Assembly (NCBI RefSeq): GCF_026283965.1
Contig: NZ_JAPDPD010000008.1
Location: 62,001-126,000, forward strand
Direction of reading: 5' to 3'
DNA length: 64,000 nt
From: Dyella subtropica
Lineage (GTDB): Bacteria; Pseudomonadota; Gammaproteobacteria; Xanthomonadales; Rhodanobacteraceae
This document shows positions 1-64,000 of this stretch, piece by piece. The notes below the pieces were generated by a model, which worked only from the letters and a program-made list of their open reading frames with translations, was not told the DNA's origin and did not search any database. The first letter of the stretch is position 1. Each line of letters starts with the position of its first letter. The translations under genes and the position numbers were made by a program.

Positions 1-189
1 GAGGAAGTGCGCGGCTGCTTCCGCCTGTTGCGCGAGTGGCGCGATCGGGCCGCGGCACAAGGCCATGTTCTGCCCAGGCTTTCCATGGGCATGAGCGGCG
101 ATTTTCCGCTCGCCATCGCGGAAGGCGCGACCGAGGTGCGCATCGGGACGGCGGTCTTTGGCCAGCGGACGATTAGGACGGATGCCTAG
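1..189 (+). CDS. YggS/PLPBP-family pyridoxal-phosphate homeostasis protein (C-terminal end only)
   Basis: The reading frame is open from the first base, so the gene begins outside the window; only the last 62 codons are present. The visible part carries the family's C-terminal signature [18 protein letters not shown], followed by [11 protein letters not shown]. This segment holds the phosphate end of PLP in the fold-type III barrel. Family members bind PLP without a known catalytic reaction and buffer PLP and amino/keto-acid pools in the cytoplasm. In many proteobacteria the gene lies beside pilT or proC, which would be upstream of this window. The last residues (TDA) end without an extension, so the C terminus looks normal. 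The assignment rests on the signature and is firm despite the truncation. Confidence 0.9.
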
Positions 190-416
190 ACTTTCCACTA
201 GGAAAGATCTCCAAATTCTGTGCGGTGTGGCCAGTTTTTTGATGTGTTTCTTTGAAAATCAACGACATAAATTAATCGTATTTTTTTAGAACGTTGGAGT
301 TCAGTTAACCTCAATCGAACATACGGCCTATGTCCCTTTGGTAAGTTCACACCTTCATCACGGTCGTCAGCAGTGCGGGCGGCTAATCCTGTGAACAGCA
401 AAGGGATTTCTCCCGC

Positions 417-1070
417 ATGCCAATCAAGCGATTGACCGCTCTCTCCGTGCTGGCCGCCGCCGCCCTTGCCTCCGGTCCGCTCTTCGCCAGCCCCACGGGA
501 CAGACGCACGTTACACCGGCCGTCGCTACGATCACCCCGCCCCTGCTGGACCAGTTGTCGATCTTCGCTCCGGCTCAGGTTCTGTCGCAGTCGGCCCTGC
601 CCACCGAGCTGGCGAGCAGCACCAAGGCGTCCGACGCCGACGACATGCAGGCCGACGACACCGGCGATCTGCGCAAGACCCTGATCAGCCTGGCCATGAA
701 ACTGCGCGACATCCGTTATGTGCGCGGCGGCCACGATCCTTCCACCGGTTTCGATTGCAGCGGTTTCGTCCGCTACGTGTTCGCCCACGCTGTGGGTCTC
801 GAGCTACCCACCAATTCCGCGTCGCAGTTTCTGGCTGGCCTCAAGGTCAACCGTTCGGACATGCAGCCGGGCGACCTGGTGTTCTTCCGCACCGCCGGCC
901 GTCGCGGCCAGGGCCGTATCTCCCACGTCGGCATCTATATCGCCAACGGCCAGTTCATCCACTCGCCCTCGCGCGGCAAGACGGTGCGCGTGGACAGCCT
1001 GGAAGAGTCCTACTGGGCCAAGCGCTTCGCTGGCGCCAAGCGCCCCGAGGCGATGGCACAAAACGGCTGA
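417..1070 (+). CDS. Secreted NlpC/P60 (C40) peptidoglycan endopeptidase
   Basis: A 217-residue protein with an N-terminal export signal (basic MPIKR, then an Ala/Leu-rich core ending near ALASGPLFAS) and a C-terminal NlpC/P60 domain from about residue 85. The catalytic triad is visible: Cys114 in FDCSGFV, His170 in SHVGIY and His182 in FIHSPS. Such enzymes cut the D-Glu/meso-DAP bond of stem peptides in the periplasm during wall remodelling. Residues 25-80 are a low-complexity Ala/Thr/Asp linker with no recognised domain. The gene stands alone: 227 bases of relatively AT-rich DNA precede it and a strong terminator follows directly. Whether it is housekeeping (Spr/MepS-like) or specialised cannot be told from sequence alone. 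Confidence 0.93.
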   Translation: MPIKRLTALSVLAAAALASGPLFASPTGQTHVTPAVATITPPLLDQLSIFAPAQVLSQSALPTELASSTKASDADDMQADDTGDLRKTLISLAMKLRDIRYVRGGHDPSTGFDCSGFVRYVFAHAVGLELPTNSASQFLAGLKVNRSDMQPGDLVFFRTAGRRGQGRISHVGIYIANGQFIHSPSRGKTVRVDSLEESYWAKRFAGAKRPEAMAQNG

Positions 1071-1092
1071 GGCGAACGTTTTTCCGCAGTCC

Positions 1093-1118
1093 AAGGCCGC
1101 CCCTGGGCGGCCTTTTTT
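1093..1118 (+). terminator. Rho-independent terminator of the NlpC/P60 gene
   Basis: A 10-bp GC-rich inverted repeat (AAGGCCGCCC / GGGCGGCCTT) is followed by a run of six T on the plus strand, 22 bases after the stop codon. On the minus strand there is no U-tract, so it terminates mainly the plus-strand gene. Its 3' end touches the stop codon of the convergent gene. Confidence 0.9.
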
Positions 1119-1797
1119 ATGGCGCGGCTTCAGATGGGGTACCTAGGTTTCTAGGCTTTTTGCCCAGATGGCGTAGTTCGTCCGACTCGACAATACGCAG
1201 GCCTCCACCTGGCGTGCGTGCCAGCTGGCAAAGCGCGCGTGCGACGACTTCCGCCTGGATGCCGCGCCATCGGCCGGTTAGCACCCAGGCCAGTGGCGCG
1301 GCGATTTTTTCCATCAGCCGGAATTCCTGCCGTGGTCCCAGCAGGAGGGAGGGGCGCACGACGGTCAACTGTGGCCAACCCTGTTTGCCCAGTGCCTGCT
1401 CCAGTTCGCCTTTGACCTGGTTGTAGAACGTGCGCGAAGCCGGACTGGCGCCGAGCGAACTGATGACCAGGTAGTGTCGAGCGCCGAGCTTGCGCGCCTT
1501 CTGCCCCAGGGCCAGCGGCAGGTCGAAATCCGCCATGCGGAAAGCCTCGCGCGATCCGGCGTGACGGATGGTGGTGCCAAGACAGCAGATCACCACATCC
1601 ACCGGCGGCTGCAACTGCGGCAGCAGGCGATGCAGCATGCCTACGGGGTTTTCCAGCCGTGGACTGGGCGGCAGAGGGCGGCGTGTCGGTGCAAGAATGC
1701 GCGCAACGTCGCGGTCGGCCAGCAGCTCGCGCAGCACAAAGTTGCCAGTGAGTCCGGTGGCTCCGGCGAGCAGAACATGGCGGGGGACATCGGTCAT
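1117..1797 (-). CDS. NAD(P)-binding Rossmann-fold protein (atypical SDR / HTATIP2-like)
   Basis: A 226-residue protein beginning [18 protein letters not shown], the TGxTGxxG dinucleotide-binding fingerprint of atypical short-chain dehydrogenases. It continues with [16 protein letters not shown] and [10 protein letters not shown] and has a Tyr-x3-Lys-like [12 protein letters not shown], the pattern of the YbjT/HTATIP2 group. The substrate is unknown; relatives are often annotated as NAD(P)H-binding proteins or nucleoside-diphosphate-sugar epimerases. I prefer the ATG at 1797 over a GTG three codons upstream because the family starts close to the Rossmann strand; neither has a clear ribosome-binding site. 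It converges on the NlpC/P60 gene and is separated from the downstream TonB receptor by about 220 bases. Confidence 0.82.
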
Positions 1798-2015
1798 GGA
1801 TGCCACTGGAGTGGGGACGCATACAGATTGCCACGCCCCGCCTTCGATACGCGTGATGGCTTGAGTAGCGCCTGATTAAGGCGCCTTTTGGTCGCCGCGC
1901 CGGCGCCGGCTGCAAACAGGCAGGTTCCTGCGAGTTGCAGCCGGCGACGACATTCGCTGGCATAGGGATGATGGGGGCTTGCTCAACGTCCCCATCCAGC
2001 CCATGCGTGGCGAGA

Positions 2016-4604
2016 TCAGAACGTGTAGTTCACGCCGACATAGGCATAGCGGCCGCGGGGATCGGCCTGGGTGATGTCGTAGTACGTGTGGGACGGATCC
2101 CACGGCGGGCGGCGGTTCTGCAGGTTCTGCACGGCCAGGGTCAGCGTGGTGTGCGCGATGCCGGTATAGGCCACCGACAGGTCGAACGTGCTCCAGTTTT
2201 TTACGCGCTCGGGATACGCCGGACTCAAGCGGTTCTCGGGATTCTGCTTATAGCCGCCCACGTAATACCAGGTGAGCGTGCTGGCGAAGTCGCCCAGGCC
2301 CCAGGTGAGCCCGGTGCTGCCGCGCCACTTCGGTAGCGAACCGAAGATGTTGGTGCCTGCACCGTTCACCGGCGCATCGCCGGCCACCAGCGGCTGGCTG
2401 TACTTCAGCAGACGCGTCCAGTTGCCGTTGAGCGTGAAATCGCCATAGCGCGGCGTGTGCAGTACCTGGCGGAAGTCGATATCGACGCCGTCGGTGGTGA
2501 GGCTCTGCTGGTTCTTGTATTGATTGGTGATGATGGTGATGCGCCCCTGCGCATCGCGTTGCACACGCGGGTCCTTGCGCAACACCAAGGTGGCATCGTC
2601 ATCCGGCCCAATGATGTCGTGCTGCACGATGTGGTAGTAGTCCACGCCGATGCTGGTGTCGGTCGTGGGCGAGATGACGAAACCGGCGTTGTAGTTTTTC
2701 GAACGCTCCGGGCGCAGCTTCGGATTGGCGGCGAACACGTCGGTGTAGCCGCGGCGCTGGCCGGGCGTAATCGGGTCGTAGGGGTCGACCACGCTGCTGT
2801 AGCTCACCGCCGTGCTGTGGGTGATCTCAGGCAGCGACGGCGCACGGAAGCCGCGCGAGTACGAACCGCGCAACAGCAGCCAGTCCAGTGGCTGATAGCG
2901 GAGGCTGAATTTCGGCGCGAAGGCGTTGCCGAAATCGCTGTAATGATCCAGTCGCCCGGCGATACCCGCTTCCAGTGTGCTGAGAATGGGCACGTTGAAT
3001 TCGGCGTAGCCGGCATGCACGTCGCGCGAGCCGCGGATGATGTCGATGGCCGGGCGCAACTCGGTGCCGGAAAGCACCGCCTGGGATGTGCGCGAGTTGA
3101 TCGACTCGTTGCGGAACTCGTAACCGGTGGCGAAGCCCACCGCGCCGGCCGGCAGGTCGAACAGCTGTGTGCTGGCGGTGGCGTTCACGGCGGTGAGGCG
3201 AGACACGGCGGGACGGAGGGTGGCCAGGCGCAGCGCATCGATGGCCGCCGCGGGATTGCCGTTCGCCGCGAAGTTGTAGCCCCCGCTAGTCAGCAGCGAC
3301 TGGAAGGCATAGCGGTTGCCGAAGTTGGTCACGTACTCCTTCAGGCTGCTTTCCGAATGTTCGGCCGACACATCCCAATCCCATCCGCCGGTATGGCCCT
3401 TCAGGCCGCCGAGGAAGCGCGTGAAGATGGTGCGGTCGCGCTTGTTGCGCTGACCCACGTCCCACAGGTTGGTGTTCACCGGCGTGGGTACGCCGTAAGG
3501 ATTGGCGGGCTGGCCTACAGGCAGTGTGGTGTCGATGTTCACCAGCTTCTGGTTGGCGTTGTCCCACGCGCGCAGGCCGCTGCCGATGCCCAGCGGCGCA
3601 CTGAAGACGAAGGCGGCGTGGCTGCGGCTATAGATCGCTTCGCCGTAGGCATCGATGCTGTCGGTGAGTTTCACCGTGGCGCGCAGCACCGCGTGGTAGC
3701 GCTCGACGCCGGGAATCAGCGAGGTGTACTGCGCCGGGTTATAGGCCCAGGTCTCGCCATTCTTGCCAGGCGTGATTGCACCGTAGGGCACTTTCTGCAC
3801 GGGGCCGACCGCGTTGGCGAAGCCTTGGTTGGGATCGTTGTTGTAGTAGTCGGTCGGCACCCAGTTCAGACGTCCGCCGGGCTGGTTGCGAAAGTCGTTG
3901 TGGGCCAGCCAACTCACGTCGTTCTGATTCAGTTGGCTGCTGCGTGTGCCGTCGACGGCGAAGAAGACGTTGTAGCCGTCTTTCTTCACGTCGCCATGGC
4001 CAAGCAACACATGGAAGTTGTTCGAAGTCTGGCCGGTGCCTTGTGTGCTGCCGCCCACGTTCGCACCCGCTTCGGCGCCCTGATAGTTTTGCTTGAGGAT
4101 GATGTTGACCACGCCGGCGATGGCATCGGAGCCGTAGACCGCGGAGGCGCCATCCTTCAGCACTTCGATGCGCTCCACGGCGGCGAGCGGCAGTGAGTTG
4201 AGGTCGACGAAAGTGTCCTGCAGTTCGTAGGCGGTGGCGTAGTTCGCCACGCGCTTGCCGTCGACCAGCACCAGCGTGTTCTTCTGGCCCAGGCCGCGCA
4301 GCGAGACGCCGGCCGTGCCTGCAGAGAAACTGCCGGTGAGCTGTTCATTGACGCTGTTGCCGGTGTTGGCCGAGATCGAACGGAGCAGGTCGGGCAGGGT
4401 GGTCTTGCCGCTGACCTTGATCTGGTCGGCGCTGATGACCTGCACTGGGCTGGGTCCTTCCAGATCGGTGGTCTTGATGTTGGAGCCGGTGACAGTGACG
4501 GCTTCCAGCTGGGTGGGTTTGTTGTTGTCGTTGTCTTCGGCGTGAAGCGCCGAGGCGGCCAGCACGGAAGCAATGGCGAGCGGGAGCAGGCTTGGCTTGA
4601 ACAT
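2016..4604 (-). CDS. TonB-dependent outer-membrane receptor
   Basis: An 862-residue receptor. The signal peptide is MFKPSLLPLAIASVLAASAL, cleaved near LHA. The N-terminal plug (about residues 35-160) contains [50 protein letters not shown] and VNIILKQ, followed by a long beta-barrel ending in the canonical aromatic terminus VGVNYTF. The substrate is unknown: the TVTGSxI plug type is typical of the large receptor expansions of Xanthomonadales and Caulobacterales, which often import sugars, peptides or siderophores. The ATG at 4604 is chosen because the signal peptide starts there; an upstream in-frame extension is not secretory. No transport partner is adjacent and I see no Fur-like site upstream. 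It appears monocistronic. Confidence 0.93.
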   Translation of the reverse strand: MFKPSLLPLAIASVLAASALHAEDNDNNKPTQLEAVTVTGSNIKTTDLEGPSPVQVISADQIKVSGKTTLPDLLRSISANTGNSVNEQLTGSFSAGTAGVSLRGLGQKNTLVLVDGKRVANYATAYELQDTFVDLNSLPLAAVERIEVLKDGASAVYGSDAIAGVVNIILKQNYQGAEAGANVGGSTQGTGQTSNNFHVLLGHGDVKKDGYNVFFAVDGTRSSQLNQNDVSWLAHNDFRNQPGGRLNWVPTDYYNNDPNQGFANAVGPVQKVPYGAITPGKNGETWAYNPAQYTSLIPGVERYHAVLRATVKLTDSIDAYGEAIYSRSHAAFVFSAPLGIGSGLRAWDNANQKLVNIDTTLPVGQPANPYGVPTPVNTNLWDVGQRNKRDRTIFTRFLGGLKGHTGGWDWDVSAEHSESSLKEYVTNFGNRYAFQSLLTSGGYNFAANGNPAAAIDALRLATLRPAVSRLTAVNATASTQLFDLPAGAVGFATGYEFRNESINSRTSQAVLSGTELRPAIDIIRGSRDVHAGYAEFNVPILSTLEAGIAGRLDHYSDFGNAFAPKFSLRYQPLDWLLLRGSYSRGFRAPSLPEITHSTAVSYSSVVDPYDPITPGQRRGYTDVFAANPKLRPERSKNYNAGFVISPTTDTSIGVDYYHIVQHDIIGPDDDATLVLRKDPRVQRDAQGRITIITNQYKNQQSLTTDGVDIDFRQVLHTPRYGDFTLNGNWTRLLKYSQPLVAGDAPVNGAGTNIFGSLPKWRGSTGLTWGLGDFASTLTWYYVGGYKQNPENRLSPAYPERVKNWSTFDLSVAYTGIAHTTLTLAVQNLQNRRPPWDPSHTYYDITQADPRGRYAYVGVNYTF

Positions 4605-5279
4605 GAGATGAGCATTCCTATAGACGCACCTCTCCCGGCGGATAACCGAGTGCAAGGAGGCGCGTGGGGATGCAGCAGGGGAGCTGCTTTTAGGGAAACA
4701 CCGTGGGGACGGCGTCAGAGATGGCGCGTAGGTGCGCCTAAGGCGGCGAGATCAGCCGATGCGACACATTCGACAGCAACAACAGCCCATGCCGAAGCTG
4801 GCAAGGACGGTTTGGCTGTTCGAATGGAAGGACGGCAGGGAGAACATCGGGATATCCGGCGTGCACTGGCCCGTAAGGGCGCTGGCTTTGCTATGCCAGG
4901 CCATGGCGGCCCGGTGTGGGTTTCTGAGCGCGACGATCAACAACAGCAACAACACATCGCTTCACAGCGATGCATGTTGCACATGACCTGGCTGAAACCC
5001 TGGATATTCACGACGTGGTTCGTTCCTGCGTGTACGGATACGTTCGACATGTGTCGGCGGTATGGACGTCTATTTGTTCCATCCATCGACGTGGATGTCA
5101 ACAGTTCGTTATGCCACTCGTTGCCGTGAGGTTCCGCGAGCAGGGGCCAGATCCCGCCGCTAGGGGCTTCGGAAGGTTCCAAGGGAGCATTGCGTCGAAT
5201 TGTCGCAGGGGCGGCGGTGCCTACGTGGCGGCAGGTCGCGGCAACCGCTACGCTTGGCCGGCTGTCTCCGGAATCCCTT
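4605..5279. other. Intergenic region between divergent TonB receptor and rhomboid genes
   Basis: About 675 bases without a supportable gene. Open frames exist on both strands, but they have no family signature, no credible ribosome-binding site, and long glutamine or cysteine runs caused by an AACAGCAACAAC-type tract near 4935-4950. The promoters of both divergent genes should lie here; I could not assign -35/-10 elements with confidence. Confidence 0.5.
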
Positions 5280-5894
5280 ATGTCCTACGACCTTCCCCCG
5301 GTTACCCGTAACCTGCTGATCGCCAACATCGTCGTCTACCTGCTGCAGTGGGCGATGCCCGAGTGGTCCGTGCCATTCGCGCTGTGGCCGCTGGGCAGCG
5401 GCTACTTTCAGGTGTGGCAGGTGGTGACCAATGCCTTCATGCACGGCGGCTGGGCTCATTTGTTCTTCAATATGTTCGCGCTGTTCATGTTTGGCGGCCG
5501 GATCGAGCGGCTGTTCGGTGCACGCAATTTCACCGTGTACTACTTCACCTGCCTGGTGGTGGCTTCACTGCTGCAGTTGATCGTGCTGCGCTATTTCCTG
5601 CAGGACTTCCAGACGCCTACCGTGGGCGCCTCCGGCGCGATCTTCGGCCTGCTGCTGGCGTTCGGCATGATGTATCCGCAAGAAAAACTGATGGTGTTTC
5701 CCATCCCGATCGCCATCCCCGCCTGGCTGTTCGTCACCGGCTACGCATTGGTAGAGCTGACGTCCGGTGTCACCGGCTGGATGCCCGGCATTGCGCATTT
5801 CGCCCATCTTGGCGGCATGCTGGGTGGCTTTCTGCTGATCCAGTACTGGCGCGGCAAATTCCCCATCAAGCCGCAGCGCCGCTTGCTGCGCTGA
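5280..5894 (+). CDS. Rhomboid-family intramembrane serine protease
   Basis: A 204-residue membrane protein with about six hydrophobic segments and the complete rhomboid signature: WQVVTNAFMHGGWAHLFFNM (loop 1 and TM2), the nucleophile Ser118 in GASGAIFG, and the catalytic histidine (around residue 176) in HFAHLGGMLGG. Rhomboids cleave transmembrane substrates inside the bilayer; the substrate here is unknown. The start is the ATG at 5280 (MSYDLPPVTR), since the upstream in-frame extension shows no conservation signature and the first membrane helix follows directly. It lies 28 bases upstream of an amino-acid permease on the same strand and may share a transcript with it, although the two have no obvious functional link. 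Confidence 0.94.
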   Translation: MSYDLPPVTRNLLIANIVVYLLQWAMPEWSVPFALWPLGSGYFQVWQVVTNAFMHGGWAHLFFNMFALFMFGGRIERLFGARNFTVYYFTCLVVASLLQLIVLRYFLQDFQTPTVGASGAIFGLLLAFGMMYPQEKLMVFPIPIAIPAWLFVTGYALVELTSGVTGWMPGIAHFAHLGGMLGGFLLIQYWRGKFPIKPQRRLLR

Positions 5895-5922
5895 TCGTCC
5901 CTCTCATCTCTCGGCTCGTTTC

Positions 5923-7290
5923 ATGACCCAGCATCTGCAGCGCCGGCTCACCCCGCGCCATATCACCTTCATGGCCTTGGGCATGGCGATCGGCGCCGGC
6001 CTGTTCCTCGGCTCGGCCAGTGCGATCAACCTGGCCGGCCCGTCTGTGCTATTCGCCTATCTGTTCGGCGGCGTGATGATCTTCGTCATCATGCGCGCGC
6101 TGGGCGAGATGGCCGTGCACGACCCGGTCGCCGGTTCGTTCAGCACCTACGCCCATCGCTATCTTGGGCCGTTCGCCGGTTACCTCACTGGCTGGAACTA
6201 CTGGATCCTGATGGTTGGCGTCGGCATGGCCGAGAGCACGGCCGTCGGCATCTATATGAAGCAGTGGCTACCCGAGCTGCCGCAATGGATCTGGGTGTTC
6301 GGCAGCGTGCTCATGATCGGTGGCTTGAATCTGCTCGCGGTGAAGGTCTACGGCGAGATGGAATTCTGGTTCACCATGATCAAGGTGGTGACCGTGGTGC
6401 TGATGATTCTGGGCGGCGCCGGCATGATCTGGCTCGGTTGGGGCAACAGCAGTCAGCCGGTGGGGTTGGGCAATTTGTGGCAGCACGGTGGCTGGTTCCC
6501 GCATGGCGTGACCGGCATGGTGCTGGCGTTGCCGGTGGTGGTGTTCGCGTTCGGCGGCATTGAGACCATCGGTATGGCGGCTGGTGAGGCCTCGCAGCCG
6601 GAGCGCACCATTCCGCGCGCGGTGAACTCCGTGTTGTGGCGCATTCTGATTTTCTACGTCGGCGCGCTGTTCGTGATCATGGCGATCTACCCGTGGAACC
6701 AGCTTGGCACGCAGGGCAGCCCGTTCGTGACGACCTTCGCCAAGCTGGGTATTCCGCAGGCGGCGGGCTTGATCAACTTCGTGGTGATTACCGCAGCGCT
6801 GTCCGGCTTCAACAGCACCACCTTCAGCGGCAGCCGCATGTTGTACAGCCTGTCCACCAAGGGGCAGGCGCCTGCGGCGTTGAGCAAGGTCAGCGCGAAC
6901 GGCGTACCGGTGCGTGGCGTGCTGGTAACGCTGGCCTGCCTGGTGTTCGGCGTGCTGCTGAACTACCTGGTGCCGGAGCGCATCTTCGCGATGATGATGT
7001 CGATTCTCGCGTTCAACACGGTGTGGACGTGGGCGATGGTGCTGATCGCGCATTTCAGCTTCCGTCGCCGCCATGCGGCGACAGCGTTTCCGTTGCGCGT
7101 GTGGCCGCTGAGCAGTGTGGTGTGTTTGGCGTTTTTGGCGTTTGTGGTGTTTATGTTGGGCTATAGCGCGGATACGCGGGTGGCGTTGTATGTCGGCGCT
7201 GCTTGGGTGGTGGTGTTGAGTGTGGCTTATCGGCTGTTTGGTGTTGGGCGGCGGATGAGCGTCGTTAGTGTGGACGCAACTCCAGCTTGA
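5923..7290 (+). CDS. Amino-acid permease of the APC superfamily (AAT family, ProY/CycA-like)
   Basis: A 455-residue protein of about 12 hydrophobic helices. The first helix carries the AAT-family signature MALGMAIGAGLFLGSASAI followed by NLAGPS, and helix 3 contains GWNYWILMVGVGMAESTA. FAFGGIETIGMAAGEA and PERTIPRAVNSVLWRI are the conserved motifs of the helix 6 region and the following loop. Members import amino acids (proline, D-alanine/glycine, GABA, aromatic amino acids) with protons across the inner membrane; specificity cannot be set from sequence alone. Length matches ProY and CycA. It follows the rhomboid gene by 28 bases. The last 100 bases are unusually T/G-rich (GTG and TTG codons) while the frame stays intact. 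Confidence 0.92.
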   Translation: MTQHLQRRLTPRHITFMALGMAIGAGLFLGSASAINLAGPSVLFAYLFGGVMIFVIMRALGEMAVHDPVAGSFSTYAHRYLGPFAGYLTGWNYWILMVGVGMAESTAVGIYMKQWLPELPQWIWVFGSVLMIGGLNLLAVKVYGEMEFWFTMIKVVTVVLMILGGAGMIWLGWGNSSQPVGLGNLWQHGGWFPHGVTGMVLALPVVVFAFGGIETIGMAAGEASQPERTIPRAVNSVLWRILIFYVGALFVIMAIYPWNQLGTQGSPFVTTFAKLGIPQAAGLINFVVITAALSGFNSTTFSGSRMLYSLSTKGQAPAALSKVSANGVPVRGVLVTLACLVFGVLLNYLVPERIFAMMMSILAFNTVWTWAMVLIAHFSFRRRHAATAFPLRVWPLSSVVCLAFLAFVVFMLGYSADTRVALYVGAAWVVVLSVAYRLFGVGRRMSVVSVDATPA

Positions 7291-7300
7291 TAGCGTTTAG

Positions 7301-7368
7301 CTCCCTCTCCCTTTCGGGGAGAGGGTTGGGGTGAGGGGTGGGTGCTCGCGATAGCCTCTCACTGTCGT
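7301..7368 (+). repeat. Mosaic intergenic repeat, copy 1 (partial)
   Basis: A hairpin of CCTCTCCC and GGGAGAGG is followed by a GTTGGGGTGAGGGG block and a TGCTCGCGATAGCCTCTCAC block. The same ordered blocks recur at 9932-10087 (minus), 48360-48505 and, in part, 61459-61540. The right end overlaps the last codons of the following minus-strand gene. The hairpin could also act as a weak terminator for the permease. Confidence 0.8.
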
Positions 7369-7919
7369 GGCTTGACTGGCACATAGCCTTCATAGTTCTT
7401 GCGCGGCTTGTCGACCTTGGCGCATAGCTGGCCGTCGCATAAGGTCACGTCAGCCTGGTTGTAGGCCCGCATCAAGTCGGCCTGGATCTGGTTTTTCGCA
7501 ATCACGCCCTGGTAGTGCCACAGCACGCTCGCGCCAGACATAATCGCCAGCAGCATCGTTGCCAGCACGCCCGCCACCAGCAGGCTCAGTTTGCGAATCA
7601 CGGCTTTCATGCTTGCCTGTGCCTGGATCAGTTCATGCGTAGTGCGCTGGATGCTGTTGATATGGTCGATCACGCTCCGTTGAAAGTTTTCCAGGGGCTC
7701 GTTCAGCCCGCTGCGCACCGCCTGCAACGTCCCAGAGGAAATGTTCCCGTAGGCCGCATTTGCGGCCTGGCGAAACATGTCCGGTGCGGCCTGCGTCGTA
7801 CGTTGCAAGTATTCGGCCGCCTGGTGGTTACGTTCGGCGATGTCTTGGCTGATTCGGGACAAACGCTCCACCAGGTTGGCGGTCTGCACGGCAGCTTTCT
7901 TCAGATCATCCGGTTGCAT
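7359..7919 (-). CDS. Single-TM protein of unknown function downstream of the lipase
   Basis: A 186-residue protein I do not recognise. Residues 1-105 are polar and predicted helical, with regularly spaced leucine, alanine and glutamine (LVERLSRISQDIAERNHQAA, then ERNHQAAEYLQRTT), suggesting a coiled coil. A strong membrane segment (about residues 110-135, SLLVAGVLATMLLAIMSGAS) follows, then a 50-residue tail with two cysteines (LCDGQLC). This arrangement resembles small membrane accessory or adaptor proteins, but no function can be assigned. A strong ribosome-binding site (GAAGGAGG, 5 bases before ATG) supports the start. It is the last gene of the minus-strand lipoprotein-lipase module, 29 bases behind the lipase, and is presumably cotranscribed with it. 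Confidence 0.75.
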   Translation of the reverse strand: MQPDDLKKAAVQTANLVERLSRISQDIAERNHQAAEYLQRTTQAAPDMFRQAANAAYGNISSGTLQAVRSGLNEPLENFQRSVIDHINSIQRTTHELIQAQASMKAVIRKLSLLVAGVLATMLLAIMSGASVLWHYQGVIAKNQIQADLMRAYNQADVTLCDGQLCAKVDKPRKNYEGYVPVKPRQ

Positions 7920-7948
7920 GGTGCCTCCTTCGTTTCATGAGCGGCTGG

Positions 7949-9028
7949 TTACAGGCACATGCCTCTGCTCATGCTGGGCGCCTCCATCTGTTGCGCCAGC
8001 AAGGACTGCGTCTGTTGCAGTTGCGCCTCCAGCGCCAGCTGTTGGTCCTGCATAGCTACCCGCTCCGCCGCGTGGGCATGGAACTCTGTGCAGAAATCCG
8101 TGCGAGCCACCTGGCCAAGCGCCTGCTGGAACACGTGGTCGTCGCCGGTTTCCGTCGCCGCGCACAAATGGTTTAACAGCTCGTCCACACCGGCACTCGC
8201 GGCAGGCGGCGACAGTGAGTGGTGTGACCGCGGGCCAACAGACGCGCCCCATGGGAGTCGGTTCAGCGACATATCCAGTGGCATGCCAGGGGGCAGATCG
8301 TCCAGCCGCGAGTGGTGCAGGTCCTCCATGTAGTTGTGCGCAAACACCGCCGCGGGCCGGTTATGTTCGCTGTCCCAGAAATTGGAAATGCCATGGGCGC
8401 CGAGTGCGGCTGCCGCTTCTTTCACCGGCGTTCGGATTCCACCGGGCCGGTGTCGCAAGTAGTCCGTGTGGCCCATATAGTCCACGACGCGGCCAAGCTG
8501 TTCGGCATGAGCTGACACCGGATCGTGGTACATGCGGTGATTCACCACCAGGTCTTCAGCGGCCTGCACATTCATGCCCAGGCCGCGGGCCTGGCTCGCG
8601 GCGCCATAGGCATTGAAGGTTTCGGCGTGCACGCCAAACTGGGCCGCTTGCAGCTGCGCCAGCGCACCACCCAGCGAATGGCCGGTGGCGCTGATGTCGG
8701 AGAGCGGGACGTTTCTTTCTTTGGCGAGCGCCAGCGCCTCGCGCATGGTGGCGGCGGCTTCCGGCCATTGCGTGGGGGCGCCCATCATCACCATGCCGAG
8801 ATCGGCGTTGACATCGTGGATATTGGATGGATCGGTGCCCTTGTTGGCGACGATCAGTTGGCCGGTGTCAATGTCACGAACAACGGCGCCACGGTAGTTA
8901 GTGGCGGATGGTGGTGAGACATAGAGGACTGCGTACCGGCGCGTATCGCTTTCGATGGTGCTGCCGGCGACGAGCGGATGATAAATTCTTTCGGAAAGGA
9001 AGGCGTATTGCTCGGAGGGAAGAGACAT
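7949..9028 (-). CDS. Lipase (alpha/beta hydrolase, class 3 type), possible secreted antibacterial effector
   Basis: A 359-residue protein with the nucleophile elbow GHSLGG (Ser118) preceded by a GTDPSNIHDVNADLG segment, the arrangement of class 3 lipases/phospholipases A1. Further candidate catalytic residues lie in YHDPVSAHAEQ and a later histidine. There is no signal peptide. The last 75 residues form a separate, Gln-rich amphipathic tail (DDHVFQQALGQVAR, then MQDQQLALEAQLQQTQSLL), as expected of a recruitment domain on a specialised secretion substrate. The ATG at 9028 has an AAGGAG site 8 bases upstream. Upstream in the operon lies a lipoprotein that could be the cognate immunity protein. 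In Xanthomonadales, lipase effectors of the bacteria-killing type IV system are encoded beside lipoprotein inhibitors; placing this protein there is inference, as I see no clear XVIPCD-type domain. Confidence 0.82.
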   Translation of the reverse strand: MSLPSEQYAFLSERIYHPLVAGSTIESDTRRYAVLYVSPPSATNYRGAVVRDIDTGQLIVANKGTDPSNIHDVNADLGMVMMGAPTQWPEAAATMREALALAKERNVPLSDISATGHSLGGALAQLQAAQFGVHAETFNAYGAASQARGLGMNVQAAEDLVVNHRMYHDPVSAHAEQLGRVVDYMGHTDYLRHRPGGIRTPVKEAAAALGAHGISNFWDSEHNRPAAVFAHNYMEDLHHSRLDDLPPGMPLDMSLNRLPWGASVGPRSHHSLSPPAASAGVDELLNHLCAATETGDDHVFQQALGQVARTDFCTEFHAHAAERVAMQDQQLALEAQLQQTQSLLAQQMEAPSMSRGMCL

Positions 9029-9061
9029 ATCCTTACTCCTTGGACTCAAATCAGATGCTTG

Positions 9062-9724
9062 CTAATTGCCACTCGCCGGCCCGTTGTCTGGAAGCGGTTC
9101 GGGGTTCGTTGGCGGCAGAAAATGGCTGTAGTAACCAGGTTTGTGTGCATGCATGGGTGCCGAGTCCTCTGATACGTGGATAGTGATGGGTACCCGACTG
9201 TAGTGCGGCACATCTGGCGGTGGCTTCTTGCTCCAACAGCCGTTGGGGTTCTGACTTACAAATTGGCAGGTCTCCTTGTATTTGGTTCCTGCGAGCAGGT
9301 TGTCGCGAGACCCGAAGTCACTGAACGCAAACCACCCTGTATGGCTGTCGTTGATATGGATGTTGGGTGATGCAAACTCCCAGTTGCACTCCTCGCGGTT
9401 GTAGCGATCCAGATAGACCACGAACTCGGCATGTCCTGATCCCCCGCTCTCATTGGGAATGTCGAAAGTGCCTTCGGGATAGACAAAGCTGCCGCCCAGT
9501 CGATGATCGATATAGCCGCACTCGCGCTGCTGGTTCTGGTACAGCGCGCCCATGCTGACCGTGTAGCGTTTGGCATCTTCGGGGTTATCGAAGTCCACAC
9601 GGATGCGCACCGCTTCCTTCGGATGCGGGTTGAGCGGCGGCGGGCTCAGGTCTTTCTTCTCGGTGCAGGCGGCCAGGCAAGGCAAGAGAAGCAGGGCCAG
9701 CAGCGGTGTTGTCAGCGAGTTCAT
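9062..9724 (-). CDS. Outer-membrane lipoprotein, candidate immunity protein for the lipase
   Basis: A 220-residue lipoprotein: MNSLTTPLLALLLLPCLAAC ends in a lipobox (LAAC) with Cys20 as the lipidation site and Thr-Glu after it, so Lol sorting would send it to the outer membrane. The mature part is rich in Asp, Asn, Tyr and Pro and contains four more cysteines (EC, EC, TC, GC contexts) that may form disulfides. The Pro-rich tail is unstructured. No known domain is recognised. It is the first gene of the lipase operon, ending 33 bases before the lipase ATG. Position, periplasmic exposure and pairing fit an immunity lipoprotein protecting the cell envelope from the downstream lipase. That role is inferred from context only. 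Confidence 0.72.
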   Translation of the reverse strand: MNSLTTPLLALLLLPCLAACTEKKDLSPPPLNPHPKEAVRIRVDFDNPEDAKRYTVSMGALYQNQQRECGYIDHRLGGSFVYPEGTFDIPNESGGSGHAEFVVYLDRYNREECNWEFASPNIHINDSHTGWFAFSDFGSRDNLLAGTKYKETCQFVSQNPNGCWSKKPPPDVPHYSRVPITIHVSEDSAPMHAHKPGYYSHFLPPTNPEPLPDNGPASGN

Positions 9725-10127
9725 CAGAAGCTGTCCTTGCTCGCGGGTAGTTCGAGACTAAACCAACATTCGCGCGGATAGAAAGGCGCATCGCCTCGCG
9801 GCGAAATATCCCCACTCCTTGGTCTGAAGGCTGGTGATCCAGGGTTGCCTTCTGCGCGTCCTTTTTTTGGGGGCGCGTCAGAGTTCCAAAAACCACCCGA
9901 GATCTGGCGGGGCACCTCGAAGAACTTCGATCGCAGGCGAGCCCGGGCACGCAAACGCGACATCAAACGCCAACGTCACTGGACCCCAGCCTGCGCTGGA
10001 GTGACGACAGTGAGAGGTTGTCGCGAGCACTCGCCCCTCACCTCAATCCTCTTCCCCGTGCACAAGTCGGTGAACGGGGGAGGGGAGGCGAAGGCAATGA
10101 GTCGCGCTCAGTTGACGATCGGTGGCT
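9725..10127. other. Intergenic region between rapA and the lipase module
   Basis: About 400 bases without a gene, in front of the minus-strand lipoprotein and behind rapA. It holds a T-run (9861-9867, CCTTTTTTTGGGGGCG) with an imperfect GCGCGTC repeat on each side and a full-length inverted copy of the mosaic intergenic repeat (9932-10087). The promoter of the lipase operon should lie between 9725 and about 9930. Confidence 0.6.
9932..10087 (-). repeat. Mosaic intergenic repeat, copy 2 (full length, inverted)
   Basis: Read on the minus strand it has the same block order as 48360-48505: a CCTCCCC..-type hairpin, GGTGAGGGGCGAGTGCTCGCGA, CAACCTCTCACTGTCGTCAC, a hairpin built on CCAGCGCAGGCTGG, GGTCCAGTGACGTTG, then a CTCGCCTGCG end. 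Many changes from copy 3 fall in paired positions of the small hairpins (CCAGCGCAGGCTGG here, CCCGGCGCAGGCCGGG there). Confidence 0.8.
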
Positions 10128-12968
10128 TCAGCGCAGTGCGAGGAAATCCGGGCTAACTACAAAACGCACGGCATCCAGTCGCAGTCGCGACTGCGGCAAT
10201 GCAGCCAGCAGCGCGGTGCGTTCGCTGGTGATAGCGGTGATTTCCGTCTCGCTGATGGATGGATTCACAGCGCGCAATGCAAGCAATCGCGAGAGCTCTG
10301 CGTCGAGCGTATCGGTGGCTTGCGTGATGGCTTCTGCAATGCTGGTTTGCGCGCGCAGGGTGGCGGCGGCCTCCGCTTTTTCCAGCATCGGCGGGACCAG
10401 CTTGGCGAGGAATTTGCGGTAGCGTGCGACTTCGATGTTGCGGTCGGCGGCTTTGCGCAGGGCGATGTCGCTGGGTTGGAAGTCGGCGCGCTCGGCGAGT
10501 CGCGTATCGATGGTGATGACGATTGGCAAGGTCGGCAGGAAGCGTTCCGCATCGAGTTTGCGGTCGGCCACGCATTCCAGCAGGTAGACGGTTTGCAGCA
10601 ATGCCGTGCGTGGCGGCAGGACATCGTCGACCATGAATGCGGCATTGCCTTGCTCGCTGGACAAGGCGAGGTCGAGTGCGCCGGCGATCATCGGGTGATC
10701 CATGCGCAACAGTGGCAGCTCTTCGCGAGCCAATGCCACGTCACGTGCGAATGTCACCGCCACCGGGCCCTCGGTAAAGCCGGGCAGGGCGTCGGTGGAT
10801 AGATACTGAGGATCGAGCAGCAGCACTTTGCCGCCTAGTTCTTCGGCGTGGATGCCGAACTGCTCCAGCAGGCGCTGGAGGAAGGCATCGCGGCTCGGGT
10901 CGTTTTCTTCGCGCGAAAAAGCCTGTTGCAGCTCATCGGCGTGCAAGTCGCGGCTGGCGGCCAGTTCGAGCAGGTGGTCGCGGCCGGAGCGGATCAGTTC
11001 GGCCATTTCCTCGTGGCTGGCGCGGGTCTCGGCCAGCAGTACGTCCAGTTCCTGATCGCGGTTGTCGTCGCCGCGTGCATGCTGGTCGGCCAGGCGCGCC
11101 AGCGGTTCGCCGTAGCGGCGCAGCAGTTCGCGGCCGTCAGCGGGGCTGAGGCGGAACGCATCCACACCTTCGTTGTACCAGCGCGCCAGCACGTGCTGCG
11201 CGCTGTCGGCAATGGCGAGGATGTGAATGCTGATGTCGTGCTTCTGGCCGATGCGGTCCAGGCGGCCGATGCGCTGTTCGAGCAAATCCGGATCCAGCGG
11301 AAGATCCCACAGCACCAGGCGATGGGCGAACTGGAAGTTGCGGCCTTCGGAGCCGATCTCCGAGCACAGCAACAAGCGTGCGCCATCCGGTTGGGCGAAG
11401 TAAGCGGCATTGCGATCGCGCTGCACGATGCCGAGACCTTCGTGGAAGCGCGCCACACCGACACCACTCTTGGTGCGCAGCGCTTCCTCCAGCGCGAGCA
11501 CTTTGGCCTGGCTGCGGCAGATCAGCAGGAACTTGTCCTGCGGGTGCGCTTCAAGCAGGGAGACCAATGCGTCGATGCGTGGGTCTGCGCTGTAATCGAT
11601 CTCCAGCACCGGCGACGGCTGCTGGATGTCCGCATGAAATTCGGCCAGCAAGGACTGGCGGCCATCGTCGCTAAGCACAGAGGCATCCAGCACATGCCAT
11701 ACCGGCAGGCGCTGCGGAAAGCCGCCGATGCCGGCACGGCGGTTGCGGAACATCGCGCGACCGGTGCCATGACGATCGATCAGCGCGGCGATCAGTTCGC
11801 GCGCGTTCTCAGGTTTGGTGGTGTTGGCGAGACGGGCCTGCAGTGATTCGTCGCCCGCGAAGGCCGTGTGCAGGGTGGCAAGCTGGCTATCGTCCAGCGG
11901 CTTGCCGTCGAGCAGGCGATCGGCAATCTTCGAAAGACTCTGGAAGGTGTCCGACTCAGCCAGATAGACGTCTAAATCGTGGTAGCGCTGCGGATCGAGC
12001 AGACGCAGGCGGGCGAAATGACCACTGCGGCCCAACTGCTCCGGCGTTGCAGTGAGCAGAATCACGCCCGGCGTCGCCGCGGCGAGCTGTTCCACCAAGG
12101 TATAGCGCGGGCTGGCGGCCTCGGCCGACCAGGCCAGGTGATGGGCTTCGTCCACCACCAACAAATCCCAGGGCGCCTGCAGCAGTTGTTGCGCACGCTT
12201 TGGATGCTGTTCCAGGAAGCCGAAGTCGGCGATCACCAACTGTTCGTCTTCGAACGGATTGCGCCCATCGCCGGACTGTTCCACCGCCTCGCAACGCTCT
12301 TCGTCATAGATGGCAAAGCTGAGGTTGAAGCGGCGCAACAATTCCACGAACCACTGGTACACCAGCGTATCCGGCAGCAGCACCAAAACCCGCTGGGCAC
12401 GACCCGTGGCGAGCTGGCGGGCCATGATCATGCCCGCCTCGATGGTCTTGCCCAGGCCCACTTCGTCCGCCAGCAACACGCGGGGAGGGCGACGCGCAGC
12501 GGCAATGCCAGCCACACGCAACTGATGCGGCACCAGTCCGATGCGGGCGGCACCCAGGCCCCAGGCGGCCGATCGGCGAGCTTCGGCGCGGCGCTGCAAG
12601 CCTTCCACGCGCAGATCGAACTGCGCCACGGGGTCCGTGCGCCCGCCCACCAGGCGGTCGTCGGCCTGGCTGACGCTCTGTTCGTCGTCCAGCTGACCCT
12701 CGTGCAGTTCGCGGCCCTCACCGCGATAGATCAGCAGCTCGTCCTTGATCTCCACCCGCTCGACCAGAAAGGCGATGCCCTTGCCCGCCACGCGTTGCCC
12801 AGCGCGGAACTCAGCCCGTACCAGGGGTGCCGAGTCGGCCGCGTAAGGGCGCAACACCCCGGCTTTGGCGAACAGTACCTGCACACCGCGACCCTCCACC
12901 CGCAATACGGTGCCGAGGCCCAATTCGGGTTCGGCGGTGGAGATCCATCGTTGGCCTGGTACGAACAT
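10128..12968 (-). CDS. rapA: RNA polymerase-associated Swi2/Snf2 ATPase RapA (HepA)
   Basis: A 946-residue protein close to the 968 of E. coli RapA. The N terminus FVPGQRWISTAEPELGLGTV is the RapA Tudor-like domain that contacts RNA polymerase. The helicase core follows with motif I LLADEVGLGKTIEAGM (around residue 170), motif II VVDEAHHLAW, LLTATP, and the C-terminal helicase half with LLLCSEIGSEGRNFQFA and QRIGRLDRIGQKHDI. RapA recycles RNA polymerase stalled in post-termination complexes. The ATG at 12968 gives the family N terminus; a 27-codon upstream extension does not match. It appears monocistronic, divergent from the first pilin cluster across 222 bases that show nothing else recognisable. 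Confidence 0.97.
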   Translation of the reverse strand: MFVPGQRWISTAEPELGLGTVLRVEGRGVQVLFAKAGVLRPYAADSAPLVRAEFRAGQRVAGKGIAFLVERVEIKDELLIYRGEGRELHEGQLDDEQSVSQADDRLVGGRTDPVAQFDLRVEGLQRRAEARRSAAWGLGAARIGLVPHQLRVAGIAAARRPPRVLLADEVGLGKTIEAGMIMARQLATGRAQRVLVLLPDTLVYQWFVELLRRFNLSFAIYDEERCEAVEQSGDGRNPFEDEQLVIADFGFLEQHPKRAQQLLQAPWDLLVVDEAHHLAWSAEAASPRYTLVEQLAAATPGVILLTATPEQLGRSGHFARLRLLDPQRYHDLDVYLAESDTFQSLSKIADRLLDGKPLDDSQLATLHTAFAGDESLQARLANTTKPENARELIAALIDRHGTGRAMFRNRRAGIGGFPQRLPVWHVLDASVLSDDGRQSLLAEFHADIQQPSPVLEIDYSADPRIDALVSLLEAHPQDKFLLICRSQAKVLALEEALRTKSGVGVARFHEGLGIVQRDRNAAYFAQPDGARLLLCSEIGSEGRNFQFAHRLVLWDLPLDPDLLEQRIGRLDRIGQKHDISIHILAIADSAQHVLARWYNEGVDAFRLSPADGRELLRRYGEPLARLADQHARGDDNRDQELDVLLAETRASHEEMAELIRSGRDHLLELAASRDLHADELQQAFSREENDPSRDAFLQRLLEQFGIHAEELGGKVLLLDPQYLSTDALPGFTEGPVAVTFARDVALAREELPLLRMDHPMIAGALDLALSSEQGNAAFMVDDVLPPRTALLQTVYLLECVADRKLDAERFLPTLPIVITIDTRLAERADFQPSDIALRKAADRNIEVARYRKFLAKLVPPMLEKAEAAATLRAQTSIAEAITQATDTLDAELSRLLALRAVNPSISETEITAITSERTALLAALPQSRLRLDAVRFVVSPDFLALR

Positions 12969-13190
12969 TGCGCTTCGCAAAAAGAAAAGGGGGCAGTGAT
13001 TATCCGCCCAGTGGCTGTGGATGCCTAGCGGAAATGCCTGGAACGGCAAACGGCCTATACGTGATCCTGGTCACCCTCCGCGCGGCCGCGCAAGCCGCTT
13101 GTCGGACGCTTTCTCCCGCTGGTCGGCCAAGGACTGGCTGGTGCGAAGCCGATGAGTACATTCGCTCGCAGGGGTATCAGGGGAAAATTC

Positions 13191-13850
13191 ATGGGTGTCT
13201 TGTCGTGTCAGCGGGATGTCTCGTTGGTCGGAACGCCGCTTTCTGCCGGCGCGGATGGCCGCAGTCCTCGGCTGGGGTATGGCTCGCCGGCTGGGTGTGC
13301 ACATAGCCGATCCGGCAAGGGTTTTACCCTGGTCGAGTTGATGGTCACCCTCGCTGTGGCGGCGATCCTGATGGTTATCGCCATACCCAGCTTCCAAAAC
13401 TTGATGTTGACCAACAAGCTCACCTCGACCGCCAACGACATTGTCGTAGCGCTCAACGTGGCCCGGATGGAGGCCATCAAGCACAACGGCAATACAGCGT
13501 TCTGCAGTGACTCGACCACTAACAACACCAGCGACACACTTGGTACGGCTTGTGGTTCGCACGCGGGGGCGGTCTACGTCCTGACCTCCGGGACAAATAC
13601 GACGCTGGTGCGGGCTGATGTAGTGGGTATTGCGGCTCCGCTGAAGTTGAACGGCAGCATGCAGGCATTGCGTTACGGCGGGCAGGGTCTGGCTCAGGCC
13701 GTAGGTAGCACCGCCCCGTATAGCGACACGAGCAGCACCAGTCTGGCGGATATCTGCACAAGCTCGTTGAAAACCAATAATCACCGGCTGATCACCATGA
13801 CTGCCGGTTCGATCATTGCTGTGACCACCTCCACGGGAACGTGCCCATGA
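13191..13850 (+). CDS. fimT: FimT/GspH-family minor pseudopilin, cluster 1
   Basis: A 219-residue minor pilin with a type III prepilin motif GKG|FTLVELMVTLAVAAILMVIA (Glu5 of the mature protein present), then a GspH/FimT globular domain with four cysteines. FimT proteins prime type IV pilus assembly and in competent bacteria can bind DNA. The leader is unusually long (44 residues). I chose the ATG at 13191 over the one at 13152 because the start region matches the paralogue at 21592 (M-x-x-LS-x-QR-x-x-SLV) and both have an AGGGGA/AGGGAG site before ATTCATG. It begins a six-gene operon: its stop overlaps pilV by ATGA. PilD should cleave after Gly44. Confidence 0.88.
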   Translation: MGVLSCQRDVSLVGTPLSAGADGRSPRLGYGSPAGCAHSRSGKGFTLVELMVTLAVAAILMVIAIPSFQNLMLTNKLTSTANDIVVALNVARMEAIKHNGNTAFCSDSTTNNTSDTLGTACGSHAGAVYVLTSGTNTTLVRADVVGIAAPLKLNGSMQALRYGGQGLAQAVGSTAPYSDTSSTSLADICTSSLKTNNHRLITMTAGSIIAVTTSTGTCP

Positions 13851-14311
13851 TTAGGAACCATCAATCAGGCGTCGGCCTTATCGAAGTACTGGTGGCTGTG
13901 CTGGTGCTTTCCATTGCCTTTCTAGGCATCGCCGCGTTGCAAGCGACCTCGTTGTCGACGAACAACAGCGCCATGGCACGCAGCATGGCCACGATTGCGA
14001 GCTACTCGATTATGGATTCGATGCGTGCCGATCTTTCGAATGCTAAAGCCGGCTCCTACAACAACACGGGTGCTTCTGCGCTCGATGCCAGCGCTTGTCC
14101 TGCGTCCTCCAGTTCAAGCTCGCTGGCTGTAGTGCAGCTCAATCAATGGTGCGGCCAGCTGGGAGCCACTTTTGGCAAGTCGTCCAGTACCAAGGGTGAC
14201 ATCTCGTGCTCGGGTAGTGGCGATTGCACCATCATCGTGACCTTCGACGACAGCCGGGCAGGGGCGGGCGGCAGCAGCACTCAGAAAGTCACCGTCCGGG
14301 GTGTGTTATGA
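13847..14311 (+). CDS. pilV: Minor pilin PilV, cluster 1
   Basis: A 154-residue minor pilin with a short leader MIRNHQSG, cleavage before VGLIEVLVAVLVLSIAFLGI, and Glu5 of the mature chain. The segment QATSLSTNNSAMARSMATIA after the first helix is the PilV signature, and SSSSSSLAVVQLNQWC leads to a Cys pair (SCSGSGDC) in the C-terminal domain. PilV joins PilW, PilX and a PilY1 protein in the priming/tip subcomplex of type IVa pili. The ATG overlaps the fimT stop (ATGA) and the gene ends in an ATGA overlap with pilW, so translation of the three is coupled. A GTG two codons upstream is a less likely start. Confidence 0.92.
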   Translation: MIRNHQSGVGLIEVLVAVLVLSIAFLGIAALQATSLSTNNSAMARSMATIASYSIMDSMRADLSNAKAGSYNNTGASALDASACPASSSSSSLAVVQLNQWCGQLGATFGKSSSTKGDISCSGSGDCTIIVTFDDSRAGAGGSSTQKVTVRGVL

Positions 14312-15360
14312 CTCAGGCACCCGCAAGCTGGCGGAGCACGCAACCGCGAACCGTTCGGTCTTCACGGTCGTCACTGGGCTTTACCCTGATCGAATTGATG
14401 GTCGCCTTGGTCCTGGGTTTGATCGTTATCGGTGGCGTAATCAGCATCTTTCTGGCCAACCAGCAGTCCTATCGCACCAATATGGCCTTGAGCGACGTGC
14501 AGAACGGGTCGCGCATCGCTTTCGAGGTGATGACGCGCGACATTCGACAGGCGGGGCTCACCGGTTGCGACAACAGCGGTCGTGTTGCCAATGTCCTCAA
14601 CAACAGCAGCAGCAACTGGTGGTCCAACTGGAACAATGCCGTGATGGGGTACGACAGCTCCATGACCGACCCGGCATTGACTGGCCTCACCGCGGGCACG
14701 CAGGTGACGGGTACGGACTCGCTCGAACTCTTGGGGGTGGGCAATTCCGGCCTCAGCGTGGCCAGTGATCAGGAGCCGGCGGCGAACTTCAAGCTCAACG
14801 AGACGACCTCCGACCTGCAGGCGGGCGATGTGATCATCGTGTGCGATCCAGATCATGCCGTCATCCTGCAGATTAGCGACTACAACAATAGCAATGTCAC
14901 TCTCGTGCACAACACGGGCGGTTCGATCACGCCGGGCAACTGCTCCAAAGGTCTGGGTTATCCCACGGCCTGCACCACAACTGGTACCAACTATCAGTAC
15001 GGGCCGAATTCTCAAATCGCCAAGCTATCCGCGGCCGATTGGTACATCGGCACCAATCCATTAGGGGGCAGCTCTTTGTATCGTCTGAGCGTGACCAATG
15101 TCGGCGGGGCCTTTGGTCCTCCCGCAACGCCGCAGGAAATGGTGCGCAATGTTGCTTCGATGGCCATCGCTTATCACGAATCGTCAGGTGCAAATAGCGC
15201 CAAGTTTGTTAAGGCATCTAGCGTTGTCGACTGGAGCAAGGTCGATGCCGTGCAAGTTACGTTGACGCTGAAGAGCACGGATCAACGCGCCGGCACCAAC
15301 GCCAAACCTATTTCACGCACGTTTACTGCCACCACTACGGTGCGCAATCGAGTGAGCTGA
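14308..15360 (+). CDS. pilW: Minor pilin PilW, cluster 1
   Basis: A 350-residue protein, normal for PilW. The leader is 24 residues and cleavage precedes FTLIELMVALVLGLIVIGGV. The next segment, IFLANQQSYRTNMALSDVQN with GSRIAFEVMTRDIRQAGLTGC, is the diagnostic PilW motif. LQAGDVIIVCDPDHAVILQI and DWYIGTNPLGGSSLYR lie in the globular domain. The C terminus TNAKPISRTFTATTTVRNRV is also family-typical. PilW belongs to the minor-pilin priming complex with PilV, PilX and PilY1. The start overlaps the pilV stop by ATGA; pilX begins one base after its stop. Confidence 0.93.
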   Translation: MTQAPASWRSTQPRTVRSSRSSLGFTLIELMVALVLGLIVIGGVISIFLANQQSYRTNMALSDVQNGSRIAFEVMTRDIRQAGLTGCDNSGRVANVLNNSSSNWWSNWNNAVMGYDSSMTDPALTGLTAGTQVTGTDSLELLGVGNSGLSVASDQEPAANFKLNETTSDLQAGDVIIVCDPDHAVILQISDYNNSNVTLVHNTGGSITPGNCSKGLGYPTACTTTGTNYQYGPNSQIAKLSAADWYIGTNPLGGSSLYRLSVTNVGGAFGPPATPQEMVRNVASMAIAYHESSGANSAKFVKASSVVDWSKVDAVQVTLTLKSTDQRAGTNAKPISRTFTATTTVRNRVS

Positions 15361-15361
15361 T

Positions 15362-16024
15362 ATGAACCAGATGCCTGCATCCAGACCGCAGAAACCCGTT
15401 CGCAGTTGCAGCGATCGTACTGCGTCCACACCCTGTGGCCATCGCACAGGGCGGCATGTTCCGTCGTTACATCGTGCCGGCCAGAAGGGTATCGCGCTGG
15501 TAGTGGCGCTGATTCTGCTGGTGCTGATAACTCTTGTAGGCATCGCTGCGGTGCGTGGCACCATCATGGAGCAGCGGATGACGGCAAACGCTTACGATCG
15601 TGCGATCAGTTTCCAGAGTGCCGAGGCGGCTATGCGCGCTGCCCAGAATCTTGTCGCTTCCAGTCCGGCCATCATTGCGCGTAATTGCCAGGCCGGCGGG
15701 GTGGTGTGTCCGGCCAATCCTTTCAATGATTCCAATCTGCCGGCAAGTGCTATCCACACGGTCGCTACCGGCACGTCGTCGGGTCAGTTCACGGTTAGCG
15801 CGGCGACTGAAGGGCAGCCGCAGTTCGTGATTGAGAACATGGGTAACTGGGTCAATCCCACCTCCGACACGGGCTATAACCAGAGTGCCAACTCGGCGCA
15901 GTACGACGCTCAAGGTAAATCCAGTACTGCAGTGTTCTACCGCATCACAGCGCGCAGTGGTGATCCCGCTGTGGTGAACGACCGCGCGGTCGTTGTTCTG
16001 CAAGCCATGGTCAAGCAGGGCTAA
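15362..16024 (+). CDS. pilX: PilX-type minor pilin, cluster 1
   Basis: A 220-residue protein with the PilX N-terminal domain: a long basic leader, then QKG|IALVVALILLVLITLVGIAA and AVRGTIMEQRMTANAYDRAI with SFQSAEAAMRAAQ. Unlike classic pilins it has no Glu at mature position 5, which is usual for PilX/GspK-like tip subunits. The C-terminal TAVFYRITARSGDPAVVNDR is the family's end motif. PilX caps or primes the pilus with PilVW and anchors PilY1. It begins one base after the pilW stop; 68 bases separate it from pilY1. Confidence 0.9.
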   Translation: MNQMPASRPQKPVRSCSDRTASTPCGHRTGRHVPSLHRAGQKGIALVVALILLVLITLVGIAAVRGTIMEQRMTANAYDRAISFQSAEAAMRAAQNLVASSPAIIARNCQAGGVVCPANPFNDSNLPASAIHTVATGTSSGQFTVSAATEGQPQFVIENMGNWVNPTSDTGYNQSANSAQYDAQGKSSTAVFYRITARSGDPAVVNDRAVVVLQAMVKQG

Positions 16025-16092
16025 CAGCTCGCATCAAAGCTATCAGGAGGCATGGGCCTTCCCATGCAGCGCCATTCGAGAGTGGAACCGTC

Positions 16093-19000
16093 ATGAATAT
16101 CGCATCCCGTCTGTGCAGCAGAGCTGGCCGCTTCCTGGCAAGGCTGCTTGCTACCAGCATGTCCGTATGGATGTTGGGTGTCATCTACACGCCCGCTCTA
16201 GCATCGGTCACGGTGGATCAGCAGCCATTGATCATTCAGAAGGCCGTGGCGCCCAATATCACGCTGATGCTGGACGATTCGGGATCGATGGCGTGGGATT
16301 TCATGCCTGATGCTGGTTATCTGACCAACGCCACCACCGACGGTAACGGTGATACGCACGTGCCGTTGACTACGCTGTTGGACTCAGCGCTCAACGGCAC
16401 CTACTACAACCCGGCCGTGACCTATTCGCCGCCGCCCAAGGCGGCGCTGAAGTCCGATGGATCGACGGATTACTACGCAGCATCTCCGGGCTTGGGCAGC
16501 GCGTTCATAGACGGCATACAGGATCAGAGCGCGGCAGACGAAGTGGATGTGACGCAATACGCGTCGAGCAGCCTATGCGACTACAACAACTACGACATGA
16601 GCCAGTCGACTTCGAATCCATGTCCGAATGCGTTCTACCAATATTTTACGTACGGCACGACGTTCCAGACAGGCACCACCACGAGCACGAGTACATCCAC
16701 CAGCACCTATGCGCCGACATTGAAATGCACTATTGGCACGTTGCAGTACAGCGGCAGCCACAAAAACATGTGTAAGAGCGGGTCGGGGTCAGGCGCGACC
16801 TATACTTCTCCAACCCTTACTTGCAATAGCGGAGATACCCTCGACTCCAATTCGCTGCAATGCGTGCACACGACGACCACGACTACGACGACGCCGGTCT
16901 ACACGTCCTACTTCACCTATGAAGTGGCGGGCGTGGCTCACTATGTCGCGAAGAACGCGGGCGATTGCGCGGCTGCTTCTCTGAGTGCCAGCGTCTGTAG
17001 TGAAAGTGCGGCCGATCAGCAGAATGTGGCGAATTGGTTCTCCTATTACCGCACTCGCATTCTGATGGCCAAGAGCGGTTTGATGACTGCCTTTTCGACC
17101 ATTGACAGCACGTTCCGCATCGGCTTCGGCTCTATTAATGGCACCAACAATAGCAATCTGCCTTCACTTACCTTTACCGCCAACTCAAAGAAGATCGCCG
17201 AAGTCGAGCCTTTTGGCGACGGTACGTCGTCGACCCAGAAGGGCAACTTCTGGACCTGGGTCGCCGGCATCAATCCCAACAATAGTACGCCTCTGCGTTT
17301 GGCGTTGGACGCGGTTGGCCAGTACTACTCCGATACCGTTGACCAGCAGGCCTGGAAGAATTCCGATACTGATTCCGCGATGCTTGCCTGCAGGCTCTCA
17401 TACACCATTCTGACCACCGATGGCTTCTGGAACGAAAGCAACCCGCCGAATGTTGGCAATGTCGATGGCACTAGCGCCACCTCGGCCATTACCGGGGTCA
17501 ACGGCCAGAGCTACACCTATAGTGCGGTTGCCCCATACTCCGACACCTATAACAACACGCTGGCCGACGTGGCCATGAAATATTGGTCGACGGACCTGCA
17601 GCCTTCTATCGATAACGAAGTGCCTACCAGTACGCCGGATCCCGCTTTCTGGCAGCACATGACGACGTTCACTCTGGGCTTGGGTTTTAAGCCGACAGGT
17701 ATCAAGCCGTCGGGCACAACCATTGACCAGATCTTCAACTGGGCCAATGGGGGAACGTCGCTCGGCAACAGCTTCAGCTGGCCGCAGCCGGCGTCGAACT
17801 CGATCAACAATATCGCGGACCTGGCGCATGCGGCCGTCAATGGGCATGGCGGTTTCTACTCCGCGACCAGCCCGCAGGCATTTACCAGCGGCCTGCAGAA
17901 TGCATTGAGCCGTGCGGCGGAACGCGTGGGTACAGGCGCCAGTCTGGCGGCCAACTCTACCCAGCTGCAGACCGGCACAGTGGCGTATCAGGCCAACTAC
18001 TACACGGTGCAATGGAAGGGTGATTTGCAGGCATTCGCCGTGAACTCCACCACCGGCGCCTACGCCAATGCGGCCAGCTGGACAGCCGCAAGTTCCATGC
18101 CGGCATACGGTAGCCGGTCGATCTATACCTACAATCCGACCACTGCGGCAATGGTGACATTCAGTAGTCCAACCAGCCTGTCTACGGCTGAGCAGGCGGC
18201 ACTTGGTGCTGACGCCACCTCGCAGCAGAACATGATCAACTATCTGCGCGGCGATTCCTCCAAGGATCAAAAGCACAATGGCGCGTTTCGCAGTCGCGAT
18301 ACCGCGCTTGGTGATATTGTCAATTCACAGCCAATGTATTCAGGGGCGCCTACCGCCAATCAGTTCAGCGGTCAGACGTTCTCGGGTTCGACGAGCTTTG
18401 CCACCTACGCCAGTAATAAAGCCAGTCGCGAAGCGTTGCTCTGGGTGGCGGCCAACGACGGCATGCTGCATGCGTTCGACGCAGGTACCGGCGTTGAGAA
18501 GTTCGCCTATGTTCCTGCGGCTGTCGTCACTAACAACCTCATATCGTTGTCTGACCCGAACTACGGCTCAGCATCGGTGCCGCATCAGTTCTTCAACGAT
18601 GGCCAGCTGACCATCGCCGACGCTTACCTCAGCAGCGATAGCGCGTGGCACACAGTGCTCGTGGGCACAACGGGTCGTGGCACGGCCAAGGCCGTCTATG
18701 CGCTGGATATCACAGACCCGACCAGCATCAAGTTCTTGTGGGAGCGGTCTGCGGGGGACGGAAATTCCGACGGCAACAGCAAATACATCGGCCAAATGTC
18801 GGGCCAGCCAATAATCGCGCAGACTGCAGATGGTACCTGGTCGGTGCTCATGGGCAATGGTTACAACAGCGCAAGCGGGGTGTCCGCGTTGCTGCAGTTC
18901 AATCTGCCGGATGGCGCGCTCAACGTGCACGTCACCACCGACGCCAGCACCAGCAATGGTCTGGCCGAGCCGGCGGTATGGCTCGGCACGCTGGGCAATG

Positions 19001-19884
19001 GCGTTAGTACCACGGCCTACGCCGGTGATCTGAACGGACAGGTATGGTCGTTCACACTCAACACCGGTTCCGCCAGTACGACGGCTACGCCAACCAGCAA
19101 GGGCGTTAAGCTCTTTACAGCCAAAGACTCACTAGGGAATGCGCAGCCCATCACCGGGGGCATGTTGGCGGGCAAGAATCCGGCAACCGGCGATTTGTGG
19201 CTGCTCTTCGGTACGGGTCAGTACCTAAGCAGCTCCGATCTCACCAATAAGAATGTCCAGAGTTGGTATGGCCTGATCGTCCAGACCGGGACTACCGGGC
19301 TTCCTGCACTGAGCGCTGGGCGTTCTTCGCTGAAGCAGCGCTTCATTGTGGCGGAGACGGCTGGAAGCACGACGGGAGGCACCACTGTGCTGCCGGCCCG
19401 AGTCGTGACGCCTGCGCCAACGACGCCAGACATGGCCAACGAATCCGGCTGGTACATGGATCTGGAGTCTCCGACGGGCACTGGCGGCGCCTACGTTGAT
19501 CAAGGTGAGCGGATGGTGACGCCCAGCCAGTTCCAGGGCAGTTTGCTGCTGGGTACCACGCGCATTCCCAAGGCCACCGACCTGTGCAACCCCTCGGGAG
19601 CTGGCTGGATCATGGCGGTGGATCCGTTCACCGGAACCAACCCATCGGGTAACTTCTTTGATCTGAACGGCGATGGCGCGATCAATTCGTCCGATATGGT
19701 GACGTACAACGGTCACTCGTATGCGGCTGCTGGCGTGGGTTTCGTTTCCTTGCCAAACAATCCAATTTTCGTTGGTGGGGACATGCTGGTTACCACCGAC
19801 AACGGCAACAAATATCACCTTAATACGTCGTCTACCGTAGGTACGCTACGTCGTGTGTCTTGGCGAGAGCTGATCAGCCCGTAA
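16093..19884 (+). CDS. pilY1: PilY1/PilC tip adhesin with von Willebrand A head, cluster 1
   Basis: A 1263-residue secreted protein (signal peptide to about residue 37, ALAS). An N-terminal vWA domain carries the MIDAS start Asp61-x-Ser63-x-Ser65 in LDDSGSMAWDF. It is interrupted around residues 195-275 by a Cys- and Thr/Ser-rich insertion flanked by TSTSTSTST and TTTTTTTT linkers. The C-terminal half is the PilY1 beta-propeller: RDTALGDIVNSQPMYSGAP, LLWVAANDGMLHAFDAGTG, AYAGDLNGQVWSF and the terminal RRVSWREL. A DLNGDGAINSSD loop at residue 1190 looks like an EF-hand-type calcium site, while the DxDxDGxxxD loop usual before YAGD is missing. PilY1 sits on the minor-pilin tip, promotes extension and mediates adhesion or mechanosensing. 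A 103-base gap with a hairpin leads to pilE. Confidence 0.93.
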   Translation: MNIASRLCSRAGRFLARLLATSMSVWMLGVIYTPALASVTVDQQPLIIQKAVAPNITLMLDDSGSMAWDFMPDAGYLTNATTDGNGDTHVPLTTLLDSALNGTYYNPAVTYSPPPKAALKSDGSTDYYAASPGLGSAFIDGIQDQSAADEVDVTQYASSSLCDYNNYDMSQSTSNPCPNAFYQYFTYGTTFQTGTTTSTSTSTSTYAPTLKCTIGTLQYSGSHKNMCKSGSGSGATYTSPTLTCNSGDTLDSNSLQCVHTTTTTTTTPVYTSYFTYEVAGVAHYVAKNAGDCAAASLSASVCSESAADQQNVANWFSYYRTRILMAKSGLMTAFSTIDSTFRIGFGSINGTNNSNLPSLTFTANSKKIAEVEPFGDGTSSTQKGNFWTWVAGINPNNSTPLRLALDAVGQYYSDTVDQQAWKNSDTDSAMLACRLSYTILTTDGFWNESNPPNVGNVDGTSATSAITGVNGQSYTYSAVAPYSDTYNNTLADVAMKYWSTDLQPSIDNEVPTSTPDPAFWQHMTTFTLGLGFKPTGIKPSGTTIDQIFNWANGGTSLGNSFSWPQPASNSINNIADLAHAAVNGHGGFYSATSPQAFTSGLQNALSRAAERVGTGASLAANSTQLQTGTVAYQANYYTVQWKGDLQAFAVNSTTGAYANAASWTAASSMPAYGSRSIYTYNPTTAAMVTFSSPTSLSTAEQAALGADATSQQNMINYLRGDSSKDQKHNGAFRSRDTALGDIVNSQPMYSGAPTANQFSGQTFSGSTSFATYASNKASREALLWVAANDGMLHAFDAGTGVEKFAYVPAAVVTNNLISLSDPNYGSASVPHQFFNDGQLTIADAYLSSDSAWHTVLVGTTGRGTAKAVYALDITDPTSIKFLWERSAGDGNSDGNSKYIGQMSGQPIIAQTADGTWSVLMGNGYNSASGVSALLQFNLPDGALNVHVTTDASTSNGLAEPAVWLGTLGNGVSTTAYAGDLNGQVWSFTLNTGSASTTATPTSKGVKLFTAKDSLGNAQPITGGMLAGKNPATGDLWLLFGTGQYLSSSDLTNKNVQSWYGLIVQTGTTGLPALSAGRSSLKQRFIVAETAGSTTGGTTVLPARVVTPAPTTPDMANESGWYMDLESPTGTGGAYVDQGERMVTPSQFQGSLLLGTTRIPKATDLCNPSGAGWIMAVDPFTGTNPSGNFFDLNGDGAINSSDMVTYNGHSYAAAGVGFVSLPNNPIFVGGDMLVTTDNGNKYHLNTSSTVGTLRRVSWRELISP

Positions 19885-19934
19885 GGAATAAGCGATGAAA
19901 GGTCTCTTGTCAGTCAAAGGCGGGTGGATATCCC

Positions 19935-19965
19935 GCGTCAGCGGACGTGAGGCGTCCGCTGACGC
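19935..19965 (+). promoter_or_regulatory. Perfect 13-bp hairpin between pilY1 and pilE, cluster 1
   Basis: GCGTCAGCGGACG and its exact complement CGTCCGCTGACGC enclose a 5-base loop. No U-run follows, so it is not a standard terminator. A related hairpin with the core CGTCAGCGG / CCGCTGACG lies at the same place in cluster 2 (27859-27888). It may be an mRNA-processing, stability or attenuation element that separates pilE expression from the upstream genes. Confidence 0.75.
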
Positions 19966-19987
19966 TACGGCGGGGAGAGGAACACTC

Positions 19988-20410
19988 ATGCGGTGCGATA
20001 GACGTTCCAACGCTGGTTTCAGCCTGATAGAAGTGATGATCGTTGTGGCGATCATTGCCATCCTCGCCAGGATCGCGTACCCCGCCTACACCAACTACCT
20101 CGCCAGGACGAATCGGGCGGCGGCGGAAGGCTGTCTGTCGCAAGTCTCCAACTACATGGAGCGCTACTACACCACCAACCTGAGCTATAGCGCAGCCACC
20201 CTGCCGGCGTTGGATTGCAAGAGCGCGGCGCAGACCGGGGCCAATTACAGCTACAGCTTTCCAAGCCCGGCCACGTCCACTGCCTACAGCGTCCAGGCTG
20301 CGCCGATCAATGCGCAGCTGACGCGGGACACCCTGTGCGGCACCCTTACGCTGGACCAGACCGGCAAGCGGACATACAGCGGCACCGGCACGGTGGCGCA
20401 GTGCTGGTAG
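19988..20410 (+). CDS. pilE: PilE-type (pseudo)pilin, cluster 1
   Basis: A 140-residue type IV pilin-like protein with a 10-residue leader (MRCDRRSNAG) and mature start FSLIEVMIVVAIIAILARIA with Glu5. [20 protein letters not shown] followed by [14 protein letters not shown] is the PilE minor-pilin motif, and the last cysteines (LCGTL and AQCW) probably form the C-terminal disulfide loop. The ATG at 19988 is preferred because GGAGAGGA lies just upstream and the leader is short; an in-frame ATG at 19895 would add a leader spanning the hairpin. Codons 44-140 are identical in DNA to the pilE of cluster 2, while the N-terminal codons differ, pointing to gene conversion. It is the last gene of the cluster. 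Confidence 0.92.
   Translation: MRCDRRSNAGFSLIEVMIVVAIIAILARIAYPAYTNYLARTNRAAAEGCLSQVSNYMERYYTTNLSYSAATLPALDCKSAAQTGANYSYSFPSPATSTAYSVQAAPINAQLTRDTLCGTLTLDQTGKRTYSGTGTVAQCW
20119..20409 (+). repeat. 291-bp exact repeat shared by the two pilE genes, copy 1
   Basis: Read against 28118-28408 I find no mismatch over 291 bases. The tract starts right after a C/T difference in an Ala/Val codon and ends at the second base of the stop codon (TAG here, TAA there). On both sides homology continues but with substitutions, including the 3' flank GCTCGCACCGGCTTGAGA. The sharp borders suggest recent gene conversion in an older duplication. Confidence 0.93.
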
Positions 20411-21591
20411 GGTAGTGCTCGCACCGGCTTGAGACAATGTTGTTGCTCTGATGCTTGCTGCCATGTGCAGCGGGAGTCGCCTTCCTGCTTCCTCTCAAGA
20501 TGACGAGGCGTGGTGCGGTCGAGTCACCCGCGGGGCATGGCGCGCCGAGCCGGCTATTCCCCGAGTGGTTGATAGCTGAGTCGAAATCGATACAGGAAGG
20601 CCGCGTGGGTGCGGCGGGCAACTGCTCGCGCTGGGGGCGTGCCCGAACATGCAGTGGTTGGCCAGCCACTAGCCTTGCGCCGGCAATCTCAAAATATTGC
20701 ACATTGACGGTGGCGCTCGGCGTGCGATACGAGAAAAACCTAAAGCATAGCTATGCAAGGCGGCGAATGTAGGCATCGAGCGACAGGGAGTGGCTGATGT
20801 TGCCAGAGGCAACATCGATTGGACCATGGAGCATGGCGGTCTGTGATCTGGAACGATCAGCTCACGCATCTTTCTCTTACTACGGTCTCGCTATGGGCGA
20901 GTGGCTCACTGCGTTTCTATGTGCGGTTGTCTCCGTGGCGCTCCCAGTCAATGGAGGCTTCAGTGGATGGCTAGCGTGCAACATTCCTCGTGAGTTCGTC
21001 GGCACGAAGCCGCTTCGCCGGAACTCGGCTATTCGTTAATCCCATACGAACAGCTGTTCGGCTGCTTTACTAAGCGGACATCGGCAATGAAAGGCTAAGG
21101 ACACGGCGAATTCATCATTCGTCCCAAGTGCTAGGCGTGGCTCTGCAGAAGCTGAGGTGGTGTGATGTGACCTCCATCAGGGTCATATTTTCTGTGACTC
21201 CGGAGGATGACAAGAGAACAAGGGTGTTTATTTTTTTCCTCCAGATGGAAGGTTTCATTTTCTTTGTCGCGTTGTCATTAGAGGTGAGCAATGTGACATG
21301 GGCCGCCTTATTGAATATCTGAATCGTCGGATATCAAGAAACAACATTCTCATCGACGACAGGGCTGGCAGAGTGAGCGATCAAACGTCGCGTTTATAGA
21401 CCGATCACAGAAATCGGGACGAGGTTCACTTTCTGTGCGGGACAAATGAGCCCGGCCTCGTTCCGCGTGACAGGCATCAAGTTTTCCAGTCTGTGAGCAA
21501 CCGATCATTAGAGAAATACTTTCTATCCGATAATTCTAGGTGGGCAGAGGCGAGCCATCTAGGGCGCCTGCAGAGGCACAGGGAGCAATTC
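20411..21591. other. Long intergenic region between the two pilin clusters
   Basis: About 1.18 kb with no gene I can support. It holds the decayed 3' flank of pilE, a 9-bp hairpin with a 3-base loop (20796-20816), a 14-bp palindrome CGAACAGCTGTTCG (21047-21060), and a stretch of lower GC with T-runs around 21170-21300. Short open frames at 20797-21039 and 21128-21322 have no recognisable product. The promoter of cluster 2 must lie here or just before 21592. Confidence 0.6.
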
Positions 21592-22230
21592 ATGCAGATC
21601 TTGTCGCACCAGCGAAGCATCTCGCTGGTGTTGGTGCGGAAGACGGTTTCCGCTACCGATCGTATGCCGCCACATGCCATGTCTGCCTGGACCACCATCC
21701 GGCGACGTGGTCGTGGTTTCACCATGGTCGAATTGATGGTCACGCTCACTGTGGCCGTTGTGCTGCTTGTCATCGCGATCCCCAGTTTCCGAACGATGAC
21801 TCTCTCGAACAGACTCACCACAGCCGTCAACGACATGGTCTCCGCGATCAATGTTGCGCGACTGGAGGCGATCAAACGGAATGCCAATACCCAGTTCTGC
21901 AGCGATCTAGCCACCAACAATACGAGCGACACGCTAGGCACTACATGTACGACGCAGACAGGTGCTGTCTATGTCGCGACTGGTGCAACACCCACTCAAG
22001 TGCTGGCCGGTACCCCCAATATCGCGGCGCCTCTGCAATTGAGTGGCAACGTGACGGCATTGCGTTTCACCTCGCAGGGCGTGGGGCAGAAGGCCGGCAC
22101 CGCATCACCGTATGGCGCCACAGTCGCCGACATCTGCACCAGCCAGCTGAGCAGCGACAACCACCGCACGATCAGCATGACCGGCGGCACGATTCTTGAG
22201 ATCCAGAAATCGACGGGAGCCTGTCCATGA
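21592..22230 (+). CDS. fimT: FimT/GspH-family minor pseudopilin, cluster 2
   Basis: A 212-residue paralogue of the gene at 13191. The motif GRG|FTMVELMVTLTVAVVLLVIA retains mature Glu5. The C-terminal domain shares FCSDLATNNTSDTLGTTC, FTSQGVGQKAG and ADICTSQLSSDNHRTISMTG with its paralogue. With the ATG at 21592 the leader is 42 residues and begins MQILSHQRSISLV, alignable with cluster 1; AGGGAG lies 8 bases upstream. A short-leader alternative (MSAWTTIRRRGRG, ATG at 21679) is possible but has no paralogue support. It opens the second six-gene operon and overlaps pilV by ATGA. Confidence 0.87.
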   Translation: MQILSHQRSISLVLVRKTVSATDRMPPHAMSAWTTIRRRGRGFTMVELMVTLTVAVVLLVIAIPSFRTMTLSNRLTTAVNDMVSAINVARLEAIKRNANTQFCSDLATNNTSDTLGTTCTTQTGAVYVATGATPTQVLAGTPNIAAPLQLSGNVTALRFTSQGVGQKAGTASPYGATVADICTSQLSSDNHRTISMTGGTILEIQKSTGACP

Positions 22231-22739
22231 CACACAGCCAGATCTCGAGCCTGCCACGGGTTTCGGCGAGCATGGGCGACAGGACAGGCGGCAGGCGCCG
22301 CCAGTCCGGCGTTGGTCTGATCGAAGTGATGGTGGCTGTTTTGGTGCTCTCCATCGCATTTCTGGGTATGGCCGCCTTGCAAGCCAGGTCCCTGTCGACC
22401 AACAACAGCGCCATGGCGCGCAGCATGGCTACCATCGCCGCTTATTCGATCCAGGATGCCATGCGGGCGGATTTGGCCAATGCCACCGGCGGTGTCTATA
22501 ACAAAAAGGTTGCCGCCGACAGCTGCCCTGCGTCGTCGAGTTCGAGTTCTCTCGCCACTGTCCAGCTAAATCAATGGTGCAATCAGTTGGGTGGAACCCT
22601 TGGTGCGGCGGCCACCACGACGGGAGAGATCAATTGCATGACCAGTGGCGTCTGCACCATCACCGTGACTTTCGATGACAGTCGGGCTGGGGCTGGTGGC
22701 GCCAGTAATCAGCAAGTGACGACCCGGGGCATGTTATGA
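22227..22739 (+). CDS. pilV: Minor pilin PilV, cluster 2
   Basis: A 170-residue minor pilin whose leader is 28 residues (ending RRRQSG), longer than the 8-residue leader of the cluster 1 copy. Mature start VGLIEVMVAVLVLSIAFLGM, then QARSLSTNNSAMARSMATIA, almost identical to cluster 1. The C-terminal half is more divergent but keeps the SSSSSLATVQLNQWC segment, the two cysteines of the final domain and DDSRAGAGGASNQQVTTRG. It is part of the minor-pilin tip complex with the downstream PilW, PilX and lectin-type PilY1. Both ends use ATGA overlaps, so the gene should be translationally coupled to its neighbours. Confidence 0.92.
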   Translation: MTHSQISSLPRVSASMGDRTGGRRRQSGVGLIEVMVAVLVLSIAFLGMAALQARSLSTNNSAMARSMATIAAYSIQDAMRADLANATGGVYNKKVAADSCPASSSSSSLATVQLNQWCNQLGGTLGAAATTTGEINCMTSGVCTITVTFDDSRAGAGGASNQQVTTRGML

Positions 22740-23794
22740 GCGACGGTTCCATGAATCGTGGCGGCACCTGTCGGAGCGTGCCCGCTCTGGCCGCCTCGTC
22801 GCGTGGCTTCACGATGATCGAATTGATGGTAGCCATGCTGCTCGGCCTGATTGTTATCGGCGGGGTGGCCAGCGTATTCCTGGCGAACCAGCAGACCTAT
22901 CGCACCAACCAGGCGCTGGGTGACGTTCAAGACGGTTCGCGCCTTGCCTTTGAAATGCTTGCGCACGATATCCGTAACGCTCAGCTCACCGGCTGCAACA
23001 ACAACGCTCGCTTCTCCAATGTCCTCAACAACGGTCCAAGCAGTGGCGGCACCGTTGATTGGTGGGCCAACTGGGGCAACGCCCTGGTTGGCTATGGCGG
23101 CACGCAGACCGACCCGGCAGTCGGCACCGGGACGGGTGAAACGAAGCGTGTGAGCGGCACGGAATCCATCGCGGTCTTGGCGGCCGCTGACACGGGCATG
23201 AGTGTGGCCAGCCACGCACCGGCATCCTCTTCATCAACGACATCACCGAACTTCACCATCAACGGGACCGGCTCGGATCTGCAAGCTGGTGATGTCGTCA
23301 TCGTGTGCGATCCCGATCACGCGACCATCCTCAAGCTCACCAGCTATACCGATTCCAGCAAAACCATTGCTTACGACGCAACGAACAATTGCTCCACGGG
23401 CCTAGGGTATCCCACCGTGTGTGTTAGCAAAGGCACTCCCTACACGTTTGGGTCCAATGCGCTGATCGCCAAGTTGGCGGCGGTCGACTGGTATATCGGT
23501 ACCAACAAGTTAGGTGGTCGTTCGCTCTACCGCGGGACGTTGGTCAACAACGCGGGCGCGTTATCGATGAGCGCGCAGGAAATGGTGCGCAACGTAACCT
23601 CCATGACCATCACCTATCTCCCATCGGGCGGTACCAGTTTCGTTGCGCCCACGGCGGTCACTAGCTGGGGAGCGATCAATGCCGTGCAGGTGACGCTGAA
23701 CCTGCAGAGTGCGGACCAACTCGCCGGCACCAACGCCAAGCCCATCTCACGCACGTTTACCACTACCGCCACTCTGCGCAATCGGGTGAATTGA
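22736..23794 (+). CDS. pilW: Minor pilin PilW, cluster 2
   Basis: A 352-residue PilW. Leader of about 24 residues, cleavage before FTMIELMVAMLLGLIVIGGV, then the diagnostic FLANQQTYRTNQALGDVQDG and RLAFEMLAHDIRNAQLTGC. The globular domain shares LQAGDVVIVCDPDHATILKL, DWYIGTNKLGGRSLYR and the terminal TNAKPISRTFTTTATLRNRV with the cluster 1 paralogue. The central region (residues about 95-160) differs most, which may reflect contacts with a different tip protein. Coupled to pilV by ATGA; pilX starts one base after its stop. Confidence 0.93.
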   Translation: MSDGSMNRGGTCRSVPALAASSRGFTMIELMVAMLLGLIVIGGVASVFLANQQTYRTNQALGDVQDGSRLAFEMLAHDIRNAQLTGCNNNARFSNVLNNGPSSGGTVDWWANWGNALVGYGGTQTDPAVGTGTGETKRVSGTESIAVLAAADTGMSVASHAPASSSSTTSPNFTINGTGSDLQAGDVVIVCDPDHATILKLTSYTDSSKTIAYDATNNCSTGLGYPTVCVSKGTPYTFGSNALIAKLAAVDWYIGTNKLGGRSLYRGTLVNNAGALSMSAQEMVRNVTSMTITYLPSGGTSFVAPTAVTSWGAINAVQVTLNLQSADQLAGTNAKPISRTFTTTATLRNRVN

Positions 23795-23795
23795 G

Positions 23796-24446
23796 ATGAG
23801 CCGCCTCCCTACTAGCCATTCATACCGTTCCATCGGTCATATCACGAGCATCATCCATGCTGGACAGTCCGTGGGCCGGGTGCGGCGCCAGCATGGTTAT
23901 TCCTCGGGCAGGCATGGTCAGCGCGGCGTGGCTCTCGTGGTGGCACTGGTCCTGTTGGTCGTGGTGACCCTGGTGGCACTCGCCGCCGTGCGCGGCACGA
24001 CCATGCAGCAGAAGATGGCCGCCAATTTCTACGACCGGGAGACCGCCTACCAGGCGGCGGAAGCGGCGCTGCGGCAGGGAGAAGTAGCTGTGCAGGCAGC
24101 AACATCGTCGTCCGTTTTTCGGGACTGTACGCCGGCCAGTACCAACAAATGTTTGCCCAATCCGTTTGCCGATTCCACGGTGTCGTCTTCCGCTGCGGTG
24201 GTGACTGTCGATAAAACGAAGTTCGACGCGGGCGCGTTGGCGGCTAGTCAGCCGCAATACGTGGTCGAGTATCTGGGCAATTTTGTGATCCCTCCGCCCA
24301 GCGTTCACCAGCTTTCCAATTGCTCCGGCTATTCCCCTTGCGGAGCAGAGAATACGGCGGATTTCTACCGAGTCACTGCCCGTAGCGGTCCAGAAGACGT
24401 AAAAGATCGGGCATCCGTAGTTCTCCAAACGGTGTACCGGCGTTAA
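23796..24446 (+). CDS. pilX: PilX-type minor pilin, cluster 2
   Basis: A 216-residue PilX with a long, basic, His/Arg-rich leader (about 44 residues) before VALVVALVLLVVVTLVALAA and AVRGTTMQQKMAANFYDRE. No Glu at mature position 5, as in cluster 1. The C terminus ADFYRVTARSGPEDVKDRAS is the family end motif. The middle has three Cys-containing patches (FRDC, NKC, CSGYSPC) absent from the cluster 1 copy. It should link the pilin shaft to the lectin-type PilY1 encoded 60 bases downstream. Confidence 0.9.
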   Translation: MSRLPTSHSYRSIGHITSIIHAGQSVGRVRRQHGYSSGRHGQRGVALVVALVLLVVVTLVALAAVRGTTMQQKMAANFYDRETAYQAAEAALRQGEVAVQAATSSSVFRDCTPASTNKCLPNPFADSTVSSSAAVVTVDKTKFDAGALAASQPQYVVEYLGNFVIPPPSVHQLSNCSGYSPCGAENTADFYRVTARSGPEDVKDRASVVLQTVYRR

Positions 24447-24506
24447 TCGGTTTCAGTCGTGTTGCCGAGCATTGATCGGTGCCAGCCAAAGATAATGGGA
24501 AGGACT

Positions 24507-27500
24507 ATGTCCACCAAATACACCAAGCTGATGTGTTTCCTTGCAGGCCTGTTGGTTTCCAACGTGGCCGCTGCGGTTACCTATACGGATAATTTCTCTG
24601 GCAAGACGGCAAGCCTGAAATGGACGAGCTTGAATGATGCCTGCCTTACGGCAGGCGATGGCACGGGAACTATTCCGGCCTGTCCAACAACGATCGCAAA
24701 GGCGGATGCCGCTGGCTATGGCGCACTTCGCCTGACGCCCGCACAAAATGGCCAGACGGGTGCGATTCTTTCGCAATTCACTTTTCCGAGTAACCAGGGC
24801 TTGCAGGTCACCTTCACCACCTACACCTATGGTGGTGATAAGGGGGGTACGGCCAAGAACGGTGCAGACGGCATTTCATTCCTGCTGACCGATGGCACGG
24901 CAACTGCCCCCACCGTTGCCGGTGGCTTGGGTGGCAGCATGGGCTACAGCTGTTCGAACAGCAATAGCACGTATGAAGGGCTAGCCAATGCCTACCTGGG
25001 TTTGGGTATCGATGAATTCGGCAACTTTCTCAACCGTGGTGATAACACCAGCTCAGGCATCTACAACACTAACAGTTCCTCTTATACGGGTGGAACCGCC
25101 TACGGAACCAATACATATTCAAATAGTCCGGATGGTTCCATCGGTGCGGGAGCGGGGCCCCAATATCAGCCGGAGCGGATTGGTTTACGCGGTGCCGGAA
25201 ATACGACCTGGGCATGGCTGCAGAGCCAGAATTCTGCGTACTATTCGGGCAGCGTAAGTAAGTCGAAAGTTCAGGCTGCGTGTAAATCGGGGCAATATGT
25301 ATCCGGTGTTGATAGTGATGGTAATCAGATCCTGAAAAGTATTCCCTACAACTATGCCGTGATTCCTGGTGGGTACCGGGTGCTTCCAAACAGCCAGCCC
25401 ATCGCCAGCAATAAGTCACAGGCGCGGATTGACGCGACCAATGGCAACGCGTGGCCCATCACCTACAAGCTGGTGCTTTCATCCACGGGTTTGTTGAACT
25501 TCTCATATAGCTACAACAACGGCGCTTATCAGCCTGTTCTGGTCAACAGCAGCATTACGAGCAGTAATGGCCCGATCCCCAACTTGTTTCGGTTCGGCTT
25601 TTCTGCGGGTACCGGTGGCAGCAACAATGTCCATGAGATCACCTGTTTCCAGGCATCACCCCTGGAGTCCAACAGCAGCGCAGGTGCCAACACGGTGCAG
25701 TCGGGTCAGGTAAGGATAGGAACGCAGATCTACCTGGCTTCTTACGCTTCGGACAATTGGTGGGGATCGCTGGTGTCCGCCCCCGTGGTCACCACAGGCG
25801 GCGTGGTCAGTGTGTCGTCGACCGCCAACTGGGACGCGAAGTGCAAGCTCACTGGGGGCGGCTGCCCGTCCATGGGGACGGATTCGAGCGGCAAACCTTT
25901 GAACACGATCACCGTTCAGGGGCCTACAGCACGCACGCTGCTTACCTCAGATAGCAGTACCGGAGCCGGAGAGGCGTTCCAGTGGGCCTCACTCAATGCG
26001 TACCAACGGACCGCATTGGATGGGTCGGACAGTGCAGGCCAGTCGCGTCTTGCCTGGTTGCGCGGCGACCGGACCGTAGAGCAGTTGCAGAGCCCACCGG
26101 GTACGTTGCGGGCGCGAACGGCCGTACTGGGTGACATCATCGATTCGAGCCCGACTTGGGTCGGTGCGCCGACGCCAAGTAACTACCCCGACGCGTTCGG
26201 CGATTTCCTCTATGGAAATCCATCGAGTGCACCAGAGAATGCTACGGGTGCCCAAGCCTATAGCGCCTTCGCGAGTACATACGCGTCTCGCCAGAATGTG
26301 GTTTATGTGGGTAGCAATGATGGATTTCTGCATGGTTTCAGGGCCGGAACTTACAAGACCGATGGCAGCTATGACTCCTCTACCAATGATGGCAAGGAAG
26401 TCATCGGGTACATGCCGTCGGGTCAGCTGGCCCAGTACGCTGCAGACCTGACCAACCCCAACTACGTGCACGACTTTGTTGTGGATGCCACCCCGGTGGT
26501 GGGCGACCTGTTCTACGGCAAGAAGTGGCATACGTGGCTGGTAGGCGGCGTCGGCTCCGGCGGCTCCGAGATTTACGCGCTCGATATCACCGATCCGTCC
26601 ACTTTTGCCGAAAGCGGGGCTTCTTCCACGGTTCGAGGGGACTGGACCAGCGCGACGACGGGGCTATCGCATCTGGCGAACACTGTTGGTACGCCGGTCA
26701 TCGCGCGACTGCACAACGGGCAGTGGGCAATCATTTTTGGCAATGGCATCGGTGGCACCCAGACGGCGGGTATCTATATCGGATTGGTAGATTCGACCAG
26801 CGGCGCCATCACCTTCCAGTTTCTCGATACGGGTGTTGGTTCGGCCACCAGTCCCGACGGCATTGCCTATGTGAGCTCGGTGGACCTTGATGGTGACCAC
26901 ATCGCGGATTATGTGTACGCGGGCGATGTGCAGGGCAATGTCTGGCGCTTCGATCTCACCAGCAAAGACTCAACCAAATGGGCGGTATCCCAATTCGGCA
27001 CTGGAGCTGCCACGCCCCTTTTCGTTGCCCAGGACGCAGCAAGCACTCTTCAGCCGATTACTACAGCAGCCACGGTGGCTTCGGTGCAGTCGGGCGGCGG
27101 GAACCGCGTGATGGTGTTGTTCGGTACGGGCCAAAAGACGCCGGTTACCAGCAGCAGCGGCGATGTTTATGCAAGCGGCACTCAGACGTTCTACGGCATC
27201 TGGGATTGGGACATGGGCGCATGGAACGGGCTGTCCACCGGTTCCGCCTATGCGAGTTTGACCGGAACGCAGTCCATAGGCCGTACCAATCTTTTGCAAC
27301 AGACCTTGGCATCGACGTCTAACGTTGGCAATGGTGCCCAGGTCTTGGGTTATCGCAGCTTGAGCACGGCCAACCAGGTGTGTTGGAGCGGCAGCAGCAC
27401 TTGCACGCCCAGTACCAACAACACCCAATATGGCTGGTATTTCGATTTCCCGGATAGCCAGGAGCAGGTTGTCTACAATCCGGTGATGGTGGATGGCACC

Positions 27501-27836
27501 GTGGTGGTCAGCAGTGCCGAGCCTCCCGTAGTTTCGGCGCTTCAGTGCAATCCAGGACTGCAGACCGGCTGGACGATGGCTTTCGATCCCGCGTCGGGTG
27601 GTGGTCTTAAGAAGTCGTTCTTCCCGGATGCGAATGGCAGTTACGGGTCTGGCTCGGGTTCATCGAGTGTCTCTGGTATTCGACTCGACGCGGTCGGTAG
27701 CCCGACGACGGTGAGGTATGGCGGGCAGACCTATATCGTCACCCAGACCATCAAAGGCAGCGCGGCTCTCAGCAAGGTGAATCCGCCAAGCGGCAACAGC
27801 CCGTCCCGGGTTTCGTGGCGAGAAATCAAGCTTTGA
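24507..27836 (+). CDS. pilY1: PilY1/PilC tip protein with an L-type-lectin-like head, cluster 2
   Basis: A 1109-residue secreted protein (signal peptide ending near NVAAA, ATG at 24507 with GGGAAGGAC upstream). Its first 280 or so mature residues have no vWA/MIDAS motif. They read like a bacterial L-type (legume-type) lectin: VTYTDNFSGKTASLKW, NGADGISFLLTDG, GGLGGSMGYS, LANAYLGLGIDEFGNFLNRG. From about residue 530 the PilY1 propeller follows: RTAVLGDIIDSSPTWVGAP, VVYVGSNDGFLHGFRAGT, and a canonical calcium loop Asp793-x-Asp795-x-Asp797...Asp801 before YVYAGDVQGNVWRFDL; it ends SRVSWREI. So this operon should present a carbohydrate-binding rather than a vWA tip. The lectin call rests on motif reading only. 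Confidence 0.9.
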   Translation: MSTKYTKLMCFLAGLLVSNVAAAVTYTDNFSGKTASLKWTSLNDACLTAGDGTGTIPACPTTIAKADAAGYGALRLTPAQNGQTGAILSQFTFPSNQGLQVTFTTYTYGGDKGGTAKNGADGISFLLTDGTATAPTVAGGLGGSMGYSCSNSNSTYEGLANAYLGLGIDEFGNFLNRGDNTSSGIYNTNSSSYTGGTAYGTNTYSNSPDGSIGAGAGPQYQPERIGLRGAGNTTWAWLQSQNSAYYSGSVSKSKVQAACKSGQYVSGVDSDGNQILKSIPYNYAVIPGGYRVLPNSQPIASNKSQARIDATNGNAWPITYKLVLSSTGLLNFSYSYNNGAYQPVLVNSSITSSNGPIPNLFRFGFSAGTGGSNNVHEITCFQASPLESNSSAGANTVQSGQVRIGTQIYLASYASDNWWGSLVSAPVVTTGGVVSVSSTANWDAKCKLTGGGCPSMGTDSSGKPLNTITVQGPTARTLLTSDSSTGAGEAFQWASLNAYQRTALDGSDSAGQSRLAWLRGDRTVEQLQSPPGTLRARTAVLGDIIDSSPTWVGAPTPSNYPDAFGDFLYGNPSSAPENATGAQAYSAFASTYASRQNVVYVGSNDGFLHGFRAGTYKTDGSYDSSTNDGKEVIGYMPSGQLAQYAADLTNPNYVHDFVVDATPVVGDLFYGKKWHTWLVGGVGSGGSEIYALDITDPSTFAESGASSTVRGDWTSATTGLSHLANTVGTPVIARLHNGQWAIIFGNGIGGTQTAGIYIGLVDSTSGAITFQFLDTGVGSATSPDGIAYVSSVDLDGDHIADYVYAGDVQGNVWRFDLTSKDSTKWAVSQFGTGAATPLFVAQDAASTLQPITTAATVASVQSGGGNRVMVLFGTGQKTPVTSSSGDVYASGTQTFYGIWDWDMGAWNGLSTGSAYASLTGTQSIGRTNLLQQTLASTSNVGNGAQVLGYRSLSTANQVCWSGSSTCTPSTNNTQYGWYFDFPDSQEQVVYNPVMVDGTVVVSSAEPPVVSALQCNPGLQTGWTMAFDPASGGGLKKSFFPDANGSYGSGSGSSSVSGIRLDAVGSPTTVRYGGQTYIVTQTIKGSAALSKVNPPSGNSPSRVSWREIKL

Positions 27837-27858
27837 TCGTTGGTTGACGCCGGCATCG

Positions 27859-27888
27859 CGTCAGCGGTCGATGGTTTGGCCGCTGACG
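27859..27888 (+). promoter_or_regulatory. Hairpin between pilY1 and pilE, cluster 2
   Basis: CGTCAGCGG pairs with CCGCTGACG across a 12-base loop. It matches the core of the hairpin at 19935-19965 although the surrounding DNA is unrelated. No U-run follows. Its retention at both pilY1-pilE junctions suggests a function in the transcript. Confidence 0.65.
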
Positions 27889-27965
27889 TCATATAGACGC
27901 ACCACTGAGACTTTCAATGATTCGAGAATGGGTCCGATGGGCTGAAGGGCGAAGCAAGGCATATC

Positions 27966-28409
27966 ATGAATAGACCACTGAGTGGCCAGCTGAAATACCA
28001 CGACGCTGAACAGGGCTTTACGCTGATCGAGCTGATGATCGTCGTGGCGATCGTGACCATCCTCGCCGCGATCGCGTACCCCTCTTACACCAACTACATC
28101 ACCAGAACGAATCGGGTGGCGGCGGAAGGCTGTCTGTCGCAAGTCTCCAACTACATGGAGCGCTACTACACCACCAACCTGAGCTATAGCGCAGCCACCC
28201 TGCCGGCGTTGGATTGCAAGAGCGCGGCGCAGACCGGGGCCAATTACAGCTACAGCTTTCCAAGCCCGGCCACGTCCACTGCCTACAGCGTCCAGGCTGC
28301 GCCGATCAATGCGCAGCTGACGCGGGACACCCTGTGCGGCACCCTTACGCTGGACCAGACCGGCAAGCGGACATACAGCGGCACCGGCACGGTGGCGCAG
28401 TGCTGGTAA
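27966..28409 (+). CDS. pilE: PilE-type (pseudo)pilin, cluster 2
   Basis: A 147-residue pilin with a 17-residue leader ([17 protein letters not shown]) and mature start [20 protein letters not shown] with Glu5. The N-terminal 50 residues differ from the cluster 1 pilE at many positions (for example [13 protein letters not shown] versus PAYTNYLARTNRA), but the remaining 97 residues are identical in protein and DNA. The globular domain, including the final Cys pair, is therefore the same in both operons even though their PilY1 heads differ. It lies 129 bases after pilY1, behind a hairpin, and is the last pilin gene. Confidence 0.92.
28118..28408 (+). repeat. 291-bp exact repeat shared by the two pilE genes, copy 2
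   Basis: Identical to 20119-20409 at a distance of 7999 bases. Left and right borders are marked by a T/C and an A/G difference respectively. Synonymous sites show no change, unlike every other paired gene of the two clusters. Confidence 0.93.
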
Positions 28410-28565
28410 GGCAGCGCTCGCACCGGCTTGAGATGATGTTGTCGCTCTGATTTTTGCTCTGCGTATGGGGGGGGCACCGCTCGGCTTTCTTTCGGGGTCA
28501 GGGTGCACGGGGAGTCTTGTATCCCCCAGCCTCCCCTCAGGCAGGGAGGCACTCCTTACCTTGGG

Positions 28566-29309
28566 TCAAGCAGCAGCGCTGATCTGCGAGGCGAGGGCTT
28601 GCAACGCCGCGTGCGGCGAAGCGCGCAGCTGTTCGGCCAACGCATCGAGGTAGTGCGCAGGGGCAAGCGGGATGGCGCGTCCGATCAGGCGCGCGGCTTC
28701 GTCGATGCGGCCTTCGCCGGTGAGCACGGAGGCCCAGCTGCACAGGCCTCGGTAGTCGCCAGTTTCGGCGGAGCGACGGTACAGCGCGAATGCGCGGGTG
28801 GTGTCGACCGGTGTTTCCCAGCCGTATTCGTAGAACTGACCCAGGAAATGCATCGCACGCGCGTGACCCATCTCGACCGCGCGCGTGAACCAGCGGAACG
28901 CTTCCGTACGATCCCGCTTCACACCACGCCCGTTGGCGTACATCTGCGCCATGTTGTAGATGGCCCAATCCAGGTTCTGCTCAGCTGCGCGGCGGTACCA
29001 CACGGCGGCGAGCGGATAGTCGACGAGCGTGCCCCAGCCATTTTCGTGGCATCGGCCCAGCATGTTCATTGCCATGGGCACGCCGGCGTGGGCGGAGCGC
29101 TGGAACCAGTACAGTGCTTCGGCGGCGTCGGGTATCACGCCGCGGCTGTCCAAATAGAGCTGAGCCAGCCAGGCTTGTGCATCGGCGCGCCCGCCGCGGG
29201 CGGCATCGATAAGCAACTGCGCTGCGCAAGCTGGGTCGTCTTTCAGTAGAGCGTTGACGGCATCGACATCCAGCATGACGGGCAAGGCGTTACTCAACTT
29301 TCGCTCCAT
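28566..29309 (-). CDS. Sel1-like (SLR) tetratricopeptide repeat protein
   Basis: A 247-residue protein made of about four Sel1-like repeats: AQAWLAQLYLDSRGVIPDAA, AMNMLGRCHENGWGTLVDYP, AIYNMAQMYANGRGVKRDRT and AMHFLGQFYEYGWETPVDTT. Each is a helix pair with the GxGV/GWGT turn. No signal peptide is evident, so it is probably cytoplasmic. Sel1 proteins act as interaction scaffolds; a similar Sel1/TPR gene often accompanies piuC and a catecholate receptor, but its role there is unclear. The ATG overlaps the last 16 bases of the hydroxylase gene, so it is the third gene of the iron operon. Confidence 0.85.
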   Translation of the reverse strand: MERKLSNALPVMLDVDAVNALLKDDPACAAQLLIDAARGGRADAQAWLAQLYLDSRGVIPDAAEALYWFQRSAHAGVPMAMNMLGRCHENGWGTLVDYPLAAVWYRRAAEQNLDWAIYNMAQMYANGRGVKRDRTEAFRWFTRAVEMGHARAMHFLGQFYEYGWETPVDTTRAFALYRRSAETGDYRGLCSWASVLTGEGRIDEAARLIGRAIPLAPAHYLDALAEQLRASPHAALQALASQISAAA

Positions 29310-29983
29310 TGCCGCAGCAGGTTGTGATACACGCCGGTGAGCGAGAGCAGGGCGTTCTGATCGCTTGCGGGGTTCTGGTTGAGGGACTGGATGGCGACGT
29401 CGAGGTCGAACAGGATGCGGCGCTGTGCGTCGTCGCGCACCAGGCTCTGGATCCAGAAGAAAGAAGCCACGCGCGCGCCGCGCGTTACCGGTTTCACCTT
29501 GTGCAGGCTGCTGGCGGGATAAAGCAGAAGATCGCCTGCGGGCAGTTTGACGGCGTGGGTGCCGAAGCTGTCTTCGATCACCAGTTCGCCGCCGTCGTAA
29601 TCCTCCGGTGCGGCGAGGAACAGTGTGGCGGATAGGTCGGTGCGGATCGGCAAGGCTGGTTCGCGCGTGCGGTCGTAGCGAATGGCGTTGTCGACGTGGA
29701 AGCCAAATTGCTGGCCGCCGCTGTAGCGATTGAACAATGGCGGGTGGATGTGTCGCGGCAACGCACCGGCGAAGAAGGTGGGGTGGCGTAGCACGGCCTC
29801 GGTCACGATCGTGCCCAGCTCGCGCGCCAGCGGATTGTTTTCATCCAGTTGCGCGTTGTTCTTGGCCTGGGCCGATTGATAGCCGGCGGTGATGCGGCCA
29901 TCGGTCCAAGGTGCGGCGTCCAGTTTCTGGCGGAATGCTTGCAGTTGTGTGGGGGTGAGGACTTCAGGGATATGCAGAAGCAT
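29294..29983 (-). CDS. piuC: PKHD-type Fe(II)/2-oxoglutarate hydroxylase PiuC (YbiX)
   Basis: A 229-residue protein of the YbiX/PiuC family, full length. It starts MLLHIPEVLTPTQLQAFRQ. The iron ligands are His and Asp in QFGFHVDNAIR and the distal His in YPASSLHKVKPVTRGAR, where the final Arg binds 2-oxoglutarate. The family is encoded beside TonB-dependent catecholate or monomeric-catechol receptors (fiu-ybiX in E. coli, piuA-piuC in Pseudomonas) and is induced by iron limitation; its substrate is not established. Here it follows such a receptor by 139 bases that carry a REP-like pair, and it overlaps the Sel1 gene. Confidence 0.93.
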   Translation of the reverse strand: MLLHIPEVLTPTQLQAFRQKLDAAPWTDGRITAGYQSAQAKNNAQLDENNPLARELGTIVTEAVLRHPTFFAGALPRHIHPPLFNRYSGGQQFGFHVDNAIRYDRTREPALPIRTDLSATLFLAAPEDYDGGELVIEDSFGTHAVKLPAGDLLLYPASSLHKVKPVTRGARVASFFWIQSLVRDDAQRRILFDLDVAIQSLNQNPASDQNALLSLTGVYHNLLRQWSES

Positions 29984-30020
29984 GGTGTTTACCGTGGATG
30001 CCTGGACGTGCGCCGCCCAT

Positions 30021-30086
30021 GTAGGAGCGCATCCTGTGCGCGAAGGGGCCTTGTGGCGCTTGGTCGCGCACAGGGTGCGCTCTTAC
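30021..30086. repeat. Paired REP-like element 1 (BIME-like)
   Basis: Two head-to-head copies of a GTAGGAGCGC..CCTGTGCGCGA palindrome (30021-30044 and, inverted, 30064-30086) separated by about 20 bases. They sit between the siderophore receptor and piuC. Related copies lie at 43211-43281, 53821-53895 and 62714-62736. Confidence 0.85.
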
Positions 30087-30122
30087 AGGAGGTGTTGCGG
30101 CGTGTGGAACGCCGGCCTCCCA

Positions 30123-32420
30123 TCAGAACTTGAAGTTCGCGCTCAGGATGGCCGACCGGCCTGGCGCTACCGTGGCGTAATGTGCGGCATACGCCTTGTC
30201 GAAGTAGTACTTGTTGGTGAGGTTCTGGATGTTGAGCTGCAGGTTGAAATGGCGGTTGATCTCATACGAGGCCATCGCATCGAAGCGAGTGTACGAGGGC
30301 ACCCACTTGGTGTTGGCGGTGTTGCCGTAGACCTTGCCCATATAGAACGCGCCGCCGCCGATGGTCAGGGCCGGGGTGATGGCGTAGGTGGTCCATAGCG
30401 TGGCGCTGTGCTTCGGCGTGTTCGGGAACCGGTTGCCCTGGTAGCCCGGTGCGGCCGGCGAAGCCTTCATCAGTTCGCTGTCGAGATAGGTGTAGCCGGC
30501 GAATACCTGCCACTGCTCGGTGAGGTTGCCGCTGATGCCCAGCTCGATGCCGTCCACACGCTGCTTGCCGACGTTCGCCATAGGGCCGCCGCGCACGCCG
30601 GTGAGGGCGACGCGAGCGTTGCTCTTCTCGGTGCGAAACACGGCGGCGGTGAGTGAGGCGCGGTTGTCGAGCACATCCCACTTCGTGCCCAGTTCCAGGT
30701 TGCGGCTGGTTTCCGGCTTGAGATCAGCGTTGCTCAGCGATATGCCGTCGGCGCCATCGCCGGCATCCACACCGGGCGGATTGGATGACGTGCCGTAGGA
30801 GAGGTAGATGCTGCCGTTGCTCGCTGGCTTGTAGACCACGCCGGCCTGGTAGTTCCAGAAGTTGGCGTCGTTTTTCAGCGTGGCGATGGCGTTGGTGGCC
30901 GTGGTGACGCTGGTGGAGCGTGTGCGGAAGTTGTCGAAGCGCACGCCGAGATTCAGCAGCCATTGCTCGCTCAGTGTGGCTGTGTCGAAAGCCCAGGCCG
31001 AGCGCGTATCGGTGCTGACACGCACTGGGTTCAGGCCTCCCACGATCAGGCCCGTCCAAGGGTCGTTCGGGTTCGGGTTGAGTACGCTCGTGCACCAGTA
31101 GTTGGACGGTGCACCGATGCCGTATTTTTTGCTGCATGCGCCGTTGACGATGGAGCCGGCGTTATGGGTGTCGCTGGCGCTGGCCGATGCATCCACGTTG
31201 TAGCTGGAGCGGTGGGTTTTCTCGTTGCTGATTTCGATGCCAGTGGCGATGGTGTGCTTGATGGAGCCGGTCTCGAACTCGCCGGTGAGATCGGTCTGGT
31301 TGGTCATCGCGGTGGTGGCGCTGATGCGGTTGTTGTTGCGGCGCCAGATGCCACCGTTCACCAAGAAGTTGCCTTGGCTATCGTCCGGCTGTGTCCAGAG
31401 ATAGTCGTTGGTGACGCGCGAATACACCGTGCTGTTGCGCAGCACCCAGTTGCCGCCGAAGTCGTGTTGCAAGCGAATGCTGCCCACGTCGGTTTTCTGC
31501 TTCTGGAAATCCCGGCTGAGCAAGCCGTAGTACGTGTCGTGCGGCACCTCGATCGGCGCGCCGTTGCCGTTGAGGTAAGCATTCGGACTGGTGGCGACGA
31601 ATGGGTTGTTGTACGGCAGGCCGCTGTCGGGCGTGTCGTCGCTTTGCAGGTGGTAGTAACTCAGCGTGACGCTGGTGGCGGACTTCATGCCGAAGGTGAT
31701 CGACGGTGCGATGCCCCAGCGGCTGAAGTCCGGGCCGTTGCGATCGGGGATGTCGTTCTCGTGCGCCATGGCGTTGAGGCGGAAGACCACGTCGTCGTTC
31801 ACTAACTGGTTCCAGTCGACGGTGCCGCGTCGATAGCTGTCCGTGCCCACGCCGATGCTGCCGCTCACGAAGGTCTTCGCTTGCGGTGCCTTGGTGATCA
31901 GATTCACGCTGCCGCCGACCGAGCCGCGGCCGGTGTAGGCCGAGCTGGGGCCCTTGGTCACTTCGATCTGTTCGATATCGAATACTTCGCGCGATTGCGA
32001 ACCGGTGCTGCGCACGCCGTCGATGAATAGCGAACTCTGCGAATCGAAGCCGCGGATGAAGGGGCGGTCGCCATTCGGGTTGCCGCCTTCGCCGGCGCCG
32101 AAGGTGATGCCGGGCACCGTGCGCAGTGCGTCGAGCAGGGAGACAGCGCCGGTCTCCTGCATGATCGCCTGCGGAATCACCGTGACGGCGCGTGGGGTAT
32201 CGAGCAGTGGGGCTGTGAACTTCGGTGAGGTGGAGTTCACGGTGGTGGCATCGACTTTGATGCCTTCCAGCTTCTTGGCCTGATCTTCCTTCGGCGCATC
32301 GGCGTCGGCGATGGAGCCGGCGTGAGCGGCGGCTGGCAGCAAGGCCAAGCCGAGGGCGGAGGCCAGCAGGCGCTTGGGGGAGGAGGCTTGCGAGGTGACA
32401 AAGGCTTGGGAGGGGGACAT
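30123..32420 (-). CDS. TonB-dependent catecholate siderophore receptor (Fiu/PiuA-like)
   Basis: A 765-residue outer-membrane receptor. Signal peptide ends near PAAAHAG. The plug has LEGIKVDATTVNSTSPKFTA, DTPRAVTVIPQAIMQETGAV, GDRPFIRGFDSQSSLFIDGV and IEVTKGPSSAYTGRGSVGGS, the siderophore-receptor pattern; the barrel contains SGNLTEQWQVFAGYTYLDSE and ends SAILSANFKF with the terminal Phe. The ATG at 32420 is chosen because AAGGAAGA precedes it and the signal peptide starts there; 94 more upstream codons are open but not secretory. It heads the minus-strand operon receptor-piuC-sel1 with a Fur-box-like site about 185-205 bases upstream, so it should be induced by iron limitation. Confidence 0.93.
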   Translation of the reverse strand: MSPSQAFVTSQASSPKRLLASALGLALLPAAAHAGSIADADAPKEDQAKKLEGIKVDATTVNSTSPKFTAPLLDTPRAVTVIPQAIMQETGAVSLLDALRTVPGITFGAGEGGNPNGDRPFIRGFDSQSSLFIDGVRSTGSQSREVFDIEQIEVTKGPSSAYTGRGSVGGSVNLITKAPQAKTFVSGSIGVGTDSYRRGTVDWNQLVNDDVVFRLNAMAHENDIPDRNGPDFSRWGIAPSITFGMKSATSVTLSYYHLQSDDTPDSGLPYNNPFVATSPNAYLNGNGAPIEVPHDTYYGLLSRDFQKQKTDVGSIRLQHDFGGNWVLRNSTVYSRVTNDYLWTQPDDSQGNFLVNGGIWRRNNNRISATTAMTNQTDLTGEFETGSIKHTIATGIEISNEKTHRSSYNVDASASASDTHNAGSIVNGACSKKYGIGAPSNYWCTSVLNPNPNDPWTGLIVGGLNPVRVSTDTRSAWAFDTATLSEQWLLNLGVRFDNFRTRSTSVTTATNAIATLKNDANFWNYQAGVVYKPASNGSIYLSYGTSSNPPGVDAGDGADGISLSNADLKPETSRNLELGTKWDVLDNRASLTAAVFRTEKSNARVALTGVRGGPMANVGKQRVDGIELGISGNLTEQWQVFAGYTYLDSELMKASPAAPGYQGNRFPNTPKHSATLWTTYAITPALTIGGGAFYMGKVYGNTANTKWVPSYTRFDAMASYEINRHFNLQLNIQNLTNKYYFDKAYAAHYATVAPGRSAILSANFKF

Positions 32421-32604
32421 CGCTCTTCCTTGGAACAGGTATAGGCATGCACGGCGCGCCGCGAGTGGGGCGTCGGTACCGATGCATCTGGAATGTGGCT
32501 GGGCCTGGCCATCGCGCCGGTCGGCAGCACCTGCGTAGCTATGGCCGCAGGTACATGCCAACGGGGTTAGCCGCCTCGCTGAGTGCAAAGACAGTAAAGC
32601 AATT

Positions 32605-32623
32605 GATAATGATTCGCAATAAA
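32605..32623 (-). promoter_or_regulatory. Fur-box-like operator between the siderophore receptor and panE
   Basis: On the minus strand the site reads TTTATTGCGAATCATTATC. Its right half AATCATTATC matches the Fur consensus GATAATGATAATCATTATC exactly, while the left half is weaker. It lies in the divergent region about 190 bases before the receptor ATG and about 80 bases before the panE ATG. With the known iron control of fiu/piuA-type genes, this is a reasonable Fur operator. Confidence 0.65.
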
Positions 32624-32704
32624 TATCGTAAGTATCTACGCCGAGCTCGGGGCGCAGGCCGTCGCCTGTAATCTGTGGCGCAGGTTGATTCGAAGGGTGC
32701 ACAT

Positions 32705-33640
32705 ATGCGGATGTTGGTGGTTGGCGCAGGCGCCACAGGTGGGTATTTCGGCGGGCGTCTGCTGGAAAGCGGCCAGGACGTGACCTTTCTGGTACGCGCC
32801 GGCCGTGCGGCGGCGCTGGCCCGGCATGGCCTGGTCATTCGTAGTGAGAAGGGCGATGTCACGTACCCGTCGCCGCCCACCGTGCAAGCGGACGCGTTGC
32901 GCGAACCGTTCGACCTGATTCTGCTGAGCTGCAAGGCCTATCACCTGGCACAGGCGATCGAGGACATCGCGCCCGCGGTCGGTCCGTCCAGCCTGATCCT
33001 GCCGCTGCTCAACGGTATGTGCCACTTGGATCTGCTCGATGCACGCTTCGGTGCGCAACACGTGCTGGGTGGTCAATGTGTGATCGCGGCGACCCTGGAT
33101 GCCGAGGGTGCCGTACGCCATCTCAACCGGTCGCACAGCCTCACCTTCGGTGAGCGCGATGGCACACGCTCGGGGCGCATCGAACGTGTCGCGCAGAGCA
33201 TGGCGAAAGCCAACTTTGAGCCGCGCCTGAGCACCACCATCCTGCAGGACATGTGGGACAAGTGGGTCTTCCTCGCCTCGCTTGCCGGCATCACCTGCTT
33301 GATGCGCGCTCCAGTGGGCGACATCGTCGCGGCTACCGGCGGCACCCAGGCCGTACTTGATCTGCTCGATGAGTGTCGGCGTGTGGCCGAGGGCTGTGGC
33401 TACACGCCGAGCGATGCCGTGCTCCAGCGCGCAAGCTCGGTGTTGACCGAGGCGGGTTCTACTCTGAGTGCATCGATGCTGCGCGACCTGGAGCAAGGCG
33501 GCGCCATCGAAGCCGATCATGTGGTGGGCGATCTGCTGGCACGCGCCACGTTATCCACCGACGATCTGCCGATGCTGCGCGTGGCTTATGCGCATCTGAA
33601 GGCTTATGAGTCGAGGCGCGCACGTACGAGAGCGGCATGA
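32705..33640 (+). CDS. 2-dehydropantoate 2-reductase family protein (PanE/ApbA)
   Basis: A 311-residue ketopantoate-reductase-family enzyme. The N-terminal Rossmann fold starts MRMLVVGAGATGGYFGGRL with the GxGxxG fingerprint; FDLILLSCKAYHL carries the conserved SxKxY segment, and DKWVFLASLAGITCLMRAPV is the start of the C-terminal helical domain with the catalytic-type lysine. The family reduces 2-dehydropantoate with NADPH for pantothenate synthesis, but many members act on other 2-keto compounds, so no symbol is given. The ATG at 32705 follows a GAAGGG site. It is divergent from the siderophore receptor and convergent with the next TonB receptor; nothing in the surroundings points to pantothenate. 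Confidence 0.88.
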   Translation: MRMLVVGAGATGGYFGGRLLESGQDVTFLVRAGRAAALARHGLVIRSEKGDVTYPSPPTVQADALREPFDLILLSCKAYHLAQAIEDIAPAVGPSSLILPLLNGMCHLDLLDARFGAQHVLGGQCVIAATLDAEGAVRHLNRSHSLTFGERDGTRSGRIERVAQSMAKANFEPRLSTTILQDMWDKWVFLASLAGITCLMRAPVGDIVAATGGTQAVLDLLDECRRVAEGCGYTPSDAVLQRASSVLTEAGSTLSASMLRDLEQGGAIEADHVVGDLLARATLSTDDLPMLRVAYAHLKAYESRRARTRAA

Positions 33641-33663
33641 GTTTGGCGAGGCCGCCCGTTGAG

Positions 33664-33696
33664 CAAAAAAAGCGCCGCACGTCATGTGCGGCGCTT
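33664..33696 (-). terminator. Rho-independent terminator of the third TonB receptor gene
   Basis: An 11-bp stem (AAGCGCCGCAC / GTGCGGCGCTT) with a 5-base loop is followed on the minus strand by seven U. It lies 40 bases beyond the receptor stop codon. Plus-strand panE, ending at 33640, gains a hairpin without a U-run. Confidence 0.9.
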
Positions 33697-33735
33697 CATT
33701 GAAAAGCTCCTCGCGGGAGCGTTGACCTCAACCTG

Positions 33736-36642
33736 TCAGAACTTCAGATCGGCTTGTATGTAGGCGAAACGGCTGGGTATGTCATAGGTGGCAGCGTCGT
33801 AGCCGTTCAGTGAGCACGATACGCAGATCGGCGGCTCGCGATCGAACAGATTGTTGATGCCGCCAATCAGGGTCAGATCCCACTGGATGGGAAGCTTCCA
33901 GCTGGCACGCACATCGCTGTAGGTCACCGAGCCGATGTGATGCGTGCCGTTGGGGCGATTCGGGGCGATTTCGTTGGGGCTCGAACAGACCGGGAAGCCA
34001 ACCGCCGCCGCGCAGTCCTCGCGCAGCCCGCTGACGTAGCGGAGCTTGTAATCCACGGTCCAGGCTTGCATGGCCCAGCCCACGCCAAAGGTCGAGTGCA
34101 GGCGCGGAATCGCACTGTTATTCAATTCGAGGCCTACCGTGCGTGGTTCCCGGGCGCCCACGCCATTCTTGGCTTCGTACTTCTGCACATAGGTGTTCTG
34201 CCAATTGACGTTGAACCGGCCGTACGACGTGTCTGGCCCATGCCAGTTCGCGCCGAAGTCGAAGCCACTGGTATTGACGGTGCCGAGATTCTGCAAGGTC
34301 GCGTCGAAACCGTCGATATTGCCGGTGGCGTTGCGATGAATGCCCTGGCAGAACACGGAGGTGAGGCTGGCGCTGGCGACGCAGCGGTCCAGCTTGGTCT
34401 GCGCGTCCAACGCCTGAATCGCTTCTTTGATGGTGATGCGGTAATAGCCAAAAGTGAAGTCGAGTTTGCTCGACCATGCGGTGTTCTCCGCCCATCCCGG
34501 GCTATACACCGCTCCCCAGGTCAGGCTGCGTGCAGTTTCTGGTTTGAGCTGTCGATTGCCGCCGGTGCGCACCGAGATCTGCGGGTTCGGCTGCGTATAA
34601 CTGGCGGGTATGCCTAAGGCCGCGCAGTTGCTCTTGGTCTGCCCGCTGGCGATCGGTGCCGAGCACGGGTCCTGCAGAGTCGCATCGAAGCGAGCAGGCG
34701 AGCCGAACAATTCGCCGATGGTGGGCGCGCGGAATCCTTCCGCCCAGGTGCTGCGCAGAGTCAGGTCGTCATAGACCTGCCAGCGAAGGCCGTACTTGTT
34801 GTTTGTCGTGCTGCCGGAGGTGGAGTACTTGGAATAGCGCGTGGCGGCCGACAGGTCCAGCGCTTTGACGCCAGGCAGCTCCTTGAGGATCGGCGCGTTC
34901 AATTCGAGATAGTACTCATTGATCGAATACCGGCCCGAGGTCGGCAGCGACGGCACACCGTTGGATTCGCCCGCCACCACCACCGCATCCGGTTCATAGG
35001 AGCCTTGGTAGTTGCGGTGCTCGAAGCCGGTGGCGAAGGTGAACGCTCCGGCCGGCAGATTGAACGCTGTGCCGGAGAGGTTGACGGTATACAGCTTGAG
35101 CTTGTTCTCGCTGGTGTCGTGCTCGATGTACTGGATGTAGTTGAGCATCGCCGGGGTGATCGAGCCCGGACCGCTGAAAAGGTTCAACGGCACGCAGTTG
35201 CCCGTGCAGTTGGCCAACGGGCCCAGCGCGCGCTGGATGTGCGCGATGTTGTAAGTGCCGTTCACTGTCTGGGTGGCCTTGTTGTCGCCGTCGGCGAAGT
35301 TGACGTCCCAGAAGAAATCGCGGTCCGCGAAATCAAACTTGCCCTCGAGACCGGTCGCGAAGTAGCGGGTGTCCACATCCTGCTTGAAGACACGCGGGCC
35401 GCCTTCGATCGGGCGCCGGCCGATCAGGGTCAGATTGCCGGTGCTCGGGTCGGGATTCAGGGTGACGCCGAAGGGGTTGTACGGGTTGGTGACATCCACG
35501 CCCACCCTGTCGGCGAGGCCGCCGGTGCCCGCGCCGGGGCCGAGGAAAATCGGCTCGGGAGCGGCCTGGTTGGTCGACTTGCGGTTGTTGTACAGACCGC
35601 GTGCATACCACGTGATGTTATCGGTGAGCTTGTAGCGCACTTGTCCGAAGATCGCGTTGCGTGTGCTCGGCGTCAGCAACATGTTGTAAGGCGCGAAATT
35701 GAAGCGATCAGCTGTCGTGAAGTGGTGGTAGTCGCTGGGATAGTTGGGCTTGCCGGCAAAGGCGCCGTTGGGTGTGACGCTGACGGTCTGCCCCGTGGCT
35801 GGGTCGGTGAAGATGAAGCGGCCCGTCGGCGTCGCCGAGCTGCAGTTCGCCAGGCCGGTGCCGGGGACGCAGGCACCGCCGGATTGATTCCACGCGCGCG
35901 ATGAAATGGCGTCCTGCTTCACATGGCTGAAGTCGATGAAGAATTCGTAGCGATCGCCTTTGTTGCCGAATGACAGGTCGGCGCTGGTGGTGCTGCCGCC
36001 GCTGAGGTTGTTGTAGCCACCGTAGTAGACGCTGGCCGCGCCGCCTTTCTGCGAACGCTTGGTGATGATGTTGACGACACCGGCGATGGCGTCGGAGCCG
36101 TACAGTGATGACGCGCCGTCCTGCAGTATTTCGATACGATCGATGATCCCGGCGGGGATGGTGTTCAAATCCACCGCGGCCGAGACGCCGGAGGCCGAGC
36201 TTTCGTTGACCCAGCGCATGCCATCGACCAGCACCAGTACGCGCTTGGCGCCGAGATTGCGCAAATCAAGCGTGGACGAGCCCGAGCCCACGCCGCTGCC
36301 GTCCGGTGGGAAACCGAAATTGCCGGCCGAATTGAATTTCGTATTCAATGCCGAACCGGACGTCGTCATCTGCTGCAGGATGTCGCCGATGCTGGTGAGG
36401 CCGGTCTTGTGAATATCGTCAGAGCTGATGGTGAATACCGGCACCTGCGTCACTACGTCGGCACTCTTGATGCGCGAGCCGGTGACCGTGATGGTTTCGA
36501 GCTTGACGGCCTTTTGTGGATTGGCGGCGGTCTGGTCCTGGCCGGTGTCCTGCGCCAGAGCGGGTGCTGACAAAGGCAGGGTAGCAACGATGGCTAGCGA
36601 TAGTGCCGACGCAAGCGTAGTGCGATGCAATCTAAGCTTCAT
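33736..36642 (-). CDS. TonB-dependent outer-membrane receptor, large barrel type
   Basis: A 968-residue receptor. Signal peptide [20 protein letters not shown] to PALAQ. The plug includes [57 protein letters not shown] and [20 protein letters not shown] with VNIITKRSQ. The barrel ends [15 protein letters not shown]-type receptors of this size in Xanthomonadales and Alteromonadales are often tied to peptide or carbohydrate uptake; here two exported metallopeptidases lie directly upstream on the same strand, which makes peptides a reasonable guess. The ATG at 36642 has a GGGGA site upstream. A terminator follows on the minus strand, and another separates it from the M13 peptidase gene, so it is its own unit. 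Confidence 0.93.
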
Positions 36643-36763
36643 GGCGATCCCCAGAATGAGTGGATGAATACCTACTCGATACCCAGGCCCCCGCCGTGGG
36701 CTCATCAAATGTAAAGCGTTTGTAGGGCTCTTGTCAGTGCTTTTTCGATAATTGCCTAAGACA

Positions 36764-36796
36764 TAAAAAAAGCGCCGCGCAAGTGCGCGGCGCTTT
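36764..36796 (-). terminator. Rho-independent terminator of the M13 peptidase gene
   Basis: A 12-bp stem (AAAGCGCCGCGC / GCGCGGCGCTTT) with a 4-base loop runs into a U-rich tract on the minus strand, 44 bases after the stop codon. The stem is nearly the same sequence as the terminator at 33664-33696. Confidence 0.9.
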
Positions 36797-36839
36797 GATT
36801 CGACGGTTTATCGCTACGGTTACCCGCAGCGACTGAAAC

Positions 36840-38969
36840 TCACCAAATCTTCACCTGCTTGTCGCTAGCGCGAACCATGGCGTCACCCGGTTTGCACTGG
36901 AACGCGGTAGCGAAGGCTTCCATATTGGAAGGCGCGCCAATGGCGCGCAGCGAACCCGGTGCGTGCGGATCGGTGTTGAGCGACAGCAGCGCCTGCTTCT
37001 CGCGCACGTGGCCGCGCCACACACGGGCCCAGCTGAGGAAGAAGCGCTGATCGGCCGTATAGCCGTCCACTTTCTGCTCGGTCGAGCCCGGTGTCTTGGA
37101 AAGCGCGCCCTGCAGTGCGTCGTAGGCCACGTTGAGGCCGCCGAGGTCGGCAATATTCTCGCCCAGGGTCAGCTTGCCGTTGACGTGCGCATCCGGCTTG
37201 TCCTTGATCGGTGCGTAGTCGTTGAACTGCTGCACCAGCTTGTCGGTGCGGCCTTCGAACTTGGTGCGGTCGTCCTTGGTCCACCAGTTTTCCTGGTTGC
37301 CGGCGCCGTCGAACTGGCTGCCTTCGTCGTCGAAGCCATGGCTGGCTTCGTGGCCGATCACGGCACCGATGCCGCCGTAGTTGATGGCGTCGTCCGCACT
37401 GGCATCGAAGAACGGCGGCTGCAGGATCGCGGCCGGGAAGTTGATGGTGTTGTCGTTCGAGCTGTAATAGGCATTGACCGTCTGCGGGGTCATGCCCCAT
37501 TCCTTGCGGTCGGTCGGCTTGCCGATCTTGGCGATGTCGTAGTCGTAGTTGAACTTGGACGCCGCCTTGACGTTGGCGTAGTAGTTGTCGCCGCTGATGT
37601 TCAGGCCGGACCAGTCACGCCACTTGTCGGGGTAGCCAATCTTGGGCAGGAAGGTGTTCCACTTGGCGATGGCCTTTTCCTTGGTGGCATCGCTCATCCA
37701 GTCGAGCTTCTCGATACGCGCCTTGAGCGAGTTGCGCACGTTGTCGACCAGTTGCTGCGCATGCTCCTTCGCTTCCGGCTTGAACACCTTGGCGACGTAG
37801 AGCTGGCCCAGCGCTTCACCCATGCTGCCGTTGACGGCGCCGAGCACGCGCTTCCAGCGCGGCTTCTGCTGCGGCTGGCCGGCGAGCGTCTTGCCGTAGA
37901 AGTCGAACTTGTTGTCCTGGAACGCCTTGCTCAGGTACGGCGAAGCATCGTCGATGGTGTGGAAGCGCAGGTAGGCCTGCCACTGCGAGGCGGGCGCCTT
38001 GGTCAGCTGCTTGTCGAACTCGGCGAAGAACTTCGGCTGCGACAGCGAGAAGCCCTTGTCGATGGTCACGCCCTGGGCGGTGAAGAACTTCTCCCAGTTG
38101 AAGTGCGGGGTAACCTTGTCGGCTTCCTTCACGCTGACAAAGTGGTACTGGTTCTTCGGATCGCGCTCTTCCACCGGCGACAGCGAGGCGGCGGCGAGTG
38201 CGGTCTCGAACTTCAGCACGTCGTCGGCCTGCGTCTTGGCATCGGCCTCGGACACGCCGGCGAGCGTCAGCGTTTTGGCGATGTGTGCCACGTACGCATC
38301 GCGGATGTCCTTGTACTTGGCATCCGAGTAGTAATCCTTGGTGGGCAGGCCCAGGCCGGACTGGCCGGCATAGCCGATCTGCATGTCGGCGTGCTTGAAG
38401 TCGGCGCCGGAGCCGAACGAGAACACCTGGCCGTCGCCTTCGGCGTAGCTCTTGGTGATGTAGTCGGCCACGTCGGCGCCGCTCTTCAGGGCAGCGATGG
38501 CATCGAGCTTGGCCTTGATCGGTTCGGCGCCGGCCTTCTCGATGGCGTCTTCGTTCATGCCCGACTGGTACAGCAGGCCGATCTTCTGTTCGATCGAGCC
38601 GGCCTGCGCCTGGGCAGCGCCCTTGGCGGCGGCATCGACGATGTCATGCTGGGTGTTGAGGCTGGTTTCGGCCAGCTGGTCGAAGGCGCCCCAGCGGGTG
38701 CGGTCTTCCGGGATCGGGTTGGCGGCAACCCACTTGGCGTTGACGAAGCCGTTGAAGTCCTGGCAGGCGTTGATGCTGGTGTCCAGCTCGCTGACGTCGA
38801 ACACGCTCTTCTTGGCGGCGGGCGCGGCGGCGGTGGTGCTGGCGGCGGCAGGGGCGCTGCTGCTCTTGGCGGGCGCGGCCTGTTCGGCGGATTCCTGCTT
38901 GCCGCAGGCGGTGAGCGTCAGGGCCAGGCTCACTGCAAGGGCGAGTGGCTTCAGATACGGCTTGGTCAT
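36840..38969 (-). CDS. M13-family zinc metallopeptidase lipoprotein (PepO/neprilysin type)
   Basis: A 709-residue protein with a lipoprotein signal (LALTLTACGKQ, lipobox LTAC), a low-complexity Ala/Ser/Thr linker (about residues 30-55) and a full M13 domain. The zinc site is His540-Glu541-x-x-His544 in VIGHEASHGFDDEG, with Glu604 and Asp608 in GENIADLGG. NAYYSSNDNTINFPAAILQP is the substrate-strand motif, and C-terminal CKPGDAMV...VKIW is typical. M13 enzymes cut oligopeptides on the amino side of hydrophobic residues; here it should work in the periplasm or on the outer membrane. The ATG at 38969 has AGAGGGA upstream. Its own terminator follows. The neighbouring M14 peptidase and TonB receptor suggest peptide use. 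Confidence 0.94.
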   Translation of the reverse strand: MTKPYLKPLALAVSLALTLTACGKQESAEQAAPAKSSSAPAAASTTAAAPAAKKSVFDVSELDTSINACQDFNGFVNAKWVAANPIPEDRTRWGAFDQLAETSLNTQHDIVDAAAKGAAQAQAGSIEQKIGLLYQSGMNEDAIEKAGAEPIKAKLDAIAALKSGADVADYITKSYAEGDGQVFSFGSGADFKHADMQIGYAGQSGLGLPTKDYYSDAKYKDIRDAYVAHIAKTLTLAGVSEADAKTQADDVLKFETALAAASLSPVEERDPKNQYHFVSVKEADKVTPHFNWEKFFTAQGVTIDKGFSLSQPKFFAEFDKQLTKAPASQWQAYLRFHTIDDASPYLSKAFQDNKFDFYGKTLAGQPQQKPRWKRVLGAVNGSMGEALGQLYVAKVFKPEAKEHAQQLVDNVRNSLKARIEKLDWMSDATKEKAIAKWNTFLPKIGYPDKWRDWSGLNISGDNYYANVKAASKFNYDYDIAKIGKPTDRKEWGMTPQTVNAYYSSNDNTINFPAAILQPPFFDASADDAINYGGIGAVIGHEASHGFDDEGSQFDGAGNQENWWTKDDRTKFEGRTDKLVQQFNDYAPIKDKPDAHVNGKLTLGENIADLGGLNVAYDALQGALSKTPGSTEQKVDGYTADQRFFLSWARVWRGHVREKQALLSLNTDPHAPGSLRAIGAPSNMEAFATAFQCKPGDAMVRASDKQVKIW

Positions 38970-39396
38970 GGATTTCCCTCTCATGGATGGAGCCCGGTAG
39001 GGCGGGTTGGCAGCTGATGTCGATCACGCGCGCGGCCGCCCGGATCGTAGTGATGACCTTTGACGCTAGGTCATTGGTCATGGTCCGGCACAGTGTCAAA
39101 GGTCAGGGGAGCGCTCCGCAACCAGGTTGAGCTGGGCCTGCTTGGGGTGAAGCCCACAAGTGTTGCGACAACGTGCTCCCTCCCTTGCGTGCAGCAGGGG
39201 AGGGTTGGGGTGGGGTGAAGCCCACAAGTCTTGCAAAGTCGTTGCAAGGGCCTACCCCCTCCCAGCCTCCCCCTGTCCCACGGGACTAGCTTCGCGTCGC
39301 AAGCAAGGGGAGGAGCTAAAGCTCGGGACACCCTGCTCCCTCCCTTGCGTGTAGCAGGGGAGGGTTGGGGTGGGGTGAAGCCCACAAGTCCTGCGA
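38970..39396. other. Intergenic region with tandemly arranged 61-bp repeats
   Basis: About 430 bases between the M14 and M13 peptidase genes. The first 150 bases before the M13 gene should hold its promoter. From 39141 to 39394 the DNA is mostly repeat: two 61-bp direct copies and a shorter third copy. No coding potential is seen. Confidence 0.7.
39174..39394. repeat. Two 61-bp direct repeats (39174-39234 and 39334-39394) with a third partial copy at 39141-39166
   Basis: The two copies differ at only two positions over 61 bases. Each holds a CCCTCCC...GGGAGGG hairpin, a GGTTGGGGTGGGGTGAAG tract and a GCCCACAAGTC end; the latter also occurs alone at 39150. The spacer between copies contains a related inverted CCCCTCCCAGCCTCCCC block. 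The right copy ends three bases before the stop codon of the M14 gene and may help terminate it. Confidence 0.85.
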
Positions 39397-41184
39397 CTAC
39401 CGCTTGGTTGTTTCCAGCGTGGCAGCATCCAGCCGCAGCACCGGATACGCCCCCACTGCCTGCACGCTGTACCAAGGCGAGCGTTCGAAGAAGAACTCCA
39501 ATCGGGCGCCCGGATTGGCGGCAAAGGCCGCATCGTCATGCAGCTTCTTGTCGAACTCCGCCTTCAGTGCCGGGTTCTTCGCCAGCATCTCGCGCGCGAG
39601 TTTTTCCACCACGCGCGTTTCGCCGTATTCCTTCGGCTCGAAGATGGCATTGAGGTAGCCCCAGCGCAGCAGCGAGTCGGGCGCCTGCGGTTCGAGCAGG
39701 TGGATCGCAACATTGGCCGCGCGCTGGTCCATCGGCACGATTGCCGAACCGGCTGGCAATTCGATTTCGCGCGTGGTGTCGTTCTGGCTGAAGTCGCGCA
39801 GCACCAGGTGGCCTTCGAACGGCTTGCTGGCCCACTGTGGATTGTCCAGTTGATAGGCGCCGCCCTTGATCTTCAGCGGATGCGACAGACGGCGATACGC
39901 GATGCCGTGCGCGTCGAGCTTCTCGATGATCTGCGTCCACTGCGCCGGGATGGCATAGGCAGCGGGAGGCGCGATGGATGTATCGGGCAGCAGGCCATTC
40001 CAGTTGTCGATGGTGTAGCTCTGCGGCTTGCTCGGGTCGTACTGAATCCAGTCGCTGTTGGAGATGTCGCTATGGGTAATGCTGAAGGCGAAACTCTTGA
40101 ACTCGAACGGCGTGGGCTTGGGATCGAGTTTGTAAGTCAGCGCAACCTGCGCTTTCGGGTTGGCGGCGCGCGCGACGACGGTTTCATCCGCCGCGCGGTT
40201 GACAGCGAGCAGTGAAGCGGCATCGTTGCCGATGTTTTCCAGCATCAGGTCAACCAGATCGTAGGTGCCGCGCACGCGGTTCTCGTACGACTTGAGCATG
40301 TGCGTTTCCACCAGCAGGGCGGGGCGGTTCTGCAGCGCCACGTAGCCAGTGGAGAAGCGCGGGCCGGAACCGAAGTTGGCGAGCCCCTTGCGCGGGTCGC
40401 GGCCGTCCTTGAAGTCCAGATAGATGGATGCGAGATGGCCGCGCTTTTCATAGGCAGGTATCACGCGGTTGGCGATCAGCTCTTGCTGCCATGCGCTCAC
40501 GCCGGGATCGAGTTTGTGCGGGTCTTCGGTATACCAGGTGAGGTCGTACTGATAGTCCGCGCCGTCGGTGGTATGGATGTCCATGAACAGGTCAGGCAGC
40601 CAGCGCTGCCACAGCTTCAGCCAGTCGCGGATTTCTGGCGCGTCGGCCTTGACGTAATCGCGATTGAGGTTGAGGTACTGCGCCTGGCCGCGGAAGCCCA
40701 TGCTGTCCGGGCCGCTCTGGTTGATGCGGTGGTAGGGGTTCGAGTTCTCGTGGCCGTCCACGCTGAACACCGGGATGTAGACCAGCACCACCTTGTCGAG
40801 CAGATGTGGCAGCTTGCCGGCGACGGCGTAGTCGCGCAGCAGCATCAGGCCGGCGTCCTTGCCTTCGATCTCGCCCGGATGAATGCCGGCCTGCAGCAGT
40901 ACGATCGGCTTGCCGGCCTTGCGAGCCGCTTCCGGCGTAAAGGTGCCGTCGCCGCTGGCGATCACCATGGTCAGCGGACGACCCTGCGGCGATGTGCCGA
41001 AGCTTTCCAGCTTCAACTTGCCGGGCGCGGCAGCAGCCAGTTTCTGCAGATAAGCCAGCGTGTCGGCATAGCTCGGTGTGGTGCGGAAATGCGAAGCCTC
41101 GGCGGGCGTGGTCCAGTCGGCAGCGTGCGCGGTCATGGCAGCGGCTCCCAGCAGGGCGGACAGAAAAAGGTGGCGAAGGGTCAT
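39397..41184 (-). CDS. Secreted M14-family zinc carboxypeptidase-like metallopeptidase
   Basis: A 595-residue exported protein (signal peptide to TAHAAD). The M14 zinc site is seen as HPGEIEGKDAG (His, Glu ligands) with the third His in FMDIHTTDGADYQYD; the catalytic Glu is likely in LLVETHMLKSYENRV. After about residue 330 comes a C-terminal half (SFAFSITHSDISNSDW onward) that follows the catalytic domain in this subgroup and has no assigned role. It should remove C-terminal residues or process cell-wall peptides in the periplasm. It starts in an ATGA overlap with the DUF502 gene upstream, so the two are cotranscribed. Confidence 0.92.
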   Translation of the reverse strand: MTLRHLFLSALLGAAAMTAHAADWTTPAEASHFRTTPSYADTLAYLQKLAAAAPGKLKLESFGTSPQGRPLTMVIASGDGTFTPEAARKAGKPIVLLQAGIHPGEIEGKDAGLMLLRDYAVAGKLPHLLDKVVLVYIPVFSVDGHENSNPYHRINQSGPDSMGFRGQAQYLNLNRDYVKADAPEIRDWLKLWQRWLPDLFMDIHTTDGADYQYDLTWYTEDPHKLDPGVSAWQQELIANRVIPAYEKRGHLASIYLDFKDGRDPRKGLANFGSGPRFSTGYVALQNRPALLVETHMLKSYENRVRGTYDLVDLMLENIGNDAASLLAVNRAADETVVARAANPKAQVALTYKLDPKPTPFEFKSFAFSITHSDISNSDWIQYDPSKPQSYTIDNWNGLLPDTSIAPPAAYAIPAQWTQIIEKLDAHGIAYRRLSHPLKIKGGAYQLDNPQWASKPFEGHLVLRDFSQNDTTREIELPAGSAIVPMDQRAANVAIHLLEPQAPDSLLRWGYLNAIFEPKEYGETRVVEKLAREMLAKNPALKAEFDKKLHDDAAFAANPGARLEFFFERSPWYSVQAVGAYPVLRLDAATLETTKR

Positions 41185-41870
41185 GCGTGATCCTTAGCGT
41201 GGTCATTCGTCAGCGAGGTGGCCGAGGCGGGCAAGGTATCGGGCGCTACCGCGCCGCCAGAGATGATGAAGGCCATGGCCTGATCCATCGTCCAGTCGGT
41301 GGGCGTCAGCTCATTCACCGGCACCAATTCGAGGTAACCGCCGGTGGGATTGGGTGTGGTGGGGATGTAAACCGCTGCCATCTCGCGGCCGGTGCCTTCC
41401 TCCGTCATCACGCGGGTAACGAAGCCGACCACCTTCATGCCCCGGCGCGGAAAGTCGATCAGCACCACGCGCTGCATACCCGAGGGCTTCTGTTGAAGCA
41501 CCGCCATCAGCTTCTTGGTACCGCCGTAGATGGTCTGCACCAGCGGGATGCGCGCAAGCCATCCGTCGAAGGTGTCGAGCAGGCGTTGGCCGATGACGCG
41601 GTTGGCCAGCCAGCCGAGCAGGTACAGCGCGGCGAGCGTGATGATCAGGGCCAGGATGAAGAGCAGCCAGCCCCGGTTGAGCGATTCGCCGAGGCGAGGC
41701 GCGATCTGCGTCAGTGCGGCGACGAAGGCGCCTACCAGCGGTGCACCGATGCCCGCCAGCATGCCTAGTACGAATTTGAAGACCAGCCAGGTGACCCACA
41801 ACGGGATAAAGGTGAGCAGGCCGGTAATCAGATAGCGTTTGATGCGCAATCGCGGCATGGGAAGGGTCAT
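41181..41870 (-). CDS. DUF502-family membrane protein
   Basis: A 229-residue protein with two hydrophobic segments near the N terminus (YLITGLLTFIPLWVTWLVF and GWLLFILALIITLAALYLLG) and a conserved soluble part, IPLVQTIYGGTKKLMAVLQQ, VVLIDFPRRGMKVVGFVTR and VYIPTTPNPTGGYLELVP, which defines DUF502. The function is not established; homologues across bacteria and plants (COV family) are integral membrane proteins. The ATG at 41870 is used; an in-frame ATG at 41858 is a possible alternative. The stop overlaps the M14 peptidase start. Confidence 0.92.
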   Translation of the reverse strand: MTLPMPRLRIKRYLITGLLTFIPLWVTWLVFKFVLGMLAGIGAPLVGAFVAALTQIAPRLGESLNRGWLLFILALIITLAALYLLGWLANRVIGQRLLDTFDGWLARIPLVQTIYGGTKKLMAVLQQKPSGMQRVVLIDFPRRGMKVVGFVTRVMTEEGTGREMAAVYIPTTPNPTGGYLELVPVNELTPTDWTMDQAMAFIISGGAVAPDTLPASATSLTNDHAKDHA

Positions 41871-42004
41871 CGGTAGCGAGGAAACCGGCATTGTAGGGGG
41901 AGGCCGGGGCGATCAGGGTGTGACGTTCGGCCCTTTCGCGGGTGGGTGTGATTTTTTTCCACGACGCGCGAATCATGCTGCGAATGGCGGGGATACAGGC
42001 GGCG

Positions 42005-42529
42005 ATGACGGACAGACTGCGACAACGGCACTTCGAGACCTTGCTGCGCGAACATCAGCTGATCGTGTTCAAAGTGGCGGCCATCTATGCACGCCACGCC
42101 GAGGACCGTCGGGACCTGGCGCAGGAAATTGCCACTCAGCTCTGGCGCTCGTTCGACAGTTACGACGAACAGCGCGGACGGTTCTCCACTTGGATGTACC
42201 GTATCGCGCTCAACGTCGGCATATCCAGCGCACGGCGGACATCGAGCCAGGACGAGCGCGTGCAGCCGCTGGACGAGTACCTGCTTGAGACCGTCGCCAG
42301 CGGTGCCGGCATTGACGAGCCGGATGAGCGTCTGCGGCAGCTCTACACATTCATTGGCGAGCTCGATCCGCTCAATCGCGCCTTGATCCTGCTCTATCTG
42401 GAAGACCGCAGTTACGCCGAGATCGCCGAGGTGCTCGGCATCAGTGAAACCAATGTGGCGACCAAGATCGGTCGCATCAAGCAGAAGTTGCGTGGCCGCG
42501 TGGCGGCCGGCGAATCCATGAGGGCGTGA
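42005..42529 (+). CDS. ECF-type RNA polymerase sigma factor
   Basis: A 174-residue sigma-70 family protein. Region 2 spans LLREHQLIVFKVAAIYARHA, DRRDLAQEIATQLWRSFDSY and RFSTWMYRIALNVGISSARR. Region 4 spans LDPLNRALILLYLEDRSYAE and IAEVLGISETNVATKIGRIK with the helix-turn-helix. It lacks regions 1 and 3, as ECF factors do. The ATG at 42005 is chosen because it directly precedes the family start; upstream in-frame codons extend to 41942. The next gene begins 2 bases after the stop and encodes a membrane protein that is probably its regulator. The promoter recognised is not known, and I see no clear ECF motif upstream. Confidence 0.92.
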   Translation: MTDRLRQRHFETLLREHQLIVFKVAAIYARHAEDRRDLAQEIATQLWRSFDSYDEQRGRFSTWMYRIALNVGISSARRTSSQDERVQPLDEYLLETVASGAGIDEPDERLRQLYTFIGELDPLNRALILLYLEDRSYAEIAEVLGISETNVATKIGRIKQKLRGRVAAGESMRA

Positions 42530-42531
42530 AG

Positions 42532-43194
42532 ATGGAACTGGATGAGATGAAGCAGGCCTGGCAGATGCTGGATCGCCGCCTTGCGCAGCAGCATGCGTTG
42601 CAACGGCAAATGTTCGTCGAGCGGCGCCTCGATGGCCTGCGTCGCGGCCTGCGCCCGTTGATCTGGGGGCAGTCGATCCAGATCGCATTCGGCGTGGTGT
42701 TTCTATGGATAGGCGTGGCGTTCTGGACCACGCATATGCCATCCGTGCCATGGATGCTGTGCGGCATGCTGGTGCAGGTTTTCGGGATAGCACTGATTGC
42801 GTTTGCGGCGCGCATCCTTTTCCTGGTCCGCGACATGGACTACGCCGCGCCGGTGTTGCGGATACAGAAGCGCATGGCGTCGCTGCGGCGCTGGAGAGTG
42901 CGGGTCGAGGCGCCGGTCTTCGCTGTGCTGGGCAGCATCATATGGGTTCCGCTAGTACTGATGCTGGTTCAGCGTGATTTCGAGGCGATGGGGGACGATC
43001 TGTTGCGGCATGCACCCGAGCTTGGGTGGAGCCTGATGCTTAGCGGGCTGGTGTCGCTTGCCCTGGCGTTGGTGGCTTATTGGCTATTGCGCCGCATCGG
43101 CAAACGTCGATGGATGGAAGACAACTTCGCAGGCAAGAGCGTGATGCGGGCCGAGGCGATGCTGGAAGAGATCGGCAACTTCGAGCGCGAGTAG
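42532..43194 (+). CDS. Four-TM protein downstream of the ECF sigma factor, putative regulator
   Basis: A 220-residue protein with a soluble N-terminal helix (MELDEMKQAWQMLDRRLAQQ) and about four membrane segments: IQIAFGVVFLWIGVAFW, MLCGMLVQVFGIALIAFAA, VFAVLGSIIWVPLVLMLVQ and LMLSGLVSLALALVAYWLL. A soluble C terminus (MLEEIGNFERE) follows. The start is the ATG at 42532 with AGGG 7 bases upstream. The position directly behind an ECF gene and the topology fit an anti-sigma or sensor role, although no ZAS zinc motif is present. Homologues with this layout are common in Xanthomonadales without a name. The function is inferred from context. Confidence 0.8.
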   Translation: MELDEMKQAWQMLDRRLAQQHALQRQMFVERRLDGLRRGLRPLIWGQSIQIAFGVVFLWIGVAFWTTHMPSVPWMLCGMLVQVFGIALIAFAARILFLVRDMDYAAPVLRIQKRMASLRRWRVRVEAPVFAVLGSIIWVPLVLMLVQRDFEAMGDDLLRHAPELGWSLMLSGLVSLALALVAYWLLRRIGKRRWMEDNFAGKSVMRAEAMLEEIGNFERE

Positions 43195-43210
43195 GGAAGG
43201 TGCGCTGTTG

Positions 43211-43281
43211 GTAGGAGCCCACCCTGTGGGCGAACGGGGGTAGCGCTTCGCAGGATGGGCGCGCACAGGGTGCGCTCCTAC
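43211..43281. repeat. Paired REP-like element 2 (BIME-like)
   Basis: GTAGGAGCCCACCCTGTGGG (43211) and its inverted partner ending GCGCTCCTAC (43281) are separated by about 25 bases. The left unit has stem bases CCCAC/GTGGG where element 1 has GCGCA/TGCGC, so the hairpin is kept. It lies between convergent genes. Confidence 0.85.
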
Positions 43282-43291
43282 AAGTGCGGGC

Positions 43292-43744
43292 TCAGCGCGC
43301 TCGTGGCTTCAGACGTACGTAGATCTGCTTGCGCACCTTGGCCACGACTTCACCGCTAGCCGTCTTGATCTCGGTCTCGAACCAGCGCAGCACCTTCTCG
43401 CCGTTGGCGGCGGCAGTGCGCAATTCATCTACCACGCTTGGTTTGAGCTTGAAATGCGCGTAGACGTCCTCGCGCCCCGGCGCCACGAATTCGATCGCGC
43501 CAGCCTTGTCCCACACGAAGTACTCGCTGCCCAGCTGATGCATCACCAGCAGCATCCACAGCGGGTCGGTCATGGAGAACAGGTTGCCGCCGAACTGACT
43601 CTTTACGTAATTGCGGTTCCACGGGCGCAAGCGCAGCACGACGGTGGCCTCGGACCAGTCGTCGCTGAGTTGCTGTACGCGAATGCTGTTGCACAGGAAG
43701 GGCGGCCATAGGTTCATCAGCCGCCGAAAAGTCGAAGGGCGCAC
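43292..43744 (-). CDS. DUF4442 hotdog-fold protein
   Basis: A 150-residue protein matching the DUF4442 family (YiiD C-terminal-like, hotdog fold): MNLWPPFLCNSIRVQQLSDD, WNRNYVKSQFGGNLFSMTDP and EFVAPGREDVYAHFKLKP. The fold is shared with acyl-CoA thioesterases, but no catalytic function is established. It starts with GTG, whose G is the last base of the TAG stop of the upstream thioredoxin gene (TAGTG overlap). Coupling to a CnoX-type thioredoxin is tight but unexplained. Confidence 0.85.
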   Translation of the reverse strand: MRPSTFRRLMNLWPPFLCNSIRVQQLSDDWSEATVVLRLRPWNRNYVKSQFGGNLFSMTDPLWMLLVMHQLGSEYFVWDKAGAIEFVAPGREDVYAHFKLKPSVVDELRTAAANGEKVLRWFETEIKTASGEVVAKVRKQIYVRLKPRAR

Positions 43745-44607
43745 TAGAAGAGCAACGAGGCCATGCGACGGCGATAGCGGCCGACCAGCTCCGCATCGTC
43801 CAGAGTGGCGAAGGCGGCGAGCAGGCGCTTTTTAGCGGCGCCGTCGTTCCAGTCGCGGGCGCGTTCGAGGATGGCGAGGAACTGTTCCAGGCCGGCGGCG
43901 GCATCGTCTTCCAGCAGCAGGCGCACGCCGAGCAGATCGCGGGCTTGCCAGTCACCTGCATCGGTTTGCACGCGCTGCTGCAGTTCGGCCAGCGAGGGCG
44001 CGCCATTCAGTGCGCGGGCCAGGTCGAGCTGGCTGCGCAGGCGCACGGCGCGATTGTCGGTGGCAAGGTTGGCGGGCAGGGCGGTGAGTTCGGTTTCGGC
44101 GTCGTCGGCTTGGCCGGCGCGCATCAGGGCCAGGGCTAGATCGAGTTTCAGGTCGGCCTTGGCGGGCTCCGCGGCGATAGCCTGGCGAAGGCGTTCGACG
44201 GCCTGGTCGGGTGTTTCGGCCGAGACGGGCACTTCTTCGGCAACCTGTGCTTCAGCAGGCTGCACGTGGCGCGACAGGAACTCGCGCAACTGGCCTTCCG
44301 GCAGGGCGCCGGTAAAGCCATCCAGGATCTGACCGTCTTTCACCAGCACCACGGTAGGGATGCTGCGCACGCCAAACATGGCGGCCAGCTGCTGGTTCTT
44401 GTCCACGTCCACCTTGGCCAGGCGGAACGCGCCATTGAACTCGGCGGCCAGCTTTTCCAGCATCGGCCCCAAGGTTTTGCAGGGGCCGCACCAGGTCGCC
44501 CAGAAGTCCACCAGGATGGGCGTGGTCAGTGAGGCCTGAAGCACCTCGGCCTCGAAATTGTCCTGGTCCACGTCGAAGACATGGGTGGCGGCGTCGCTGG
44601 CGGTCAC
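43744..44607 (-). CDS. cnoX: CnoX/YbbN-type thioredoxin with C-terminal TPR domain
   Basis: A 287-residue protein: an N-terminal thioredoxin domain (about 8-112) with the redox site WCGPC (Cys40, Cys43), and a C-terminal TPR-like domain with DQAVERLRQAIAAEPAKADL and ARDLLGVRLLLEDDAAAGLE. The domain plan and length match E. coli CnoX (YbbN), a holdase that protects proteins under chlorine stress and hands them to GroEL. E. coli CnoX lacks a full CGPC site, but many homologues, as here, retain both cysteines and could also reduce disulfides. Cytoplasmic, no signal peptide. It is followed without a gap by the DUF4442 gene. Confidence 0.92.
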   Translation of the reverse strand: MTASDAATHVFDVDQDNFEAEVLQASLTTPILVDFWATWCGPCKTLGPMLEKLAAEFNGAFRLAKVDVDKNQQLAAMFGVRSIPTVVLVKDGQILDGFTGALPEGQLREFLSRHVQPAEAQVAEEVPVSAETPDQAVERLRQAIAAEPAKADLKLDLALALMRAGQADDAETELTALPANLATDNRAVRLRSQLDLARALNGAPSLAELQQRVQTDAGDWQARDLLGVRLLLEDDAAAGLEQFLAILERARDWNDGAAKKRLLAAFATLDDAELVGRYRRRMASLLF

Positions 44608-44722
44608 TGGAAAACTCCGAAGGTAACGAATCGGTTTCAGATCGGGGCGCGGCGAAGCATATCAAGAGTGGATGACGTCGAACCCTAAGCGCAACGCGCG
44701 CAGATTTGCGAGAATCCGCTGG

Positions 44723-45364
44723 ATGACAAGCCCGGACCCTGGCTCGAACCGCATGGTTGCAACGCCGCCACTGCTGATCTGCGAACACTGCGACACCGTG
44801 TATCGCCGGCGCGAATTGGCGTGCGGCGAGGTAGCGCGCTGCCTGCGTTGCGATGCCGTCCTGGAGCGGTATCAACGTTTGGGCCCCGGCGCGATGCTGG
44901 CGCTGGTACTGACGGCACTGGTGGTATTCGTGCAAGCCAATGTCTGGCCGATCGTCACGCTGGGTTTCAACGGGCAGTTGATCAGCACCACGCTGTGGGG
45001 CGCCATCATGATGATGTGGCACGAGCACTCGCAGGTGGTCTCGGTGCTGGCGGCGGGCACGCTGTTCTTCTTTCCGCTGTGCAAGATGCTGCTGCTGGGC
45101 TGGGTGCTGCTGTTTGCTCGCCGCGGGCAACGCGCACCGGGGTTTCGCCTGGCCATGGTGACCTTGTATCGGCTGGGGCCGTGGACCATGAGCGAGGTGT
45201 TCGTGCTGGGCGCGATGGTGGCCATCGTCAAGGCACACGTGTATTTCGATGTGATCCTCAATCCTGGCATTTTCGCCTACGCTGCATTGACCCTGTTGAT
45301 CACGATCTTCGCTGGCATCGATCTACGCCGGCTGTGGGACCTGACGCCGGAGGGCGCGCCGTGA
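44723..45364 (+). CDS. pqiA: PqiA-like membrane protein, N-terminal-half type
   Basis: A 213-residue protein with a zinc-ribbon-like CEHCDTVYRR...CLRCDAVL followed by four membrane segments (LALVLTALVVFVQANVWPIV, VVSVLAAGTLFFFPLCKMLL and two more). This is half of the usual 400-residue PqiA; the second half is a separate gene that overlaps it by GTGA. PqiA sits in the inner membrane with the PqiB MCE tunnel and the PqiC lipoprotein, and the system moves lipids or protects the envelope, often under paraquat/SoxRS control. The ATG at 44723 is taken; ATG 44753 is an alternative. Confidence 0.9.
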   Translation: MTSPDPGSNRMVATPPLLICEHCDTVYRRRELACGEVARCLRCDAVLERYQRLGPGAMLALVLTALVVFVQANVWPIVTLGFNGQLISTTLWGAIMMMWHEHSQVVSVLAAGTLFFFPLCKMLLLGWVLLFARRGQRAPGFRLAMVTLYRLGPWTMSEVFVLGAMVAIVKAHVYFDVILNPGIFAYAALTLLITIFAGIDLRRLWDLTPEGAP

Positions 45365-45984
45365 GTGCGTTGCCGCGTGCCGACGAGTTGGGTGTGATCG
45401 GTTGCCATGTATGCAGCCTGGTCTGTCGCGATACCGGTATGGAGCATGCGCGCTGCCCGCGTTGCCACTCCTCGCTGCATCGTCGTAAGAAGGCAACTTA
45501 CAGCCGTACTTGGGCACTGTTGATCGCCGCTTTCATTTTCTATATCCCCGCCAACTTGCTGCCGATCATGCGCACGGTGAGCGTGGGCGATGTGGATGAC
45601 AACACCATCCTCAGCGGCGTGGTGGAGCTGTGGGTCAAGGGCTCGCCGGATCTGGCGGTCATCGTGTTCACCGCCAGCATCGTGGTGCCGATGCTCAAGT
45701 TCCTGGCGCTGGTGACGTTGTTGTGGAGTTCGCATCGCAGCAGTGGTTGGGCACGCCGGCAGCGTGCCAAGCTGTATCGGCTGGTGGAGCTGATCGGCTA
45801 CTGGTCGATGCTGGACGTATTCGTGGTGGCGCTGCTGACGGCGTTGGTGCAGTTTGGTTTGCTGAGTCTGGTGGAGCCGTTGCCTGGCGTGGTGTTCTTC
45901 GGCCTGACGGTGGTGCTCACCATGTTTGCTTCGATGAGTTTTGACCCCAGGCTGATCTGGGATGGCAAGGAATCCGATGACTGA
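45361..45984 (+). CDS. pqiA: PqiA-like membrane protein, C-terminal-half type
   Basis: A 207-residue paralogue of the preceding gene: CHVCSLVCRDTGMEHARCPR followed by CHSSL (two Cys pairs), then membrane segments WALLIAAFIFYIPANLLPIM, LAVIVFTASIVVPMLKFLAL, SMLDVFVVALLTALVQFGLL and VVFFGLTVVLTMFASMSFDP. NLLPIM and YWSMLDVFVVALL are PqiA signatures. It starts at GTG 45361, overlapping the stop of the first half (GTGA), and its last 8 bases overlap pqiB. Two half-size PqiA chains probably replace the fused protein. Confidence 0.9.
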   Translation: MSALPRADELGVIGCHVCSLVCRDTGMEHARCPRCHSSLHRRKKATYSRTWALLIAAFIFYIPANLLPIMRTVSVGDVDDNTILSGVVELWVKGSPDLAVIVFTASIVVPMLKFLALVTLLWSSHRSSGWARRQRAKLYRLVELIGYWSMLDVFVVALLTALVQFGLLSLVEPLPGVVFFGLTVVLTMFASMSFDPRLIWDGKESDD

Positions 45985-47638
45985 CGACACAAAGCCCGGT
46001 AATGCCGACCTGCCCGAGCCGGTGGTGCACCGCCCGCGCATCAACGCCTCGTTTGTCTGGCTGATCCCGGTACTGGCCGCGCTGGTGGGCCTGTCGCTGG
46101 TGATCAACGCCTGGATGCAGGCGGGGCCGACCATCACCATCAGCTTCCAGAGCGCCGAGGGGTTGGACCCAGGCAAGACGCCGGTGAAGTACAAGAACGT
46201 GGTGATCGGCCGGGTGACTTCGGTGCGCCTGAGCAAGGACCGCAGTCACGTCACCGCCAAAGTGTCGCTGGAAAAGAGCGCTGAAGGTTTCGCCACGGAG
46301 GATACGCGCTTCTGGGTGGTGCGTCCGCGCATCGGTCTCGGTGGTGTGTCGGGTATCGATACGCTGCTGTCCGGCGCCTTTATCGGCGCCGACGTGGGCG
46401 AGTCGAAGCAGCCGGAGGACGAGTTCACGGGGCTGGAAGCGCCGCCTGCCGTGACACATGGCGCACCGGGCAAGACCTTTGTGTTGCATACCGACGACCT
46501 CGGTTCGCTCGATATCGGTTCGCCGGTGTATTACCGGCGCATCCAGGTCGGCCGTGTGGTGACTTATCAGTTGGACCCGAACGGCAAGGCCGTGTCGTTG
46601 CAGATCTGGGTCGATGCTCCGAATGATCAATTCGTCACCAAGACCAGCCGTTTCTGGAATGCCAGCGGGGTGGATGTCTCGGTGGGCGCGGATGGCGTCA
46701 AGGTCAATACGCAATCGCTGGCGAGCGTCCTGGCCGGCGGCGTGGCCTTTCAGGAGCCGATGGGGCCGCATGAAACGGCGCCGGCGGACGAGAGCGCGGC
46801 ATTCAATCTATTCCATGATCAGGCCACCGCGATGGCCCCGCCGGATGGCGAGCCGAAATACATCCGCATGCGCTTCGACCAGTCGCTGCGCGGACTGAAG
46901 GTGGATGCGCCGGTGGAATTCCTCGGTATTCCATTCGGCCGCGTGGTGTCGGTGAATCTGGATTTCGACGAGAAGACGCAGAAATTCCCGGTGACTGTCG
47001 GTGCGGTGGTGTATCCGCAGCGACTCGGCCGCGCGCACGAAAAGCTGGTGGCGTTGGCCAAGGCGCGGGGTGACGACGCTCAGCTCTCGCAGATGATGGG
47101 CACGCTGATCGGGCAGGGTTTGCGGGCTCAGGCGCGTAGCGGCAACTTGCTGACCGGGCAGCTCTACATCTCCCTGGATTTCGTGCCCAAGGCGCCCAAG
47201 GCAGCCTATGACCCGAGCGTCAAGCCGCTGGAAATTCCGACCGTGCCTGGCAGCTTCGATAAGTTGCAGGAGCAGATGGCGGACATCGTGGATAAGATCC
47301 AGAAGATTCCATTCGACAGCATCGGCCGCAATCTCGACCAGACACTGGGCGAATTGCATCGCACGCTCAAGCAGGTCAACGGCGACGTGCTGCCGGAGTT
47401 CAAGACCACCTTGCAGAGCGCACAGCAGACGATGGGTACGGCCAACAACGCGCTGTCGCCGGATTCACCGCTGCAGCAGAACCTGGGCGGCACGCTGCAG
47501 GAGCTGCAGCGCTCGGCACGTTCGCTACGCGTGTTGACCGATTACCTGGGCAGTCATCCGGACGCGCTGCTGCGCGGCCGCAAGGCCGACCCGGCACCCG
47601 CACCGCCGGCCGCCACGCAACAAGGGAGCAAGCCATGA
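45977..47638 (+). CDS. pqiB: PqiB-type MCE-domain lipid-transport protein
   Basis: A 553-residue protein with one N-terminal membrane anchor (FVWLIPVLAALVGLSLVINA) and three MCE domains: about 45-140 (TITISFQSAEGLDPGKTPVK, YKNVVIGRVTSVRL), 160-225 (DIGSPVYYRRIQVGRVV) and 285-400 (VDAPVEFLGIPFGRVVSVNL). A C-terminal helical region follows (DKLQEQMADIVDKIQKIPFD, SARSLRVLTDYLGSHPDALL), which forms the needle-like coiled coil that spans the periplasm in E. coli PqiB. Length matches the family (about 550). AAGGAA lies before the ATG at 45977. Confidence 0.95.
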   Translation: MTDDTKPGNADLPEPVVHRPRINASFVWLIPVLAALVGLSLVINAWMQAGPTITISFQSAEGLDPGKTPVKYKNVVIGRVTSVRLSKDRSHVTAKVSLEKSAEGFATEDTRFWVVRPRIGLGGVSGIDTLLSGAFIGADVGESKQPEDEFTGLEAPPAVTHGAPGKTFVLHTDDLGSLDIGSPVYYRRIQVGRVVTYQLDPNGKAVSLQIWVDAPNDQFVTKTSRFWNASGVDVSVGADGVKVNTQSLASVLAGGVAFQEPMGPHETAPADESAAFNLFHDQATAMAPPDGEPKYIRMRFDQSLRGLKVDAPVEFLGIPFGRVVSVNLDFDEKTQKFPVTVGAVVYPQRLGRAHEKLVALAKARGDDAQLSQMMGTLIGQGLRAQARSGNLLTGQLYISLDFVPKAPKAAYDPSVKPLEIPTVPGSFDKLQEQMADIVDKIQKIPFDSIGRNLDQTLGELHRTLKQVNGDVLPEFKTTLQSAQQTMGTANNALSPDSPLQQNLGGTLQELQRSARSLRVLTDYLGSHPDALLRGRKADPAPAPPAATQQGSKP

Positions 47639-48279
47639 TCCGCAAGGGCATCATTGATAAGGGATGGCCCGTCCTGGCCATGGTCGCCGCATCGACACTG
47701 GCCGCCTGCGGCGGTTCGGCGCCGACCCGTTATTACACACTGGTGCCACCGGTCGATAACTACGTGCCTACCGCGACGCAGGCGGCTATCGGTACAGCTC
47801 CGGCGGCGTTCCAGTTCGAGCTGTTGCCCGTCGGCGTGCCGGCGCAGGTGGATCAACCGCAGCTGGTGGTGCGCCAGGGCGGGCAGGGTGTGGCTGTGCT
47901 CGATGGCCAACGCTGGGTCGCACCGCTGGGCGATGAGGTTCGCAGTGCGCTGTCGGCCGATCTCGCCCGTCAGCTGCATACGCAGGATGTGAGCGGGCTG
48001 CCTTCGGGTAGCAAGCCAGTGCTACGGATCAAAGTCGATCTGCGTCGCTTCGACTCGGTGCCGGGCGGCTATGCGCTGATCGACGCGGCGTGGAGCCTGC
48101 GCTCGCTCAAGGGCGATGCGTCGTTGTCGTGCACCAGCCGTGTGCAGGAATCGGTAGGCGAGGGCTATGAGGCGCTGGTGCAAGGCCACCAGCGCGCCAT
48201 CGATCAGCTGGCGACGCAGATTGCCGCGGCGGCGAGCTCATGGGGGGCGGGGCAAAACGGGGCCTGCCCGCCCGGCTAG
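47635..48279 (+). CDS. pqiC: PqiC-type outer-membrane lipoprotein (ABC-type transport auxiliary component)
   Basis: A 214-residue lipoprotein with lipobox LAAC (signal MIRKGIIDKGWPVLAMVAAS) and the DUF330/PqiC pattern PTRYYTLVPP, FELLPVGVPAQVDQPQLVVR, LDGQRWVAPLGDEVRSALSA and RIKVDLRRFDSVPGGYALID. PqiC docks PqiB at the outer membrane. The ATG overlaps the pqiB stop (ATGA), so pqiA1-pqiA2-pqiB-pqiC form one operon. The downstream DNA is repeat-rich. Confidence 0.93.
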   Translation: MIRKGIIDKGWPVLAMVAASTLAACGGSAPTRYYTLVPPVDNYVPTATQAAIGTAPAAFQFELLPVGVPAQVDQPQLVVRQGGQGVAVLDGQRWVAPLGDEVRSALSADLARQLHTQDVSGLPSGSKPVLRIKVDLRRFDSVPGGYALIDAAWSLRSLKGDASLSCTSRVQESVGEGYEALVQGHQRAIDQLATQIAAAASSWGAGQNGACPPG

Positions 48280-48359
48280 GGGGCTCGGAGCCTGCTCATG
48301 GTCTCCACGTAGGCCCTGTCTCTTGAGCACATCTCAACGTGTGCGCGAGCATGTTTGAA

Positions 48360-48505
48360 CTCCCTCTCCCTGCCGGGGAGAGGGTTGGGGGGAGGGGCGG
48401 GTGCTTGCGATAACCTCTCACCGTCGTCACCCCGGCGCAGGCCGGGGTCCAGTGGCGTTGCCGTTTGATGTTCGCGCTATCGCGACCTGGCTCGCCTGCC
48501 GCGGG
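48360..48505 (+). repeat. Mosaic intergenic repeat, copy 3 (full length)
   Basis: Blocks in order: CCTCTCCC..GGGAGAGG hairpin, GTTGGGGGGAGGGGCGGG, TGCTTGCGATAACCTCTCAC, CGTCGTCACCCCGGCGCAGG with CCGGGGTCCAGTGGCGTTGC, then TTTGATGTTCGCG and GACCTGGCTCGCCTGCCGCG. The same order is found inverted at 9932-10087 and partly at 7301-7368 and 61459-61540. Confidence 0.85.
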
Positions 48506-48529
48506 CTTCCGTCCTCCTGTCGGAGGCCG

Positions 48530-48565
48530 GGTCACTTTCTCTTGTTTGGCCAAGAGAAAGTAACC
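48530..48565. repeat. 15-bp hairpin of an AGAGAAAGTAACC-type intergenic repeat
   Basis: GGTCACTTTCTCTTG and CAAGAGAAAGTAACC pair with one mismatch around a 6-base loop. The wording (ACTTTCTCTTG...CAAGAGAAAGT) is one I have seen as a scattered intergenic motif in Xanthomonadales genomes; that is recollection and was not checked. Confidence 0.75.
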
Positions 48566-48615
48566 AAAGAGAAGGCCACCCCTCTTCCGCGCTCTCCGGC
48601 TTCGCCTCCGAGTCC

Positions 48616-48717
48616 GTGAGGGCTGGCCGGGCTTTTCGACACGACGTCCCTGTCGTGTCGAAAAGGCATCGACGTCCTGTCGATGCCCCCTTCGGGGCCT
48701 GATCGTCCAGCCCTCAC
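48616..48717. repeat. 102-base perfect cloverleaf palindrome
   Basis: An 11-bp closing stem (GTGAGGGCTGG 48616-48626 / CCAGCCCTCAC 48707-48717) encloses three perfect arms: a 14-bp arm CTTTTCGACACGAC (48632-48645) with 48652-48665; an 8-bp arm GCATCGAC (48666-48673) with 48679-48686; and a 4-bp CCCC/GGGG arm (48687-48697). The first two loops are GTCCCT and GTCCT. No coding frame or tRNA identity elements are present, so it is not a tRNA. Confidence 0.85.
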
Positions 48718-48875
48718 CGCTGCACAGGGGCCCCCAAGATCAAAAGCAAACCCTCGCTCATCGGAAGGTAATCATGTCCTGCCGGGTCGGAAGAGCTGCT
48801 CCATGCCGCCGTGAGATGTGCGCAAGAGACAGGCGCGGGCCACTTGGAGACCATGAGCAGGCTCTCATCTGCTAG

Positions 48876-51590
<2,715 letters not shown>

Positions 51591-51600
51591 GAGCATCTCT

Positions 51601-52146
51601 ATGAGTTCCGTAAGCCGCATGTTCAAAGCTTCGCTGATGCTGGCGTCCGCCCTCGCGCTGACAGCGTGTGGTTTCCATCTCCGCCAGAGCGCGGCCCTGC
51701 CGCCGTCGATGCAGCGGATGCATCTGAGCGTCAATGGTGGCGGCGGCCTGCAGCGCGATCTGATTCGCGCGTTGGAAGGTTCCGGTGTCACCGTTGAAGA
51801 CAATCCGGGGGCAGGCATTGCGGAGCTGAGCATTCCCGTGGCCAATTTCAGCACCGATACGCTTACCGTCAGCGGCACCGCCCGCGTCACCGAATACGCG
51901 GTGCACTATCAGGTGCAGTTCCTGGTCAATGATGGCGCCGGCCAGCCGCTGCTGCCGCAGCAGACCATCAATATGTCGCGCGACTTCAGCTACGACGCCA
52001 CCAACACCATCGGTACCACCGCGCAGGTCCAAGAGATCCAGCGCAGCCTCAATGACGACATGGTGCAGGCGATCCTGTTCCGTCTGCAGGCGCTGCAGAA
52101 GCACGGTGGCACCGTGGAGCCGGCGAACGCCAGCCCGGCGAAGTAG
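51601..52146 (+). CDS. lptE: LPS-assembly lipoprotein LptE
   Basis: A 181-residue lipoprotein (lipobox LTAC, Cys at about 23; GFHLRQSAALPPSMQRMHLS follows, the typical LptE opening). The core VTEYAVHYQVQFLVNDGAGQ, LLPQQTINMSRDFSYDATNT and EIQRSLNDDMVQAILFRLQA is diagnostic. LptE plugs the LptD barrel that inserts LPS into the outer membrane. It lies 10 bases after leuS and 13 bases before holA, in the standard gammaproteobacterial order. Confidence 0.96.
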   Translation: MSSVSRMFKASLMLASALALTACGFHLRQSAALPPSMQRMHLSVNGGGGLQRDLIRALEGSGVTVEDNPGAGIAELSIPVANFSTDTLTVSGTARVTEYAVHYQVQFLVNDGAGQPLLPQQTINMSRDFSYDATNTIGTTAQVQEIQRSLNDDMVQAILFRLQALQKHGGTVEPANASPAK

Positions 52147-52159
52147 AGAGTTCCTAGTC

Positions 52160-53176
52160 ATGCCGCTCAACCCCGCTCAATGGCAGAAGGCGCTGGCTGG
52201 CGACAGCCTGCGCCCGGTCTATCTGCTGGCCGGCGAGGAGCTGCTGGTGCTGGAGGCCGCCGATGCGTTGCGCGCACAGGCACGCCGACTCGGCTACAAC
52301 GAACGCGAAGTGCTCGACGTCGGCAATCATTTCGATTGGGACGACTTGGCCCGCGCCGCAGCCGGCATGTCGCTGTTCGCCACGCGCCGCCTGTTGGACC
52401 TGCGCTTGCCCACCGGCCGGCCCGGCACCGAAGGCGCCAAGGCCATCAACGAGTTCTGCGCTAACCCGCCGCCCGACGTCACCCTGTTGATCACCGCCAC
52501 CGACTGGAGCAACAAGCACGAGGGTGCCTGGACCAAGAACCTCGACGCTGCCGGTGCACTGGTGGTGTTCAACGCGCCCAAGCCGCACGAGTGGGCGGCC
52601 TGGGTCGGTGCGCGGCTGGCCTCGCGTGGGCTCAGCGCCACGCCAGATGCGGCGGCGTTGCTGGCCGAGCGCGTGGAAGGCAACCTGCTCGCCGCCGCGC
52701 AGGAAATCGACAAGCTGGTGGTGTTGCACAGTGGCGGTGCATCGCGCATCGATGCAGCCGAGATGGAAAACCTGGTCGCCGACAGCGCGCGCTACGACGC
52801 CTTCAAGCTCACCGATGCCGCGTTTGCCGGCGATGGTGGTCGCGCGCTGCACATACTCGCTGGCCTGCGCGACGAAGGTGACGAACTGATCGCGCTGATG
52901 GGCTGGTTGGTCAATCAACTGCAGCTCGCCTTGCGACTGGCGAATGCGCGCGACTTCGCTGCGCAAGCCCGCGCCGAGCGCCTTTGGCCTGCGCGCGAGC
53001 AATTGTTCCGCAAGGCGCTGCGCCGTGCACCGCGCGAACACTGGCTGCAATGCCTGGCCCGCGCTGCGCGCATCGACCGCATGGCCAAAGGCCGCGAAGC
53101 CGGCGAGCCCTGGCTGGAGGCCGAACGCCTGATCGCCGCCATTGCCGAACCCCGGGCTGCCAGCGCACTCGCATGA
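52160..53176 (+). CDS. holA: DNA polymerase III subunit delta
   Basis: A 338-residue protein with the delta-subunit N terminus LRPVYLLAGEELLVLEAADA, the ATP-less AAA+ fold (VTLLITATDWSNKHEGAWTK), and AERVEGNLLAAAQEIDKLVV in domain II. The C terminus WLVNQLQLALRLANARDF is the collar domain. Delta opens the beta clamp in the clamp-loader complex. Start ATG 52160; the C-terminal TGA overlaps the nadD ATG (ATGA). Confidence 0.96.
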   Translation: MPLNPAQWQKALAGDSLRPVYLLAGEELLVLEAADALRAQARRLGYNEREVLDVGNHFDWDDLARAAAGMSLFATRRLLDLRLPTGRPGTEGAKAINEFCANPPPDVTLLITATDWSNKHEGAWTKNLDAAGALVVFNAPKPHEWAAWVGARLASRGLSATPDAAALLAERVEGNLLAAAQEIDKLVVLHSGGASRIDAAEMENLVADSARYDAFKLTDAAFAGDGGRALHILAGLRDEGDELIALMGWLVNQLQLALRLANARDFAAQARAERLWPAREQLFRKALRRAPREHWLQCLARAARIDRMAKGREAGEPWLEAERLIAAIAEPRAASALA

Positions 53177-53823
53177 AGCCGCTTGCATTGTTTGGCGGCA
53201 CCTTTGATCCGGTGCACCTGGGACACCTCAGTGTGGCCTGGGAAGCCGCCGAACTGCTCGACGCCGAAGTACGTCTGATGCCAGCCAATGTGCCGCCGCA
53301 TCGCCCGGCGCCGTTGGCCTCCGCGGAACAGCGCATCGCCATGCTGCACGCTGCCCTGCAGCGCCAATCGCGGCTGAGCATGGACACCCGTGAGCTGCGA
53401 CGCAACGGACCTTCCTATACCTACGACACGCTAAGCGAGTTGCGCGCAGAGCAGGGCGATCGGCCGCTGATACTGCTGTTGGGCGCGGATGCGTTCGCGG
53501 GTTTGCCGAGCTGGCATCGTTGGCGCGAATTGTTCGACGTGGCGCATCTGGGGGTGTTGAGCCGCCCAGGTGTCGGGGCTGTGTTGCCGAGTGGCTTGCA
53601 GACCGAAGTTGCAACGCGTCGCGTGGATGACGTCGCCTTGTTGCAAACATTGCCGGCCGGCAAGGTGATCGAACTGGCCGTGACACCTCTGGAAATCTCG
53701 GCCACACGCATTCGCGAATTGCTGGCGTCCGGGCGCGATCCGCGCTACCTGCTGCCGTGCGGTTTGTTTGATGATCCGGCCTTGCTCGCGCCGTATCGCA
53801 CGCACGGAAGCATCGCACTGTAG
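53173..53823 (+). CDS. nadD: Nicotinate-nucleotide adenylyltransferase
   Basis: A 216-residue enzyme starting MKPLALFGGTFDPVHLGHLS, with the nucleotidyltransferase GxFDPxHxGH motif. It also has MPANVPPHRPAPLASAEQRI, SYTYDTLSELRAE, LLLGADAFAGLPSWHRW and the C-terminal ISATRIRELLASGRDPRYLL (the S-x-T-x-IR motif). It makes deamido-NAD from NaMN and ATP. In relatives rsfS and rlmH follow directly; here they come 6.7 kb later. The stop codon lies inside the first REP-like unit of the downstream pair. Confidence 0.97.
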   Translation: MKPLALFGGTFDPVHLGHLSVAWEAAELLDAEVRLMPANVPPHRPAPLASAEQRIAMLHAALQRQSRLSMDTRELRRNGPSYTYDTLSELRAEQGDRPLILLLGADAFAGLPSWHRWRELFDVAHLGVLSRPGVGAVLPSGLQTEVATRRVDDVALLQTLPAGKVIELAVTPLEISATRIRELLASGRDPRYLLPCGLFDDPALLAPYRTHGSIAL

Positions 53824-53895
53824 GGGCGCACCCTGTGCGCGATGCAATCTTGCAAAGGCGTTGCCAATCCGGTCGCCCACAGGATGGGTTCCTAC
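53821..53895. repeat. Paired REP-like element 3 (BIME-like)
   Basis: TAGGGGCGCACCCTGTGCGC at 53821, starting within the nadD stop codon, and the inverted TCGCCCACAGGATGGGTTCC at 53873-53892. It marks the left border of the DNA that separates nadD from rsfS. The right unit ends 14 bases before the end of msrB. Confidence 0.8.
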
Positions 53896-53908
53896 CGAGC
53901 CTTGGTTC

Positions 53909-54535
53909 TCAAGTCCCTGAGCGCGGCATGAAACGCAACGCCACCGAGTTCATGCAATAGCGCAATCCCGTCGGCCTCGGGCCATCGTCGAACACGTGGC
54001 CGAGGTGGCTGTCGCAGCCCGCGCAGCTGACCGCGATGCGCTCCATGCCGAAGCTGCGGTCGGCGGTTTCGATGACGTTGGCCTTGGCGATGGGTTGCCA
54101 GAAGCTGGGCCAGCCGGTGCCTGATTCGAACTTGGTGGATGCATCGAACAAGGCGGTATCGCAGCCGACGCAGCGAAACAGCCCCTTGGCATGCAGGTTT
54201 CCGTATTGGCCGCTGAAGGCGCGCTCGGTGCCTTCGCGGCGCATCACTTCGAAGGCCTCCGCGGAAAGACGCTGGCGCCATTGCGTGTCGGTCAACACCA
54301 ACTTGCGTACATGGCAGGGGCCGAGATGTCGGCCATCGGCATCGGCGAAGCATTCGAGCAGCAGATCCTGAGGTGCTGACGCGGCCGCCCCCGCAGCTCC
54401 GGCTGTCGCACCCGCCGGTCTGTGTCGCGGCCACAGCAGGCCGCCCAAGGCCACGGCGGCTCCGCCAAGAACGGCGATGCGCAGGAAGTCGCGGCGTTGC
54501 TCGTGCTGGTTGGTCTTGATGGTTCGGGTGGTCAT
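53909..54535 (-). CDS. msrB: Exported peptide-methionine (R)-S-oxide reductase MsrB
   Basis: A 208-residue MsrB with a twin-arginine signal (Arg14-Arg15 in QRRDFLRIAVLGGAAVALGG) and a full SelR domain: GTERAFSGQYGNLHAKGLFR, CVGCDTALF, KFESGTGWPSFWQPI, CAGCDSHLGHVFDDGP, and the catalytic Cys in RYCMNSVALRF. The two CxxC pairs bind structural zinc. It repairs Met-R-sulfoxide in exported proteins, drawing electrons from a membrane thioredoxin relay such as the DipZ protein upstream on the same strand. GGAGGG precedes the ATG at 54535. A large palindromic element separates it from dipZ. Confidence 0.95.
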   Translation of the reverse strand: MTTRTIKTNQHEQRRDFLRIAVLGGAAVALGGLLWPRHRPAGATAGAAGAAASAPQDLLLECFADADGRHLGPCHVRKLVLTDTQWRQRLSAEAFEVMRREGTERAFSGQYGNLHAKGLFRCVGCDTALFDASTKFESGTGWPSFWQPIAKANVIETADRSFGMERIAVSCAGCDSHLGHVFDDGPRPTGLRYCMNSVALRFMPRSGT

Positions 54536-54560
54536 GGTGAACCCTCCATATCGATGTCTA

Positions 54561-54848
54561 GGGATGCTCTGGTCCATTCAGTACAGGCGTCACCGGTTTT
54601 GTCTGCCCGCATCTCCGCAGTGCGTTGACGAAGGCAGGCTGGCTGCCTGTCGAGGCGACGCGCTGCGGAGATGCGGGCAGACAGAGCCGGCCCCACATGC
54701 TGAATTCAAAGGAAGGGGTGATGTCCAGAAGGCCCGCAGGCTGCGGCGCGCGTCTTGCCAAGGCAGCCAGCCTTGGCTGCGCCACGCACCACACCCTGCG
54801 AGCCTTCTGGACATCATGACGCCTGTACTGAATGGATCAGAGCATCCC
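54561..54848. repeat. Nested inverted-repeat element A (288 bp)
   Basis: Outer arms 54561-54592 and 54817-54848 (32 bp, one mismatch, ends GGGATGCTCTG). Inside are two further palindromes: a 28-bp imperfect stem (54593-54620 with 54663-54690, perfect over its inner 20 bp), and a core (54719-54816) with a perfect 14-bp stem TGATGTCCAGAAGG / CCTTCTGGACATCA and a central CCAAGG-CAGCCAG-CCTTGG hairpin. The core is shared with elements at 58991 and 63672. No open frame. It sits between dipZ and msrB. Confidence 0.92.
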
Positions 54849-54854
54849 TGGGGC

Positions 54855-56576
54855 TCAGCCGAAGGTGAAGGCGTAGGCGTGCACGCCCGGATCGAGGAAT
54901 TCGATGTCGAACAGACGCTCGCCGGTGCCATTCGCCTGCCGTACTAACTGATAGAGGCGCTGCGAGGTAACGGTGCCATTGCCGTCAGTGTCGATGTCCA
55001 TGCCGTGATCGTTACCGGGCGCTTTGCCATCGATGCGCACGCGGAAGCGCACGGGTTTGCCGTCGCTGTCCGGGCCCAGCACAAGGTGCAAGTCGCGGCC
55101 GCGGAAGCGGTAGACGATGCGGCTGCCGGCACGGGTCGCTTGCGCGTTCTCGTCATGCACGTTCCACTCGCCATCTAGCGTCCACTGGTTCGGCAGTAGC
55201 GTGGCGGGTGCGTGGTAATGCCAGCTGTCGTCGTGGGCAATCTGTCCACCGGCGAAGTTCTGCGCGCGGGCGTAGCCCACATAGGTTTCCGACGAGCGGT
55301 TGTCATCGCCGGAGCCTGCGGCTTCCGCGCCCTTCGCATCCGGATTCACATAGCCGCCTGGCAAATCAGTCTGGCCGGCCTCGCTAAGCAATTGGCGGAT
55401 CACATCTTCGCTCTGCGCGTACTCGCCTTCGCCGAAATGGTGGTGGCGAATCTGCCCCTTGGGGTCGATGAAGTAGTGCGCGGGCCAGTATTCGTTGTGG
55501 AAGCCTTTCCAGATCGCGTAGTCGTTGTCGAGCGCCACAGGATAGGTGACGCCAAGATCCTTGACGGCCTTGGTCACATTGCCCAGATCCTTTTCGAAGG
55601 CGAACTCCGGCGCATGCACGCCCAGCACGATCAGGCCGTGGTCCTTGTACTTGTCGGCCCAGGCGCGGACATAGGGCAGGGCGCGGATGCAGTTGATGCA
55701 GGAGTAAGTCCAGAAATCCACCAGCACCACTTTGCCGTGCAGTGACTGCATAGTAAGCGGCGGGGTATTGAGCCACGCGGTGGCGCCGGTCAACGAAGGC
55801 AGCGCGCCTTCGACGGGCAGCACATCACCGGCCTTGTGCGCGGGTTGCGGGGCAGGGGCGGTCTTCACGGCATTGATCAACTTCTGTTCGATCCCGCCAG
55901 TGCTGGCTAGCGATACGCGCGTCAGCAGGCCGGTATCCAACCCCAGCGCGATGGCCGCGACACCGCACAGCACCAGCGCACCCAGCACCCGGCGCACCCA
56001 CTCGCCCGCGCCCAGCGAGCGCTTCATCGCCGAGAAAACCCTGCCGCCCACCACCAGCGCCAACGCCAACGACGTGGCGGCGCCGGCTGCATAGGTCAGC
56101 AGCAACAACGTGGTCTGCACGCTGGCGCCGTTGAGCGCTGCGCCGGTCAGCAGCAATCCGAGAATGGGGCCCGCGCACGGCGCCCATAGCAGGCCGGTGG
56201 CAATGCCGAGGCCGGCGGCCGAGAACACCGAATCGCCATCCGCATCGGAACGCTGCGTGAGCTTGTTGCCCAGCGCCACGAACGGGCGGCTGACCCATTC
56301 GGCGACATGGTTGGACAGCAGCGTGAGTCCGAGTACGGCCAACACCACCAGCGCGACTAGCCGGCCATATTGGTTCGCTCGAATCGCCCAGCCGCCGCCG
56401 ACGGCAGCCAGTGTGGCGACCAGTGCGAAGGTCAGCGCCATACCAAGCAGCATCGGTAGACCGTTGCGCATGAAGGGGCGGTCGGCGCGGGCGAACACGA
56501 AGGGCAGCACCGGGAGGATGCAAGGGCTGAGGATGGTCAGCACGCCGCCGAGGTAGGCGAGGATCAGCACGATCAT
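54855..56576 (-). CDS. dipZ: DipZ: fused CcdA/DsbD-type electron carrier and thioredoxin
   Basis: A 573-residue fusion. Residues 1-235: a CcdA-like membrane domain with TILSPCILPVLPFVFARADR and LLWAPCAGPILGLLLTGAAL, whose two cysteines carry electrons across the membrane. Residues about 265-405: a periplasmic thioredoxin domain with the CxxC site in FWTYSCINCIRALPYVRAWA and WPAHYFIDPKGQIRHHHFGE. Residues about 430-573: a beta-rich C-terminal domain (YVGYARAQNFAGG...DIEFLDPGVHAYAFTFG), the usual DipZ end. It should pass cytosolic reducing power to periplasmic partners, here probably MsrB. The ATG at 56576 is used; a TTG 5 codons upstream is possible. A SigF-type promoter lies upstream, facing this gene. 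Confidence 0.93.
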   Translation of the reverse strand: MIVLILAYLGGVLTILSPCILPVLPFVFARADRPFMRNGLPMLLGMALTFALVATLAAVGGGWAIRANQYGRLVALVVLAVLGLTLLSNHVAEWVSRPFVALGNKLTQRSDADGDSVFSAAGLGIATGLLWAPCAGPILGLLLTGAALNGASVQTTLLLLTYAAGAATSLALALVVGGRVFSAMKRSLGAGEWVRRVLGALVLCGVAAIALGLDTGLLTRVSLASTGGIEQKLINAVKTAPAPQPAHKAGDVLPVEGALPSLTGATAWLNTPPLTMQSLHGKVVLVDFWTYSCINCIRALPYVRAWADKYKDHGLIVLGVHAPEFAFEKDLGNVTKAVKDLGVTYPVALDNDYAIWKGFHNEYWPAHYFIDPKGQIRHHHFGEGEYAQSEDVIRQLLSEAGQTDLPGGYVNPDAKGAEAAGSGDDNRSSETYVGYARAQNFAGGQIAHDDSWHYHAPATLLPNQWTLDGEWNVHDENAQATRAGSRIVYRFRGRDLHLVLGPDSDGKPVRFRVRIDGKAPGNDHGMDIDTDGNGTVTSQRLYQLVRQANGTGERLFDIEFLDPGVHAYAFTFG

Positions 56577-56609
56577 GAGGCAGTGGTCCAAGGGTGGTGT
56601 GACTGGCTA

Positions 56610-56635
56610 TTCGGTGCGGGTGCGTCGAGAGTTAC
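56610..56635 (-). promoter_or_regulatory. SigF/ECF-type promoter for dipZ
   Basis: On the minus strand: GTAACT (56635-56630), a 16-base spacer, then CGAA (56613-56610). The spacing and both boxes match the GTAACC-N16-CGAA motif known for the Caulobacter SigF-NrsF system. The CGAA box ends about 33 bases before the dipZ ATG. Confidence 0.72.
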
Positions 56636-56709
56636 CTGTGCGCCGAATCTTGTAAGGGTGCAGCTAGGCATCTAGTCCCGATGCCGCGCCAAGGTAACCG
56701 CGCCCGAAG

Positions 56710-56735
56710 GTAACCTTGGCCGAACCGGTAGCGAA
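56710..56735 (+). promoter_or_regulatory. SigF/ECF-type promoter for the sigma-factor operon
   Basis: GTAACC at 56710-56715, exactly 16 bases, then CGAA at 56732-56735, 31 bases before the ATG of the sigma-factor gene. A second GTAACC at 56694-56699 has no CGAA at the right distance. Together with the opposite promoter this forms a divergent autoregulated region. Confidence 0.75.
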
Positions 56736-56766
56736 ACCTTCGGTATGCCCTTGCCGCGAGGCGTCC

Positions 56767-57426
56767 ATGTCGCACAGCTTGACCGCGGGCACTGCCATGG
56801 TTCTAGATGACGGTCTTTACCGCCATCTTGGTTTTCGAGCCGTCTTGCCTGCCGAACCGACCAGCACGCATGAAGAAGCCGATCTGCGCCGTGCGGCGTG
56901 GATGGCGGCCGCCCAGGCGGGCGATCGCCGGGCCTACGAGCGCGTGCTGGCCGATTCGCTGCCGTTGATCCGTGCGGTGGCGCGCCGGCAGGGTGTGGCG
57001 ACGGATGCCGTCGACGATGTGGTGCAGGAAACCCTGATCACCGTACACCGCGTGCGGCATACCTACGATCCATCGCGTTCCTACGATGCATGGCTCACCG
57101 CCATTGCCTCACGTCGCGCGATCGACGCGCTGCGCAGCCACGGCCGCCGCGGCCGGCGCGAAGTGCACGACGAATACGCGCTGGAAATTCATCCGGACCG
57201 GGATGACGCCACTCACGAGACCGAGCGCGCGCAGGAGGCGCAGCGTTTGCGCGACGCCATCGCCACGCTCCCACCAGGACAGCGCGAAGCGGTGGAGCAG
57301 CTGGCGTTGAAGGAGCGTTCGCTGGCCGAGGCCGCACAGCACACCGGCCGCAACGTCGGCGCCCTGAAGGTCAATCTGCATCGCGCGCTGAAGGCATTGC
57401 GCAACCGTATCCATGGAGAACCCTAG
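56767..57426 (+). CDS. ECF sigma factor of the SigF (NrsF-partner) type
   Basis: A 219-residue ECF factor. Region 2 includes ERVLADSLPLIRAVARRQGV, DAVDDVVQETLITVHRVRHT and SRSYDAWLTAIASRRAIDAL; region 4 includes IATLPPGQREAVEQLALKER and HTGRNVGALKVNLHRALKAL. It is followed after 5 bases by a DUF1109 membrane protein, the anti-sigma factor of this ECF class. In Caulobacter the pair responds to metal or oxidative stress. The ATG at 56767 has a GAGG upstream; an open upstream extension starts inside the promoter and is not plausible. The probable targets here are its own operon and dipZ (with msrB). Confidence 0.9.
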   Translation: MSHSLTAGTAMVLDDGLYRHLGFRAVLPAEPTSTHEEADLRRAAWMAAAQAGDRRAYERVLADSLPLIRAVARRQGVATDAVDDVVQETLITVHRVRHTYDPSRSYDAWLTAIASRRAIDALRSHGRRGRREVHDEYALEIHPDRDDATHETERAQEAQRLRDAIATLPPGQREAVEQLALKERSLAEAAQHTGRNVGALKVNLHRALKALRNRIHGEP

Positions 57427-57431
57427 GCACC

Positions 57432-58085
57432 ATGTCTGATGTACGACGCCACGAGGTCTTGATCGACGCACTCGGTGCCGAGCTGGTGCCGGTGCGGCGA
57501 CTGCCGCCGCCGTGGCTGCGCTCGCTTGGCTGGCTGTTGGTGGTGTCGGCTATCGCCGTCGTGTTGCTATGGCATTACGGGGTGGCCGACATGCTGCATC
57601 GCTGGGCTGGCACACCGGATTTGGCCTGGGCCGCCGTCGGTGCGTGCTTGACCGCGATCACTGCGGCATGGGCTGCTTTTTCCCTGGGTGTGCCAGGCCG
57701 GCGTGCGCGGTGGGCCTGGTTGCCGCTGCCGCCGGCTTTACTGTGGCTGGGCGCTAGCGGTTTCGGTTGCCTGCGGGAGTGGATCGCACCTGCCACGCAT
57801 GTGGCCAGCATGCACGAGGCCAGCGATTGCCTGTTGTTTATCGTCAGCTTCTCCGTGCCGTTGTCCGCGCTGCTGGTGTGGTTGCTGCGCCGGGCATGCC
57901 CACTGCGTCCCGTACTGACGGCGGTGATGATCGGTCTCGCCAGCGCGGCGGCGTCAGCCAGCCTGCTGGAGATCTGCCACGCGTTCGACGCGGCCGGCAC
58001 CGATCTGCTGATGCACAGCCTCGCCGTCGCGCTGGTGATCGGCGCGAACGCCGCCATGGGTGGCCGGTTGTTGCAGCCGCGCTAA
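57432..58085 (+). CDS. NrsF-type anti-sigma factor (DUF1109), six-TM protein
   Basis: A 217-residue membrane protein with six hydrophobic segments, such as LGWLLVVSAIAVVLLWHY, AAVGACLTAITAAWAAFSL and LLMHSLAVALVIGANAAMGG, and conserved cysteines in SGFGCLREWIAP, EASDCLLFIV, RRACPLRPV and LEICHAFDA. DUF1109/NrsF proteins hold their sigma factor at the membrane and release it when conserved cysteines are modified. The layout directly behind the ECF gene and the presence of two or more periplasmic-side cysteines fit this well. No other function is likely. Confidence 0.9.
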   Translation: MSDVRRHEVLIDALGAELVPVRRLPPPWLRSLGWLLVVSAIAVVLLWHYGVADMLHRWAGTPDLAWAAVGACLTAITAAWAAFSLGVPGRRARWAWLPLPPALLWLGASGFGCLREWIAPATHVASMHEASDCLLFIVSFSVPLSALLVWLLRRACPLRPVLTAVMIGLASAAASASLLEICHAFDAAGTDLLMHSLAVALVIGANAAMGGRLLQPR

Positions 58086-58557
58086 GAGCGAATGTCCGCG
58101 TGCAGGTCGTCGCAAAATCTTCCTGAGGAACGTGGTGCGTCGCAGCGTGAATTGAAGGCTGAGCGGCATTTTCATGGCCTTGCACTCAGTAATGATGGGC
58201 CAAAGGTCTCCTTGGGCCTCGTTTTGCGGTTGTGCTATTGCAGCATTCGGCGTGGCGGCAGTGGACGAGGCGATATTGATGCTGAACGGTGAAGGCGCGG
58301 ACCCGTTGTGTGTCACAGGCGCAGGTATACGCTTAATCCCTGTCGATAGCGCAAGACATCGCGCCATCGAAGGGTTTCGCGGGCCCAGGGACGAACCGTT
58401 GCGCATCGGGCAAGCAGGCTTGATGTGGCGTGACCGTATCCGGTGTTGAGCCGGTGCCGGTATCGCTGATGCAGCTCGGGAGGGGATGCGTCGGCAGCTC
58501 CATGGAAGTGCGGCTATCACCGCACGGTTACCTCAACCGATTCAGGAGAACGTACCC
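58086..58557. other. Intergenic region upstream of the KDxMKS-repeat gene
   Basis: About 470 bases. I found no SigF-type GTAAC-N16-CGAA motif here. An open frame at 58174-58449 has no recognisable product or ribosome-binding site. The promoter of the downstream gene is presumably in the right half. Confidence 0.5.
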
Positions 58558-58923
58558 ATGAAAGTTTCCCGTTACGCCGTACTCGCCCTTTCTATCGCGC
58601 TCGGCTTCGGCGCAAGCCAGACGATGGCGCAGGACGCCGGCGCTGCTGGCCAGGCAGCAAAGGATGCCACCAAGGACACGATGAAATCCGCGCAAGACAC
58701 CAGCAAGGACGCCATGAAGTCCGCGCAGGACACCAGCAAGGATGCGATGAAGTCCACGACGAAGGACACCATGAAATCCGACACGTCGATGAAGTCCGAA
58801 TCGACGATGAAGTCCGAGTCGAAGGAAGGCACTGCCGGCGCGTCCAAGCACAAGCAACACAAGAAGCACCCGAAGAAGGCCGCGACCGAAACGCCGGCAA
58901 CCACGCCGGCCAGCGGCGGCTGA
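58558..58923 (+). CDS. Exported KDxMKS-repeat protein (pentapeptide MXKDX-repeat-like)
   Basis: A 121-residue protein. A clear signal peptide (MKVSRYAVLALSIALGFGAS, cleaved near TMAQ) precedes a low-complexity mature part of repeating KDTMKSAQDTSKDAMKSAQD units (about five), then KSES repeats, a Lys/His block (KHKQHKKHPKK) and a Pro/Thr tail. It resembles the small periplasmic proteins annotated as pentapeptide MXKDX repeat proteins, whose function is unknown. The many Met and Lys residues could serve as oxidant scavengers, and the position next to the MsrB/DipZ/SigF genes makes that appealing, but this is speculation. CAGGAGAA precedes the ATG, and a terminator follows. Confidence 0.85.
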   Translation: MKVSRYAVLALSIALGFGASQTMAQDAGAAGQAAKDATKDTMKSAQDTSKDAMKSAQDTSKDAMKSTTKDTMKSDTSMKSESTMKSESKEGTAGASKHKQHKKHPKKAATETPATTPASGG

Positions 58924-58945
58924 TCTCTTCGCATTGGCTTTCGCG

Positions 58946-58981
58946 CGACCCTCCCTGGTGACGGGGAGGGTCGTTTTGTTT
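58946..58981 (+). terminator. Rho-independent terminator of the KDxMKS-repeat gene
   Basis: CGACCCTCCC (58946-58955) pairs with GGGAGGGTCG (58964-58973) around an 8-base loop, followed by TTTTGTTT. It lies 23 bases after the stop codon. Confidence 0.9.
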
Positions 58982-58990
58982 CTCGTGGTG

Positions 58991-59262
58991 TTAGAGCCTG
59001 TTCAAAGTCTCCGCGTGGCTCGCGCCGGGATCTGTTTGCACGCAGGGCAAGGAAGAGTGAGGGCGTGTACGTCCGTACACAACCGAGCGATGACGCCGCC
59101 ATGCGGGCAAACAGACCCGGCCCGGAGGGTTGATCCACAGAGCGCGCCATGCGGCGGTGCGCGGCTTGGCCTGACAGCCAGTCAGGCGCTGCGCCACGCC
59201 CCACCACCTGGCGCGCTCTGTGGATCAACGCGAGCTACGCGGAGACTTTGAACAGGCTCTAA
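58991..59262. repeat. Nested inverted-repeat element B (272 bp)
   Basis: Outer arms 58991-59024 and 59229-59262 (34 bp, one mismatch, TTAGAGCCTGTTCAAAGTCT...). Inside: an imperfect stem GCCGGGATCTGTTTGC / GCAAACAGACCCGGC, a small GTGTAC-GTCC-GTACAC hairpin (59065-59080), and a core (59129-59229) with a perfect 21-bp stem and a central CCTGAC-AGCCA-GTCAGG hairpin. The core and its CTGCGCCACGC segment match elements A and C. It fills the gap between the repeat-protein gene and the nitronate monooxygenase gene. Confidence 0.92.
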
Positions 59263-59290
59263 TGCCTCCGTTTTGCTGCGGAGAAACACC

Positions 59291-60361
59291 ATGGCTTCCA
59301 AGTGGCTCACCCGGCTTGGCATCGCACACCCCCTGATTCAGGCGCCGATGTCCGGCTCTACCACGCCGGCATTGGTGGCAGCCGTGTCGAATGCCGGCGG
59401 TCTGGGTTCGCTGGGCGCGGGTTACCTCGAGCCGCAAGCCATCCTCGAACAGGCCGCGCAGGTGCGCTCGTTGAGCGACCGGCCTTTCGCAATCAACCTA
59501 TTCGTGTTGCCTGAGACGTTTGATGTCGACGCCGCTGCCGTGGCTTCGGCACGAAGACATCTGGACGTGCTGATGGAGCGTGAGGGCCTGGCCGTGCGTA
59601 CCAGCTTGCCCGAGCGCTGGGCCCCGTCTTTCGCCGGCCAGTTCGCTGCCTTGTGCGAGGCGCAGCCCGCGGTAGCGAGCTTTGCCTTCGACTTGCTCAC
59701 GCCAGCGCAGATGCAGCAGCTCAAGCGGCTCGACATCACCGTAATTGGTACGGCCACCACCGTGGACGAGGCACGCGCTTGGGCAGAGCTCGGCGCGGAT
59801 GCAATCAGCATGCAAGGCGCGGAGGCTGGCGGGCATCGCGGCAGCTTCCTGCATGAGCCGGAGGAAGCGTTGATTGGCCTGTTCGCCCTGCTGCCGCTGA
59901 CGGTGCGCGCGGTGGGCATCCCGGTGATCGCCGCCGGAGGCATCATGGATGGCCGCGGCATGCTGGCGGCGGAAGTCTTGGGCGCGGCGGCCAGTCAGCT
60001 CGGCACGGCCTTCCTGGCTTGTCCGGAGTGCAGCGCCGCCGAGGCCTGGAAACGCGATCTGCCCCTGGCCGCGGAGCATCAGGTCACCACCGTCCGCAGT
60101 TTCTCCGGGAGGGCCGCGCGCGGCCTGCGCAACCGCTATGTGGAGGCCATGCAACCTTTTGAAGCCGCCTTGCCGGCCTATCCCCTGACCAACGCGCTGA
60201 CCGCCCCATTACGCAGGGCTGCCGCGGCGGCGGGGCGCGGTGATTTGCTCTCTGAATGGTGCGGACAGGGCGCTGGCATGGTGCGTGCCCTGCCGGCGGC
60301 CGAGCTGGTGGCGGTGTTGATGGCGGAGTACGCCGAGGCGCGCAAGAACCTATCCTCCTAG
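59291..60361 (+). CDS. Nitronate monooxygenase (2-nitropropane dioxygenase family)
   Basis: A 356-residue FMN enzyme. N-terminal LGIAHPLIQAPMSGSTTPAL is the family opening (QAPM binds FMN). FALDLLTPAQM-like and IGTATTVDEARAWAELGADA strands follow, then ISMQGAEAGGHRGSFLHEPE with the class I catalytic-type His, IPVIAAGGIMDGRGMLAAEV, and QLGTAFLACPECSA. Nitronate monooxygenases oxidise alkyl nitronates such as propionate-3-nitronate to carbonyls and nitrite, and protect against natural nitro toxins. The ATG at 59291 is preferred over an upstream one within the edge of element B. Not obviously part of an operon; a promoter-distance gap precedes rsfS. Confidence 0.92.
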   Translation: MASKWLTRLGIAHPLIQAPMSGSTTPALVAAVSNAGGLGSLGAGYLEPQAILEQAAQVRSLSDRPFAINLFVLPETFDVDAAAVASARRHLDVLMEREGLAVRTSLPERWAPSFAGQFAALCEAQPAVASFAFDLLTPAQMQQLKRLDITVIGTATTVDEARAWAELGADAISMQGAEAGGHRGSFLHEPEEALIGLFALLPLTVRAVGIPVIAAGGIMDGRGMLAAEVLGAAASQLGTAFLACPECSAAEAWKRDLPLAAEHQVTTVRSFSGRAARGLRNRYVEAMQPFEAALPAYPLTNALTAPLRRAAAAAGRGDLLSEWCGQGAGMVRALPAAELVAVLMAEYAEARKNLSS

Positions 60362-60485
60362 TCCAGATAGCCATGCGGACTAGGAGGACAGGCTCCAGGC
60401 CATGGTTTGACGCGGCTTTCAGGTGGGGGCGTTATACTGCGACCGCGCTATCCCGCGTATCGATCCCGCATCGAGGCAAACGCAC

Positions 60486-60875
60486 TTGAGTCAGACCTCC
60501 CTACGCAACAAGTCGGTCAACGCCGATGCCCTCCGCCAGCACGTGATCAACGCGCTGGACGAACTGAAAGCCAAGGATGTTCGTGAAATCGACGTCCGCG
60601 GCAAAACCTCCATTGCCGATCTGCTGGTCATCGCTTCCGGCACTTCCGCGCGCCACGTCAAATCCATTGCCGACGAAGTCGTCAAGTTCGCCAAGAAGGC
60701 GGGCGTGATGCCGCTCGGCGTGGAAGGCGAGCGGGAAGCCGAGTGGGTGCTGGTGGATCTGGGCGACGTGATCGTCCATGTGATGCTGCCACGCATCCGC
60801 GAGTTCTATGGCCTGGAGCGGCTGTGGACTGTGGGCGACTGCGAAGCCGAAAACGAAGCCGTCAGCGCGGGCTGA
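60486..60875 (+). CDS. rsfS: Ribosomal silencing factor RsfS
   Basis: A 129-residue protein of the RsfS/DUF143 family. ALRQHVINALDELKAKDVRE, DVRGKTSIADLLVIASGTSA, RHVKSIADEVVKFAKKAGVM and EWVLVDLGDVIVHVMLPRIR are diagnostic. It binds uL14 and blocks 30S-50S joining in stationary phase. The start is probably TTG 60486 (LSQTSLRNKS) with GAGG 10 bases upstream; no ATG or GTG gives a better N terminus. In relatives it follows nadD directly; here 6.7 kb separate them. rlmH follows after 100 bases. Confidence 0.93.
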   Translation: MSQTSLRNKSVNADALRQHVINALDELKAKDVREIDVRGKTSIADLLVIASGTSARHVKSIADEVVKFAKKAGVMPLGVEGEREAEWVLVDLGDVIVHVMLPRIREFYGLERLWTVGDCEAENEAVSAG

Positions 60876-60975
60876 TCGCCCGCTGGCGTGCGACGACTGT
60901 TGCGCGACATCGTTCGATGCGCGCGCCGAATTTTTTTCGCTCTCTATTTTTTATCCCATTGTTCCTTATCCCCGA

Positions 60976-61446
60976 ATGCGCGCACGCCTGATCGCCGTTG
61001 GTGAACGCATGCCCGCGTGGGTCGCCGAGGGCTTTGCCGAGTACCGCAAGCGGCTCTCGTATGAGTTGCCGCTGGAGTTGATTGAGCTCAAGCCCGGTGC
61101 ACGTGGCAAGGGGCGCGATGACGCCCGCGCGATCCAGGATGAAGGGGGCGCGATTCTCGCGGCCTTGCCACGCGACATCCATGTGGTTGCGCTGGATGGA
61201 CGCGGCAAGACCTGGTCCAGCGAGGATCTCGCGGAGCAACTGGCCAAGTGGCGCATGGCTGGGCGTGATCTTGCGTTCCTGATTGGCGGCCCGGACGGGC
61301 ATGCGCCGGAGGTGCTGGCGCGCGCGGACCAGCGTTGGTCGCTGGGGCCGCTGACCTTGCCGCATATGTTGGTGCGGTTGGTGTTGGCGGAGCAGTTGTA
61401 TCGGGCGACGACATTGCTGGCGGGGCATCCGTATCATCGGGCGTAG
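60976..61446 (+). CDS. rlmH: 23S rRNA pseudouridine-1915 N3-methyltransferase RlmH
   Basis: A 156-residue SPOUT methyltransferase, standard length. MRARLIAVGERMPAWVAEGF, AEYRKRLSYELPLELIELKP, VVALDGRGKTWSSEDLAEQL, LAFLIGGPDGHAPEVLARAD and the C-terminal LVLAEQLYRATTLLAGHPYH cover the family. The knot binds S-adenosylmethionine, and the final Tyr-His acts at the target site. It methylates the helix 69 pseudouridine of assembled ribosomes. ATG 60976; the upstream 100 bases include a T-rich stretch. Confidence 0.96.
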   Translation: MRARLIAVGERMPAWVAEGFAEYRKRLSYELPLELIELKPGARGKGRDDARAIQDEGGAILAALPRDIHVVALDGRGKTWSSEDLAEQLAKWRMAGRDLAFLIGGPDGHAPEVLARADQRWSLGPLTLPHMLVRLVLAEQLYRATTLLAGHPYHRA

Positions 61447-61458
61447 TGCGTTCCATTC

Positions 61459-61540
61459 GTCACCCCGGCGTAGGCCGGGGCCCAGTGGCGTTGCCGCTTC
61501 GATGTTCGCGTTGTCGCGACCTGGCTCGCCTGCGGCGGGC
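61459..61540 (+). repeat. Mosaic intergenic repeat, copy 4 (3' part only)
   Basis: GTCACCCCGGCGTAGGCCGG with GGCCCAGTGGCGTTGCC, then TCGATGTTCGCG and GACCTGGCTCGCCTGCGGCG, aligning with the second half of 48360-48505. The hairpin at the 5' end of the full repeat is absent. Confidence 0.82.
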
Positions 61541-61623
61541 GTTGCATGTACTCGAACGATTCGTTGCACCTGGCTTCGCCTTCGCTATGCTCTCGGGCAA
61601 TTTCCCCAATGACTGAGCCATCC

Positions 61624-62073
61624 ATGTCCTTCACCGTGCGCCATGCCACGATCCACGATCTCGATATCATTGCGCCGCTGTTCGATGCGTATCGCCAGTT
61701 CTACAAGCAGCCTTCGGACCTTGCGCTGGCGCGCCGTTTTATCGCCGAGCGGTTTCAGCATGCTGAATCGGTGATTTTGCTGGCGCTGGACGAACAGGGG
61801 CAGGGTATTGGGTTTACCCAGCTCTATCCGTTGTTCTCTTCGGTGCGTGCTACGCGTAAGTATCTGCTCAACGACATGTTTGTCGTGCCGGAAGCGCGGC
61901 GTCTCGGCGTGGCGGCTGCGTTGCTCGAGGCGGCGGCGGAGCATGGTCACGCGATGGGTGTTTCGGGTCTGTCGTTGTCCACGGCGCACGACAATCTGGC
62001 GGCGCAGCGTCTGTATGAGTCGATGGGCTGGGTGCTTGAAGAAGAGTTTCGCGAGTACAACCTGGCGCTCTGA
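61624..62073 (+). CDS. GNAT-family N-acetyltransferase
   Basis: A 149-residue acetyltransferase. TVRHATIHDLDIIAPLFDAY opens the fold, YLLNDMFVVPEARRLGVAAA holds motif A with the acetyl-CoA pyrophosphate loop (RRLGVA), and LSTAHDNLAAQRLYESMGWV is motif B. The substrate cannot be predicted. ATG 61624 (MSFTV) is preferred; ATG 61609 is an alternative. It lies between rlmH and maf, a position where relatives usually have no gene, so it may be a local insertion. Confidence 0.88.
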   Translation: MSFTVRHATIHDLDIIAPLFDAYRQFYKQPSDLALARRFIAERFQHAESVILLALDEQGQGIGFTQLYPLFSSVRATRKYLLNDMFVVPEARRLGVAAALLEAAAEHGHAMGVSGLSLSTAHDNLAAQRLYESMGWVLEEEFREYNLAL

Positions 62074-62132
62074 TTCGTGATATCTCGCGAATATCGCGCG
62101 ACGCATCTTCTCATTCCAAGGAAGCTCGATTC

Positions 62133-62699
62133 ATGCTCTACCTCGCTTCGCAGTCGCCGCGTCGGCGTCAGCTGCTTGAACAGATCGGCATCGCATTCAC
62201 GCCTGTCGATGTGGATGTGCCGGAGCAGCGCGCCGTGGGCGAGTCGCCTATCGACTATGTCAGCCGCGTAGCACGCGACAAGGCGCAAGCCGGCAGAGCG
62301 GGGTTGGCGAATGGCGCGGTGGTATTGAGCGCGGATACCGAGGTGGTGCTGGACGACGAGGTATTTGGCAAGCCGGCCGATGCCGCTGACGCCACCGCCA
62401 TGCTGCGTCGTCTTTCCGGGCGCACGCACGAGACGATTTCGGTGGTGTGGGCGGTGCAAGGTGATCGTGCGGAGAGTGAGACCTGCGTGTCGCGCGTGCG
62501 TTTCGCCGCGTTGAGCGACGAGGACATCGCCGCCTATGTCGCCAGTGGCGAGCCGTTCGGCCGTGCGGGTGCCTATGCGATCCAGGGGCGCGGTGCGACG
62601 CTGATCGAACATCTGGAAGGCAGCTTCACCGGCGTGATGGGGCTGCCGGTGTTCGAGACCGCACGGTTGTTGCGCAGCTTCGGTATTGCGCCGGGCTGA
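62133..62699 (+). CDS. maf: Maf/YhdE-family nucleoside triphosphate pyrophosphatase
   Basis: A 188-residue protein with the Maf signatures LYLASQSPRRRQLLEQIGI (S-x-SPRR), YVSRVARDKAQAG, VLSADTEVVLDDEVFGKPAD and SGEPFGRAGAYAIQGRGATL. YhdE-type Maf proteins hydrolyse dTTP, UTP and modified pyrimidine triphosphates to monophosphates. It lies near rsfS and rlmH, as in Xanthomonas-type genomes. In those relatives rng (RNase G) tends to follow; here the next gene is on the other strand and unrelated. Confidence 0.94.
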   Translation: MLYLASQSPRRRQLLEQIGIAFTPVDVDVPEQRAVGESPIDYVSRVARDKAQAGRAGLANGAVVLSADTEVVLDDEVFGKPADAADATAMLRRLSGRTHETISVVWAVQGDRAESETCVSRVRFAALSDEDIAAYVASGEPFGRAGAYAIQGRGATLIEHLEGSFTGVMGLPVFETARLLRSFGIAPG

Positions 62700-62713
62700 A
62701 TCGCGTGACTGTG

Positions 62714-62736
62714 TCGCGCACAAGGTGCGCTCCTAC
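62714..62736. repeat. Single REP-like unit 4
   Basis: TCGCGCACAAGGTGCGCTCC followed by TAC, the inverted form of the unit found at 30021, 43211 and 53821. No partner is visible here. It lies 6 bases before the stop codon of the convergent gene. Confidence 0.75.
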
Positions 62737-62741
62737 ATGGC

Positions 62742-63554
62742 TCAGCCTGGTGGAACCAGCACGAACCACGACACTACCGCCAGCGCATTGTTGACGCTGT
62801 GCGCAATCACGGCCGGCCAGATCGATCCGGATTGAACCCGCAGCCATGCCAACACCAGGCCCAGCAACAGCAGGTTGGGGAGGGCGTACCAGAGGAAGCC
62901 CAGGTCCGGCAGGTGGACGCAGGCGAACAGCAGGGCGGTGATGGCGGACGCGATGCCCGCCGGCACATGGCGCATGGCCGAGGAAAGCAGCACGCCACGG
63001 AACAGCAGTTCCTCCACCAGCGGCCCCACGGTCATCACCAGTAGCGCAAGCGGAATGCGCAGCGCCGGCGAAGCCATGGCGCCGAGCTGCTTGATGTCCT
63101 GGCTGACTTCGTGACCCTGCGCGAGCCATTGGGTGAGCAGGCCGCCAATGAACGGCAGTATCAGACCGAGCAACGCGGCGATCGCGTAGAACGCCGGTTG
63201 CCGTGCGGGTGCGAAGCCAAAGCCCGGCGGCATGGCCAGCGGCCATAGCGATGGCCACAGGCGGCGGGTGAGATGGATGGTCAGGCCAGCGGCTACCAGC
63301 AGGGTGAGGATCACCATCAGCGCATTGACGTCGGGCTGTGTGAGCAAGGCATGCATCTGCGTCATCACGTTGCCGCCCTGAGCCCCATGACGGAAACCAA
63401 CGACGAGGCCGATGACCAATCCCGCCACGGAACCGACGACAAACTGCAGTGCGAAGTACAGCACGATCAAGCCCAAGGCCGCCCATAGTGTCGGCAGGCG
63501 CGGCGGCGTCAGTGCGGACGGTGTGAAGATGGGGTCAAAGCGCGGTGCTTCCAT
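62742..63554 (-). CDS. CPBP-family intramembrane glutamic/metallo endopeptidase
   Basis: A 270-residue membrane protein with about seven hydrophobic segments. The CPBP (CAAX/Abi) motifs are present: VGPLVEELLFRGVLLSSAM (EExxxR), LLFACVHLPDLGFLWYALP (FxxxH-like) and IWPAVIAHSVNNALAVVSWF (HxxxN). The family contains CAAX-processing enzymes and bacteriocin self-immunity proteins; the substrate here is unknown. It stands alone, convergent with maf, with about 375 bases upstream that include palindromic element C. Confidence 0.93.
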   Translation of the reverse strand: MEAPRFDPIFTPSALTPPRLPTLWAALGLIVLYFALQFVVGSVAGLVIGLVVGFRHGAQGGNVMTQMHALLTQPDVNALMVILTLLVAAGLTIHLTRRLWPSLWPLAMPPGFGFAPARQPAFYAIAALLGLILPFIGGLLTQWLAQGHEVSQDIKQLGAMASPALRIPLALLVMTVGPLVEELLFRGVLLSSAMRHVPAGIASAITALLFACVHLPDLGFLWYALPNLLLLGLVLAWLRVQSGSIWPAVIAHSVNNALAVVSWFVLVPPG

Positions 63555-63929
63555 CGGGCTACATCCTGGAGGGCGGGTTCGCCGGGGGCAACGGCGCGCC
63601 CATCTCCCGACGGCTTACACGCTAGCCGCCACCATCGCGCATGCGCAATCCTGCCCTTCGTCATGGTCGTAGGGATGCTCTGAGCCCGTCTACGCAGCCG
63701 TCATGATGTGTGGGAGGTTCGCAGGGTGTGGCGCACGGCGACGGCAAGGCTGGCTGCCTTGGCTAGACGTGGGCCGCAGCCTGCGGGCCTCCCACACATC
63801 ACCCTGTCATCCAAATTCAAAATGTCAGAGCCGGTGACGGCTGCGTAGACGGGCTCAGAACATCCCCGAGCCCTGCCTGTATAGTGGCCGGGTTTTCCAA
63901 GGAGGAAGCTGGCGCCAAGGCGCCGTCTC
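63555..63929. other. Intergenic region between the CPBP protease and TerC genes
   Basis: It contains nested inverted-repeat element C (63672-63866). A TATAGT at 63881-63886 could be a -10 box for the TerC gene. Just before that gene lies AAGGAGGAAG and a GGCGCC-AA-GGCGCC palindrome (63911-63924). Confidence 0.6.
63672..63866. repeat. Nested inverted-repeat element C (195 bp)
   Basis: Outer arms 63672-63703 and 63835-63866 (32 bp, one mismatch) start GGGATGCTCTG as in element A, but the rest of the arm is different and still paired. The core (63704-63801) has a perfect 14-bp stem TGATGTGTGGGAGG / CCTCCCACACATCA and is the reverse complement of the element A core, with the same CAGCCAG loop. 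The large second hairpin of element A is missing. It lies upstream of the TerC gene. Confidence 0.92.
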
Positions 63930-64000
63930 ATGTTCGCTCTCGACTGGCTAGCTGACCCCACGGCCTGGGCAGGTCTTCTCACCCTTGTGGTGCTGGAGAT
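63930..64000 (+). CDS. TerC-family integral membrane protein (5' end only)
   Basis: Only 23 codons and part of the next are in the window: MFALDWLADPTAWAGLLTLV, then VLE. This is the typical TerC/Alx start (xDPTAWxxLLTLxVLEI, leading into the LGIDN motif beyond the window). The family includes manganese exporters and tellurite-resistance-associated proteins. No in-frame alternative start exists upstream. AAGGAGG lies about 25 bases before the ATG, too far for direct use unless the GGCGCC palindrome between them folds. Confidence 0.8.
   Translation, partial: MFALDWLADPTAWAGLLTLVVLE

Follow-up and report, generated by a model that had tools for sequence, protein, structure and literature searches.

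Elements A, B and C lie between genes in the window, the whole 64,000-nucleotide stretch of Dyella subtropica DNA analysed here, and raise the question of what kind of unit they are and of what keeps their arms paired while the sequence of the stems changes. The plan that the first-pass annotation had seen in all three, with outer arms, inner hairpins and AGCCA loops, was recovered in place (Table 1). The complementarity of the outer arms is 97% in each element, the pairing in B spanning 58991-59024 and 59229-59262, and the arms enclose two inner hairpins in A, two in B and one, in opposite orientation, in C. The AGCCA loop occurs with a GCGCCACGC-type segment in A and B, and AGCCA with CGCCGTGC on the other strand of C. 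Two end-types of one plan are present, as A and C have GGGATGCTCTG tips and the tips of B read GAGCCTG, in agreement with the earlier remark that B lacks GGGATG tips. The opposite orientation of the core in A and C, from which modular assembly had been suggested, is real and is explained by insertion the other way round; the family as such does prove modular. Folded as single-stranded DNA, A, B and C reach z values of -18.7, -16.0 and -12.8, respectively, with none of 100 (A), 200 (B) and 200 (C) shuffled sequences folding as well.

Table 1. Positions of elements A, B and C and of their parts in the window.
Feature	Position	Strand	Evidence
Element A, two-hairpin full unit, GGGATGCTCTG tips	54561..54848	+	sequence, inverted-repeat analysis, fold
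A boundary: TA on left (right boundary TG)	54559..54560		sequence
A left outer arm (terminal inverted repeat)	54561..54592	+	inverted-repeat analysis
A hairpin 1, inverted relative of hairpin 2	54593..54690	-	inverted repeat; minus-strand match to hairpin-2 model, E 8.7e-9
A hairpin 2, loop AGCCA	54719..54816	+	inverted repeat; model match E 1.1e-18 (copy is a seed member)
A right outer arm	54817..54848	+	inverted-repeat analysis
Element B, two-hairpin full unit, 266 bp, GAGCCTGTTC tips	58994..59259	+	sequence, fold, length comparison, empty sites
B left target copy, TTA (empty sites: TAA)	58991..58993		empty-site comparison
B left outer arm	58994..59023	+	inverted repeat, covariation alignment
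B hairpin 1 with inner GTGTACGTCCGTACAC hairpin, inner end approximate	59024..59123	+	fold, covariation alignment
B hairpin 2	59129..59229	+	inverted repeat; model match E 7.1e-21 (copy is a seed member)
B right outer arm	59230..59259	+	inverted repeat, covariation alignment
B right target copy, TAA	59260..59262		empty-site comparison
Element C, A end-type copy reversed, without hairpin 1	63672..63866	-	sequence, fold; 171-nt inverted match to A, 76%
C outer arm	63672..63703	-	inverted-repeat analysis
C hairpin 2	63704..63801	-	inverted repeat; model match E 4.0e-16 (copy is a seed member)
C spacer at place of missing hairpin 1	63802..63834	-	sequence
C other outer arm	63835..63866	-	inverted-repeat analysis

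A covariance model of hairpin 2, seeded with 29 of the 37 elements extracted from the genome itself, matched about 59 loci there (up to 150 candidates scored per genome), with E values down to 2e-21, and the element was matched in at least 27 of the 61 genomes searched, this one included (up to 66 candidates scored per genome). A, B and C are therefore copies of a dispersed family present at about 59 loci rather than three. Among the matches in named collections, 61 of 71 belong to Rhodanobacter, Dyella, Luteimonas, Xanthomonas, Stenotrophomonas or Pseudoxanthomonas. The units are non-coding, about 160-340 bp long, with ends GAGCC, GGGATG or GGGCG, and outer arms of about 30-34 bp were detectable in 102 of the 107 elements tried. 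Two genomes from other families of the order (G051 and G059) have units of the same plan with different ends, and the folded core may have passed between sets of IS ends. One relative (G009) carries 21 full, near-identical copies of 271 bp with unrelated flanks, of which 20 have CTAG, itself a palindrome, at both ends. Contigs break within these hairpins. Element B had no match in the phage and plasmid collections, the pattern GAGCCTGTTCN{200,230}GAACAGGCTC, with a gap range shorter than needed, gave zero matches, and no recognised description of the palindrome family was found in the open-access literature searched with the tip sequences and with Xanthomonadaceae and MITE.

Covariation of the stems, put to a statistical test in these larger sets, is strong. 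Over 29 copies of hairpin 2 the score is 0.729, as compared to 0.182 +/- 0.015 for shuffled and 0.077-0.120 for slid controls, and over 16 full-length copies of the whole B-type unit it is 0.363, as compared to 0.107 +/- 0.008 and 0.046-0.070. None of 500 shuffles reached either score, although these shuffles do not preserve descent, by which the copies are related. The B-type alignment comprises 78 pairs, with 96.6% of cells paired and 36 pairs changed on both sides, and the length of the 16 chosen copies is nearly constant (266 bp in 12, 265 in two, 267 in two). The apex of the hairpin has invariant columns across the 29 copies, which were gathered by BLAST rather than by motif, and its unpaired internal loop is conserved. 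A wider set of 60 of the 67 full-length best-strand matches, from which L171, L177, L184, L192, L204, L222 and L225 were left out as duplicates or as not 101 nt long, was gathered through an exact apex pattern, so that apex conservation is partly built into it; the 29-copy set is free of that bias. Neither of the findings that the first-pass annotation had named as telling against its reading was obtained: copies are many and their covariation strong, and the apex is homologous from hairpin to hairpin, so that they did not arise one by one. No support was found for an origin by chance or by inverted duplications made separately at each locus; the homologous loci and the shuffles rule it out, and we regard it as exceedingly improbable.

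Comparison of occupied and empty orthologous sites reveals that the elements are insertions absent from comparable relatives. A is absent at the orthologous place in all five congeners, one of which (G003) has other sequence there, and C is missing from the congeners compared. For B, all four aligned congeners have an empty site, the fifth not being alignable there; it reads GTGGTGTAATGC in three and ATGGTGTAATAC in the fourth, against GTGGTGTTA[element]TAATGC here. These sequences lend some support to a target duplication at B, although its left copy is TTA and not the TAA of the empty sites. Of 77 tips, 65 are flanked by TNA on both sides and 12 are not of that form; the middle base across the tip pair is identical in 24, complementary in 18 and neither in 23, and conversion of the target base beside the arms finds no support in these counts. 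A gene stop lies within 20 bases of a boundary in 57 of 99 elements. A separate count, made with crude gene calls from frame composition, places more of them on the right (39) than on the left (21, p 0.027); both are raw counts uncorrected for chance.

IS5/IS427 elements are DDE transposons, and the ends of some of them resemble those of the family. The tip in G009 has 15 bases, GGGCGTGTCATCAAT, in common with the repeat of ISPssp5, which Table 1 of PMC6514802 lists as IS5/IS427 with a direct repeat TA, and an IS5-family element of G011 has these 15 bases at one of its ends. For the GAGCC tips the correspondence is partial, since IS5 ends in G022, TA|GAGC[AC]TGTCGTCAT, share TAGAGCCTGT with the tip of B on one side; one IS5 end in G007, GGGCGTGTTAACACTATA, is similar to the family tips GGGCCTGTTAACAC, and none matching the GGGATGCTCTG tips was found. 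Because one end class matches IS5/IS427 closely, the best reading is that of a MITE, an element that is not autonomous and is mobilised in trans, and its short non-coding unit, terminal inverted repeats, many copies, fixed ends and unrelated flanks all agree with it. The genome itself, however, yielded no IS5-type transposase with PF01609 (E <= 1e-3), with OrfA of G022 (1e-8) or with NF033580 (1e-6). Nor do element and transposase co-occur across the 61 genomes, a check that the first-pass annotation had proposed, as NF033580 is present in 8 of 27 with the element and in 11 of 34 without it (p 1.0), and this lowers our confidence.

This family thus has covarying stems, fixed ends and dispersed copies, its insertion sites contain TA and its insertions are missing from sister species, and we consider the chances about even that A, B and C belong to a MITE family of Xanthomonadales that is served in trans by an IS5/IS427-type DDE transposase and has inner hairpins that need to fold. 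Such a transposase would act on the outer arms and insert the unit at a TA site, often adjoining a stop codon, and the inner hairpins might, less certainly, fold as an extruded cruciform or in a transcript to make a good source copy. Lineages that keep moving would preserve the length and pairing of their stems, together with the conserved apex, as the stem sequence drifts, copies merely resident in the chromosome would gradually lose pairing, and some double changes probably stem from template switching. Perfect pairing is not needed, because mismatches in the arms of the G009 units are common to 19, 21 and 21 of the 21 copies, which is a point against this explanation.

Covariation by itself does not imply selection on the fold, one of the two readings that the first-pass annotation had drawn from it, because template switching in replication, a mechanism proposed for rRNA hairpins (PMC8794818), also preserves the pairing of arms. 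An ordinary MITE in which one arm is copied onto the other would then keep its palindrome neutrally, a possible though less likely account. It would fit the lower share of transitions among compensated changes (69/138, 50%, the other 69 being transversions) than among single mismatches (93/109, 85%; Fisher p 4e-9), as though a change in one arm had often come with a change in the other, and a half share of transversions is hard to explain by stepwise selection. Set against the published value of 61% for instantaneous rRNA changes, the share of transitions is lower in the larger set (p 0.009) and not in a closer, re-registered one (44/79, p 0.36), so that it does not discriminate; these counts are limited to 101-nt hairpins (64 and 80 copies). 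In five close same-site pairs, 22 single changes face one double change, against neutral copying, whereas 14 non-orthologous pairs, none with more than eight differences, total 46 and 33 (p 4e-4). This test left out two more distant same-site pairs, L174/L179 and L072/L216, as possible separate insertions; their 12 single and 14 double changes favour neutral copying, and with all seven pairs (34 and 15) the contrast is no longer significant (p 0.26). Compensation appears to accompany the movement of copies, on a fragile test. Neutral copying further leaves the near-constant length and the conserved unpaired internal loop unexplained, and the base outside the arms is not preferentially complementary. 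Fold selection in moving lineages is favoured over template switching, its main rival, and the folded shape of the family may be more important than its stem sequence. That mobility of an IS5/IS427-like DDE MITE needs single-strand folding, with length, pairing and apical motif selected while sequence turns over, is a rather doubtful proposition; if it were true, stem length, pairing and apex would be inherited as the sequence turned over freely.

The strong covariation and the conserved apex, as a putative binding site, would also suit a structured RNA whose fold in a putative transcript would serve either the element or its host, and the proximity of gene stops and an excess of U.G-type over A.C-type mismatches on the complement strand point the same way. 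This asymmetry, however, comes from a single mismatch type (5' C / 3' A) and is seen whichever direction the adjacent gene reads, and B outer arms have a common G.T in the opposite sense (10 of 16 copies); selection on an RNA strand was rejected as its source. With no Rfam match at gathering score in the 64-kb window, two weak ones to A that are microRNA precursor models, and insertions that sister species dispense with, an RNA function is unlikely. Folded hairpins in which unpaired bases are conserved while the stems vary, and an intrinsic mismatch asymmetry, recall the sites of IS200/IS605, REP/RAYT or attC-like systems, which use structure-specific recombination or transposition of single-stranded DNA; the latter had been named in the first-pass annotation as an example of copying that needs the fold. 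Elements mobilised by IS200/IS605 or RAYT are not known to have terminal inverted repeats or target duplications. The family has terminal inverted repeats, TA-type targets, some support for a duplication at the site of B, and IS5/IS427-like tips, and such a process is very improbable here.

Compensatory change is usually taken to indicate a functional RNA, and strongly so. In this family it is strong as well, yet the DNA that carries it is mobile and dispensable to sister species. Because each genome can hold dozens of copies, at sites that can be dated and in some cases orthologous, the family lends itself to separating fold selection from template-switch mutation, and it raises the question whether an element of cut-and-paste type can depend on a folded intermediate. 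For annotation it is a warning, since the hairpins could be mistaken for RNA genes and contigs break in them.

ERIC, RUP and Correia elements are small non-coding foldable units with terminal inverted repeats. QMITE2 of Coxiella likewise resembles the units described here in being small, non-coding and foldable with terminal inverted repeats, although compensatory hypervariable stems are not described for bacterial MITEs in the excerpts of PMC10969869, a review in which the word 'compensatory' is absent. ISPssp5 and other IS5/IS427 elements share the tip GGGCGTGTCATCAAT and the TA direct repeat, and the IS5-family elements of G011 and G022 have related ends, but IS5/IS427 elements listed in PMC6514802 encode a transposase in 831-845 bp (837 in ISPssp5), whereas our units are shorter, non-coding and built of large hairpins. 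REP/REPIN sequences with RAYT are dispersed palindromes too; REPs, however, are 20-40 bp long and GTAG- or CGTC-tagged according to PMC3733652, whereas the present units far exceed that length and have ends like those of IS elements. Hairpins of rRNA maintained by template switching show similar compensatory stem changes in the account of PMC8794818, but rRNA is a functional RNA, and the family described here consists of mobile, dispensable insertions.

The three elements A, B and C are real and lie where the first-pass annotation placed them. Each is a nested palindrome, in which outer arms of 30–34 bp (the terminal inverted repeats) enclose one or two hairpins of ~100 nt. Both hairpins are present in A and B, and C is an A-type unit inserted in inverted orientation, without hairpin 1. 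Folded as single-stranded DNA, all three are far better than shuffled sequences (z of –18.7 for A, –16.0 for B and –12.8 for C). A small open frame containing 33-bp repeats lies directly upstream of B.

Elements of the window and units with related ends found elsewhere
Feature	Window position	Length	Description
A	54561-54848		nested palindrome with both hairpins
B	58991-59262		nested palindrome with both hairpins, end type differing from A and C
C	63672-63866		A-type unit, inverted, without hairpin 1
Small open frame	58486-58923		directly upstream of B
33-bp repeats	58667-58789		within the small open frame
L232		654 bp	GAGCCTGTTC-type end, unrelated interior
L233		367 bp	GAGCCTGTTC-type end, unrelated interior
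L238		153 bp	GAGCCTGTTC-type end, unrelated interior
L237		89 bp	GAGCCTGTTC-type end, unrelated interior
L240		187 bp	GAGCCTGTTC-type end, unrelated interior
L243			end GAGTCTGTTC; unrelated interior with GTAGGAGCGCACC-type repeat

The compensatory stem changes claimed from the three copies are borne out in larger sets. In hairpin 2, the inner hairpin with the AGCCA loop, 94.2% of 770 cells are paired and 22 of 27 pairs have changed on both sides, with a covariation score of 0.729 compared to 0.182 for shuffled and 0.077–0.120 for slid alignments. When the B-type unit is taken in full (78 pairs in 16 copies), pairing holds in 96.6% of cells, 36 pairs show changes in both partners, and a score of 0.363 compares with 0.107 for shuffled alignments. 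Variation between copies is uneven along the unit: they differ in 54–71% of comparisons at hairpin-2 positions 5–13 and in 34–72% over most of the outer arm past the tip; the tips, the inner arm ends (CCGC) and the base of the hairpin-2 stem hardly vary. The apex of hairpin 2, an unpaired internal loop included, is conserved among 29 copies of the window's genome; in the wider set, collected with an exact apex pattern, conservation of the apex is partly imposed by the search. All 16 full-length B-type copies measure 265–267 bp, although deletion derivatives, such as L076 and L029, exist.

Relatives are numerous in the window's genome, with 98 BLAST matches to A and 82 to B (E ≤ 10, partial and full, overlapping ones counted). 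A covariance model seeded with the 29 hairpin-2 copies gives 105 matches there (E ≤ 0.01), or ~59 loci once hits on either strand and to either hairpin that lie within 300 bp are combined. Eleven contig ends of this assembly (C1, C2, C4, C10, C12, C16, C18, C20, C24, C25 and C29) fall inside or at hairpin-2 matches; these palindromes seem to interrupt the assembly, so that counts of copies in draft genomes are probably too low. The model has matches in 27 of 61 genomes, this one included; 25 (of 37 searched) belong to the same bacterial family and two (of 24) to other families of the order. Among the matches in the latter two, G051 (16 matches) and G059 (4), are units built on this plan but with other ends, such as TAGTGTCCTGTCACGTTAATT. 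This comes from inspection by eye of seven stretches, and in two of them the element does not appear, the locus being off-centre. Nested-palindrome units with differing terminal repeats in these genomes are L113, L115, L339 and L348. The exact apex pattern matched 71 stretches of the named collection, 61 of them from Rhodanobacter, Dyella, Luteimonas, Xanthomonas, Stenotrophomonas or Pseudoxanthomonas and ten with other labels, for the most part loosely named metagenome bins; the model confirms all but one, a Thiorhodococcus bin. Searches of phage and plasmid collections with element B gave no match.

Comparison of orthologous sites reveals that the elements are absent from congeners wherever compared: A in all five, one of which holds other sequence there, B in the four that could be aligned, and C in three aligned ones, with flank spacing consistent with its absence in all five. 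The B site reads GTGGTGTAATGC in three congeners and ATGGTGTAATAC in one, and the occupied site GTGGTGTTA-element-TAATGC, which would fit a 3-bp TAA target whose left copy carries one changed base. Genome G009 contains 21 full units of 271 bp with identical ends and unrelated flanks, 20 of them bounded by CTAG at both ends. By crude gene calls, without a chance control, a gene stop lies within 20 bases of the boundary in 57 of 99 elements with callable neighbours, as would be expected from insertion at TA(A/G).

The pairing of the arms could be maintained by selection on the fold or arise from template switching, a replication process that supplies double (compensated) changes and predicts them in resident copies. 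Half of the compensated changes are transversions (69/138), whereas single mismatches are mostly transitions (93/109), spectra suggestive of frequent simultaneous change in the two arms, as template switching would have it. In a closer, re-registered set, transitions make up 44 of 79 compensated changes, a share not distinguishable from the 61% reported for rRNA. However, five close same-site pairs with homologous flanks show 22 single changes and only one double, compared to 46 and 33 in 14 non-orthologous pairs with at most eight differences (p = 4e-4). This contrast suggests loss of pairing in copies that merely stay put, with compensation accompanying descent via transposition.

Two further same-site pairs, L174/L179 and L072/L216, again favour template switching, with 14 double and 12 single changes; these pairs could be orthologues of greater age or else independent insertions into one site. 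With all seven pairs included (34 single and 15 double against 46 and 33, p = 0.26), the contrast is gone. Length and the internal loop, both conserved, also argue for a selected fold. Three arm mismatches in G009 are common to 19, 21 and 21 of the 21 copies, which shows that neither arm is copied anew from its partner during transposition and that a few mismatches are tolerated. On evidence that is not decisive, we favour a combination in which the fold would be under selection in moving lineages and template switching would be a source of double changes.

The remaining mismatches are asymmetric. Across 102 elements, 5′ C / 3′ A mismatches outnumber each other transition type, both in hairpin 2 (24 vs 9–10 with the loosest clustering, 67 vs 12–13 with 90% clustering) and in the outer arms (63 vs 25–44, or 61 vs 22–25 without one recurrent position). 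The excess is independent of the direction of neighbouring genes; the element has an intrinsic strand or arm asymmetry.

The ends of some units resemble those of IS5-type elements. Table 1 of PMC6514802 lists ISPssp5 as an IS5/IS427 element with the direct repeat TA; its inverted repeat has 15 bases in common with the G009 tip (GGGCGTGTCATCAAT), and these 15 bases also occur on one side of an IS5-family element of 831 bp (family NF033580) in G011, at its end. An 845-bp IS5 element in G022, 23 of whose OrfA matches are 99–100% identical, has ends GAGC[AC]TGTCGTCAT adjoining TA that are close to the tip of B. One end of an IS5 element in G007, GGGCGTGTTAACACTATA, resembles the tips of some units; its second end was looked for and not found. 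G009 carries a truncated IS5 gene and, ~1.4 kb from it, a lone GGGTGTGTCATCAATC end. No IS5-type transposase was found in the window's genome with PF01609, the G022 OrfA or NF033580, and the co-occurrence with a transposase envisaged in the first-pass annotation did not emerge, the NF033580 family being present in eight of 27 genomes with the element and 11 of 34 without. The IS5/IS427 type of ends is thus supported for some units.

One genome holds further units with a GAGCCTGTTC-type end and unrelated interiors (table). L235 and L236 (51 bp) and L234 (47 bp) are short palindromes that have the same ends as these units and nearly no interior; the arms of both 51-bp palindromes are, by eye, perfectly complementary.

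Rfam returned no family at its gathering score, and no description of the element family was recognised in the open literature searched. As a kind, a MITE (non-autonomous element) with IS-like ends is already known; what we would call new compared to known MITEs are the hypervariable, compensated stems.
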